From Nocardiopsis listeri (GTDB lineage Bacteria; Actinomycetota; Actinomycetes; Streptosporangiales; Streptosporangiaceae), in NCBI RefSeq assembly GCF_020741345.1, contig NZ_DYZD01000464.1:1-38539 (forward strand): a DNA stretch of 38,539 nt, written 5' to 3'. Shown in pieces: positions 1-38,539 of this stretch. Each line of letters begins with the position of its first letter. Position 1 is the stretch's first letter. The notes beneath the pieces were generated by a model, which ran no database searches, had not been told where the DNA came from, and was given only the letters and a program-made list of their open reading frames with translations. A program made the position numbers and the translations under genes.

Positions 1-1355
1 CCCGCACGCTGCGCGCGGTCGCCGATGCTCTGGACGCCGCCGCCGAGGACCTGGTCCCCATCGCGATGGCCGAGTCGCACTACCCGGAGGCGCGATGCCG
101 CGGTGAACTGGGACGCACCACGTTCCAGATCCGCCTGTTCGCCGACGTCCTGGAACAGGGCGAGTACCTGGAGGCCATGGTGGACCCCGCCGACCCGGCT
201 TGGGGCACCCCCCGACCGGATCTGCGTCGTGTCCTGGTCCCCCTGGGCCCCGTGGTGGTGTTCGGGGCGAGCAACTTCCCCTTCGCGTTCTCCACCATCG
301 GTGGGGACAGCGCCTCGGCGCTGGCCGCTGGTTGCCCCGTGGTGGTCAAGGCCCACCCCGGACATCCGGAGTTGGCCCGCCGCACCACCGAGGTGGTCGT
401 CGCGGCCCTGAACGACGCGGGCGCGCCCGAAGGGGTGTTCGCCCTGGTCTTCGGCTTCGAGGCGGGCAAGAGCGCGGTGACCCACCCGCACACCCGCGCG
501 GTCGGCTTCACCGGCTCCATCCCGGGCGGGCGGGCTCTGTACGACCTGGCGGTCTCCCGTCCCGACCCGATCCCCTTCTACGGGGAGCTGGGCAGCCTCA
601 ACCCGGTCTTCGTGACCCGTGCGGCCATGACCGCCCGCGGCACCGAGGTCCTCAAGGGCTACGCCGGTTCGGCCACGATGGGATCGGGCCAGTTCTGCAC
701 CAAGCCCGGGGTCGTGTTCGTCCCCGAGGGCGCGAAGCTGGACGCCCTCGTCGGTGACCTGGAGGGCCGTGCCGCGGCCCCGCTGCTCAATGACCGGGTC
801 GAGGACGGCTACTCGCACGGGTTGGACGAGCTGTCGCGGCACCCGGCCACGGAGGTGTTGGTCCAGGGGCGTCGGACCGACGAGGGGTGGACACCGAGCC
901 TGCTGCGCACCGACCTGGACTCCCTGCTGGAGCACTCCGAGGCCCTGCTGACCGAGTGCTTCGGTCCGGCCACACTCGTGGTCACCTATCCCGATGAGCG
1001 GCGACTGTTGGAGGTGGGCGGTGTCCTGCAAGGGCAGCTGACCGTCACCGTCCACGGCGAGGAGGACGACCCCATCGCGCCCGCCCTGCTGGCCCTGGGC
1101 GCCTCGGTGGCGGGCCGGGTGATCTGGAACGGGTGGCCGACCGGTGTGGCGGTCTCACACGCCATGACCCACGGCGGCCCCTATCCGGCCACGACGGCGC
1201 CCGCGCACACCTCGGTGGGCACCACCGCGATCCGTCGGTTCCTGCGTCCGGTCACCTACCAGTCGGTGCCGGACACCCTGCTGCCGGCCGAACTGCGGGA
1301 CGGCAACCCGCTCGGTGTGCCGAGGAGGGTCAACGGCGGATCGCCGTCGGTCTGA
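1..1355 (+). CDS. aldehyde dehydrogenase, 2,5-dioxovalerate (alpha-ketoglutarate semialdehyde) type, 5' truncated
   Basis: The gene enters from the left edge; the reading frame starts at base 3 and gives about 450 residues, so roughly the first 50-60 are missing compared with the usual ~510. The NAD(P)-binding segment VFGASNFPFAFSTIGGDSAS and the following GCPVVVKAHPGHP are the hallmark of the subfamily that oxidises 2-oxoglutarate semialdehyde to 2-oxoglutarate in the pentose, hydroxyproline and glucarate pathways. GFTGSIPGGRAL, the general-base glutamate in FYGELGSLNP and the catalytic cysteine in GSGQFCTKPG are all present, so the enzyme should be active. The subfamily assignment is by motif only; no sugar-acid or hydroxyproline genes are visible because the upstream side lies outside the window. 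Confidence 0.9.
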   Translation, partial: RTLRAVADALDAAAEDLVPIAMAESHYPEARCRGELGRTTFQIRLFADVLEQGEYLEAMVDPADPAWGTPRPDLRRVLVPLGPVVVFGASNFPFAFSTIGGDSASALAAGCPVVVKAHPGHPELARRTTEVVVAALNDAGAPEGVFALVFGFEAGKSAVTHPHTRAVGFTGSIPGGRALYDLAVSRPDPIPFYGELGSLNPVFVTRAAMTARGTEVLKGYAGSATMGSGQFCTKPGVVFVPEGAKLDALVGDLEGRAAAPLLNDRVEDGYSHGLDELSRHPATEVLVQGRRTDEGWTPSLLRTDLDSLLEHSEALLTECFGPATLVVTYPDERRLLEVGGVLQGQLTVTVHGEEDDPIAPALLALGASVAGRVIWNGWPTGVAVSHAMTHGGPYPATTAPAHTSVGTTAIRRFLRPVTYQSVPDTLLPAELRDGNPLGVPRRVNGGSPSV

Positions 1356-1401
1356 TCCCGTCGAACGCACGGTGGTCCGGGTTCCGGCCCGGGCCACCGG
1401 C

Positions 1402-2046
1402 TCACTCCGAGTCGTACTGTTCGCGGAAGGAGAGGCAGGCGTCCCGCTCGCGCTCGGCCAGGGGTTCGAGGACGACCATGCCCACGATGATGATCGCGGC
1501 CGGAACGAACTGGAACAGGGTCCAGGTCTCGGCGCCGGAGCCGGCCATATCGATCAGGGGCCGGACCGCGAAGGCGGCCGCGGCGATCAGCAGCGGTACG
1601 AACCGGTAGGTCGGGTTCGACACGTGGACGAGGTGGTCGACCATGTGTCGGGCGGTCCGGTTGACCCGCTCATCCGGACCCGGAGATCCGGTGCCCGCCT
1701 GGCACCGGGCGACGGCGTATCGCACCGGATCGGTCTCGGGTGAGGCGGGTGTCCCGCGGACGATCGAGTAGGCGGCCGCACCGGCCAACAGGGCCACCGC
1801 CAGGGTCATGATGGCGACGGCGCCCAGGACCCATCCCGGGACGCCTGCCGGCTCGGTCAGGTTCGGGGCGGTCAACAGCCCGGCGAGGAGGAGGGCGACG
1901 ACTCCGGCGCCGCCCGCCCAGAGGGCGGAGTGGCCAACGGGGTGGTGCTGGGCGTGGAGTCGGAACCGGGCTGCGGCCAGCTGTCCGGAGGTGGGGTTGG
2001 CGGGAGGAAAGGAGGAGTGCGGGCTGTTCCAGAGCGGGGAGGTCAT
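1402..2046 (-). CDS. four-helix integral membrane protein, function unknown
   Basis: A 214-residue protein. The open frame continues upstream to 2385, but the extra part is antisense to the deaminase gene and has no coding character; the ATG at 2046 begins MTSPLWNSPHSSF and is the sensible start. Four hydrophobic segments are visible in two hairpins: ALWAGGAGVVALLLAGLLTA and WVLGAVAIMTLAVALLAGAA, then a soluble loop of about 50 residues, then FVPLLIAAAAFAVRPLI and FQFVPAAIIIVGMVVLEPL. The tail is charged (ERERDACLSFREQYDSE). I recognise no family. It is convergent with the dehydrogenase (46 bases between stops) and divergent from the deaminase, so it is probably monocistronic. Confidence 0.75.
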   Translation of the reverse strand: MTSPLWNSPHSSFPPANPTSGQLAAARFRLHAQHHPVGHSALWAGGAGVVALLLAGLLTAPNLTEPAGVPGWVLGAVAIMTLAVALLAGAAAYSIVRGTPASPETDPVRYAVARCQAGTGSPGPDERVNRTARHMVDHLVHVSNPTYRFVPLLIAAAAFAVRPLIDMAGSGAETWTLFQFVPAAIIIVGMVVLEPLAERERDACLSFREQYDSE

Positions 2047-2218
2047 GGGGCTCACACTACGAATCCGGACCCCGGTCGCACCATGCACGGAAGTCAGGGC
2101 CCCGCCCCGGAGTTCCCGAACTTTCGTCAGGTCCTTCGCGACGACCTGTCGCCGGAGGACACCGTCCCCTAGGTTGCGAAGACCGACCGCATCCGCACCA
2201 CGCCCCGAGGTTGTCTCC

Positions 2219-3235
2219 ATGGCCCAGGACCCCCACGCCCTCGTCGACGCCCTGCCCAAGGTGGAACTCCACGTCCACCTCGAAGGGTCGATGCCCGCCG
2301 AGACCCTTTTCGAACTGGCGAGACGCCACCGGGTCGAGGGTGTCCCGGACACCCTCGAAGAACTTCGGAGTTGGTACGAGTTCACCGACTTCCCGCACTT
2401 CGTCGAGGTCTACCTGGCGTCGGTGCGCACCCTGCGGGAGGAGGCCGACTTCGCGCTGTTGACCTCGGTCGTCGCAGAGAGGTTGGCCGCGCAGAACGTC
2501 CGCTACGCGGAGGTCCACGTGAGCCTGTACACCCACCTGATGCGCGGGGTGCCGGCGAAGGTGGTCTTCGACGGCATCGAGCAGGCCCGGATCGAGGCCG
2601 AACGCGACCACGGCGTCCAACTCAGGTGGATCCCCGACTTTCCCGCGGACTTCGGGCCGGAGTCCGCCCAACGAACGGTGTCGGCCGTGCTTCGGGACGG
2701 CCCGTCGAGCGTGATCGGTCTCGGGGTGGGTGGCGTGGAGTCCCCGCTGGAGCCCTACGCGGAGGTGTTCGGGCGGGCCCGGGCGGCCGGTCTGGCGAGC
2801 CTGCCGCACGCGGGCGAGCACGGTGGGCCGGTACGGGTCCGTGAGGCGTTGGACCTGCTGAAGGCGGAGCGGATCGGGCACGGCATCGACACCATGAAGG
2901 ACCCGGAGCTGGTGGCCCGCCTGGTCGACGAACAACTGCCCATCGACGTCAGCCCCACCTCCAACCTGCGGACCCGCGCCGTGGAGCGGATCGAGGACCA
3001 CCCCCTGCCGGCCATGCTCGAAGCGGGGCTGTTGGTCACCCTCAACAGCGACGACCCCACGATGTTCGGCAGCGACCTGACCGGCGAGTACCGGATCGCC
3101 CATGACCTGCTGGGCGCGGCCGGGCCGGTGCGCCTGGCCCGCAACGGGGTCGAGGCGTCCTACCTGGGCGCGGCACGCCGTCGTGCGCTGTTGGCGGAGA
3201 TCGACGCGGTGGCCGCCCGACACGGAGTGTCCTGA
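2219..3235 (+). CDS. adenosine deaminase family hydrolase (adenosine or 6-aminodeoxyfutalosine deaminase)
   Basis: A 338-residue metal-dependent deaminase with all active-site motifs of the ADA family: HVHLEGS (zinc ligands H18 and H20), HAGEH (H197, catalytic E200), ERIGHG (H221), SPTSN and NSDDP (D278/D279). It would remove the 6-amino group of an adenosine-like substrate in the cytoplasm. The segment FTDFPHFVEVYL and the NLRTRAVERIEDHP stretch recall the actinobacterial members that deaminate 6-aminodeoxyfutalosine in the futalosine menaquinone pathway, so that substrate is a real alternative; no other mqn genes are nearby to decide. The ATG at 2219 has GAGG about 8 bases upstream; a longer in-frame reading from 1808 lacks coding character. 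A strong hairpin follows the stop. Confidence 0.9.
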   Translation: MAQDPHALVDALPKVELHVHLEGSMPAETLFELARRHRVEGVPDTLEELRSWYEFTDFPHFVEVYLASVRTLREEADFALLTSVVAERLAAQNVRYAEVHVSLYTHLMRGVPAKVVFDGIEQARIEAERDHGVQLRWIPDFPADFGPESAQRTVSAVLRDGPSSVIGLGVGGVESPLEPYAEVFGRARAAGLASLPHAGEHGGPVRVREALDLLKAERIGHGIDTMKDPELVARLVDEQLPIDVSPTSNLRTRAVERIEDHPLPAMLEAGLLVTLNSDDPTMFGSDLTGEYRIAHDLLGAAGPVRLARNGVEASYLGAARRRALLAEIDAVAARHGVS

Positions 3236-3240
3236 AGGGG

Positions 3241-3280
3241 GCGGGCCCGGCGTCCTCGCCTTCGGGACACCGGGCCCGCG
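3241..3280. terminator. bidirectional hairpin terminator between the deaminase and the CapA-like gene
   Basis: A 10-bp perfect stem, GCGGGCCCGG (3241-3250) with CCGGGCCCGC (3270-3279), is extended inward by three more pairs after one mismatch and closed by an 11-base loop. It starts 5 bases after the deaminase stop and lies 55 bases beyond the stop of the convergent CapA-like gene. No T tract is present, as is common in actinobacterial terminators. Confidence 0.75.
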
Positions 3281-3334
3281 CCTGTTCGGATGGAGGGCAC
3301 CGGAACCCCTTGAACCGGGCCGAGGCGCCGGGGG

Positions 3335-4456
3335 TCAGGCCGGGGAGTCGCTGAGCGGGAGCCCGCAGTCGGTGCGCATGTCCACCCACGTTCGGTGGGC
3401 CCGTTCGGCGTCCTGGCCCTCATAGGGAACGGGAACGCCGTCCTGGATCCGGGCGGGGGCCCAGTCGGCCTCCAGGACACCGCCCTGATCGAGGGTGAGG
3501 GTGAGCACCCCGGTCTCGGCGGTCGGGCCCTCGAAGTTGTAGAACACGAAGTTGCTCAGGCCGTAGTGCACGTAGGCGTCGCCTTGGAATCCGCCCGGGG
3601 ACAACACGTGCGCGTGCCCGCCGACCACGGCGGTGGCGCCGGCGTCGATGAGCTCGTCGGCCAGCCCGGGGGCGTGCGGAAGCGGACAGTGCGCCCCCTC
3701 CAGCCCCCAGTGCAGGAAGACGACGACGTTGTCGTGCTCGGCGGCGGCACCCGTGACCGCATCCACCAGCCGGTCCTTCATCTCGTACTTGGTGGTGGCC
3801 AGACCGGGCCGGTCCTCGCCCGCGGTCCAGACGGGGATGAGCTCCTCGTCCATCACGTCGGTGGCGCCGAACAGGGCGACGCTCTGGCCGTTGACCTCGG
3901 CGACGTGCGGGGTGTAGGCCTCGTCGACGTCGTGGCCGGCCCCCACGAGGGTGACGGGGGAGTTCGCGCCGTTGTCCAGGGTGTCGAGGAGTCCCTCCTC
4001 CCCGTAGTCCATGCCGTGGTTGTTGGCGACCGTGGCCACGTCCACACCCGCGGAGTCCAGGGCCTCCAACGCGGTCGCGGGAGCGCGGAAGACGAAGTCC
4101 TTTCCCGGTACGGGCGTGCCGCCCTCGGTCACCGCGGTCTCCAGGTTGACCATCGTCAGGTCGGCCGCGGAGAGCCGCTCGGCGATCGGGTCGAGGGCGG
4201 TCGACGGATCGTCGAGTCGGGGCAGGAGCAGGCCGTCGAACATCACGTCACCGCCGAAGGCGATGGTGAAGGGATCGGGAGCCGCCTCGGTGGACGTTCG
4301 GGGTGTGTCGGTGCCTTCCCCCGAAGGTAGGGCACCCTCGTCGGGCGATGTGTTCTGGTCTGCCGGGGAACAGGCGGCGGAGAGGGTGAACGCCAGGGTC
4401 GCGGTGCCGGCCGCGAGAACCCGGAGCTTGCGTGGACGCGTGTGTTCGGGGTTCAT
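3335..4456 (-). CDS. CapA family (PGA_cap) metallophosphatase-like lipoprotein
   Basis: A 373-residue lipoprotein. The start at 4456 gives MNPEHTRPRKLRVLAAG, a basic n-region and hydrophobic core ending in the lipobox LSAAC with Cys29 as the lipidated residue; a longer frame to 4603 would bury the signal peptide. The mature part has the CapA/PGA_cap calcineurin-like fold motifs in order: FGGDVMFD, NLETAVT, NNHGMDYGE, HWGLEGA, GGHAHVLSP and YGLSNFVF. CapA-type proteins act in poly-gamma-glutamate capsule synthesis or retention, but the partner genes pgsB and pgsC are absent, so a generic extracytoplasmic hydrolase is the cautious reading. The gene stands alone and is divergent from the chaplin region. 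Confidence 0.88.
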   Translation of the reverse strand: MNPEHTRPRKLRVLAAGTATLAFTLSAACSPADQNTSPDEGALPSGEGTDTPRTSTEAAPDPFTIAFGGDVMFDGLLLPRLDDPSTALDPIAERLSAADLTMVNLETAVTEGGTPVPGKDFVFRAPATALEALDSAGVDVATVANNHGMDYGEEGLLDTLDNGANSPVTLVGAGHDVDEAYTPHVAEVNGQSVALFGATDVMDEELIPVWTAGEDRPGLATTKYEMKDRLVDAVTGAAAEHDNVVVFLHWGLEGAHCPLPHAPGLADELIDAGATAVVGGHAHVLSPGGFQGDAYVHYGLSNFVFYNFEGPTAETGVLTLTLDQGGVLEADWAPARIQDGVPVPYEGQDAERAHRTWVDMRTDCGLPLSDSPA

Positions 4457-4885
4457 TCCATGCTCCGTGAGGGGGATCCGTGGGCATGTCCGATGGGATG
4501 AAGGACGCCTGTCCACCGGATCCGGTTGGCCGATTCGACCGCTCGGGACGCGGGTCTCCTGCTTTCGGTATTCGATGAGAATGGGCCGAGAGTGGCCCGT
4601 CACGATCAGCGTAGGCGTCTTGATCAGCGATGACGCGGATTTCCGTGTGGGGGTTTCGTGGTTTCGGGGGGTGGGGTCGGGAGATATTCACTCTTCGGTC
4701 ATAAGGTGCAATTCCGGCAATTGTTCATGCATGGGTTAAGGCGCACTCGGAATGTGCGTGAAGAGCTAATCCACTAAGTTGATTAGTGTGTTCTCGGGCG
4801 TGTCGGGGGGAAAGTTTTCGGACCCGACAGATGGCCTCAGGCTGCGGATCGTGCCGATGAATAGCCGATGATCAAGCCCTGAACA
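4457..4885. other. AT-richer intergenic region upstream of the CapA-like and chaplin genes
   Basis: About 430 bases without a credible gene. The stretch 4680-4800 is clearly richer in A and T than the surrounding DNA, as expected for divergent promoters. Short dyads occur here (CGCAC 4742-4746 with GTGCG 4754-4758, and the stronger element at 4766-4788). I could not identify a sigma-factor consensus with confidence. Confidence 0.5.
4766..4788. promoter_or_regulatory. operator-like overlapping dyads CTAATC/GATTAG and CACTAA-N5-TTAGTG
   Basis: Two interleaved perfect inverted repeats share the same 23 bases: CTAATC (4766-4771) with GATTAG (4781-4786), and CACTAA (4772-4777) with TTAGTG (4783-4788). 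Such an A/T-rich dyad is unusual in this GC-rich sequence and looks like a binding site for a dimeric repressor or activator between the CapA-like gene and the chaplin gene. The regulator is unknown. Confidence 0.45.
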
Positions 4886-5074
4886 GTGGTTACGTCAAGT
4901 AGTGATCATCCGTGCGTGCAGGGTGATCGCGGGTTGTTCGGGAAGTTCTGGGAAAAGCACTGCGCTTTCTCGCGCTCTGCTCTAACGTTTCGGTCCGTTG
5001 GCGGTTGTCCTCGGAACGAACTCCGAAAGGGCGTCACCGTCACCCCTGTACGAACAAGCGGGCCGCCCCGCCGT

Positions 5075-5161
5075 GCCACCGATCTGTGGTGGCCGGGTCC
5101 GCCCAAAGTGCGACCCTTCCGAACGCCCACAACGCGGGCTTCGGAAAAGTGCGGGTCGCAC
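5075..5161 (+). promoter_or_regulatory. structured 5' leader of the chaplin gene, with mutually exclusive hairpins
   Basis: Downstream hairpin: GTGCGACCC (5108-5116) pairs perfectly with GGGTCGCAC (5153-5161), TTCCGAA (5117-5123) with TTCGGAA (5140-5146), and GCCC (5125-5128) with GGGC (5136-5139), leaving a 7-base loop and an asymmetric AAGTGC bulge. Just upstream, GCCACC (5075-5080) pairs with GGTGGC (5088-5093). GGGTC at 5095-5099 can also pair with GACCC at 5112-5116, which would prevent the long downstream stem. The structure ends 59 bases before the chaplin ATG. It matches no riboswitch class I know. Confidence 0.5.
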
Positions 5162-5220
5162 GAGAACAGCGCTCCGCTCGGCGCATCCCCTGGCAGTCTT
5201 CTGAAAGGTCCAGCCGCACC

Positions 5221-6258
5221 ATGCGCAACACGCTCCGTTACTCCTTCGCCACCGCAATGACCGCCGGACTGGTGCTCGCGCCGATCGGTGCCGCGTTCGC
5301 CGACGCCCAGACCGACGGCTCGGGCGGCGTGGGCAGCGGAAACCAGGTGGTCGTCCCCGTCGACATCGAGGCCGACCTGTGCGGCAACGCGCTCGCCATC
5401 CTGGGTATCTCCAAGGCCGACTGCACCAAGGTGTCCGAGGTCCTCTACGAGAGCAGCGGCCATTCCGCCTCCACCGATGGTTCCGGTGGTGTGGCCAGTG
5501 GCAACCAGATCATCGTTCCGGTCGACGCGGCCCTGGACGTGTGCGGTAACTCCGCCGCCGTCGCCGGTGTCTCCGAGGCCGACTGCACCTCCGTCGTGGA
5601 GGTCCTGGAAGAGGAGGGCACCATGAGCACCAAGGCCTCCACCGATGGTTCCGGTGGCGTGGCCAGTGGCAACCAGATCGTCCTGCCGGTCGACACCGCC
5701 ATCGACATCTGCGGCAACTCCGTCGCGGTCCTCGGCGCCTCCAGCGCCAGCTGCACCACCGTCATCAACATCATCCACGCCTCCCCGGACAACGAGGGCG
5801 CGACCGAGGTCTCCACCGACGGTTCCGGTGGTGTGGCCAGTGGCAACCAGGTCGTCGTCCCCGTCGACGCCGCGGTCCAGATCTGCGGAAACGCCGTCTC
5901 CGTGCTGGGCATGGCCGAGGCCTCCTGCGTCGAGACGATCTCCGAGGAAGAGCCGGAGACCCCCGAGGAGGAGCCCGAGAAGCCCGAGGAGCCGCAGGAA
6001 GAGGACCCGAAGACCCCGGAGGAGAAGCCCGAGAAGCCCGAGGAGGACCCGAAGACCCCGGAGAAGGAGCAGGAGCGCGAGGAAGAGCCCTCCGACGACA
6101 AGCCCGCCCCCTCCGACCAGGCCGACGGCCCCGCGCTCGCCGTCACCGGTAGCGCCCTGAGCGGCCTGGTCGCCGCCGCCCTGGCCGCCGTCGGCGCCGG
6201 TGGTGCGGGTCTGTACTTCGCCCGCAAGCGCAAGGCCGCCACCGCCGACGAGGAGTAG
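5221..6258 (+). CDS. long chaplin with four chaplin domains and a LAxTG sortase signal
   Basis: A 345-residue secreted, wall-anchored protein. Residues 1-27 are a signal peptide ending AAFA. Four chaplin domains follow, each with the pattern DGSGGVxSGNQ, a V/I-P-VD strand and a cysteine pair 14 residues apart: C54/C68, C108/C122, C164/C178 and C222/C236. Residues 240-300 are a Glu/Pro/Lys-rich spacer, followed by LAVTG (306-310), a hydrophobic segment and RKRK, a class E sorting signal. Chaplins form amyloid-like hydrophobic coats on aerial hyphae and spores; LAxTG types are linked to peptidoglycan by sortase E. Long chaplins usually carry two domains, so four is unusual. The ATG at 5221 starts the signal peptide and has GAAAGG upstream. 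Confidence 0.95.
   Translation: MRNTLRYSFATAMTAGLVLAPIGAAFADAQTDGSGGVGSGNQVVVPVDIEADLCGNALAILGISKADCTKVSEVLYESSGHSASTDGSGGVASGNQIIVPVDAALDVCGNSAAVAGVSEADCTSVVEVLEEEGTMSTKASTDGSGGVASGNQIVLPVDTAIDICGNSVAVLGASSASCTTVINIIHASPDNEGATEVSTDGSGGVASGNQVVVPVDAAVQICGNAVSVLGMAEASCVETISEEEPETPEEEPEKPEEPQEEDPKTPEEKPEKPEEDPKTPEKEQEREEEPSDDKPAPSDQADGPALAVTGSALSGLVAAALAAVGAGGAGLYFARKRKAATADEE
5469..5852 (+). repeat. near-identical 42-bp DNA repeats inside the chaplin gene
   Basis: Copies at 5469-5510, 5637-5678 and 5811-5852 encode STDGSGGVASGNQ and differ at only a few bases, while the DNA between them has diverged. The first chaplin domain (from about 5310) has a less similar version. The pattern suggests internal duplication followed by gene conversion or strong selection on this motif. 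Confidence 0.85.
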
Positions 6259-6288
6259 GACACACTTCGGGCACCGATCCACGCTCAA

Positions 6289-6335
6289 CGGCCGCGCCGC
6301 GCCGCTCCCGACATGGGGGCGGTGCGGCGCGGCCG
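6289..6335. terminator. strong hairpin terminator after the chaplin gene
   Basis: A perfect 12-bp stem, CGGCCGCGCCGC (6289-6300) with GCGGCGCGGCCG (6324-6335), continues inward with GCCGC/GCGGT-type pairs to a small loop. It begins 30 bases after the chaplin stop and ends 24 bases before the SURF1 gene, so it separates the two transcription units. Confidence 0.8.
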
Positions 6336-6359
6336 CCGTCGTCTCATAACCTCGAAGAC

Positions 6360-7205
6360 GTGCTCAAAGTCCTGTTCTCCAGACGCATGCTGGCCTTCCA
6401 CGCGCTGGTCCTGCTGATCGTCCCGTCCTTCATCTGGCTGGGGTTCTGGCAGCTCGACCGCGCCGAGCAGCGTGCCGCGGCGGTCGACCTCCAGCGGGAC
6501 AACGTGGCCGCCGAGCCCGTGCCGGTGGAGGAACTCGCCGCTGTGGGCGCCGACGTCGATCCCGGCGATCGGTGGCGCACGGTGGAGGCGGAAGGGGAGT
6601 GGGACACCGACCACCAGTTGCTGCTGCGCAACCGGGACGGCTCCCAGGGGGTGGGGTTCCACGTCCTCACCCCGCTGGTCACCGAGGACGGGACCGCCCT
6701 ACTCGTCAACCGGGGGTGGATCGAACGCGGGGAGACCGCGCAGGACACCCCGGAGGTCCCCCCGGTGCCGCAGGGCACCATCGAGGTGACCGGGCGTCTG
6801 CAGTTCGGCGAGACCGAGGAGAACACCGGTCTGCGCGAACACGGAGGGCTGCCCGAGGGGCAGATCATGTTCGTCGACGTCGATCGACTCTCCGACGAGC
6901 TGCCCTATCCGATCTACGGCGGCTACGTGGAGCTCATCGAGCAGGACCCCGCGCCCGACCCGGCGCCCGAACGCCTCGCCCTGCGCGAGGAGAACCAGGG
7001 CATGAGCGCCTCCTACGCCTTCCAGTGGTGGGTGTTCACCATCGTCGTGGTGGTCGGGTGGATCGTCCTCATCCGACGTGAGCTGCGCGATCCGCCCCAG
7101 GACGGGACGGGGGACGAGGCCGCGGTCGGGCCCGAGGGCGAACCCGAGGACGATACCGAGGCCGAGGACGCCTCCTCCGACCGGATCCAACGGACACAGA
7201 ACTAG
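6360..7205 (+). CDS. SURF1 family cytochrome oxidase biogenesis protein
   Basis: A 281-residue membrane protein that helps insert haem a or mature cytochrome c oxidase. It has the SURF1 layout: an N-terminal helix (about residues 10-30, ending in the family motif LGFWQLDRAEQR), an extracytoplasmic domain containing the GDRWRTVEAEGEWD, NRGWIERG and PIYGGYVEL signatures, and a second helix (WWVFTIVVVVGWIVLI) near residue 230, followed by a ~40-residue acidic tail. GTG at 6360 is taken as start because it leaves a complete basic LFSRRML segment before the first helix; ATG at 6387 is possible, and neither has a good Shine-Dalgarno sequence. The next gene follows after 7 bases. Confidence 0.92.
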   Translation: MLKVLFSRRMLAFHALVLLIVPSFIWLGFWQLDRAEQRAAAVDLQRDNVAAEPVPVEELAAVGADVDPGDRWRTVEAEGEWDTDHQLLLRNRDGSQGVGFHVLTPLVTEDGTALLVNRGWIERGETAQDTPEVPPVPQGTIEVTGRLQFGETEENTGLREHGGLPEGQIMFVDVDRLSDELPYPIYGGYVELIEQDPAPDPAPERLALREENQGMSASYAFQWWVFTIVVVVGWIVLIRRELRDPPQDGTGDEAAVGPEGEPEDDTEAEDASSDRIQRTQN

Positions 7206-7212
7206 GAGCGGT

Positions 7213-8046
7213 GTGGACGACGACCTGATCGGGGGCCCGGAGTACCCGGCACCCGGCGGTATGGACCGACGCGCGGTGGGCGCGAAGGAGAGCGCCCGGG
7301 CGGGCCGGTATTGGTGGGACGGGGCCGCCGACGCCTACCAGGCCGAACACGGGGAATTCCTGCGCGACGCCGGGTTCGTCTGGTCCCCGGAGGGGCTCGA
7401 CGAGGCCGAGGCGCGGCTGCTCGGTGACGTGACCGACGCCCGCGTCCTGGAGATCGGATGTGGGGCCGGCCAGTGCTCCCGGTGGCTGCGGACCCAGGGG
7501 GTGGCGGAGGTGGTCGCCTTCGACCTTTCGTGGCGCCAGCTCCAGCACTCGCGGCGGATCGACGAGCAGACCGATCTGCGGGTGCCCACCGTGCAGGCGG
7601 ACGCCCAGCGTCTTCCGTTCGCCGCGGACTCCTTCGACGTGGTCTTCTCCGCCTTCGGGGCGTTCCCGTTCGTGCCCGCCGCCGAGAGCGCGCTGGCCGA
7701 GGCCGCCCGGACGTTGCGTCCCGGGGGACGGTTCGTGTTCTCGGTGACCCACCCGATCCGGTGGTGCTTTCCCGACGACCCCACCGAACACGGGCTCACC
7801 GTCCGGCAGTCCTACTTCGACCGGCGTGCCTACGTGGAGGAGGACGAGGACGGTCGCGCCATCTACGCCGAACACCACCACACGATCGGCGACTGGGTGC
7901 GGGGCATCGTTTCGGCCGGCCTGGTCCTGCGCGACCTGATCGAACCCGAGTGGCCCGAGGACAACGACCAGGTGTGGGGAGGTTGGGGGCCGGTGCGAGG
8001 CCGCATCATCCCCGGCACCGCGGTGTTCAGCGCCGTCAAGCCGTGA
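7213..8046 (+). CDS. class I SAM-dependent methyltransferase
   Basis: A 277-residue protein of the Methyltransf_11 type. Motif I is VLEIGCGAGQCSRWL (residues ~80-94), followed by the acidic end of strand 2 in VVAFDLS, the AQRLPFAADSFDVVFS motif and the LRPGGRFVFSVTHP post-motif. The substrate cannot be told. GTG at 7213 is chosen because AGGAG lies at 7204-7208, directly after the SURF1 stop; the frame is open further upstream but that part is a shadow of the SURF1 tail. The short gap indicates co-transcription with SURF1. The N-terminal GRYWWDGAADAYQAEHGEFL is typical of a large actinobacterial family of uncharacterised methyltransferases. Confidence 0.88.
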   Translation: MDDDLIGGPEYPAPGGMDRRAVGAKESARAGRYWWDGAADAYQAEHGEFLRDAGFVWSPEGLDEAEARLLGDVTDARVLEIGCGAGQCSRWLRTQGVAEVVAFDLSWRQLQHSRRIDEQTDLRVPTVQADAQRLPFAADSFDVVFSAFGAFPFVPAAESALAEAARTLRPGGRFVFSVTHPIRWCFPDDPTEHGLTVRQSYFDRRAYVEEDEDGRAIYAEHHHTIGDWVRGIVSAGLVLRDLIEPEWPEDNDQVWGGWGPVRGRIIPGTAVFSAVKP

Positions 8047-8139
8047 CCGTCTTCTGGTTCGGCGATCCCGGGCGGACGTAAAACCCCTTGGGTTCGGGTG
8101 GAGCACGCTGTAGCTTCGGGCCGGATGAAGGGAGAAACG

Positions 8140-8952
8140 GTGTCCGTACGCATGCGCGAGGTGTGGCGACAGACCCGGGAGGCCTACGAGGCCGGCCACT
8201 ACACCGTGGAAGGGCGGATGGTGGACCTGGCGGGTCCGCTCGCCGTGATGCGGGAGGGTACGCGGCTGCACCTGCCCGAGGAGATCGCCGCGCTGTCGGT
8301 GCCCGAGCCGCGGTTCGACACCCGTTACGAGGTGACCGGCGAGGACACCTTGGCCGCCGCGCGGCGGGTGGTCGGCGAGAGCGGTGGCGGGGTCGCGGCG
8401 CTCAACTTCGCGTCCGCCCGCAACCCCGGTGGTGGGGTGGTCAACGGGGCACGCGCCCAGGAGGAGGGTCTGGCCCGTTCCAGTGCCCTGTACGACTCGC
8501 TGACCCGTTGCCCCGAGTACTACGAGCACCATCGGGCCGAGCGGAGCCTGCTGTACTCCGACCGGGTGATCTGGTCGCCGAGCGTGCCGGTCTACCGGGA
8601 CGCCAAGGGCGGGTGGCTGTCCGACGCGGTTCCGGTCGACTTCCTCACCTCCCCCGCGCCCAACCGGCGGATGGTGGACCGCAACCAGCCCGAACACGCC
8701 GACCAGGTGACGGAGGCGCTGGAGACGCGGGCCCGTGCGGTCCTGGCCGTGGCCGCCCACCATGGCTCTACTCGGCTCGTTCTGGGTGCCTGGGGTTGCG
8801 GTGTGTTCGGCAACGACCCGGCCACCGTGGCCCGTGCCTTCGGACTCCACTTGAAGGGGGAGTTCGCGGGGGTCTTCGACCTGGTGGTGTTCGCCGTGTT
8901 GGACCGTGATCCGGCGGTGCGGGCGCCCTTCGAGGAGGTCTTCGGCGGATGA
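8140..8952 (+). CDS. bacterial-type poly(ADP-ribose) glycohydrolase (TIGR02452 family)
   Basis: A 270-residue macrodomain-related hydrolase. The PARG signature is intact: NPGGGV (GGG at residues 97-99) followed by AQEE with the catalytic glutamate pair at 108-109. The N-terminal REAYEAGHYTVEGRMVDL and the late GAWGCGVFGNDPATVA are also family features. Such enzymes remove ADP-ribose chains or single ADP-ribose from proteins or DNA; the structurally studied bacterial PARG came from the actinobacterium Thermomonospora curvata. GTG at 8140 has AGGGAG five bases upstream; the upstream in-frame GTG (8098) has no such site, and ATG at 8152 is an alternative. The stop overlaps the start of the next gene by four bases. 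Confidence 0.88.
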   Translation: MSVRMREVWRQTREAYEAGHYTVEGRMVDLAGPLAVMREGTRLHLPEEIAALSVPEPRFDTRYEVTGEDTLAAARRVVGESGGGVAALNFASARNPGGGVVNGARAQEEGLARSSALYDSLTRCPEYYEHHRAERSLLYSDRVIWSPSVPVYRDAKGGWLSDAVPVDFLTSPAPNRRMVDRNQPEHADQVTEALETRARAVLAVAAHHGSTRLVLGAWGCGVFGNDPATVARAFGLHLKGEFAGVFDLVVFAVLDRDPAVRAPFEEVFGG

Positions 8953-9434
8953 ACGCCTGGAGTGGGACATGGGAGGGTGCCGGGCCGGCCGGGACGGTGA
9001 TCCGCAACGCTCGGCCGGATGACCACGGGCGAATTCTTCGGGTGTGCGACGCCTGGTGGGGCAGGCCGGTCACGCACATCCTGCCCCGGTTGTTCCTGGA
9101 CCACTTCCACGCCACCAGCCTCGTCGCGGAGGACGAGGGGAACTTGGCCGGGTTCCTGGTGGGCTTCCCCTCGCAGGCGCGGTCGGAGGAGGCCTACGTG
9201 CACTTCGCCGGAGTGTCCCCGGCACATCGTCGCTCGGGGGCGGCGCGCGAGCTGTACCGGTTGTTCACCAACGCGGCCCTCGTCGAGGGAAGGGGAGTGG
9301 TGCGGGCGGTGACTTCGCCTTCGAACGAGCGGTCGATCGCCTTCCACCGGTCGATCGGCTTCACCGTGACCGGACCGCACGAGGACTACGACGGGCCCGG
9401 CACGGACCGGATGTGCTTCGAGCTGCGCCTGTGA
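8949..9434 (+). CDS. GNAT family N-acetyltransferase
   Basis: A 161-residue acyl-CoA N-acyltransferase. After a short leader the GNAT fold runs from IRNARPDDHGRI through VAEDEGNLAGFLVGF and VHFAGVSPAHRRSGAARELY, the acetyl-CoA-binding motif A (here RRSGAA in place of the common R/Q-xx-G-x-G/A), to SNERSIAFHRSIGF near the end. Substrate unknown. The ATG lies inside an ATGA overlap with the PARG stop, so translation is coupled to it. This suggests that the two enzymes are made together, though a functional link between deacylation of ADP-ribose and acetylation is only inference. Confidence 0.88.
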   Translation: MNAWSGTWEGAGPAGTVIRNARPDDHGRILRVCDAWWGRPVTHILPRLFLDHFHATSLVAEDEGNLAGFLVGFPSQARSEEAYVHFAGVSPAHRRSGAARELYRLFTNAALVEGRGVVRAVTSPSNERSIAFHRSIGFTVTGPHEDYDGPGTDRMCFELRL

Positions 9435-9482
9435 GCCGGTAGAAACGCGGAATCCTCGCGAAGGTGCGCGGGTCGGTGGCGT

Positions 9483-9722
9483 TCAGGCCTGGCCCAGGTC
9501 GGCGGCGTAGGTTCCCTTGCCGGGAACACGTGTGACGACCCCTTGCTCGGCCAAGAGAGCGTACGCGGAACGTGCGGTGCGACGTGACACGTTGAATTCC
9601 TCGCACACGTCGGACTCTGACGGCATCACGCGGTTGGCCGCATACGTTCCGTCGTTTACCCGGTCGCTCAGCGCTCGCGCGATCTGCCGGTACATCGGTT
9701 CGGGTCCATCTAGATCCACCAC
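9483..9722 (-). CDS. minimal GntR-type winged-helix regulator (DNA-binding domain only)
   Basis: A 79-residue protein that is only the GntR winged helix: EPMYRQIARALSDRVNDG is helix 1, MPSESDVCEEFNVSRRTAR is the helix-turn-helix and GVVTRVPGKGTYA is the wing. It lacks any C-terminal effector-binding domain, unlike typical FadR, HutC or YtrA members, so it either dimerises through the winged helix or works with a partner. GTG at 9722 is the start; a second GTG follows at once, and no convincing Shine-Dalgarno site is present. It is divergent from the small-protein gene at 9897, and the dyads between them are its likely operator. Confidence 0.85.
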   Translation of the reverse strand: MVDLDGPEPMYRQIARALSDRVNDGTYAANRVMPSESDVCEEFNVSRRTARSAYALLAEQGVVTRVPGKGTYAADLGQA

Positions 9723-9770
9723 GGATCAAATCTACCCGGCCGGTAATTATGTGGGCCATAACGGTCAGGT

Positions 9771-9811
9771 ACGTGCCAGCACGTGCCAGGTGGGCCAAGT
9801 TCGTCTATGAT
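9771..9811 (+). promoter_or_regulatory. promoter and probable GntR operator for the 9897 gene
   Basis: TATGAT at 9806-9811 is a good -10 hexamer. In and just upstream of the -35 position are the palindrome CGTGC-CA-GCACG (9772-9783) and a direct repeat ACGTGCCAG (9771-9779 and 9781-9789). A dimeric repressor bound here would block the promoter; the adjacent GntR protein is the obvious candidate. Confidence 0.5.
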
Positions 9812-9818
9812 GAAAGAG

Positions 9819-9866
9819 TCCTCACGCATGAGGAACCCCGGCGACGTGCTGGAACACGTCCCGGGG
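9819..9866 (+). promoter_or_regulatory. two consecutive hairpins in the leader of the 9897 gene
   Basis: TCCTCA (9819-9824) pairs with TGAGGA (9829-9834) across a four-base loop. Then CCCCGG (9836-9841) pairs with CCGGGG (9861-9866) and GACGTG (9843-9848) with CACGTC (9855-9860), with one bulged C and a 6-base loop. The expected transcription start is about 9818, so the first hairpin sits at the extreme 5' end of the RNA and the second resembles an intrinsic terminator without a T tract. Confidence 0.5.
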
Positions 9867-9896
9867 CCATGGCCACCGCTTAGAAGGAGCGGCAAC

Positions 9897-10238
9897 ATGC
9901 CTTACCTTATCGCTCTGTTCGCCTGCCTGATGAGGCTGATCGGGCCCTCGCAGGCCGTCCACGCCGACCCCTACGGGCGCTGTGCGGGTGTCCTCGCGGA
10001 GCTGCGCCGCAACCGTGCTCGCCGAGTCCGCCGGTACGTGGTCTCACCTCCTTCGACGCTTTCTCCGCCGGTGATCCCGGCCCCGCGCCGGCCCATCGAC
10101 TCGCTTCCCCGCCCCGTGTCACCGGGCGCGCCCTTGAAGGTCGACCCGCGCTACCCGCTCCCGCCCGTGCGGCTGGTTCGCGGGTACTACATCCACCACA
10201 CGCGAGCACAGGCGATCGTCACGGGGGTGGCGGCGTGA
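9897..10238 (+). CDS. small protein with N-terminal hydrophobic segment, unknown function
   Basis: A 113-residue protein starting MPYLIALFACLMRLIGPSQA, a hydrophobic segment that could be a membrane anchor or a leader, followed by an arginine-rich stretch (RRNRARRVRRY) and a proline-rich tail. The ATG at 9897 has AAGGAG at 9884-9889, an excellent ribosome site, which is the main evidence for this start; the frame is open upstream but that part covers the leader hairpins. I recognise no family. The stop overlaps the next start (GTGA), so the two are translationally coupled, and the pair is probably controlled by the divergent GntR regulator. Confidence 0.6.
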   Translation: MPYLIALFACLMRLIGPSQAVHADPYGRCAGVLAELRRNRARRVRRYVVSPPSTLSPPVIPAPRRPIDSLPRPVSPGAPLKVDPRYPLPPVRLVRGYYIHHTRAQAIVTGVAA

Positions 10239-10669
10239 GGAACATCGAACCTTTGGACTGTGCGTCGCCTCGCTGTGTCCTGGGCCGGAACCACGGGGGT
10301 GTGCACACCGAGCACACGGAACCGTTCGTGGTGAACGCCTGCGCCGCACAGCTCCACCGACTGCCGACCTCGCCGGGGCCGCCGTGCGACGCGGTGGCCA
10401 CCCTGAACAGCGCCTACAACGTGTTCACGACGCTGGACTCGCTGCTTCGTGCGGGTGCCCCACTGCCGTCCCGCTGGGCCCTGAGCGGGCACGATGGCGA
10501 CGTGGAGCCCGTCACGTGGGTGTACGACGCTCTGTCCGAAGCTCTCCGTGAGACCGGGGAGACCGGCCCGGTGTTCACCGCGCTCCGCGAAGCCTGCCGG
10601 CATTGGAGGACACTGGAGGGCCTGCTTCGCGCGGGATCTCCGCTGCCCGAACCGTGGCGGTGCGCCTGA
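10235..10669 (+). CDS. hypothetical protein, second gene of the GntR-linked operon
   Basis: A 144-residue, probably cytoplasmic protein beginning at GTG 10235 within a four-base overlap with the preceding gene. The N-terminus contains CASPRCVLGRNHGGVHTEH, a possible Cys/His metal site (C9, C13, H20, H24 approximately). Two internally similar segments are visible: LDSLLRAGAPLPSRWAL and LEGLLRAGSPLPEPWRC, about 70 residues apart, so the protein may be a tandem duplication of a small helical unit. Family unknown. A textbook terminator follows directly, which closes the operon. Confidence 0.65.
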   Translation: MRNIEPLDCASPRCVLGRNHGGVHTEHTEPFVVNACAAQLHRLPTSPGPPCDAVATLNSAYNVFTTLDSLLRAGAPLPSRWALSGHDGDVEPVTWVYDALSEALRETGETGPVFTALREACRHWRTLEGLLRAGSPLPEPWRCA

Positions 10670-10682
10670 TCTCGCCGCCCGC

Positions 10683-10706
10683 CCCCGCTCTTCGGAGCGG
10701 GGTTTT
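10683..10706 (+). terminator. intrinsic terminator of the GntR-linked operon
   Basis: CCCCGCTC (10683-10690), tetraloop TTCG, GAGCGGGG (10695-10702) and then TTTT. It is the only terminator in the window with a classical T tract, and it begins 13 bases after the preceding stop. Confidence 0.9.
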
Positions 10707-10775
10707 CGGTGCCGGGACGGAACGCGCGAGGATCGGGCGCGTATCATCCGTGCCAACCGACCGGGAGGAAGAAGC

Positions 10776-11027
10776 GTGCGGCTCAAGCTCGATCTCCACG
10801 ACATCTTCAACAAGGGGCGCAGCATCGACCAGGCCCTGAACGACATCATGGACGAGGCCGAGAGCAAGAAGGCCAAGACCGTGGAGATCATCCCGGGCAA
10901 GGGTTCTGGCCAGTTGAAGAAGCGCGTGTTGCGCTTCCTGGACCGCAAGGACATCAAGGCCCGCTACCACCGGGTGGAGAAGGACTCGAAGAACTTCGGT
11001 CGCCTTTTCATCCACTTCAAACACTGA
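10776..11027 (+). CDS. stand-alone Smr domain protein
   Basis: An 83-residue protein that is just one Smr domain. The LDLHD motif near the N-terminus (the D-L-H of Smr nucleases) and IIPGKGSGQLKKRVLRFL (the GxGxG-type motif) are both present. Smr domains bind or nick nucleic acids, for example as the C-terminus of MutS2 and as ribosome-collision endonucleases; small stand-alone versions are common in actinobacteria and their substrate is not established. GTG at 10776 is preceded by GGGAGGAAG. The gene is convergent with the antitoxin-like gene, only 9 bases away. Confidence 0.85.
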   Translation: MRLKLDLHDIFNKGRSIDQALNDIMDEAESKKAKTVEIIPGKGSGQLKKRVLRFLDRKDIKARYHRVEKDSKNFGRLFIHFKH

Positions 11028-11036
11028 CGCAAGGCG

Positions 11037-11279
11037 TCACCCGCTACTCGAACCGTGGTCGGATTCGAGCTCATAGATCGCTGTCACGAGGTGTCGGGCG
11101 TTCTCAGGACTGCGGAACAGGTGGACGGTTTCCTTGAGGTTCTCGTACTCCGACAAGGCCATCATCACCACCGGTTCACGCCCGGCGCGTGTGATGACGA
11201 CCTCTTCCTGGTCGTCGATCACGAAATCGAGTAGGGCGGCGTAGCCGTCTCGGGATTCGATGTAGGTCAACGTCTTCAT
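11037..11279 (-). CDS. Phd/YefM family antitoxin, apparently orphan
   Basis: An 80-residue protein with the Phd/YefM fold: MKTLTYIESRDGYAALLDFV is the N-terminal strand-helix unit, EEVVITRAGREPVVMMALSEYE is the DNA-binding and dimerisation signature and LKETVHLFRSPENARHL is the toxin-binding C-terminal helix typical of YefM. The ATG at 11279 has GGAGG eight bases upstream. YefM antitoxins normally precede a YoeB/RelE toxin gene by overlap; here the next gene downstream is the convergent Smr gene and no toxin-sized ORF is present on either side. Either the toxin was lost, or the protein acts on a toxin elsewhere. Confidence 0.88.
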   Translation of the reverse strand: MKTLTYIESRDGYAALLDFVIDDQEEVVITRAGREPVVMMALSEYENLKETVHLFRSPENARHLVTAIYELESDHGSSSG

Positions 11280-11364
11280 CTTGGACCCTCCACGGCGCGA
11301 TCGTGCTCGCCGTCGTCGTGCAAGAAATCGTACGTTCGGTGAGAGTTCCCTTGGTGATGGTGGG

Positions 11365-11892
11365 ATGGGGTGTGTGGGAGTGAAGCAGGCGATCGTCGAG
11401 GCCGGGCGACCGACGTTGGTCCCCCTGAAGCGTCGGCACGCCGACGACGTGGTGGCGCTGTTCGCTGACCCGGTGATAAGCGCCCACTCAGGGGTGGACC
11501 TCCCCGATCCCGACCTGGCCCGGGCGATGGTGGACAACCGGCTCGCCTACGAGGGCCCACCGGAACTCGGTCACCGGGTCATGGTGAGGGAGAACCAGGT
11601 GGTCGGTCCGGCCCACCTACGCCCCTCGAAGGAACTGCCCGGCGATCTTCCGGAGATCGGCTGGTACCTGGACACCAGGTTCGGTGGGTCCGGGTTGGCC
11701 ACCGAGGCGGCCCGTGCGCTGCTTCGGCACGGGCTCGACGAACTGGGGCCGAACTCGGTCTGGGCGCTGGCGCACGTGGACAACACCCCGAGCCTGCGGT
11801 TGGCCGAACGCCTGGGATTCCTCGTGGTGGGCCGGGGCTTCCACTACAACGGCCCTCACCGGGTCCACGTCTCCCTGCCCGGGCGGGCCTGA
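11365..11892 (+). CDS. GNAT acetyltransferase, RimJ/RimL-like (Acetyltransf_3)
   Basis: A 175-residue acetyltransferase. RPTLVPLKRRHADDVVALFAD is the typical N-terminal strand and helix of the RimJ/RimL group, IGWYLDTRFGGSGLATEAARAL contains the acetyl-CoA-binding motif (R-F-GGSGLA) and HVDNTPSLRLAERLGFLVVGR the C-terminal helix and strand. Substrate unknown. ATG at 11365 is the first reasonable start; the GTG at 11380 would also give a full fold, and ribosome sites are weak for both. The gene is divergent from the YefM-like antitoxin and convergent with the sugar kinase, only 4 bases apart from its stop. Confidence 0.85.
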   Translation: MGCVGVKQAIVEAGRPTLVPLKRRHADDVVALFADPVISAHSGVDLPDPDLARAMVDNRLAYEGPPELGHRVMVRENQVVGPAHLRPSKELPGDLPEIGWYLDTRFGGSGLATEAARALLRHGLDELGPNSVWALAHVDNTPSLRLAERLGFLVVGRGFHYNGPHRVHVSLPGRA

Positions 11893-11896
11893 GGGA

Positions 11897-12820
11897 TCAT
11901 CGACCTCGGTCTTGGAGGAACGCCTCCACCTCCTCGGCGGTGGGAGCCGTGGCGGGGCCCTTGCGGGTCACCGCCAGGGCCGCGGCGGCGTTGGCCCGGC
12001 GGGCGGCCGGGACCACTTCCTCCCCCGTGGCCAGGGCCGCGACGAACACCCCCACGTGCGCGTCGCCCGCGCCGTTGGTGTCCACGGCCTCGACGTCGAA
12101 CCCGGGCACGTGCACCGGAGCGCTACCGGGCGCCGCGACCAGGCAGCCCTCGGCGCCGATGCGAAGCACCACCACGCCGCCGACTCGCTCGGTCAGGGCC
12201 GTGACCGCCGGCATTCGATCGGAGGTTCCGGTGAGGGTGGCGGCCTCGGCGGCACTGAGGCTGAGCACGTCCACTCGGGGCAGCACTCGATCCAAGATCG
12301 CGTCGGGGATCATCCCCACCACCGGCGCGGGGTCCAGGACCAGACGCACGTCGGGGGACAGCCCACCGATCCAGGTCACCAGGTCCTCCGCCCGCTCGCC
12401 CGGCAACAGCGAGTACCCCACCGTGTAGACGAAGTCGCCCGCCAGCGGCCGCAGGCCGCGCAGGTCGGTCAGGGGCAGGTCCATCTCGGCGCCCAGGTGG
12501 GTGACGAAGGTGCGTTCTGCGCTCGGGTCCACCAGGACCACGCAGAAGCCGGTGTCGGTCGGGCGGGGCGGATGTACGGCCTTCACCCCCTCGTCGCGCA
12601 GGGCCGACCGCACCAGGTCGCCGTTGGGGCCGCTCCCGTGCGCCCCGGCGTACTCCACCTCCATCCCGGCACGCGTCGCCGCGGAGACCACGTTGAACCC
12701 GCCTCCGGGCAGGGTCCGCGCGGAGCTCGCGAAGGAACCGCCGCCGGGTGCCGGTACGCCATCGACCTCCATCACGACGTCGATGATCACCGGTCCCACG
12801 TGGTGGAGTCGTACGGGCAC
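11897..12820 (-). CDS. PfkB family carbohydrate kinase (ribokinase-like)
   Basis: A 307-residue sugar or nucleoside kinase. The N-terminal glycine motif PGGGFNVVSAATRAG and the C-terminal PfkB signature DTNGAGDAHVGVFVAAL, with the catalytic aspartate in GAGD, are intact. The substrate (ribose, fructose, 2-keto-3-deoxygluconate, a nucleoside) cannot be told from the sequence, and no sugar transporter or regulator is adjacent. GTG at 12820 begins MPVRLHHVGPVIIDVVMEVDG, the expected first strand, with GAGAGGA about eight bases upstream; the longer open frame to 13024 runs into the divergent VOC gene. Confidence 0.9.
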   Translation of the reverse strand: MPVRLHHVGPVIIDVVMEVDGVPAPGGGSFASSARTLPGGGFNVVSAATRAGMEVEYAGAHGSGPNGDLVRSALRDEGVKAVHPPRPTDTGFCVVLVDPSAERTFVTHLGAEMDLPLTDLRGLRPLAGDFVYTVGYSLLPGERAEDLVTWIGGLSPDVRLVLDPAPVVGMIPDAILDRVLPRVDVLSLSAAEAATLTGTSDRMPAVTALTERVGGVVVLRIGAEGCLVAAPGSAPVHVPGFDVEAVDTNGAGDAHVGVFVAALATGEEVVPAARRANAAAALAVTRKGPATAPTAEEVEAFLQDRGR

Positions 12821-12953
12821 TGCGGGGTCCTCTCGTCGTCCGGTCCCCCGGATCATCTCGCATGTGGTTGTCGATTCTTTGCCGGGGCGGTCCCGCTCCA
12901 GTGGGATGGTCCGTCCCAGACTCGATAGGGAAGGCGCGATAGGAGGAGAACCC

Positions 12954-13754
12954 ATGCTGACCACCGACTTCGTCAACGGCTCGCCCCGATGGATCGAGCT
13001 GGGGTCCGACTCCCCCGAGGCCACGGCGGACTTCTATTCGAGGGTGTTCGGTTGGGAGATCGTCTCGGGAGGGGCCAGGCTCGCCGACTACCTGGCCCTG
13101 AGGTCGGAAGGGGCCTACATCGCCGGGATCGGGCCACGCATCGTCGACGACGAGCCGCCGGCGTGGACGATCCACTTCGAGGTCGACGACGTCGGGGCGA
13201 GTTCGCGGCGTGTGCGGGAGTTGGGGGGAGCCCTCCAGGTGGAGCCCACGGAGGTGTTCGAGTTGGGCACGATGGCGCACGCCACCGACCCGCAGGGCGG
13301 CTGGTTCGCACTCTGGCAACCCGGCACCTTCGCCGGCATGGAGGTGGCCGACCGCCCGGGAGCACTGTGTTGGGTGGAACTGTGGACCACTTCGGCGCAG
13401 AGCGCCAAGGACTTCTACCGTGACCTGTTCGGTTGGCGGTACGCCGACGTCTCCTTCCCCGGCGATGGGGGGACGTACACGACGACGCGTCCGGCGGGGA
13501 CGGGCGAGGACCGTTACTTCGGCGGGCTGATGGAGACGCTCCCCGAACAGTTGCCCCAGACCGAGGGCACCGCCGACTGGCATCCGGTGTTCCAGGTGGC
13601 GGATTGCACGGCGGTGGCGTCTTCGGTGCGCGATGCGGGCGGCCGGGTGCACATGGGGCCGGACGAGGTTCCGGGGGTGGGGCGGCTGGCGGTCTGTTCG
13701 GATCAGCTCTCCGCCGGGTTCGTGATCCTGGAGCCGCTGAACGAACATCTCTGA
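12954..13754 (+). CDS. double-VOC (glyoxalase/bleomycin resistance-like) protein, copy 1
   Basis: A 266-residue protein made of two VOC domains, about residues 5-125 and 135-262. Each has the marker pattern: GSPRWIELGSDSPEATADFY...VFGWE in the first, CWVELWTTSAQSAKDFYRDLFGWR in the second, with DPQGGWFALWQPGTF as the end of domain 1. The layout matches the mycobacterial Cfp30B group, whose biochemical role is unclear; VOC proteins may bind metals or hydrophobic ligands. The ATG at 12954 has a perfect AGGAGGAG at 12941-12948. It is divergent from the kinase. A paralogue follows 91 bases downstream. Confidence 0.9.
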   Translation: MLTTDFVNGSPRWIELGSDSPEATADFYSRVFGWEIVSGGARLADYLALRSEGAYIAGIGPRIVDDEPPAWTIHFEVDDVGASSRRVRELGGALQVEPTEVFELGTMAHATDPQGGWFALWQPGTFAGMEVADRPGALCWVELWTTSAQSAKDFYRDLFGWRYADVSFPGDGGTYTTTRPAGTGEDRYFGGLMETLPEQLPQTEGTADWHPVFQVADCTAVASSVRDAGGRVHMGPDEVPGVGRLAVCSDQLSAGFVILEPLNEHL

Positions 13755-13845
13755 GCCAGGACCCACCGACCCTTCACCGAGGTGATCCCCGAAGGGTCGG
13801 TACCCGAGAGCACACCGACGGGAAAGCGACACGAGAGGCAACCTG

Positions 13846-14634
13846 ATGATCACCACCGACTACGTACTCGGTTCGCCCTGTTGGGCCGAGGTGACCAGCC
13901 CGGACGTCGAGGCGTCGGCCGAGTTCTACGGCGCGTTGTTCGGCTGGGAGGCGGAGTCGGCCGGGCCGGAGACCGGGGGCTACGTCAACTTCCGGTCGGA
14001 CGGTGCGCTCGTGGGCGCGCTCAGTCCCCGGATGGCGGAGGAACAGCCGATCGCCTGGACCGTCTACCTGACCGCCCCGGACCTGGACGCGACCGTGAAC
14101 GCCGCCAAGGCCCTGGGAGCGACGGCCCACATCGAACCCATGGACGTGATGGATCTGGGGCGGATGGCCTTCCTGAGCGACCCGCAGGGCGCCGCGGTCC
14201 CGCTCTGGCAACCGCGGGGCTTCGCCGGTGCGGAGGCGGTCGACGTGCCGGGTTCGCTCATGTGGACCGAGCTGTGGACACCCTCGGTGGTGGGTGCCAA
14301 GGACTTCTACGGGGCCCTGCTCGGCTGGGAGTTCAACGACGTTCCGATCGGCGATCAGGTGTACTCCACCATCCGTCCGGCCGAACAGGGCGAGGACCGT
14401 TACTTCGGCGGGATCATGGGCGTGCGGGCCGAGGACCTGCCACGGACGAAGGGCGCCGCCGACTGGCACCCCGTCTTCCACGTCGCCGACTGCGACGCGG
14501 CGGCCGCCCGGGTACGCGAGTCCGGTGGCCGGGTCCACGTGGGGCCGGAGACCACGCACGGTGTGGGGCGTCTCGCGGTCTGCGCCGACCCGTTCTCCGC
14601 GGGGTTCGTCCTGCTCACCCCGTCACCGGAGTGA
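13846..14634 (+). CDS. double-VOC protein, copy 2 (tandem paralogue)
   Basis: A 262-residue paralogue of the preceding gene with the same two VOC domains. Shared signatures include TTDYVLGSPCWAEVTSPDVE, AEFYGALFGWE, DPQGAAVPLWQPRGFAG, KDFYGALLGWEF, GEDRYFGGIM, ADWHPVFHVADC and VGRLAVCADPFSAGF. AGAGG lies about eight bases before the ATG at 13846. The two copies have clearly diverged, so the duplication is not recent. They probably bind related small molecules or form heterodimers; this is inference. A 9-bp stem follows the stop and separates the gene from the convergent acyl-CoA synthetase. Confidence 0.9.
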   Translation: MITTDYVLGSPCWAEVTSPDVEASAEFYGALFGWEAESAGPETGGYVNFRSDGALVGALSPRMAEEQPIAWTVYLTAPDLDATVNAAKALGATAHIEPMDVMDLGRMAFLSDPQGAAVPLWQPRGFAGAEAVDVPGSLMWTELWTPSVVGAKDFYGALLGWEFNDVPIGDQVYSTIRPAEQGEDRYFGGIMGVRAEDLPRTKGAADWHPVFHVADCDAAAARVRESGGRVHVGPETTHGVGRLAVCADPFSAGFVLLTPSPE

Positions 14635-14656
14635 TCTCGCCGGGGTGAGCCGGGAA

Positions 14657-14690
14657 CGAGGCGGGACGGCCCGTGAGCCGACCCGCCTCG
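14657..14690. terminator. bidirectional hairpin terminator
   Basis: CGAGGCGGG (14657-14665) pairs perfectly with CCCGCCTCG (14682-14690) across a 16-base loop that can itself pair GGC with GCC. It lies between the convergent VOC gene and acyl-CoA synthetase gene, 22 and 7 bases from their stops. Confidence 0.78.
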
Positions 14691-14696
14691 CCGTCG

Positions 14697-16268
14697 CTAC
14701 TGGCGGGAGACGGCCGAGGAGCCGCCGCGCAGCACGAACTTCTGGATCTTGCCGGTGGCGGTCTTGGGCAACCGGTCCACGAACTCCACCTGGGTCGGCG
14801 CCTTGAAGTGGGCGAGGTGCTCGCGGGTGAACGCGATCATCTCCGCCTCCGTGGTCGTGGCCCCCTCTTGGAGCACCACGAAGGCGCGCGGGGTCTCACC
14901 CCAGCGCTCGTGCGGCACACCCACGATCGCGGCCTCCAGGACGGCCGGGTGCCGTAGCAGCACGCCCTCCACCTCGACCGAGGAGATGTTCTCCCCACCG
15001 GAGATGATCACGTCCTTGATCCGGTCCTGGATCTCGGCGTAGCCGTCGGGGTGGATGACGGCCGCGTCCCCACTGCGGAACCAGCCGTCGCCCATGGCCT
15101 TCTCGGTGGCCTTGGGGTCGTTGTAGTACCCCTTCATGACGACGTTGCCGCGGACGGTGATCTGGCCGACGGTCTTGCCGTCCCAGGGCACCTCGTCTCC
15201 GTTGCCGTCCACCACGCGCAGTTCGCCGGAGGTGATGAGCTCGACGCCCTGACGGGCCTTGAGCCTGCCGCGGTCGCGCACCGACAGTTCCCGGTGTTCC
15301 GGGCGCGGCTCGCAGACGGTGATGAACGGGGCGGTCTCGGTCAGCCCGTACACGTGGGTGATGGTCCAGCCGAAGTCCTCCTCCAGCCGTTCGATGGTCT
15401 CCGAGGCGGGGGAGGCGCCGGCGGTGACCACGTGGACACCGGACGGGACGCTCCCACGGACCTCCTCCGGGGTGTTGGCGAGCATGATGAGCACGGTCGG
15501 CGCCGCGCACAGCCAGCTCACCTCCTCGGTCCGGATCAGTTCGAACACCCGTGCCGGATCCATCACCGGAAGGCACACGTGCGTGCCGCCCGCGGCGGTC
15601 ACCGTCCAGGTGTAGGTCCACCCGTTGGCGTGGAACATCGGGAGGGTCCACAGGTACTTCTGCCCCAGCTCGACGCGCAGGTGCAGCAGGGTGCCCACCG
15701 AGTTCATGTACGCGTTGCGGTGGGTGATCATCACCCCCTTGGGGCGGGCGGTGGTCCCCGACGTGTAGTTGATGGTGAGCAGATCGGTCTCGGCGATCTC
15801 CGGACGGTGGAAGTCCGGGGAGGCGGCCGCGATGAGCGCCTCGTAGTCCTCCCAACCCTCGCGAGAGCCTTCGAGTGCCACGAAGCGTTCCACCCCGGGC
15901 ATCCGATCGCGCACCGATTCCACGGCACCGAGTTGATCGGCGTGCACGCAGAGAACCTTGGCGCCGGAGTGGTTGACGATGTAGACGAAGTCCTCGGCGG
16001 TCAGCCGGAAGTTGACCGGGACGAGCACCGCGCCCAGCTGCGGGACGGCGTAGAACGATTCGAGCTGGGCGTGGGTGTTGGGCGCGATGTAGGCGACGCG
16101 GTCGCCCTTGGCCACCCCCATGGCCTGCAGGGCCGAGGACCAGCGGTCACAGCGGTCGAAGAACTGTTCGTAGGTCAGGCGCAGGTCCCGGTCGACCACC
16201 GCTTCGCGCTGTGGGTACAGCCTGCGGGTGCGGCGGGCGAACTCCAGCGGCGTCAGTGTGAGTTCCAA
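14697..16268 (-). CDS. AMP-forming acyl-CoA synthetase (medium/long-chain fatty-acid-CoA ligase type)
   Basis: A 523-residue adenylate-forming enzyme that activates a carboxylic acid with ATP and transfers it to CoA. All core motifs are present in order: INYTSGTTARPKGVM (A3 phosphate loop), YGLTETAPF (A5), GWFRSGDAA (A7), DRIKDVIISGGENISSVE (A8 hinge) and PKTATGKIQKFVLR with the catalytic lysine (A10). The sequence is of the AlkK/FadD-like type; substrate chain length is not predictable. The start appears to be TTG at 16268, with AAGGAGAGGG upstream; no ATG or GTG near the N-terminus fits as well. It lies 78 bases downstream of the amidohydrolase gene on the same strand and is probably co-transcribed with it. 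Confidence 0.92.
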   Translation of the reverse strand: MELTLTPLEFARRTRRLYPQREAVVDRDLRLTYEQFFDRCDRWSSALQAMGVAKGDRVAYIAPNTHAQLESFYAVPQLGAVLVPVNFRLTAEDFVYIVNHSGAKVLCVHADQLGAVESVRDRMPGVERFVALEGSREGWEDYEALIAAASPDFHRPEIAETDLLTINYTSGTTARPKGVMITHRNAYMNSVGTLLHLRVELGQKYLWTLPMFHANGWTYTWTVTAAGGTHVCLPVMDPARVFELIRTEEVSWLCAAPTVLIMLANTPEEVRGSVPSGVHVVTAGASPASETIERLEEDFGWTITHVYGLTETAPFITVCEPRPEHRELSVRDRGRLKARQGVELITSGELRVVDGNGDEVPWDGKTVGQITVRGNVVMKGYYNDPKATEKAMGDGWFRSGDAAVIHPDGYAEIQDRIKDVIISGGENISSVEVEGVLLRHPAVLEAAIVGVPHERWGETPRAFVVLQEGATTTEAEMIAFTREHLAHFKAPTQVEFVDRLPKTATGKIQKFVLRGGSSAVSRQ

Positions 16269-16346
16269 GGTGCCCTCTCCTTCGACTTCTACAGGTGCCG
16301 GTGTGGCTTGTGGTGTTATCAGGGCAGATGGTTCGTATGGGGACGG

Positions 16347-17267
16347 TCAGAGTCCGAACAGTCCGGCCGCGTTGTCGTGCAGGACCCCGCGCAACCAGTC
16401 GGACCCGAGGTCGAGGTCGACCAGGACCCGGATCTGCTCGAGGTAGGGATAGGGGATGTTCGGGAAGTCCGTACCCAACAGGACACGGTGTCCGAGGTCG
16501 CGCAGTCGTGGGAGTTCCGCGGGTGGGAAGGGCGACATTCGCTCTACGTAGGGCGTGAACGCCATGGTGGTGTCCAGGTGCACGCGTTCGTACCGTTCGA
16601 CCAGGTCCAGGAAGGCCGTGTACTCGGGCGCGCCGGCGTGGGCGACCACCGCGGTGAGTCGGGGATGGGCGCGCAGAACCTCGGAGAAGGGGCCTGGCCC
16701 GGTGAACCTTCCGGGCATCGGGCCGGAACCGCAGTGCACGACCACCGGGGTCCCGGCGTCGGCGAGCGTCCCCCACACGTCGGTGAGCAGCGGGTCGCGC
16801 GGGTCGTAGGCGCCCACCTGCAGGTGCGCCTTGAAGACCCGGGCGCCGGATTCGATCGCCTCGGCCACGTAGTCCTTGGCGTCGGGTTCGGGGTAGAAGG
16901 TGGCGCTGCGCAGACAGTCGGGGTTCTGTTCGGCGAAGGAGGCGGCCCAGGAGTTGAGCCAGCGGGCCATGTCCGGGCGGTGCGGATAGGACAGCGCGGT
17001 GAAGTACCGGACCCCGAGGTCGCGCAGGATGTCCAGACGCTCGTCCTGGTCGAAACGGTAGGTGATGGGCCAGACGCCGTCGCCGAGTGCGTCGAAGTAG
17101 GACCACACCTTGGTCAGGACGTTGTCGGGCATGAAATGGGTGTGCACGTCCACGAGACCGGGGAGGTCGAGCCCGAGCCAGACCCGGCGGACCTCGGTGC
17201 TCTCGTCGGACCCGGTGGGTGGTGAGATTCCAGTCACATCCTCCAGCTTATGGTCCGTCCGAACCAC
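16347..17267 (-). CDS. amidohydrolase_2 family metal-dependent hydrolase or decarboxylase
   Basis: A 306-residue TIM-barrel enzyme of the PF04909 group. Metal-site residues can be followed along the barrel: DVHTHF (H42, H44), FKAHLQVG (lysine and histidine on strand 4), VVVHCGSG, VVAHAGAPEY and LGTDFPN (the last-strand aspartate). This superfamily includes ACMSD-type decarboxylases and many uncharacterised hydrolases. GTG at 17267 is the longest reasonable start; a GTG at 17237 has GGAGG only two bases away, too close to be convincing. The pairing with an acyl-CoA synthetase suggests catabolism of an aromatic or acyl acid, but nothing in the sequence names the compound. Confidence 0.85.
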   Translation of the reverse strand: MVRTDHKLEDVTGISPPTGSDESTEVRRVWLGLDLPGLVDVHTHFMPDNVLTKVWSYFDALGDGVWPITYRFDQDERLDILRDLGVRYFTALSYPHRPDMARWLNSWAASFAEQNPDCLRSATFYPEPDAKDYVAEAIESGARVFKAHLQVGAYDPRDPLLTDVWGTLADAGTPVVVHCGSGPMPGRFTGPGPFSEVLRAHPRLTAVVAHAGAPEYTAFLDLVERYERVHLDTTMAFTPYVERMSPFPPAELPRLRDLGHRVLLGTDFPNIPYPYLEQIRVLVDLDLGSDWLRGVLHDNAAGLFGL

Positions 17268-17306
17268 GTTCGGAGCCGGGGCCGGCGACCGGCCGCCCGG
17301 CGGAGT

Positions 17307-17362
17307 GTTCGGTGCGGCCCGGCCCCCGGGAGCCGGGTGGCACCCGGGGGCCGGTCCCGAAC
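17307..17362 (-). terminator. long GC-rich hairpin, probable terminator of the DUF6924-like gene
   Basis: CCGGCCCCCGGG (17319-17330) pairs with CCCGGGGGCCGG (17343-17354), a 12-bp perfect stem, and outside an internal loop GTTCGG (17307-17312) pairs with CCGAAC (17357-17362). It lies 72 bases beyond the stop at 17434 and 40 bases before the amidohydrolase start on the same strand, so it probably separates the two units. Confidence 0.7.
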
Positions 17363-17433
17363 AGTTCGTTCAGGTGAGACGCCCGGAACCGGAGCCGGGT
17401 ATCTCGGTCCTCGGCCCTGGGAGCTCCGTGCCC

Positions 17434-17892
17434 TCACAGGGCCTCGCCGCCGTCCTCGTGCTCCAACTCCCAGTGCGGGATGAACCCCCGCCGCGGTCGA
17501 AGTCGTCGTGGTCCCTGGGGAGGGGCTGAAGGCCAGGAGGGGCGGTGCACGGGGTCGGCCGTGGTGCGGTCGTCGGCCGGCAACACCAGGTCCGGGCGCC
17601 ATGGGCCGGCCCGCTCCATGGCCGAGTGGACCTTGGCGGTGGTGGCGTTCCGCCAGGCGGGGTCGTCCACCAGGAGCAGGCGCTTGTCGGTTTGAGGGGG
17701 AACGGCCTCCGGGTCACCGTGTTCCGGCCGGGAAAGCGATGGGTGCGAAAGCACGCCGGGCAGGTCGGCCAGGTACGAGAGCGTGTCCTGCCACGCGTCC
17801 TGGTCGTCGTGGGCGGTACGCACCACGAGGAAGCCCGGAATCTCCTCGTCTGTGGGGAGGGACGGAAGGAAGAGCGGGGAAGGGGGCCGCAC
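17434..17892 (-). CDS. DUF6924-like protein with probable compensating indels
   Basis: A 152-residue reading whose parts resemble the actinobacterial DUF6924 family: FLVVRTAHDDQDAWQDTL, LLLVDDPAWRNATTAKV and LVLPADDRTTADPVH, then GFIPHWELEHEDGGEAL at the end. Between VHR and GFIP the annotated frame has many codons ending in A or T, whereas the two other frames in turn give GC-ending codons (LLAFSPSP, then RDHDDFDRG). Three single-base losses in the runs at 17539-17542, 17517-17520 and 17485-17489 would explain this and restore the frame. The start is uncertain; GTG at 17892 is a compromise without a Shine-Dalgarno site, and the longer frame to 18447 is not coding. Confidence 0.6.
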   Translation of the reverse strand: MRPPSPLFLPSLPTDEEIPGFLVVRTAHDDQDAWQDTLSYLADLPGVLSHPSLSRPEHGDPEAVPPQTDKRLLLVDDPAWRNATTAKVHSAMERAGPWRPDLVLPADDRTTADPVHRPSWPSAPPQGPRRLRPRRGFIPHWELEHEDGGEAL

Positions 17893-18098
17893 GGGAGGCG
17901 GCTTGCACTCGGTGAAAGTGGTGGAGGGCCTGGACAGCGCGCCGTGGTGACAAAGCGGCGCGCAATGCGCGTTCGGGAGAACGCCGTGAACCGACCGGTC
18001 TTTTGAGGACCACGTACCAGGACATGCGATTCGAGAGCGGCGCGGGGCTCCCCGCCCACCGGCTCCGGCACGGGTGAGGCCGAGTGGAGCGCTCGGGG

Positions 18099-18127
18099 CC
18101 CACCCCGCTCCGGGGGAGCGGGGTGGG
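18099..18127. terminator. hairpin terminator after the EamA gene
   Basis: CCCACCCCGCTC (18099-18110) and GAGCGGGGTGGG (18116-18127) form a perfect 12-bp stem with a five-base loop, 19 bases beyond the EamA stop on the minus strand. The 206 bases between here and the DUF6924-like start hold no gene that I can support. Confidence 0.85.
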
Positions 18128-18146
18128 ACCGCGTCGCGGAGCGGGT

Positions 18147-18986
18147 TCAAAGGGCCAGGAGGAGGACCCCGACGACCACCACCACCGAGGCGACGACGCG
18201 CACCGGCCCGAACCGTTCGCGGAAGAAGACCAGGCCGATGACGGCCGCGAAGACGATGCTGGTCTCGCGCAGTGCCGCGATGCCGGCGACCGCCCCCGAC
18301 AGCTGGGCCCACAGCACCAGCCCGTACGCGCCCGCGCTCACCGCCCCGCCCATCAGTCCGGCCTTCCACATGGGACGCAGTTGCTCCACCAGCCTTCCTC
18401 GCCGGGTGGCCAGGGCGACCAGGAAGAACACCGGTCCTTGGAGACACATGACCCAGGCGATGTACCCGAGCGGGTTCTCCGTGAGGCGCACACCGTAGGC
18501 GTCCACCACCGTGTAGGTGGCGATGGCGAGCCCCGTGGCGAAGGCCGCCAGGAGCGCGGGGGCGTGCTCCCTACGAGGCATGCCGTTCGCGAACACCAGC
18601 ACCATCAGCCCCGCGGAGACCACGAGCACCCCGGCGAGTTCGTTCGGCGGCAGGACGTCGCCGAGCGCCACCACACCGATGAGCGCCACCACCCACGGGG
18701 CGGTGCCACGCGCCAACGGGTACACCTGACCGAAGTCACCGGTCCGGTAGGACAGCATCAGCAGGCACAGGTAGAGCACGTGCGCGACGAGCGAGCCGAG
18801 CAGGACCGGCCAGGCCTCGACCGGCGGGAGACCGGCCACGAACAACAGGGGCAGGGTGGCGAGCATCCCGCCGAGCCCGATGAGGGCGAACCCGAGGAGT
18901 CGGTCGGTGATGGCGTGTGCGATCGCGTTCCACGTGGCGTGGAGAAGCGCGGCCACCAGGACCGCGGCGAAGATGGGTGTGGTCAT
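18147..18986 (-). CDS. EamA/DMT superfamily permease
   Basis: A 279-residue integral membrane protein with about ten hydrophobic segments in two five-helix halves, the EamA (drug/metabolite transporter) layout. The N-terminal HATWNAIAHA and the end-of-half motifs YPLARGTAPWVVALIGV, with the expected glycine/proline pattern, and ALRETSIVFAAVIGLVFFRE are characteristic. Substrates of this family range from amino acids to sugar phosphates and cannot be predicted. ATG at 18986 has AGAGG five bases upstream. An Lrp-family regulator is encoded upstream on the same strand, 106 bases away; Lrp proteins often control amino-acid exporters, so a link is plausible but unproven. Confidence 0.92.
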   Translation of the reverse strand: MTTPIFAAVLVAALLHATWNAIAHAITDRLLGFALIGLGGMLATLPLLFVAGLPPVEAWPVLLGSLVAHVLYLCLLMLSYRTGDFGQVYPLARGTAPWVVALIGVVALGDVLPPNELAGVLVVSAGLMVLVFANGMPRREHAPALLAAFATGLAIATYTVVDAYGVRLTENPLGYIAWVMCLQGPVFFLVALATRRGRLVEQLRPMWKAGLMGGAVSAGAYGLVLWAQLSGAVAGIAALRETSIVFAAVIGLVFFRERFGPVRVVASVVVVVGVLLLAL

Positions 18987-19092
18987 TGGACCTCTTGGGC
19001 GGGGTTCGGTGGATCCCGCAAGAGTAGGACCCGGCCCTCGTCCTCGGTCCGGCCGGGTTCGTCCACAGGGTGTGGGCGGTCGGCCTCTCGAC

Positions 19093-19566
19093 TCAGCGAC
19101 GGGTGCGGGCGGGGGTGACGCCGTGGTTGCGCAGGTGCTCGTAGACGATCGACGCGCGCACGTCGGCCACCTCCGGGCGTTCGGTGAGCTTGTCCACCAC
19201 GAACGCGTACAGGCTGTTGTTGTCCGGCAGGGCGACGTGCACCAGGAAGTCCTCCTCGCCCGACGTCACGAAGACCGACAGCGTTTCCGGCAGGGAACGG
19301 ACCCAGTCGCGGAACGCTTCGATGTTGTGACGCGATGGTTTCACGACGCTGACGGTGATGAGCGCCTGGACCGGGCGACCGATCAGTTCCAGGTCCACGT
19401 CCAGCAGTGAGCCGCGAATCACACCCCTTTCCCGCAGTGCTCGGGTCCGATCGAGCGTCGTGGTGGGCGACGCGCCCACCGCCGCGGCCACGTCGCGGTT
19501 GGTCTTCCGTGCGTCCGACTGGAGTTCGGCCAGAATCGCCGTATCAAGTTCGTCAATATCAGCCAT
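19093..19566 (-). CDS. Lrp/AsnC family transcriptional regulator
   Basis: A 157-residue regulator with the standard two-part structure: an N-terminal helix-turn-helix (DELDTAILAELQSDARKTNR, then VAAAVGASPTTTLDRTRALRE) and a C-terminal RAM/AsnC ligand-binding domain (ALITVSVVKPS to VRASIVYEHL). Lrp proteins sense amino acids or related metabolites as octamers or dimers. The gene is divergent from the MFS exporter at 19755 and upstream of the EamA permease, so either transporter may be the target. The dyads at 19581-19619, within 55 bases of its start, are a likely autoregulatory site. ATG at 19566 starts the family's usual MADIDELD sequence. Confidence 0.92.
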   Translation of the reverse strand: MADIDELDTAILAELQSDARKTNRDVAAAVGASPTTTLDRTRALRERGVIRGSLLDVDLELIGRPVQALITVSVVKPSRHNIEAFRDWVRSLPETLSVFVTSGEEDFLVHVALPDNNSLYAFVVDKLTERPEVADVRASIVYEHLRNHGVTPARTRR

Positions 19567-19580
19567 GTGCGGAGTCTAGC

Positions 19581-19619
19581 CGTACTTGATACGGAATGTT
19601 GAGTTCAACTCCGGAACAT
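19581..19619. promoter_or_regulatory. operator-like dyads in the Lrp/MFS divergent region
   Basis: CGTA (19581-19584) pairs with TACG (19590-19593); GTTGA-GT-TCAAC (19598-19609) is a perfect palindrome flanked by CGGA (19592-19595) and TCCG (19610-19613) and by ATGTT (19596-19600) and AACAT (19615-19619). Nested A/T-containing dyads of this kind are typical of Lrp binding regions. The rest of the leader up to 19754 holds another hairpin, TGGTGC (19710-19715) with GCACCA (19722-19727). Confidence 0.5.
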
Positions 19620-19754
19620 GCGTAACATCTGAGGGAAAAGGTCGTATTTGGCTCGCCAGGGAGCGATCCTCTCCTGGGCGGCAACGTCGCCCGCCGGTCG
19701 GCCACGCCCTGGTGCAACGACGCACCACCGCACAACAAAGGGACGTCCGCCACC

Positions 19755-21104
19755 ATGAGACCTTCCTCTGTCGCGCCCGGCACCGACCGATCGTCGGTAC
19801 GCCCTGGAACACGGGGCCGCGTCCTGGCCCTGGTCGCGATCGTCTGCGCGGCGCTCAACCTGCGCCTCGTCGTCACCTCACTGTCTCCGCTGCTGACCAC
19901 CGTGGGCGAGGAACTCGGGTTCACCGCCACCGTCGTCGGTGTCTTCGGCACCCTGCCGTTGGTCGCCTTCGCGATCTTCGGCCTGGTCACTCCTGCGATC
20001 ATGCGTCGCCTGGGGGCCGAGGCCACGGCGGCCCTGAGCATGCTGCTCACCGGGATCGGTCAGGTCCTGCGGGCCTTCGCCCCCGACACCGGCGCGCTGC
20101 TCGCGCTCACCGGCATCGCCCTCACCGGAGCGGCCCTCGGCAACGTCGTGCTGCCGCCCCTGATCAAGCAGTACTTCCCCGACCGAATCGCCACGCTGAG
20201 CACCGTCCAGATGGTCGCGATCCACCTCGGCGCGCTCTTCCCACCGTTGGTGGCCGTGCCCCTGGCCGAAGTCGTCGGTTGGCGGGTCGCCCTGGGCGCA
20301 TGGTCGGGCATCGCCCTCGTCGCCGCCCTCCTGTGGGCCGTGCAGTGGCGCCGGCGCGGCCCCGTGGCCTCTCCGAGCACGACCATGGGCGATGATCGGC
20401 CCCTGGCCCGTCCCATCCCGCGGATCGGTATGGCCTGGAGAATGGCCCTGCTCTTCGGCATGGTCACCTGGAACGTCTTCACGCTGTTCACGTGGCTTCC
20501 CACCCTGTTGAGCGACGCCGGGCACGGCCCCGCCGCCGCGGGGAGCATGGTCTCGCTGATGGTCGGCACCAGCCTGATGTTCGGCCTGGTCGCACCCGCG
20601 GTCACCCTGCGCACCGCCAACACCTTCCCGGTCGTGGCCCTGGGGCTGGCCGGTTACGGGATCGGTTACCTGGGCGTGGCGCTGGCACCGGGACTCGCCG
20701 TCGTGTGGGTCCTCTTCCTTGGGCTGGGCACCAGTCTGTTCGTGGTCACCATGACCATGATCAACGCCCGAAGCTCCACCGCGCGGGGCGCCGCCGCCCT
20801 GTCCGGGTTCGTGCAGGGTGCCGGCAGCGGGATCGCCCTGGGCGGGCCGCTGCTGTTCGGTCTGCTGAGCGAGCTCACCGGAGGCTGGACCGCCTCCTAC
20901 GTCCTCGTCGCCGGAGGTTCGCTCGTGGTGGCGGCGGTCGTCGCCCACGTCGAACGCACCCCGTGGACCATCGAAGCTGCGGCACGGGGACGGCATCCCC
21001 GTCGAGACCGGTCGGAGCTCCTTCACGACCGATCGGACGTCGCGCCCGCCCGGGCACTACGCTGTGGACCGGAAACGGCCATGGTGTGTGAGGGGGAGCG
21101 ATGA
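19755..21104 (+). CDS. CynX/NimT-type MFS transporter
   Basis: A 449-residue major facilitator with 12 hydrophobic segments. The N-terminal ALNLRLVVTSLSPLL after the first helix and GFTATVVGVFGTLPLV are hallmarks of the CynX/NimT (cyanate/2-nitroimidazole) group, most members of which are uncharacterised exporters. The last ~50 residues are hydrophilic and arginine-rich, longer than usual, and lie over the promoter-proximal part of the next gene. ATG at 19755 has AAAGGGA about eleven bases upstream. The stop overlaps the TetR start by four bases, so the transporter and its probable regulator are translationally coupled; a divergent Lrp regulator flanks the other side. Confidence 0.9.
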   Translation: MRPSSVAPGTDRSSVRPGTRGRVLALVAIVCAALNLRLVVTSLSPLLTTVGEELGFTATVVGVFGTLPLVAFAIFGLVTPAIMRRLGAEATAALSMLLTGIGQVLRAFAPDTGALLALTGIALTGAALGNVVLPPLIKQYFPDRIATLSTVQMVAIHLGALFPPLVAVPLAEVVGWRVALGAWSGIALVAALLWAVQWRRRGPVASPSTTMGDDRPLARPIPRIGMAWRMALLFGMVTWNVFTLFTWLPTLLSDAGHGPAAAGSMVSLMVGTSLMFGLVAPAVTLRTANTFPVVALGLAGYGIGYLGVALAPGLAVVWVLFLGLGTSLFVVTMTMINARSSTARGAAALSGFVQGAGSGIALGGPLLFGLLSELTGGWTASYVLVAGGSLVVAAVVAHVERTPWTIEAAARGRHPRRDRSELLHDRSDVAPARALRCGPETAMVCEGER

Positions 21105-21823
21105 CCGCACCGGTGCGGCGGGCGCGACTGCGAGCGGCCACCATGGCGGAGGCCCGGGAGGTTGCCCGCCGGCTGCTGGTGGAGCGTGGCACCTCCGCGG
21201 TCACGGTGAACGCCGTCGCCCGCGAGATGGGGATGAGCGGTCCGGCGCTCTACCGGTACTTCACCGGTCACGAGGAACTGGTCGAGGCGATCACCATCGA
21301 CTTCTTCCGGGAGCTGACCGGGGTGATCACCGCGGCACGCGACGTCCACGCCGGCGAGGACGCGGGCGTCCGTCTCCTGGCGATGTGCCGGGCGATGCGC
21401 GGGTGGGCGGTCGCCCACCCGGCCGAGTTCGAGTGGACCTTCGCCCGACCCGCGCGAATCCCACGCGGGCCCAGGCGGGAGGAGTCCCCCCGGTTCCAGG
21501 CCGGTGACGGGTTCGAGAAGGTCTTCCTCGGGGAGTTCGTCGACCTGTGGGAGGGACCCGGGTTCCCGGTTCCCGAGGCCACCCGGCTGGGGCCCGCCCT
21601 GTGGGGGCAGCTGTGTTCCTACTCGGAGAGGATCGACGGCGCCCTTCCGCCGTCGGCCGCGCACGTGTTCCTGTCGACCTGGACGCGGATCTACGGGTTG
21701 TTGTGCATGGAGGTCCTGCACCAGTTGGACTTCGCGTACTCGGATGTCGGGCCGCTCTTCGAGGAGTGTCTGCACGAGGTCTGTGCTTCCTTGGGTCTGG
21801 AGTACACGCCTCCTTCCGATTGA
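21101..21823 (+). CDS. TetR family regulator with WHG-type C-terminal domain
   Basis: A 240-residue repressor-like protein. The N-terminal helix-turn-helix is AREVARRLLVERGTSAVTVN followed by VAREMGMSGPALYRYFTGHE, a classical TetR DNA-binding domain. The C-terminal domain contains WAVAHPAEFEWTFA, LWGQLCSYSERIDG and the closing IYGLLCMEVLHQ, as in the WHG-domain TetR group of actinobacteria. It begins in an ATGA overlap with the MFS stop, which argues that it controls that transporter. The palindrome at 21871-21893, just after its stop, is another possible target. Confidence 0.9.
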   Translation: MTAPVRRARLRAATMAEAREVARRLLVERGTSAVTVNAVAREMGMSGPALYRYFTGHEELVEAITIDFFRELTGVITAARDVHAGEDAGVRLLAMCRAMRGWAVAHPAEFEWTFARPARIPRGPRREESPRFQAGDGFEKVFLGEFVDLWEGPGFPVPEATRLGPALWGQLCSYSERIDGALPPSAAHVFLSTWTRIYGLLCMEVLHQLDFAYSDVGPLFEECLHEVCASLGLEYTPPSD

Positions 21824-21846
21824 TCGTTCGCCGGTCCCGATGACGC

Positions 21847-21893
21847 TTGACAGCCCGGGGTGCTCGCCTGTTGAGTTAGAGGGTCTAACTAAA
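21847..21893 (+). promoter_or_regulatory. promoter-like TTGACA and operator palindrome AGTTAGA-GGG-TCTAACT
   Basis: TTGACA at 21847-21852 is a consensus -35 hexamer. About 20 bases downstream lies the 17-base perfect palindrome AGTTAGA-GGG-TCTAACT (21874-21890); with flanking TT/AA it extends to 21871-21893 with one mismatch. It covers the position where a -10 hexamer would sit, the usual arrangement for repression by a TetR- or MarR-type dimer. It lies 50 bases after the TetR gene. Confidence 0.55.
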
Positions 21894-21921
21894 ATGAGAT
21901 CTTCTATTCAGGGAGTGCGGC

Positions 21922-22062
21922 ATGGTGGGCGAAGGTGTTCGGCGAAAGTCGGTCAACCCCCTGGTGAACCACTTCGGGCGGCATCGGTCCGAGGGGGTGG
22001 TCATCGAGGCGGGCCGGGTCAAGGCCTTCTGGGCCCCCGGGAAGAAGGGACTGCACCACTGA
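21922..22062 (+). CDS. possible 46-residue basic protein of unknown function
   Basis: A short ORF downstream of the operator palindrome, with GGGAG about eight bases before its ATG. The peptide begins MVGEGVRRKSVNPLVNH and ends KAFWAPGKKGLHH; it is basic and has no hydrophobic segment. The combination of consensus -35, operator, ribosome site and ATG suggests an expressed small gene, but the length is too short for codon statistics to decide, and I recognise no family. It could instead be a remnant of a longer gene. Confidence 0.35.
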   Translation: MVGEGVRRKSVNPLVNHFGRHRSEGVVIEAGRVKAFWAPGKKGLHH

Positions 22063-22287
22063 GTCCGTTCCTGACCGTCGGTCGGAGACCAAAAAGGGAA
22101 AACCGGTGACGGACGGTCACCCGAAATCGTCACTCTCGTCCCTGTGAGTGCCCTGAGCCCCATTTCCTTGGGGCGAAAGGCACAGGGAGAACAGGCGCAT
22201 GCACGTGCACGAACGGCCAATAGTGGCCACTTTCACGGATATGCGTCACATGCGGTCTCAGAAGCTCGCCAATGCCTGCAACGGGCG
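22063..22287. other. structured intergenic segment with several inverted repeats
   Basis: No gene is supported here. Inverted repeats follow one another: GGTGAC (22105-22110) with GTCACC (22116-22121); CCCTGTG (22140-22146) with CACAGGG (22181-22187), enclosing GCCCC (22157-22161) with GGGGC (22170-22174); and GGCCA (22215-22219) with TGGCC (22224-22228). The second set forms a two-helix hairpin of 48 bases that could be a terminator of the small gene upstream or a structured RNA element. Confidence 0.4.
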
Positions 22288-22416
22288 CATAATGGCGACA
22301 TGAGCATCCCACCCCCCGCACGCCCTTATTTCGCGTACCCCGAATTCCCTCCCTGATCGCCTCGACCCCGATGGGAACAACGGCTCAGCACGCCGTCGGT
22401 GGGGTCGGGGCACCCC
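22288..22416 (+). promoter_or_regulatory. putative attenuator: -10 box, leaderless proline-rich uORF and alternative hairpins
   Basis: CATAAT (22288-22293) is a -10-like hexamer placed so that transcription would start at about 22300, the A of an ATG. The 18-codon ORF 22300-22356 encodes MSIPPPARPYFAYPEFPP, with PPP early and FPP just before the stop, both potential ribosome-slowing motifs. Seven bases later CGACCCC (22363-22369) can pair with GGGGTCG (22401-22407), with ACGGC/GCCGT inside; alternatively GGGGT (22401-22405) pairs with ACCCC (22412-22416). The MFS start is at 22452. No good -35 element is visible. Confidence 0.45.
22300..22356 (+). CDS. possible 18-residue proline-rich leader peptide
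   Basis: ATG at 22300, stop at 22354-22356, peptide MSIPPPARPYFAYPEFPP with seven prolines. There is no Shine-Dalgarno site, but the position six bases after a CATAAT hexamer fits a leaderless transcript. It would be a regulatory uORF for the downstream MFS exporter rather than a functional protein. Chance occurrence of so short a frame cannot be excluded. Confidence 0.35.
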   Translation: MSIPPPARPYFAYPEFPP

Positions 22417-22451
22417 GGCTCCCACGGGCACACCACGGGAAGTCGCACACA

Positions 22452-23738
22452 ATGACCATGGAACGGCCACAGCCGTACCTTCACCCGCAACCACCGGGGA
22501 ACGGGGCCGAGGGGCCCGCTCCGCTCATCCGCAACCAGGACTTCCAGGCCCTGTGGACCAGCCGTTTCTTCGCGGGATTGGGCAAGGAGAGCGGTGAGGT
22601 CGCCTACCCCCTGCTGATCCTCCTCCTGGCCGGGTCCGCGTCCCAGGCGGGCGTCATCGGTGCCGCTCAGGTCGCCACCACCATGATCACGGCCGTGGTC
22701 GGAGGATCCCTCGCCGACCACGTCAACCGGCGCGCCATCCTGCTCGTCTGCGACATCGGCCGGCTCCTGCTCCTCGTCGGTTTCGCCTCGATGCTGCTCA
22801 ACGGTGAGGTCGACGTGCCGCTCGTCATCGGGGTGGCGGTCGCCTCCTCGGCCCTCATGGGTGTCTCCAACCCGGTGGCCATGGCGGCGATCAAACAGCT
22901 CGTCCCGTCCTCGCAGGTCGCGAGCGCGTCGGCGCAGAACCAGATCCGCTTCTTCGGTACCACCGCCCTCGGCGCGCCTCTGGCCGGGTCGCTGTTCGGT
23001 CTGGGCCGCGCCTTCCCGTTCCTCACCGAGGCGGCCTGCTACCTGTTGTCCACGGCGCTGCTCCTGCGCATCCGCCGCCCCATGCAGGCCCCACGGCGCC
23101 CGGAAGGGGAACCGTGGACCCTGCGCGGCACCGTCACCGGATTCGTCCTCCTGACCCGGCACCCGATCCTGCGGCCGATGATGTGCTGGATCATCGGTTT
23201 CAACCTCGCCTTCACCCAGACGGGCGTGTTCCTCGCGATCATCGCCACCGCGCATGAGCGCGGCGCCTCCAACCTGCTGGTCGGGGTGACCGTGTCGCTG
23301 GCCGGGCTGGGCGGGCTGGCCGGAGCGTTGGCGGCCGGCCCGGTGTTGCGGGCCGTGACCCCCTCCCGGATCTTCCTCTTCGCGGCGTGGTCGGCGCCGG
23401 TCTGCGCGCTCGTCCTGGTGATCACACCCGGAGTGCTTCCGCTGGGGATGATCGTGGCGTTCGTCTTCGCCGCGGTCCCCTGCGTCAACGCGGTCTTCTT
23501 CGGCTACGTGGCCGCCACGGTGCCCGACCACCACCAGGGGCGGGCCCTGGGCGCGGTGACGTTCATGGCGCTGTTGTCCCAGCCGATCGGCATCGTCGGG
23601 GTGGGGGTGGTCTTCGACCTGGCCGGCCCGGTCCCGGTGTTCGTGACGATGGCGGTGGTGTCCGTGCTGGCCGCGCTGTTCACGCTCGGTCCCACCATGC
23701 GGACCCTGCCTCGCCCGGAGGAGGTCTCCGTCCTCTGA
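22452..23738 (+). CDS. MFS transporter, MFS_3/enterobactin-exporter (EntS)-like
   Basis: A 428-residue major facilitator with 12 hydrophobic segments. The start of the fold, LIRNQDFQALWTSRFFAGLG, and the loop 2-3 motif GGSLADHVNRRAILLVCDIG are typical of the MFS_3/EntS-like exporters found next to antibiotic and siderophore genes; substrates are usually drugs or siderophores. ATG at 22452 (MTMERPQPYL) is chosen with GGGAAG at 22437-22442; the upstream in-frame ATG at 22371 lies in the putative attenuator and has no ribosome site. It is preceded by a long regulatory region and ends just before a 30-bp palindrome. Confidence 0.9.
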   Translation: MTMERPQPYLHPQPPGNGAEGPAPLIRNQDFQALWTSRFFAGLGKESGEVAYPLLILLLAGSASQAGVIGAAQVATTMITAVVGGSLADHVNRRAILLVCDIGRLLLLVGFASMLLNGEVDVPLVIGVAVASSALMGVSNPVAMAAIKQLVPSSQVASASAQNQIRFFGTTALGAPLAGSLFGLGRAFPFLTEAACYLLSTALLLRIRRPMQAPRRPEGEPWTLRGTVTGFVLLTRHPILRPMMCWIIGFNLAFTQTGVFLAIIATAHERGASNLLVGVTVSLAGLGGLAGALAAGPVLRAVTPSRIFLFAAWSAPVCALVLVITPGVLPLGMIVAFVFAAVPCVNAVFFGYVAATVPDHHQGRALGAVTFMALLSQPIGIVGVGVVFDLAGPVPVFVTMAVVSVLAALFTLGPTMRTLPRPEEVSVL

Positions 23739-23770
23739 AGGACCCGCCCTCTCCTGCCGAACGCACGCCG

Positions 23771-23800
23771 AGGACGGTGGCCGACGTCGGCCACCGTCCT
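23771..23800. terminator. perfect 30-bp palindrome, bidirectional terminator
   Basis: AGGACGGTGGCCGAC followed directly by its exact reverse complement, with no spacer. It lies 32 bases after the MFS stop and 18 bases before the end of the convergent anti-sigma gene. As RNA it would fold to a 13-bp stem with a four-base loop. Confidence 0.82.
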
Positions 23801-23818
23801 GGGTATCGTCGACGCCGG

Positions 23819-24562
23819 TCAGCCGTCGACAGGCATGGCCATCACCGGATCGGACGTGGGCTGCTCGGATCCGCCTTCCGGCTCGATGGTGACGGCGATG
23901 CCGTCGGTCTCCTCGTCCTGGGAGGAGGCCAGGACCGGGAGGACGAAACCCTCCTCTTCGACCGCGAGCACCCCGGCCGAAGAGACCGACCCGTCCGGCC
24001 GGGTCAGCCACAGCTGGTAGTCCTCGTCGCTCAGGTCCTCCAGACCGTGCGCGCTGAACACCAGGTCGCCCAGGGACTCGGAGCGCACCACCGTCACGCT
24101 CACGCCCTCCATGGGCTCGGCGCTGGTGGTGACGGCGTCCGGCGCGGCCAACACCGCGGCGATCTGCTGTTCGTTGCCGCGCAGCTCGTTCACCTGTTCG
24201 CGCTGGTCGAGCACCACCGCGCCCAGGGCGATGATCGCGGCCAGGCAGGCGGCCAGCACCAGACCCAGCGTCCAGGGAAGTCCGGGGCGGCGGGGTTCGG
24301 GCAGTCGTTCGGGGGCGGGAGCGAGCTGACGGGTCCGGGAGACCTCCTCCAGCACCTTCGCGCGAAGTTCCACGGGCGGTGTCTCGGCGACCGCGGCGGC
24401 CAACCGCGCGGAGGTCTCGGTGAAACCTCGAACCTCCTGCACACAGGAGTCGCAGTCGCTCAGATGGTCCTCGAACCGCACGCTCTCGCTCGGGGTGAGG
24501 GCGTTGAGCGCGTAGGCGCCGGTCAGTGTGTGCAGGTCCGGCCCGAGTGACCTTCTCACCAC
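23819..24562 (-). CDS. rskA: anti-sigma-K factor RskA
   Basis: A 247-residue membrane anti-sigma factor. The cytoplasmic N-terminus holds the zinc-type anti-sigma motif HLSDCDSC (H33, C37, C40) in the segment LTGAYALNALTPSESVRFED; one transmembrane helix (about residues 96-118, LGLVLAACLAAIIALGAVVL) follows, and the extracytoplasmic part is the RskA domain ending VTIEPEGGSEQPT. It would hold SigK at the membrane and release it after regulated proteolysis. The start is GTG at 24562, overlapping the SigK stop (GTGGTGA), so the two are translationally coupled, as is usual for ECF sigma/anti-sigma pairs. A GTG one codon later is equally possible. Confidence 0.93.
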   Translation of the reverse strand: MVRRSLGPDLHTLTGAYALNALTPSESVRFEDHLSDCDSCVQEVRGFTETSARLAAAVAETPPVELRAKVLEEVSRTRQLAPAPERLPEPRRPGLPWTLGLVLAACLAAIIALGAVVLDQREQVNELRGNEQQIAAVLAAPDAVTTSAEPMEGVSVTVVRSESLGDLVFSAHGLEDLSDEDYQLWLTRPDGSVSSAGVLAVEEEGFVLPVLASSQDEETDGIAVTIEPEGGSEQPTSDPVMAMPVDG

Positions 24563-25146
24563 TCCACCCCCAAACAGTCTCTGAGTCGAATCAGTCCGTC
24601 GCGCATCCTGGTCTTGATGGTGCCCAGGGGCGTCGACAGCAGCCGGGCCACGTCACGGTAGGTGTAACCGCCGTAGAAGGCCAGACGCACCGACTGTTCC
24701 TGGACTTCGGTGAGGTTCTCCAGACACCGCCGGACACGTTCGCGTTCCAGTCTGTCCGTGGCCTGCTCGGCCACCTCGTCATAGGGGCGTTCGGTATCGG
24801 CCGCCGCCGCTCGGGACTCCCGGTCGGTGGCCGCCTGTTCCGAACGCACACGGTCCACCGCCCTGCGGTGGGCCAGGGTCATCACCCACGCCTGGGGGCT
24901 TCCCCTGCGCGGGTCGTAACGACAGGCGCTGCGCCATACCTCGACCAGCACATCCTGGGCGACCTCCTCCGACTGGGCGGGGTCGCGCAGCACACGCCGG
25001 ATCAGCCCGTACACGGTCGGACCGAGCAGGTCGTACACCCTGTTGAACGCCTGCTCCTCGCCGTGCGCCACACGGCGCAGTAGATCCTCCAGTTCGGGAG
25101 GGCCCCCCGGGGAGGACCCCTGCGGTGACGCCGTCGCCCTGTCCAT
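24556..25146 (-). CDS. sigK: ECF RNA polymerase sigma factor SigK
   Basis: A 196-residue ECF sigma factor. Region 2 covers residues 20-105 (EQAFNRVYDLLGPTVYGLIR, EEVAQDVLVEVWR, GSPQAWVMTLAHRRAVDRVR) and region 4 residues 140-192 (EQSVRLAFYGGYTYRDVARL, STPLGTIKTRMRDGLIRL). Together with RskA downstream and fasciclin genes upstream this is the SigK set known from mycobacteria. Cys141 and Cys191 are 50 residues apart, the spacing I recall for the Cys133-Cys183 disulfide that makes M. tuberculosis SigK release from RskA redox-sensitive. ATG at 25146 has GGAAGG about six bases upstream. It lies 109 bases after the fasciclin 1 gene. Confidence 0.93.
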   Translation of the reverse strand: MDRATASPQGSSPGGPPELEDLLRRVAHGEEQAFNRVYDLLGPTVYGLIRRVLRDPAQSEEVAQDVLVEVWRSACRYDPRRGSPQAWVMTLAHRRAVDRVRSEQAATDRESRAAAADTERPYDEVAEQATDRLERERVRRCLENLTEVQEQSVRLAFYGGYTYRDVARLLSTPLGTIKTRMRDGLIRLRDCLGVEW

Positions 25147-25255
25147 CTACGGCCTTCCGGTGAGGGACGTGGTCCTGTGGTTCCGGTGCGATGGGTGGTC
25201 CCGGGCGACCCGTCCTCTGAGTTCGAGCCGCCCGGGTGCTCGGTTCACCCTCCCA

Positions 25256-25921
25256 TCAGGAGGGCATCAGAACGGAGTCGATGATGTAGACGGTGGCGTT
25301 GGAGGTCTGCACGTTGCCGCACACCACCTCGGCGTCCTCGTCCACGGTGAACTCCTCGCCGGAGCCGCTGGTGGTCACTTCCCCACCCTGCAGCGACGTG
25401 AACGTGCCGTCCTCCAGGTCCTCGGGCGCGTGTCGGCCCTCGACGACGTGGTAGGTCAGCACCTCGGTCAGCTGGTCCTGGTCGGCCATCAGCGCGTCCA
25501 TGTCCTCCTGCGGGATCTCGTCGAACGCGTCGTTGCTGGGCGCGAAGACGGTGATGTCCTCGGCCGAGTCCAGGGTGTCGACCAGGTCGGCCTCCTCCAC
25601 GGCACCGACCAGGGTGGACAGCAGCGGGTTGTTGGAGGCGGCGGTGGCGACCGGCTCCTGGGCCATGCCCTCGAAGCTGCCTTCGCCGTCCTCGGGCACG
25701 TCGGCGCAGCCCGGGCCGAAGTTCTCGCCGGCGGTCTCCATCCCCCCGTCGGAGCCCTCCTCCTCCATGCCGTCACCGTTCTCGCTGGTCTCCTCCGCGT
25801 CGCCCATCTCCGGGGCCTCTTCGGCTCCGTCGTCCATGCCACCGCAGGCCGTGAGGCCGAAGGCGAGCGCGGCGGCGGCAGCGGTCGTGGTGAGTACGTT
25901 CTTGCGGATGATGGTGTTCAT
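25256..25921 (-). CDS. fasciclin (FAS1) domain lipoprotein, MPT83/MPT70-like, copy 1
   Basis: A 221-residue secreted lipoprotein. The signal peptide ends in the lipobox LTAC (Cys26), followed by an acidic linker of about 45 residues rich in Glu, Asp and Met, and one FAS1 domain from about residue 75: GPGCADVPEDGEGSF, NNPLLSTLVGAV, ITVFAPSNDAFDEIP, LTYHVVEG and NATVYIIDSVLMPS. The cysteines in GPGCADV and VVCGNV match the disulfide pair of mycobacterial MPT70/MPT83, which are major SigK targets. ATG at 25921 is preceded by GGGAGAG. The upstream extension of the frame is antisense or out of frame with the oxidoreductase and is not coding. It lies 76 bases after that gene. Confidence 0.92.
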   Translation of the reverse strand: MNTIIRKNVLTTTAAAAALAFGLTACGGMDDGAEEAPEMGDAEETSENGDGMEEEGSDGGMETAGENFGPGCADVPEDGEGSFEGMAQEPVATAASNNPLLSTLVGAVEEADLVDTLDSAEDITVFAPSNDAFDEIPQEDMDALMADQDQLTEVLTYHVVEGRHAPEDLEDGTFTSLQGGEVTTSGSGEEFTVDEDAEVVCGNVQTSNATVYIIDSVLMPS

Positions 25922-25997
25922 CTCTTCTCTCCCTTGATTCACTCTGGTCACATCTGTGGGCGTTGACGATCTGTGGTCGTGGTGGGGTCGGTGGCGT

Positions 25998-27620
25998 TCA
26001 GTCGGCGGTGAACCGGATCCGGTGCCACCCGGTCGCCCCGTCCGGGATGGGATCCACGCGCTCCGCGGGCTGGGTGAACCCGGTGGAGTCGGTGGACCGC
26101 ACCTCCACCGAGTGCATTCCGGGATCGAGGTCGACCTCGGCCACCCACTGCACCCAGGTGTCGATGCCGGGGACGGCGGCGAGTTCCGCCTCCCACCAGT
26201 CGCCGTCGTCGACGCGCACCTCCACGGCGTCGATGCCACGGTGCTGGGCCCAGGCGATCCCGGCCAGGACGACCTCGCCGGAGTCCACGCGCCCGAGCGG
26301 GGCGGGCACGTCGATGCGGGACATGGTCTTGATCGGGGCGCGGACGCCCCACCCGCGCCGGGCCCAGTAGGCCTGTTCGTCGGCGAAGCGGGTCAGCCTG
26401 ATGTCGGTGACCCACTTCGTGGCGCTGACGAACCCATAGAGACCGGGCACCACCATGCGGGCGGGGAAGCCGTTGACGTGGGGAAGCGGCTCGCCGCCCA
26501 TCCCCACGGCGAGGAGGGAGTCGCGGCCGTCCATGACCACCTCTGTCGGGGTGCCACAGGTCCAGCCGTCCTGCGAGGTGCTGAGGATCTGGTCGGCGTC
26601 GGAGTGGACCCCCGCCTCGCGCAGCAGGTCGGCGAGCGGGAATCCGAGCCAGCGGGTATTGCCGATGAGGTCGCCGCCGACCTGGTTCGACACGCAGGCC
26701 AGGGTGATGTCGGCCTCGACGAGCCCGCGGGACAGCAGTTCATCCATGTCGATCTCGAAGGGCTCATCCACCAGTCCGTGCACGCGCAGGGTCCACTGTG
26801 TGGAGTCCAGGCGCGGGATGGTGAGCGCGGTGTCGATCCGGTAGAAGTCCTTGTTCGGGGTGGTGAAGGGTGCCAGACCCGGAACGTCGAGGTCAGCGCC
26901 GGACGGCAGTGCGGGCAGGGGTTCGGCGGGCGCGGGGAGCGCCAGTTCGCCCCTGGACCCGGCGCCGCCGGTGAGAGAGGGAAGGAAACGCCCCAGGGCA
27001 CCGGCGGATCCGGTGGCGGCGAGGACCCCGGCCGAGGTGAGCACGAAACCGCGCCTCCCCGGTCCCCGGTCCGGCCCCGGCGCGGGGGGCGTGTCGCCCT
27101 CCGCGTCCGCCGGTGCCCGGGGTTCCCCCTTCTTCTCTCCCCCCGCTTGGAGGGCCGGACGCGCACTCCTGAGAAGAAGCCACAGCGCCCCGGCGCCCGC
27201 CGCCCCGCCGACTACCACGGCCGAGGCCGCCCCCAGGTCGTCGGCGCGGCGCAGGACCACGGCGGTGAGCCCCACCGCCGTGAACAGGAACAGCCCCGTG
27301 TAGCCGAGGGCCGGGCGACGTAGTGACACGGCTCCGAGCAGCGTGCCGGCCAGGACGAGGACGACCACGACCCCGGTGATCAGTACGACCTTGTCGGCCG
27401 TACCGAAGAGCGTGATCGCCCACTCCATGAGGAACGGGGGACTGTTGTCGACGAGCGCGTCGCCGACCGTGACCACCGGCGAGGTCGCACGCGTCAGCCC
27501 GGCGGCGAGTTCGCCGAATCCGAGGGCCGCCCCGACGACGAGCAGGCCGAGGACCGCACCGATCATCCGTGGTCGGGTGCCGTGTGGCGGGCGCGGTGTC
27601 CCGCTTGTCCTTGTGGTCAC
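25998..27620 (-). CDS. membrane-anchored molybdopterin-dependent oxidoreductase (sulfite oxidase/MsrP superfamily)
   Basis: A 540-residue fusion. The N-terminal 150 residues contain four hydrophobic helices (about 19-42, 78-99, 105-124, 132-150) and a fifth follows an RRGF sequence at 189-210, which anchors the enzyme with its catalytic part outside. Residues 245-430 are the oxidoreductase molybdopterin-binding domain; Cys309 in ITLACVSNQVGG is the molybdenum ligand, and GFPLADLLREAGV and VVPGLYGFVSATKW are family motifs. The C-terminus is the Mo-co oxidoreductase dimerisation domain. The substrate may be sulfite or an envelope sulfoxide; neither is proven. The GTG at 27620 sits 7 bases after a SigK-type -10 box, so the mRNA is probably leaderless. 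Confidence 0.92.
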   Translation of the reverse strand: MTTRTSGTPRPPHGTRPRMIGAVLGLLVVGAALGFGELAAGLTRATSPVVTVGDALVDNSPPFLMEWAITLFGTADKVVLITGVVVVLVLAGTLLGAVSLRRPALGYTGLFLFTAVGLTAVVLRRADDLGAASAVVVGGAAGAGALWLLLRSARPALQAGGEKKGEPRAPADAEGDTPPAPGPDRGPGRRGFVLTSAGVLAATGSAGALGRFLPSLTGGAGSRGELALPAPAEPLPALPSGADLDVPGLAPFTTPNKDFYRIDTALTIPRLDSTQWTLRVHGLVDEPFEIDMDELLSRGLVEADITLACVSNQVGGDLIGNTRWLGFPLADLLREAGVHSDADQILSTSQDGWTCGTPTEVVMDGRDSLLAVGMGGEPLPHVNGFPARMVVPGLYGFVSATKWVTDIRLTRFADEQAYWARRGWGVRAPIKTMSRIDVPAPLGRVDSGEVVLAGIAWAQHRGIDAVEVRVDDGDWWEAELAAVPGIDTWVQWVAEVDLDPGMHSVEVRSTDSTGFTQPAERVDPIPDGATGWHRIRFTAD

Positions 27621-27627
27621 GTCGGGT

Positions 27628-27654
27628 ATTCGGAGCCGAGGCGGGGGCGGATGG
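27628..27654 (-). promoter_or_regulatory. SigK-type promoter of the oxidoreductase gene
   Basis: On the minus strand CCATCC (27654-27649) and CCGAAT (27633-27628) are separated by 15 bases. These are the -35 and -10 hexamers I recall for mycobacterial SigK promoters. The -10 box ends 7 bases before the GTG start at 27620, which puts the expected transcription start on the start codon. No other copy with both hexamers was found upstream of the two fasciclin genes or sigK. Confidence 0.8.
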
Positions 27655-27744
27655 GTCGGTCGACGACTTTTTCCGGGATTTTCTCCGCGGGGTTCGGATC
27701 CACCGCGCGGTCACCGTCGACGTGGGTTCGGCGGTCCATGTGTG

Positions 27745-28338
27745 TCAGGACGGGATGAGGAGCATGCCCACCACGTGGACGGTGGCGTTGGCGGTGTGCA
27801 CGTCGGCGCAGACCACCGGGGCGTAGCCGTCGACCGTGTACTCGCCCTCGTCCTCGGTGGCGCCGAGACGGTCGCCGTTGAGGGTGTCGAAGGAACCACC
27901 GTCCAGGTCGGCGCTGCCGAACTCACCGAGGACGACGTGGTGGCCCAGAAGGTGCGCGGGACCGTCGGGGGAGTCCAGCAGACCCTGGATCTCCGCGGTG
28001 GGGTACATGTCGAATGCGTCGTCGGTGGGGGCGAACAGGGTCATGTCGTCGGCCGTGTCCAGGTCCGACCCCAGGCCGGACCGCTCCAGCACGTCGGCCA
28101 GGCGGCCCAGCAAGGGGTTGTCGGCGATGGCGTCGCCGAGGGGTTGCCCGGCCATCGTGGAGAGGCTCCCGGGACCCGTGTCGGGGAAGTCCGCGCAGCC
28201 GGGGCCGAAGGCTCTGACCGGTTCGGTGTCGGCCTCGGCGCTGCGGCCGTGTTCCTCGCTCCCGCCGTTCCCCCCGGAACAGGCGGCGAGGGAGAGAAGG
28301 AGCACGGCGCACCCGGCCGTGAGGGTGGTTCGATGCAT
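27745..28338 (-). CDS. fasciclin (FAS1) domain lipoprotein, copy 2
   Basis: A 197-residue lipoprotein paralogous to the gene at 25256. MHRTTLTAGCAVLLLSLAAC is the signal peptide with lipidated Cys20, followed by a short Ser/Glu linker and a FAS1 domain: GPGCADFPDTGPGSL, DNPLLGRLADVL, MTLFAPTDDAFDMYP, LGHHVVLGEF and NATVHVVGMLLIPS. The cysteine pair of MPT70/MPT83 is conserved (GPGCADF, VVCADV). It is the first gene of the minus-strand cluster and lies 124 bases upstream of the oxidoreductase start, from which it is separated by the SigK-type promoter. No SigK hexamers were found in front of this gene itself; an operator-like dyad lies at 28371-28392. Confidence 0.92.
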   Translation of the reverse strand: MHRTTLTAGCAVLLLSLAACSGGNGGSEEHGRSAEADTEPVRAFGPGCADFPDTGPGSLSTMAGQPLGDAIADNPLLGRLADVLERSGLGSDLDTADDMTLFAPTDDAFDMYPTAEIQGLLDSPDGPAHLLGHHVVLGEFGSADLDGGSFDTLNGDRLGATEDEGEYTVDGYAPVVCADVHTANATVHVVGMLLIPS

Positions 28339-28370
28339 CTTCCACTCCGCCAGACGACTCAGAGTTACGA

Positions 28371-28392
28371 ATTCATCACGTTACGTGTGAAT
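28371..28392. promoter_or_regulatory. near-perfect dyad between fasciclin 2 and the OmpA-like gene
   Basis: ATTCATCACGT (28371-28381) abuts TACGTGTGAAT (28382-28392), whose reverse complement ATTCACACGTA differs mainly by a one-base shift. The element begins 33 bases upstream of the fasciclin 2 start codon and 215 bases from the OmpA-like start. The rest of the 268-base divergent region shows nothing else that I can name. Confidence 0.4.
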
Positions 28393-28606
28393 CGCTTGCG
28401 TCGAGAGTCGCGACGCGCCGAAGCGCCAACGTGGAACGGGGTGCCGACCGGCGCCCCGGAACGCCTTGAAACGGAATCCGCGCATACGGGTCATCGCTGG
28501 CCAGGGCGGGTGCCGCGACTCTTCACGGGACACCTTGGTCGGTTCGACCCCGTGAGTGCTGGAAGATGTTGCCGGTACGTCCTCTCAACGATCGGAGTTC
28601 CCCCAC

Positions 28607-30199
28607 ATGGCGCGGAAGAAGCACCTAACCGTGGTCGCGCTCATGGTCTCGGGCAGCCTCCTCCTCAGTGGCTGCGCCCCCGTGTCCGACTGGTGGTCCG
28701 AAACCTTCGGAGACGCGTCCGGACCGCCCGAGGTCAGGGAGGAGTTCCCCTACGTTCGCGAGGGACGCATCTTCCAGGACACCGGCCAGGACGCCGAGAT
28801 GCGCTTCGCCATCACCGGACTGGAGCGCACCGACGACTACACCGTCATGCACTACGAGGTCACCTACCTGGACGACTTCGCCGGGCCCAACCGGAACCTG
28901 AGCATGGCCCACACCCTGGTGGACCCCCTCACCGGACGCGTCTACCGCCAGTTCCTCGACGACGAGGGCCTCAAGTACGGATCGGAGAGCCCCAACGAGG
29001 ACGGGCTCTACCCGGTGCACGACGGGGTCACCAACGAGTACACCCGCTACTTCCCCCGTATCCCCGACGAGGTCTCCCAGGTGACGTTCGTCGGCAGCGG
29101 GCTGGGCGCCATGACCGGTATCCCCATCCAGGACGTGGAGACCGAGCGGGAGGACCCGGAGAACCCCAACGGGCCCGACCACCTGTCCCTGGACGACCCG
29201 CCCGGGCGGGGCGAGAACCTCACCTTCGCCAACCGTCGCCCCGAAGAGGACGCCCTCGCCGACGAGGGTTGGGTGCAGAGCTTCGTCGACTCCGAGATCG
29301 CCTCCACCACCCGGGACGGCGACCGCGAGATCATCTCGCTGCACTCGGACGTGATGTTCGAGTTCGACCGCTCGGACCTGACCGACGACGCCGAGGACGT
29401 GGTCCGCCGCGCCGCCACCACCCTGGCCCAGAACGTCGACCCCGACGAACCCACCATCACCGTGGTCGGCCACACCGACGGCATCGGCGACGACGCCTAC
29501 AACGACGGCCTGTCGGTGGAGCGCGCCGAGAGCGTGCGGGACCTGCTCGCCGAAGAGCTCGGCACCGACTACCGGCTGGAGGTCGAGGGCCGGGGCAAGC
29601 GTGAGCCCATCGCTCGCGAGGGCGGCTCCGACGACGAGGAGGCGCGGGCCCGCAACCGGCGCGTGGAGTTCTCCTACGTCTTCAACCCGACGGTGGAGGC
29701 CACCGAGGACGAGGAGTACGACGACGACGGTCTCGGCGTGGCCCAGCGCAACGTGACCTGGCCCGCCCCCTACAGCGACGACCCGGGTTCCGTGGTCGCC
29801 GAGGGGGAGGAGAACGGGATCCGGCTGGAGATCTACCCGCTGCGCCGCGACGGCGCCTACGTCATCGGCACCGTGGCGATGACCAACACCACCGACGATC
29901 CGCTCGCCCCCGAGCTGGGCGGCAGCGAGACGGTGGCCGGCGGCCCCGAGCAGTTCAACAAGGGCACCCTGGGCGGGTTCCAGCTGTACGAGCCGGAGGG
30001 TGGGCTGGTCCGCTACGTGGCACAGATGGACTTCGGCGAGAACCGCTACAGCAGCTTCGCCGAGGAGGTGCACACGATTCAGCCCGGTAACACGCACGAG
30101 CTGGTCGCGGTGTTCCCCGCCCCGCCGGTGGACGTGGAGGAGCTGACGATGCGCGCCGGCCCCTTCGGTGAGTTCGAGGAGATCCCGGTCGAGTACTAG
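28607..30199 (+). CDS. OmpA-domain lipoprotein
   Basis: A 530-residue secreted lipoprotein. The ATG at 28607 gives a short basic start (MARKKHLTVVALMVSG) and the lipobox LLLSGC with Cys23; GGAG lies about nine bases upstream. Residues ~30-240 are an unassigned acidic domain. An OmpA/MotB-type peptidoglycan-binding domain follows at about 245-365, with SDVMFEFDRSDL, VVGHTDGIGDDAYN, LSVERAESVRDLL and ARNRRVEFSY. About 165 further residues form another beta-rich acidic domain. In actinobacteria, where there is no Gram-negative outer membrane, such proteins probably bridge membrane and wall. It is divergent from the SigK-linked cluster and monocistronic. Confidence 0.9.
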   Translation: MARKKHLTVVALMVSGSLLLSGCAPVSDWWSETFGDASGPPEVREEFPYVREGRIFQDTGQDAEMRFAITGLERTDDYTVMHYEVTYLDDFAGPNRNLSMAHTLVDPLTGRVYRQFLDDEGLKYGSESPNEDGLYPVHDGVTNEYTRYFPRIPDEVSQVTFVGSGLGAMTGIPIQDVETEREDPENPNGPDHLSLDDPPGRGENLTFANRRPEEDALADEGWVQSFVDSEIASTTRDGDREIISLHSDVMFEFDRSDLTDDAEDVVRRAATTLAQNVDPDEPTITVVGHTDGIGDDAYNDGLSVERAESVRDLLAEELGTDYRLEVEGRGKREPIAREGGSDDEEARARNRRVEFSYVFNPTVEATEDEEYDDDGLGVAQRNVTWPAPYSDDPGSVVAEGEENGIRLEIYPLRRDGAYVIGTVAMTNTTDDPLAPELGGSETVAGGPEQFNKGTLGGFQLYEPEGGLVRYVAQMDFGENRYSSFAEEVHTIQPGNTHELVAVFPAPPVDVEELTMRAGPFGEFEEIPVEY

Positions 30200-30222
30200 G
30201 GGATACAGAACCCTCATGAACA

Positions 30223-30258
30223 GGGAGGAGGCCCGACACGACGTCGGCGCCTCCTCCC
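30223..30258. terminator. strong bidirectional hairpin terminator
   Basis: GGGAGGAGGC (30223-30232) pairs with GCCTCCTCCC (30249-30258), and CCGAC (30233-30237) with GTCGG (30243-30247), with one bulged C and a five-base loop. It lies 23 bases after the OmpA-like stop and 23 bases from the stop of the convergent glycosylase gene. Confidence 0.87.
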
Positions 30259-30281
30259 TCGTCGTTTCCCGGGGTCGGTTC

Positions 30282-30893
30282 TCAGGGGGAGTCGGCGCCC
30301 GTCGAACGGTCGGGCAGGCCCGCGGCGACCCGGAGCCGGACGAACTCCTCGGCCAACATCGCGGGCGTGTAGTGGGCGTTGCGTCCGCTCGGGTTGGGCA
30401 GCGGCCACAGCCGGGTCCGACCGATGCTCTCCTCCTGCGGACCGACCTTCGGGCGCCGTACCCCGAAGGCCGCCCGGTAACCGGTGATGCCCAGGAACGC
30501 CGGCCACGAGGGACCCAGGGCGAGGAACTTGCCGCGCAGCTCCCTCGCACCCTCGACGAATCCCTCGGGCGCGAGTTCGTCCGAACCCCGGGTGGTGCGC
30601 GCGACGAGGTTCGTGAACCCCAGGCCCAGCCGGGGCAGCTCCCTGTCCCGGTCGGGGGTGCGGAGACCCGGAGTGAACCCGGACCGACCCGGCGCGGGCC
30701 AGAAACGGTTCCCGGGGGTGGCGAAGTGGTGTCCGCGCACCGCGCTGGTCAGCCCGGGGTCGAGCCTGCGGAACACCACCGACAGCCCTTCGTCGAGCAC
30801 GTCGGGCAGCAGGAGGTCGCGGCCGGCCTCGAGTTCCTTCTCGGCTCGGCCCACCGACCCCCGCGTGGGTCCGCCCTCGGCCTCCGAAGCCAT
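30282..30893 (-). CDS. Mug/TDG family mismatch-specific DNA glycosylase homologue with altered catalytic motif
   Basis: A 203-residue protein that aligns with Mug across its length: LLLPDVL, LTSAVRGHHFATPGNRFWPA, GFTNLVARTTRGSDEL, FLGITGYRAAFG and LPNPSGRNAHYT. In typical Mug/TDG enzymes, which remove uracil or thymine from G mismatches, the first motif is GINPG with the asparagine positioning the water. Here the motif reads FRRLDPG, with Asp45 at that place and RRL instead of CGI. The downstream motif NPSG is intact. The protein may have changed activity or be impaired. ATG at 30893 follows the upstream lipoprotein stop by four bases without a Shine-Dalgarno site; a GTG at 30854 is another possible start. 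Confidence 0.85.
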   Translation of the reverse strand: MASEAEGGPTRGSVGRAEKELEAGRDLLLPDVLDEGLSVVFRRLDPGLTSAVRGHHFATPGNRFWPAPGRSGFTPGLRTPDRDRELPRLGLGFTNLVARTTRGSDELAPEGFVEGARELRGKFLALGPSWPAFLGITGYRAAFGVRRPKVGPQEESIGRTRLWPLPNPSGRNAHYTPAMLAEEFVRLRVAAGLPDRSTGADSP

Positions 30894-30897
30894 GGGG

Positions 30898-31587
30898 CTA
30901 GTTGCGGATCTGACCGGCGGCCTGCAGGACGACGCGTTCCAGGTCGCCCCGCTCGACGTCGTCGTTGAAGACGATGGCCGTGACGTGGAAGTCGCCGGGC
31001 AGTTGCAGGTACAGGTGACGGCTGGAGCCGTCCACGGTGCCCACGTATTCCAGGTCGCCGTCGAGGTCGTCGGACTCCTCCGTGTGGTAGGTGTCCACGT
31101 CCACGTCGACGTCCACCTCCCAGTTCATCTCGGCCTCCGAACCGGGCACCTGGATGACGTCCGGGTCGGCGCTCGGGTCGGCGCCGGAGGTGAACAGGAG
31201 GGTGAAGGACGCGGTGCCCGGATCGGTGTTCCCGTCGCTGTAGGTGCAGGAGAGCTGTTCGGCGTCGTCGACCCCGTCGATCTCCCCGCTCTCCTCGGTG
31301 AGGACGGTACCGGGGGCCAGGTCGCCGACGATCTGTGCGGCGCCCGCCGCCTCACACGACTCGGGAAGCCCGTAGGAGGAGTCCTCCTGTTCCTCGGCCT
31401 CCTCCTCACCGGGGTCGGGGCTCGCGCTCGCCTCCTCGTCCGGTGATTCCGAGCCGTCGCCGCTGGAGAGGTTCATATCCAGGTCGAGGTCGACCACGTC
31501 ACAGCCGACGAGGACGAAACCGCCGATGACGACCGCGGCGACGGCCGTGCCCAGGCATGACAGGGGAGTGGACGGAATCAGGCGCAT
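30898..31587 (-). CDS. acidic lipoprotein, DUF3558-like
   Basis: A 229-residue secreted lipoprotein. MRLIPSTPLSCLGTAVAAVV leads to the lipobox LVGC (Cys29). A disordered stretch rich in Ser, Asp and Glu follows (about 35-75), then a domain beginning LPESCEAAGAAQIVGDL and containing LSCTYSDGN. The pattern of a first cysteine after P-E-S and a second before a tyrosine resembles DUF3558 lipoproteins of actinobacteria, whose function is unknown. ATG at 31587 is preferred over the longer frame to 31683, which adds a proline-rich non-signal sequence; the ribosome site is weak. It ends four bases before the Mug homologue and is probably co-transcribed with it. Confidence 0.78.
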   Translation of the reverse strand: MRLIPSTPLSCLGTAVAAVVIGGFVLVGCDVVDLDLDMNLSSGDGSESPDEEASASPDPGEEEAEEQEDSSYGLPESCEAAGAAQIVGDLAPGTVLTEESGEIDGVDDAEQLSCTYSDGNTDPGTASFTLLFTSGADPSADPDVIQVPGSEAEMNWEVDVDVDVDTYHTEESDDLDGDLEYVGTVDGSSRHLYLQLPGDFHVTAIVFNDDVERGDLERVVLQAAGQIRN

Positions 31588-31780
31588 GGGTGGCTTTCGG
31601 TTCGGGGTGCGCCGGGCACGTGGGAGGGGCGCCGGCGGGGGACACACAGGGAAACTTAGCAACTCCGGGAAGCACGGGGGCACGGACCGCGGGGCCGGGC
31701 CGAGGGCATCCCCTCGGCCCGGCCCCGCTTCCGCGTCACCTCGTGGCCGAACCCGACGTGGTCGGCCGTGGTGCGGTGGG

Positions 31781-33187
31781 TCAGAAGTTGATCATGTGCC
31801 CGGCGAGGCCGTGCACGGCCTCCTTGACCGCTTCGCTCAGGGTCGGGTGGGCGTGGATGTTGCGTGCCACCTCGTGCACCGTCAGGTCCCACTGCTGGGC
31901 CAGGGTCAGCTCCGGCAGCAGTTCGGTGACGTCGGGCCCCACCATGTGGGCGCCCAGGAACTCGCCGTACTTACCGTCCGAGACGATCTTGACGAAGCCG
32001 CGGCTGTCGCCGAGCCCATGGGCCTTGCCGTTGGCCATGAACGGGAACTTGGCGACCTGGACGTCGTAGCCCGCCTCCCTCGCCTGGGCCTCGCTGTAGC
32101 CGAAGCTGGCGATCTGGGGCTGGCAGTAGGTGGCGCGCGGGATGAACCGGTAGTCGATCTCCTGCGTCTCGGCGCCCGCGATGGTCTCCGAGGCGACGAT
32201 GCCCATGGCCTCGGCGGTGTGCGCCAACATGAGCTTGGCGGTGACGTCGCCGATCGCGTAGATGTGCGGCACGTTGGTGCGCCCTCGGGAGTCGATGCCG
32301 ATCGCGCCCCGGTCGGTGAGCTCCACCCCGGCCCTGTCCAGGCCGTAGCCCTCGACGTTGGGGGAGAAACCGATCGCCTGGAGCAGCTTGTCGGCCTCCA
32401 GGGTCTGCTGCCTTCCGTCCTCGCCGGTGACCGTGACCCGCACATTCGACCCGGAGTCCTCGACGTTCTCCACCTTGGTGGAGGTCAGGACCTTCACGCC
32501 GAGCTTCTTGTAGGCCCGGGAGATCTCCTTGGAGACCTCCTCGTCCTCCGCCGGCACCATGCGATCGAGGAACTCCACGATGGTGACGTCGACCCCGTAG
32601 TTGGCCATCACGAAGGCGAACTCGACACCGATGGCACCGGCGCCCGCGATGATGATGCTCCCGGGCAGTTCCTCGGTGAGGATCTGCTCCTCATAGGTGA
32701 CGACGCGCTCGGAGAGGGAAGTGCCCGGGATGAGCTTGGTGGAGGAGCCGGCGGCGATGATCGCGTTGTCGAAGGTGACCGACTCGGTCTCCCCGTCCGA
32801 GTTCCGCACCTCGATGGTGCGGTCGTCCACGAAGACGCCGCGCCCGTTGAGCTCGGTGATCTTGTTCTTCTTCATGAGGAAGTGGACACCCTTGACGCGG
32901 CCGTCCGCGACCTCACGGCTTCGGCTGAACGCCTTGCCGTAGTCGAACTCGACCTTGCCCTCCACCTTGATGCCGAAGGTGTCGGCGTCGTTGTGGAACA
33001 GGTGCGCGAGCTCCGCGTTGCGAAGGAGCGCCTTGGAAGGAATGCAGCCCACGTTGAGGCAGACCCCGCCCCAGTACTTCTCCTCGACGATCGCGGTCTC
33101 GAGGCCGAGTTGGGCGGCGCGGATCGCCGCGACGTAACCGCCGGGCCCGGCGCCGAGGACCACCAGATCGAAGTGTCGCTGTCCCAT
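31781..33187 (-). CDS. lpdA: dihydrolipoyl dehydrogenase (E3)
   Basis: A 468-residue flavoprotein disulfide reductase that reoxidises lipoyl groups of the 2-oxoacid dehydrogenase complexes and the glycine cleavage system, passing electrons to NAD+. FAD-binding [18 protein letters not shown], the redox-active disulfide [16 protein letters not shown] (C43 and C48), the NAD-binding [19 protein letters not shown] and the C-terminal [10 protein letters not shown] with the catalytic histidine are all present. ATG at 33187 has AAGGAG about nine bases upstream; the frame extending to 33280 is not coding. No E1 or E2 genes are nearby, as is common for the housekeeping lpd of actinobacteria. Confidence 0.96.
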
Positions 33188-33313
33188 GACGGGATCTCCT
33201 TGAGTGTGTTTGTGACGCACCCAGCGCAGCCGGCTTGCCCGGGGTGTCGGATTGCCGGATGCCAGCCTAGTCGCGCACAAGCCACCTTTGTGTGACCGAT
33301 TGTCCTGACGGCG

Positions 33314-34288
33314 TCACTTGGAGTTGTCGTCGCTGGTGGAGGCGGGTGTGGTGGAGGTGGAGTCTCCGGTTTCGGAGGTGCCGCCGGAGTCGGCGGAGGC
33401 ACTGCCGGGGCCCTCGGACTCGATCCGGGCGGTCTCGGCGTCGTACTCGGCGGCGGCCAGCTCCAACGCCTGCTTCTTGCGCGCCTTCTGGTCCCGACTC
33501 GTGGTGATGGTCGGGTACAACGCCATGCCGAAGATGAGCGCGAGCATGATCCACAGCGCGTACTTGTCGACCATCAGGACGATGTCCACCCCGGACTGTC
33601 CGGATACGTGTCCGACATAGGCGACGAACGCGGTGATCATGAGGGCGCCCAGGGCGTCCAGGAAGAGGTAGGTGCGCAGACGCATCCCGTTGGCGCCGGC
33701 CATCACGTGGGGAATGCCCGCGGGGACGCCCGGCAGGTAGCTCAGCGGGATGAGGACGCGCATCACCCACGGATTCATCGTCTCCAGACGGTCGGCGAAG
33801 CGGCGCCCGCGCTCACCCTGGACGAGGAAGTTGACGATGCCGCGTCCCCAGCGGTGACCCAACCACCAGAACACCCAGTCGATCTTGATCTTGCCGATCA
33901 CACCGGCCAGGACCACCGGCCACAGGGAACCCTGCCCGATACTCGCGAAGGCGGAGGCGGCACCGACCGCGGCATGACCGCCGGTCACCAGGGCCAGGGC
34001 CAGAGGGTGGTCGGCGATGAACAGCGGACGCAGCGGGAGGGTGAGCAGCATCAGCGCCGGAAGGAGGAGGGCGACGGCGAGCAGGACCTTGTCCTGGCGC
34101 TGCATCTGGCCCTTCCACGGCTTCATGGAGCGGAGGATCTCCTTGCCGAGTTCCGCCTCCCGCACGCCCCAGGCCTCCTCCGCGGCCTTCAGGGCCTCTT
34201 CACGGGTGGGGCGTCGGGTGCCGTTCGGACCATCGTCGGAACCAGGGTTCGAGTCGGCGTCGTGCCGGGGAGCGGGCGTCGTCATCAT
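33314..34288 (-). CDS. VTT domain (DedA/SNARE-associated) membrane protein
   Basis: A 324-residue membrane protein with a soluble N-terminus of about 80 residues, five or six hydrophobic segments and a Ser/Thr/Glu-rich tail of about 60 residues. The central part carries the VTT features: an acidic residue before a long half-helix (KIKIDWVFWWLGHRWG), an arginine-containing LIPLSYLPGVPAGIPHVMAG and a glycine motif in the following helix. DedA/VTT proteins act as lipid flippases or scramblases or in membrane homeostasis. Two adjacent ATG codons (34288 and 34285) are possible starts with GGGG upstream. It is monocistronic, lying 126 bases from the lpdA start. Confidence 0.8.
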   Translation of the reverse strand: MMTTPAPRHDADSNPGSDDGPNGTRRPTREEALKAAEEAWGVREAELGKEILRSMKPWKGQMQRQDKVLLAVALLLPALMLLTLPLRPLFIADHPLALALVTGGHAAVGAASAFASIGQGSLWPVVLAGVIGKIKIDWVFWWLGHRWGRGIVNFLVQGERGRRFADRLETMNPWVMRVLIPLSYLPGVPAGIPHVMAGANGMRLRTYLFLDALGALMITAFVAYVGHVSGQSGVDIVLMVDKYALWIMLALIFGMALYPTITTSRDQKARKKQALELAAAEYDAETARIESEGPGSASADSGGTSETGDSTSTTPASTSDDNSK

Positions 34289-34447
34289 GTCCCCAGGTTC
34301 CCGCGAGGTCCCACTCGCGCAGTAGTCGTAGGAGTCACCGGAGCGGTGTGAGGTGCGCGTGGATGCGAGATGACATGTGTCATGCGTCCCACGTCGTCCA
34401 CGCAAGTCACAGGGTAGGGCGTCGCGAGCCCCGTGGTCCCGGAGCCG

Positions 34448-36268
34448 TCAGCGGCGGGGCGGGTCCAGCGGCCACTTCCAGTGCGGTGCCCAGGTGGAGG
34501 CGTCCGATACACCGGGCGGCATCGGCGGCAGCAGCCGGTGACCGGGTGGGAGCTCCCCCTCTTCCGCCTCCTGGGAGGTGTCGTCCGAGGAGGGCGAGTC
34601 GAGGGGGTCGTCCCAGGGTGAAGTCGGGGTGTCCGTCCAGGAAGGCGGACCGGGGGTGCCGTCCGAGCGCGGGGCGCCAGAGGAGGAGGGGTCAGAGGTG
34701 CGGCTCCAGGACGGTGAGCCGAGCGCATCGCCCCAGGAGGGCGAGTCGAGGGCGTCGGTCCAAGACGGCGCGTCCGCGCCGCTGTGCGCGCTGCCGAACG
34801 GGTCGGGGTCGCGGAAGGGACCCGGGTCCGGGATCGGATGCGACTCCTCGTCGATCTGCGGTGGCGGGGCACTGGCCCAGGGGGCCGGCACCACGAATTC
34901 GTCGGGCTCGTCCTCCTCACCGCGAGCCGATGAGCTCGACGCGTCGGAGGACGTGAACGAAGAGGGGGCCGGCGGTGAGGGAGCGAGGGGATCGTCGTCG
35001 AAGGGAGACCCGCCACCGAAGAGGGAGTCGAAGTCCGATTCCGGGGAGTTCGGGCGCGGCCCGGTGTCGGGCGCGTCGAGATCCGGGTCCAGGGCGGGGA
35101 ACGGGGCGGACAACGGCCCCGAGTCCACCTCGGCGAAGTGCGCGGCCACACCGAAGTGCCGCGGGGGCCGCCGGTACGAACCCGTGTCGTCGTTCTCGAT
35201 CGCCGGGGCCAGGGGGTGGCGGACGCTTCCCGCCGGGTGGATCCGTGCCCACCAGGCGGCCGTCTCCTCCGCGTGCAGTTCGGACAGGACGGTGAGCACG
35301 CCGACGATGTGCGGGTGGCGCCGCCCGGCCCGCCAGGAGTGCGTCAGTGACTGGGGCTCCAGGACGAGGACGCGTTCGCCGTCCACCACGGGGATGTCCC
35401 CGGGGCAGGCCTCGTTGCCCACCCAGGTGCCGTCGCCGCCGACCAGGTCCCACTCGCCGCGCACCACGTCGGCCAGCGGATCCACCTGTCCGTCCTGCGA
35501 GGCGACCACCCAGCGGGGGTCGGGACGGGTGCCGGACAGCCGGAATCCCTCCTTGCCGATCAGGGCGTCGGCGAGCAGGGTGTGCAGCTGGAAGTTGTCG
35601 CTCACGCCGTCGAACCGGACCCGGAAGCCTCGCCACGAAGCGCGGTCCAGGACGAGCACACGGCTCACCTCGGCCATGCGCAGCAGTTCGGCGACCTCAC
35701 CGAACTCGCTCAACCGCGTGGACAGGGCCTCGACGATCTGGCTCAGGCCGTCCAGGGCGCTGGGGTCCGCGCGCACGGCCGAACGCACACCGGAGTCGCT
35801 CAGCATGGCCTTGGCGGCGAGCCCGTAGCGCTGGGCGGTCCACCAACCGGCGGTGGCGAGGGGCGCGTTGTCGCCGAGGACCTCCTCGACCCGCCTCTCC
35901 TCCTTGTCGCCCACCTGGGAGGGCGCGGGCAGAGTACCGCCGCCGGTCTTGTCCCAGGCGTGCATGAACGCCACAGCGGCCTGGCCGTAGCTGCCGACCT
36001 GTCGCAGCACCTCCAGACCGGCCTGCCCGGCGGGGGTGCCGGACTCGGCCAGGGCGCCGGCCAGGACGGAGAGATCGGCCGCGACACCCGCGTAGGGTTC
36101 ACAATCGCCCAGTACCGGAGCCAGGGCCTCGAGAGCGATCTCGAGTTCCTCCTTGGGCACGCTGGAGGACAGCCGGAAGGCCTCCTTCACCGCCTCAGGG
36201 AAGTCGTGGGCCTGGCCGGCGGCGGTGTCGAGCACCCGTTGGAACGCGGCGCGGAACTCTTCAATCAC
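34448..36268 (-). CDS. 606-residue hypothetical protein with C-terminal PSW repeats
   Basis: I do not recognise this protein. The N-terminal ~390 residues look folded: helical repeats up to about residue 200 (EALAPVLGDCEPYAGVAADL, YGQAAVAFMHAWDKTGGG, WWTAQRYGLAAKAML), then WRGFRVRFDGVSDNFQLHTL and a beta-rich part with WDLVGGDGTWVGNEACPGD. From about residue 400 the sequence is disordered, acidic and Pro/Ser-rich with short repeats of roughly nine residues centred on PSW (PSWTDALDS, PSWGDALGS, PSWSRTSD, PSWTDTPTS), and it ends TWAPHWKWPLDPPRR. No signal peptide is seen. The start is GTG at 36268. It stands alone between genes of the same strand, 117 bases from the next. Confidence 0.82.
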   Translation of the reverse strand: MIEEFRAAFQRVLDTAAGQAHDFPEAVKEAFRLSSSVPKEELEIALEALAPVLGDCEPYAGVAADLSVLAGALAESGTPAGQAGLEVLRQVGSYGQAAVAFMHAWDKTGGGTLPAPSQVGDKEERRVEEVLGDNAPLATAGWWTAQRYGLAAKAMLSDSGVRSAVRADPSALDGLSQIVEALSTRLSEFGEVAELLRMAEVSRVLVLDRASWRGFRVRFDGVSDNFQLHTLLADALIGKEGFRLSGTRPDPRWVVASQDGQVDPLADVVRGEWDLVGGDGTWVGNEACPGDIPVVDGERVLVLEPQSLTHSWRAGRRHPHIVGVLTVLSELHAEETAAWWARIHPAGSVRHPLAPAIENDDTGSYRRPPRHFGVAAHFAEVDSGPLSAPFPALDPDLDAPDTGPRPNSPESDFDSLFGGGSPFDDDPLAPSPPAPSSFTSSDASSSSARGEEDEPDEFVVPAPWASAPPPQIDEESHPIPDPGPFRDPDPFGSAHSGADAPSWTDALDSPSWGDALGSPSWSRTSDPSSSGAPRSDGTPGPPSWTDTPTSPWDDPLDSPSSDDTSQEAEEGELPPGHRLLPPMPPGVSDASTWAPHWKWPLDPPRR

Positions 36269-36385
36269 CCCAGAATCCTGTCATACCCTCACGGACTTGT
36301 TGTGACCCGGATGCATGTGCACGAAACGGGTGCGTGGTGAGAGTGGCGCAGGTGAGGGGCCAGGAGGGGTGAGAAGGCCGAAAGA

Positions 36386-37552
36386 TCAATCAGGGTCGTG
36401 GATTCGGACCTCTCGCCCGCTTTGACCTGGGGCGAGGAAATCGAGGAGCAGGCGGCCCTCGTGGACGATCTCCTCGGCCTCGGAGCCGGTGAGCGGGCGG
36501 AAGGCAGACACCTCCAGGGACCGGGTGCGCGCGGAGGAGCGGGTGGGGTTCACCCTCCACGTGGCCACCACCGAACCGTCCAGGAGGATCGTCGCGGGCG
36601 GCATGCCGTTGCGGACGGCGATACGGCGCCGCCCCTCGGCGGAGATCACACGGCTGCGGTCGGCGTGCGCGCGGAGGAGGTTGTCGAAGTCGTAGAGGAA
36701 GCGGACGGGCGCGGGGGTGTCGGGGAGCAGGTCCGGGTAGAGGTCGGAGCCGGGGCGAGGGGCGTGGGGCAGATCGAACAGCTCGACGGGACCGCGGGCC
36801 CCCTCGGGGTTCTCTTCCTCTTCCCCGCGCAAGGACACCAGCCGGTCGCGCATGCCCTCCACGACCGCCTTGAGGCGGGTCAACCCGGACCAGGCCTGGA
36901 TGTCCTGGACGCTCGCCGGGCCGTAGGCGGCCAGGTGGCGCAGGACCAGGCGTTCACGGTCGGGTTCGGCGTTCATGGGCAGCCCGGTCCAGGTGTCCGC
37001 GGGGGCCAACGCCGGAGGGCCCGACGCGCCCCACACACCGCGTGGTGGGACCTGGACGACCGGTAGGAGGCAGCGCACCACGTAGGAGAGGTGCGGCCCG
37101 GGAACGCCCGGCCAGTGCTCCGCCAGGCGTTCTCCCAGCCGCTTGGGGGCGAGCGGCTCTTCCTCCAGGATCCTGCGCGCCGTGTCGAGAACGGCGGACC
37201 GGTCCAAACCGGTGGTCGCCTTGCCGTGGGAACTGTTCTCGAGATCCCTTGCCATGACCTCACCGGTGGTGCCGCGCAGCCACCGGGCCTCCTGCGGGGT
37301 CACGAGGTGGAGGGTGGATCGCATCAGGGACATGCGGACCAGCGCGCCCTCGGTGAGCAGCCGGCCCACCTCGTGCGGATCGGGGGACCGCAGTCGGTTC
37401 TGCAGGGCGACGTACCAGGTGTGCGGGGTCTGCGCCTGGAGCCCGCCGAGGCGGGTGATCATCTCGACGGTCGGCAGGTCCACGCGTTCGAGGAGGAACT
37501 GCCGGGCCAGGGTGGCGCGGTTGAGCGCGCGGCGACTGAGGACGGTGGCCAT
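36386..37552 (-). CDS. winged-helix (HTH_42) protein, AlkZ/YcaQ-type putative DNA glycosylase
   Basis: A 388-residue protein of the HTH_42 superfamily. The N-terminal RRALNRATLARQFLLER, the motif GGLQAQTPHTWYVALQNR and later RSTLHLVTPQEARWL are typical. In this family AlkZ (resistance to azinomycin B) and YcaQ/AlkX remove bulky or crosslinked bases, and the catalytic motif is Q-x-Q or Q-x-D; here it is Q39-A-Q41, so the AlkZ-like arrangement is kept. The C-terminal FLYDFDNLLRAHADRSRVI and ILLDGSVVATWRV are also conserved. ATG at 37552 has GGAG about ten bases upstream; GTG at 37561 is less likely. It is divergent from the GNAT gene. Confidence 0.87.
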   Translation of the reverse strand: MATVLSRRALNRATLARQFLLERVDLPTVEMITRLGGLQAQTPHTWYVALQNRLRSPDPHEVGRLLTEGALVRMSLMRSTLHLVTPQEARWLRGTTGEVMARDLENSSHGKATTGLDRSAVLDTARRILEEEPLAPKRLGERLAEHWPGVPGPHLSYVVRCLLPVVQVPPRGVWGASGPPALAPADTWTGLPMNAEPDRERLVLRHLAAYGPASVQDIQAWSGLTRLKAVVEGMRDRLVSLRGEEEENPEGARGPVELFDLPHAPRPGSDLYPDLLPDTPAPVRFLYDFDNLLRAHADRSRVISAEGRRRIAVRNGMPPATILLDGSVVATWRVNPTRSSARTRSLEVSAFRPLTGSEAEEIVHEGRLLLDFLAPGQSGREVRIHDPD

Positions 37553-37691
37553 GGGGTGCACTCCGGGTTCCGTTGTGTGTCGGCACCCTACTCACCGACA
37601 CCGACGATCCGGGGCCGATCCCGTCGAAACGGAGGAGGGGGACGAACCTAAACTGCGACGAGAAAGTGACGACGAGCCGTCTGGGGACGAA

Positions 37692-38300
37692 ATGGTGGAG
37701 AACCACACGTGGGCGGAGCGATCACGGGTCCGGTTGGAGAACGCGTACGTGCGACTCACCCCGCTCCGGGAAGGTGACCGGGACGGCTGGCGGGAGCAGG
37801 CGCTCGACCCGGACATCTGGACGCACTTCACCACCAGGGTGGACGACGCCGCGGGCTTCGAGCGCTTCTTCGACTCCTACCTGGCGGCGAGCGAGAAGGG
37901 GAAACGGACCACGTTCACCGTCACCGATCCGGTCGACGGACGGGTCGCGGGCAGCATGAGTTACGGCAACCTCTCGGAGCCGGACCTGCGCCTGGAGATC
38001 GGCGGCTCCTGGCTTGGACGCGACTTCCGCGGTCGGGGCGTCAACCACTGGGCGAAGTACCTGCTGCTGCGGCACGCCTTCGAGGCCATGGACGCCGAAC
38101 GGGTGGAGTTCAAGACGGACGTGTTGAACGAGCGCGCCCGCCGGGGGCTGGTCGGGATCGGCGCCACGGAGGAGGGCGTTCTGCGCAGCTACAACGTGAT
38201 GCCGGGAGGCCGACGTCGGGACGCGGTGTACTACTCGGTGCTGCGCTCCGAGTGGCCGCTCGTGCGTACCCGCCTGGAGGAGGGGCCCCGCCGACGCTGA
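37692..38300 (+). CDS. GNAT acetyltransferase, RimJ/RimL type
   Basis: A 202-residue acetyltransferase of the Acetyltransf_3 group. VRLENAYVRLTPLREGDRDG is the N-terminal strand and helix, DLRLEIGGSWLGRDFRGRGV contains the acetyl-CoA-binding R-G-R-G-V motif and VEFKTDVLNERARRGLVGIG is the motif B helix, where the usual N-x-x-S is replaced by NERAR. Substrates of close relatives are unknown. The ATG at 37692 has GGGGAC upstream; the much longer open frame to the left is antisense to the HTH_42 gene and not coding. A hairpin at 38336 follows. Confidence 0.88.
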   Translation: MVENHTWAERSRVRLENAYVRLTPLREGDRDGWREQALDPDIWTHFTTRVDDAAGFERFFDSYLAASEKGKRTTFTVTDPVDGRVAGSMSYGNLSEPDLRLEIGGSWLGRDFRGRGVNHWAKYLLLRHAFEAMDAERVEFKTDVLNERARRGLVGIGATEEGVLRSYNVMPGGRRRDAVYYSVLRSEWPLVRTRLEEGPRRR

Positions 38301-38335
38301 ACACGGCGCGCCGGCCGTCCTGGTCGACGCACGAC

Positions 38336-38376
38336 CCCCCGGGGCGGCTCTCTTGCGTGAGCTCGGATCCCGGGGG
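38336..38376. terminator. hairpin terminator between convergent GNAT and GH15 genes
   Basis: CCCCCGGG (38336-38343) pairs perfectly with CCCGGGGG (38369-38376) across a 25-base loop that can form a further GCTC/GAGC helix. It lies 35 bases after the GNAT stop and 42 bases from the end of the GH15 gene. Confidence 0.68.
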
Positions 38377-38418
38377 CGGTGCGTGTTCGTGCGCCGGCGA
38401 CGCGGGGTCGCCCTGTGT

Positions 38419-38539
38419 CTACCGGTCCAGGAGCTGGGCGCAGCGGATCAGACCCAGGTGCGAGTAGGCCTGCGGGTGGTTGCCCAACGCCCGCTCGGTG
38501 ACCGGGTCGAACTCCTCGGGGATCAACCCCGTGGGACCG
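38419..38539 (-). CDS. glycoside hydrolase family 15 enzyme (glucoamylase/trehalase-like), C-terminal fragment
   Basis: Only the last 39 codons are in the window; the gene continues beyond the right edge. The visible peptide reads GLIPEEFDPVTERALGNHPQ and then AYSHLGLIRCAQLLDR before TAG at 38421-38419. The pattern EE-x-DP-x-T...LGN-x-PQA-x-SH-x-GL is the conserved end of GH15 (alpha/alpha)6-barrel enzymes, which in actinobacteria are often annotated as glucoamylases or trehalases. The glutamate of PEEFDP is part of the family's second catalytic motif region. Substrate cannot be judged from the fragment. Confidence 0.82.
   Translation of the reverse strand, partial: GPTGLIPEEFDPVTERALGNHPQAYSHLGLIRCAQLLDR

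Follow-up and report, generated by a model that had tools for sequence, protein, structure and literature searches.

A SigK-type promoter and a predicted leaderless oxidoreductase mRNA in the sigK cluster of Nocardiopsis listeri

The molybdopterin oxidoreductase gene (oxr1) in the sigK cluster of Nocardiopsis listeri very probably has a SigK promoter of its own, which would produce a leaderless oxr1 mRNA and a transcript that probably runs on through fas1 to sigK and rskA. This reading comes from a 38,539-nt stretch of DNA (the window) and is backed by comparison with related loci, namely by the motif, its conservation, its association with SigK and a fixed 7-nt geometry between promoter and start codon. 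From these we infer SigK dependence, the position of the 5′ end and the read-through.

Results

The minus strand of the window carries fas2, oxr1, fas1, sigK and rskA in this order (Table 1). In front of oxr1, direct reading of the window gives CCATCC gcccccgcctcggct CCGAAT at 27654-27628(-), followed by acccgac and then by the GTG at 27620-27618, so that the original prediction of CCATCC-N15-CCGAAT 7 nt upstream of GTG is borne out by the sequence. We take CCATCC as −35 and CCGAAT as −10 to be the SigK consensus; the two hexamers stated together with SigK were not found in the literature searched. With spacers of 14-19 nt the window contains one exact match, against a mean of 0.03 in dinucleotide shuffles (a match in 3 of 100), and no second N15 site with ≤2 mismatches was found on either strand of 23500-28700 beyond 27654-27628(-). 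The draft genome (477 contigs) contains five exact matches with the same range of spacers, two of them N15. None of the other four resembles the promoter of an obvious gene; one is N17, and the ORF downstream of it is, as we presume from its sequence, ribosomal L13-like.

Table 1. Features of the promoter region and the gene cluster in the window
Feature	Position	Strand	Basis
fas2, fasciclin-domain protein, upstream of the promoter	27745..28338	(-)	Profile match; shared transcript not claimed
A tract upstream of −35, UP-element-like	27668..27672	(-)	AAA in 12/12 orthologues; putative role
−35 element CCCATCC (consensus CC[AC]ATCC)	27649..27655	(-)	Window and orthologue alignment
15-nt spacer	27634..27648	(-)	Less conserved than both hexamers in 12 orthologues
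−10 element CCGAAT	27628..27633	(-)	Window and alignment of 12 orthologues
7-nt discriminator	27621..27627	(-)	Length fixed in 11 named orthologues
GTG start codon and predicted +1 (27620)	27618..27620	(-)	Offset 8 after −10; GTG in 12/12 orthologues
oxr1, membrane-anchored molybdopterin oxidoreductase, 540 aa	25998..27620	(-)	PF00174, 138 bits
fas1, fasciclin-domain protein, ATG 25921 with SD-like motif	25256..25921	(-)	Profile match
Conserved hairpin in the fas1-sigK gap	25200..25236	(-)	Folding energy and pair counts in 17 sequences
sigK, ECF19-type sigma factor	24556..25146	(-)	NCBIfam SigK model, similarity to 4nqw
rskA, anti-sigma factor	23819..24562	(-)	RskA_N and RskA_C

The hexamers, whose absence from orthologous upstream regions had been named beforehand as evidence against the prediction, are present there. 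All 11 named Nocardiopsis/Streptomonospora loci have the site, always with a spacer of 15 and a GTG distance of 7. Their −35 hexamer reads CCATCC in five, as in the window, and CAATCC in six, and all fit CC[AC]ATCC. Mean information over 12 sequences, the window included, is 1.83 bits in the −35 and 1.93 bits in the −10 element, 1.09 bits in the spacer and 0.69 bits upstream. Moreover, all 12 aligned orthologues share an AAA some 50 nt ahead of the oxr1 start, and the A tract that contains it in the window may function like an UP element. These comparisons point to 27655-27628(-) as a genuine SigK-type promoter of the form CC[AC]ATCC-N15-CCGAAT, and its arrangement with the start codon appears to be kept in several distant actinobacterial groups.

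Alternatively, oxr1 might lack a promoter and be read from fas2, with its start coupled to translation of a 40-codon ORF that ends in a TGA overlapping the GTG (GTGA). Such an ORF is open between fas2 and oxr1 in the window, and actinobacteria often have overlaps of this GTGA kind. However, a small upstream ORF with this coupling was rejected as not conserved among the 12 orthologues: its frame offers a start codon within 120 nt in five (the window, L006, L012, L015 and L070), two of these starts lie 2 nt from the GTG, and a stop codon interrupts the frame in L007, L009 and L013. In addition, fas2 lies upstream of oxr1 in seven of the 11 named loci but the remaining four retain the motif without it, and translational coupling gives no account of the conserved hexamers. 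We therefore regard transcription from fas2 as very unlikely and keep to a promoter that belongs to oxr1. Among the orthologues, L070 (N. eucommiae) has oxr1 in two pieces in different frames, by frameshift or sequencing error. Tandem oxr1 copies occur in L012, G021 and G033, and in L012 and G021 the motif precedes the sigK-proximal copy.

The N-terminal part of Oxr1 reads as membrane-spanning. Against the NCBIfam SorA, SoxC, SorT and MsrP models every score of the protein is under the cut-off, which leaves its substrate open. The window SigK passes the NCBIfam SigK model NF007228 (289.5 bits, cut-off 226), is nearest to M. tuberculosis SigK 4nqw (E 5e-52) and, aligned with it, has the cysteines at both C133 and C183 (M. 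tuberculosis numbering). These positions are named in the available part of PMC7509140, according to which only 56% of ECF19 possess both cysteines. The N-terminal helix of the window RskA, HTLTGAYALNAL, resembles the AS19-1 consensus as given in the accessible text of PMC7406223, and the window rskA is the only RskA_C match in this genome.

Association of the motif with sigK was examined in 80 oxidoreductase loci, 30 with and 50 without a SigK homologue in the stretch retrieved. The motif precedes the oxidoreductase gene in 29 of the 30 linked loci (L044 is the exception) and in 11 of the 50 others, where contig ends truncate several stretches and Arthrobacter supplies most of the 11 motif-bearers (Fisher 2e-11, phylogeny ignored). 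The order of the genes is not the same in all groups (oxr-fas-sigK-rskA, sigK-rskA-oxr-fas or fas-sigK-rskA-oxr). Planotetraspora, Nonomuraea and Streptomyces L020 have an extra site directly upstream of sigK, and in Paeniglutamicibacter and its kin a site precedes a fasciclin gene.

Within 40 genomes of the genus, CCMATCC-N15-CCGAAT was found 34 times and the reversed pattern 0 times. The four other exact matches in the N. listeri genome (spacers 14-19) look accidental, as the oxr1 site might also be, but with this excess in the genus and with conservation across families the prospect of a chance match is negligible. Eighteen of the 34 sites are at oxr1 (one at a 99-aa remnant, in G006), 11 at an Rv0449c-like FAD oxidase and five elsewhere; the 11 comprise nine sites that were inspected, one assigned by position and one (G025) by upstream resemblance alone. 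rskA1 is found in 28 of the 40 genomes, once as a partial match. Across 37 genomes oxr1 is present in 25/25 with rskA1 and 0/12 without; the two genes are linked, hence their co-loss may represent few events. The FAD oxidase is unlinked, and it occurs (E < 1e-100) in 25/28 rskA1-positive and 0/12 rskA1-negative genomes, a comparison in which the Fisher test again ignores phylogeny. The N. listeri genome has no close copy of this oxidase and no second convincing SigK site among its exact matches, so that its regulon may consist of one locus.

Two rskA1-negative genomes still have an intact-looking SigK site, upstream of the short oxr1 remnant in G006 (L136) and of an apparent FAD-oxidase relic in G025 (L123); these promoters seem to outlive their sigma factor. 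In L240 (G023) the rskA1 match contains an in-frame TAG, which is possibly a natural rskA-defective strain or else an assembly error.

The matches listed from a class-wide pattern search of 246 genomes were dominated by background and served solely to pick a genus with a high motif count. By gene content this genus is Mycobacterium-like: its sites precede fasciclins, two Rv0449c-like genes and one gene that we take to be DipZ-like. Among 90 of the matches listed, taken from the top, 36 have a spacer of 15, and spacers of 13, 14, 16, 17, 18 and 19 account for 11, 10, 2, 14, 8 and 9. An ATG or GTG at +7 follows 10 of the 36 N15 matches listed versus 1 of the 54 others, and the two Rv0449c-like genes and the DipZ-like gene all have their start codon 7 nt after the −10 element. 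Hence, 15 is the ordinary spacer, and the suggestion that it is a lineage variant does not hold. According to the part of PMC7509140 available, mpt70/mpt83 and Rv0449c are established targets of SigK.

Another ECF sigma factor might nevertheless use a real promoter at this position, since −10 elements are shared among ECF factors, and CCGAA also occurs in the SigK2 sites described below. Yet the motif tracks sigK linkage, the unlinked FAD oxidase tracks rskA1, a second RskA_C match is missing from this genome, and the same motif stands upstream of SigK targets in the Mycobacterium-like genus. We judge use by another factor quite unlikely. The assignment to SigK gains support from the orthologues, which keep hexamers, N15 and the 7-nt distance, and from the occurrence of the motif at fasciclin, Rv0449c-like and DipZ-like genes.

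Distances of 4-10 nt from a −10-like box to an in-frame ATG or GTG were tested in the 80 loci: 29 have 7 nt, five have 5 nt, one has 6 nt and three have 8 nt. Of 33 distinct SigK-type sites classed as leadered, 31 carry a pyrimidine at offset 7 and 30 a purine at offset 8, the position that G27620 occupies in the window. These 33 do not include L050, which had been placed with the leaderless loci before its reading frame was checked; its 7-nt ATG does not lie in frame, and counting it as leadered brings the set to 34 sites, 31 of them with a purine at offset 8 and 32 with a pyrimidine at offset 7. Two members of the set, L062:1109 and L066, are atypical. The same pattern is reported for initiation in M. 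tuberculosis, which prefers a purine at +1 and commonly has a pyrimidine at −1 (PMC3898074, in the portion available). No Shine-Dalgarno motif (AGGA, GGAG or GAGG at −20 to −5) was found upstream of oxr1 in any of the 12 orthologues, whereas fas1 and fas2 of the window each have one.

A SigK promoter could also give a short leader, or a start a few bases inside oxr1. Relatives exist in which the geometry differs: Paeniglutamicibacter and its kin have the site but an in-frame start codon elsewhere than at +8, and in Knoellia the distance is 8 nt. The leadered sites are also rich in purines at offsets 9 (0.79) and 12 (0.82). However, the pyrimidine/purine pair at offsets 7/8 appears even where no start codon constrains these bases, and the distance is exactly 7 nt in 29 loci, for ATG and GTG alike, without a Shine-Dalgarno motif at oxr1. 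A leader or an internal start is accordingly unlikely. The start of transcription on the GTG, as originally proposed, agrees with the 7-nt loci, the offset signature and the missing Shine-Dalgarno motif as far as sequence can tell, and we consider a leaderless oxr1 start at GTG 27620 well supported, though not proven. Codons 1-17 of oxr1 have no third-position excess of variation in 12 orthologues, so that codon use alone is no proof of translation from this GTG. The ATG at codon 19 was rejected as the true start; it occurs in the window and L006 alone among the 12 orthologues.

No other SigK-type site was found at fas1 or sigK in the window and the named Nocardiopsis loci, so control of sigK by SigK would need the oxr1 promoter. 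A simple scan of 23500-28600 found no sigma-70-type promoter, and the one terminator-like site in this region lies within oxr1 and is no better than chance. With no other SigK-type site found in the cluster, read-through from the oxr1 promoter into sigK and rskA is plausible. The fas1-sigK gap contains a hairpin (25198-25238, −29.2 kcal/mol, z −5.1) that is present, in one form or another, at the examined sigK loci (L237-L263). Pairs were counted in 17 distinct 41-nt sequences from 27 sigK loci; 19 loci gave 41-nt sequences, two of them repeats, and one of 42 nt, one of 37 nt, four partial and two visible by eye only were left out. In these sequences 99.0% of cells pair, although the five outer pairs could not vary, since the search expression fixed CCCGG and CCGGG. 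In three pairs both partners have changed (6 cells), counts reached by 13 and 2 of 500 shuffles. The covariation score lies above 500/500 shuffles, but the number of further pair types does not (176/500). The hairpin has no T-run, and attenuator, processing site and stabiliser are candidate roles. Such a structure in front of sigK weighs against simple read-through.

The 17 genus genomes fetched (L267-L283) have another oxidoreductase (oxr2, about 50% identical), divergent from a second sigK-rskA pair; N. listeri itself has no oxr2. GTCnnC-N15-CCGAA-N7-ATG stands in frame at oxr2 in 16 of the 17, and on the opposite strand GTCnnC-N15-CCGAA faces sigK2 in 13. In the 40 genus genomes GTCKCC-N15-CCGAAC-N7-RTG occurs 20 times and the reversed pattern 0 times; 18 of the 20 enter oxr2-like starts, one per genome. 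SigK2 also passes the NCBIfam SigK model (242.1, cut-off 226). Thirty-one SigK1-type and 17 SigK2 sequences have six conserved-but-different positions, four of them in region 4 (156, 159, 166 and 179). The idea that region 4 of SigK2 is more diverged overall than region 2 was rejected (mean SigK1-SigK2 identity within the genus 63.1% versus 61.1%), so a −35 change would depend on single positions. It is thus reasonably probable that these relatives have two paralogous modules whose leaderless promoters share N15, CCGAA and 7 nt but differ in the −35 element, CC[AC]ATCC for SigK1 and GTC[GT]CC for SigK2.

Discussion

According to our model, SigK released from RskA would join RNA polymerase at 27655-27628(-), and initiation at G27620, with which the GTG codon begins, would yield a leaderless oxr1 mRNA. 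Transcription would then probably continue into fas1, and beyond the conserved hairpin reduced or processed transcription would probably reach sigK-rskA and lead to positive feedback. With promoter and start codon in fixed register across several families, induction by stress would go together with leaderless translation.

Sequence places a periplasmic-type molybdopterin oxidoreductase in the SigK regulon, which suggests that SigK-RskA in these actinobacteria handles cell-envelope redox chemistry. The literature searched, Veyrier et al. 2008 excluded, gave no published link between SigK and this oxidoreductase, and the SigK inducing signal is described as still unknown in the available part of PMC7509140. 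The paralogous SigK2 module may be the more surprising part of these findings. With the same geometry and another −35 element, it would offer a matched pair for the study of −35 specificity change and, if the two-module reading is true, a natural experiment in which an ECF factor changed its −35 element after duplication while initiation stayed locked to the start codon.

The system resembles the mycobacterial SigK regulon in sigma family, hexamers, N15 spacer and the fasciclin and RskA partners, but the gene behind the promoter is here a membrane-anchored molybdopterin oxidoreductase within the sigK cluster. As far as PMC7509140 was available, M. tuberculosis sigK is autoregulated through the Rv0449c promoter; the SigK-type promoter of oxr1 likewise lies upstream of sigK and could feed it. 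The Rv0449c-like gene of Nocardiopsis lies elsewhere in the genome and is leadered in the nine genus loci inspected. The same part of that source describes the mpt83-sigK-rskA cassette (Veyrier et al. 2008), with a fasciclin gene and a conserved SigK site even in Gram-negatives. A fasciclin gene adjoins sigK-rskA and a SigK site is conserved in our cluster as well, whereas the oxidoreductase bears the sole SigK-type site found in the Nocardiopsis cluster. In mycobacteria about one quarter of transcripts are leaderless, and GTG or ATG suffices (PMC3898074 and PMC6448022, in the portions available). Unlike these transcripts, the present case would have the promoter of an alternative sigma factor tied to the start codon of one gene family in several actinobacterial families, whereas the SigK-type sites at fasciclin genes and sigK are leadered.
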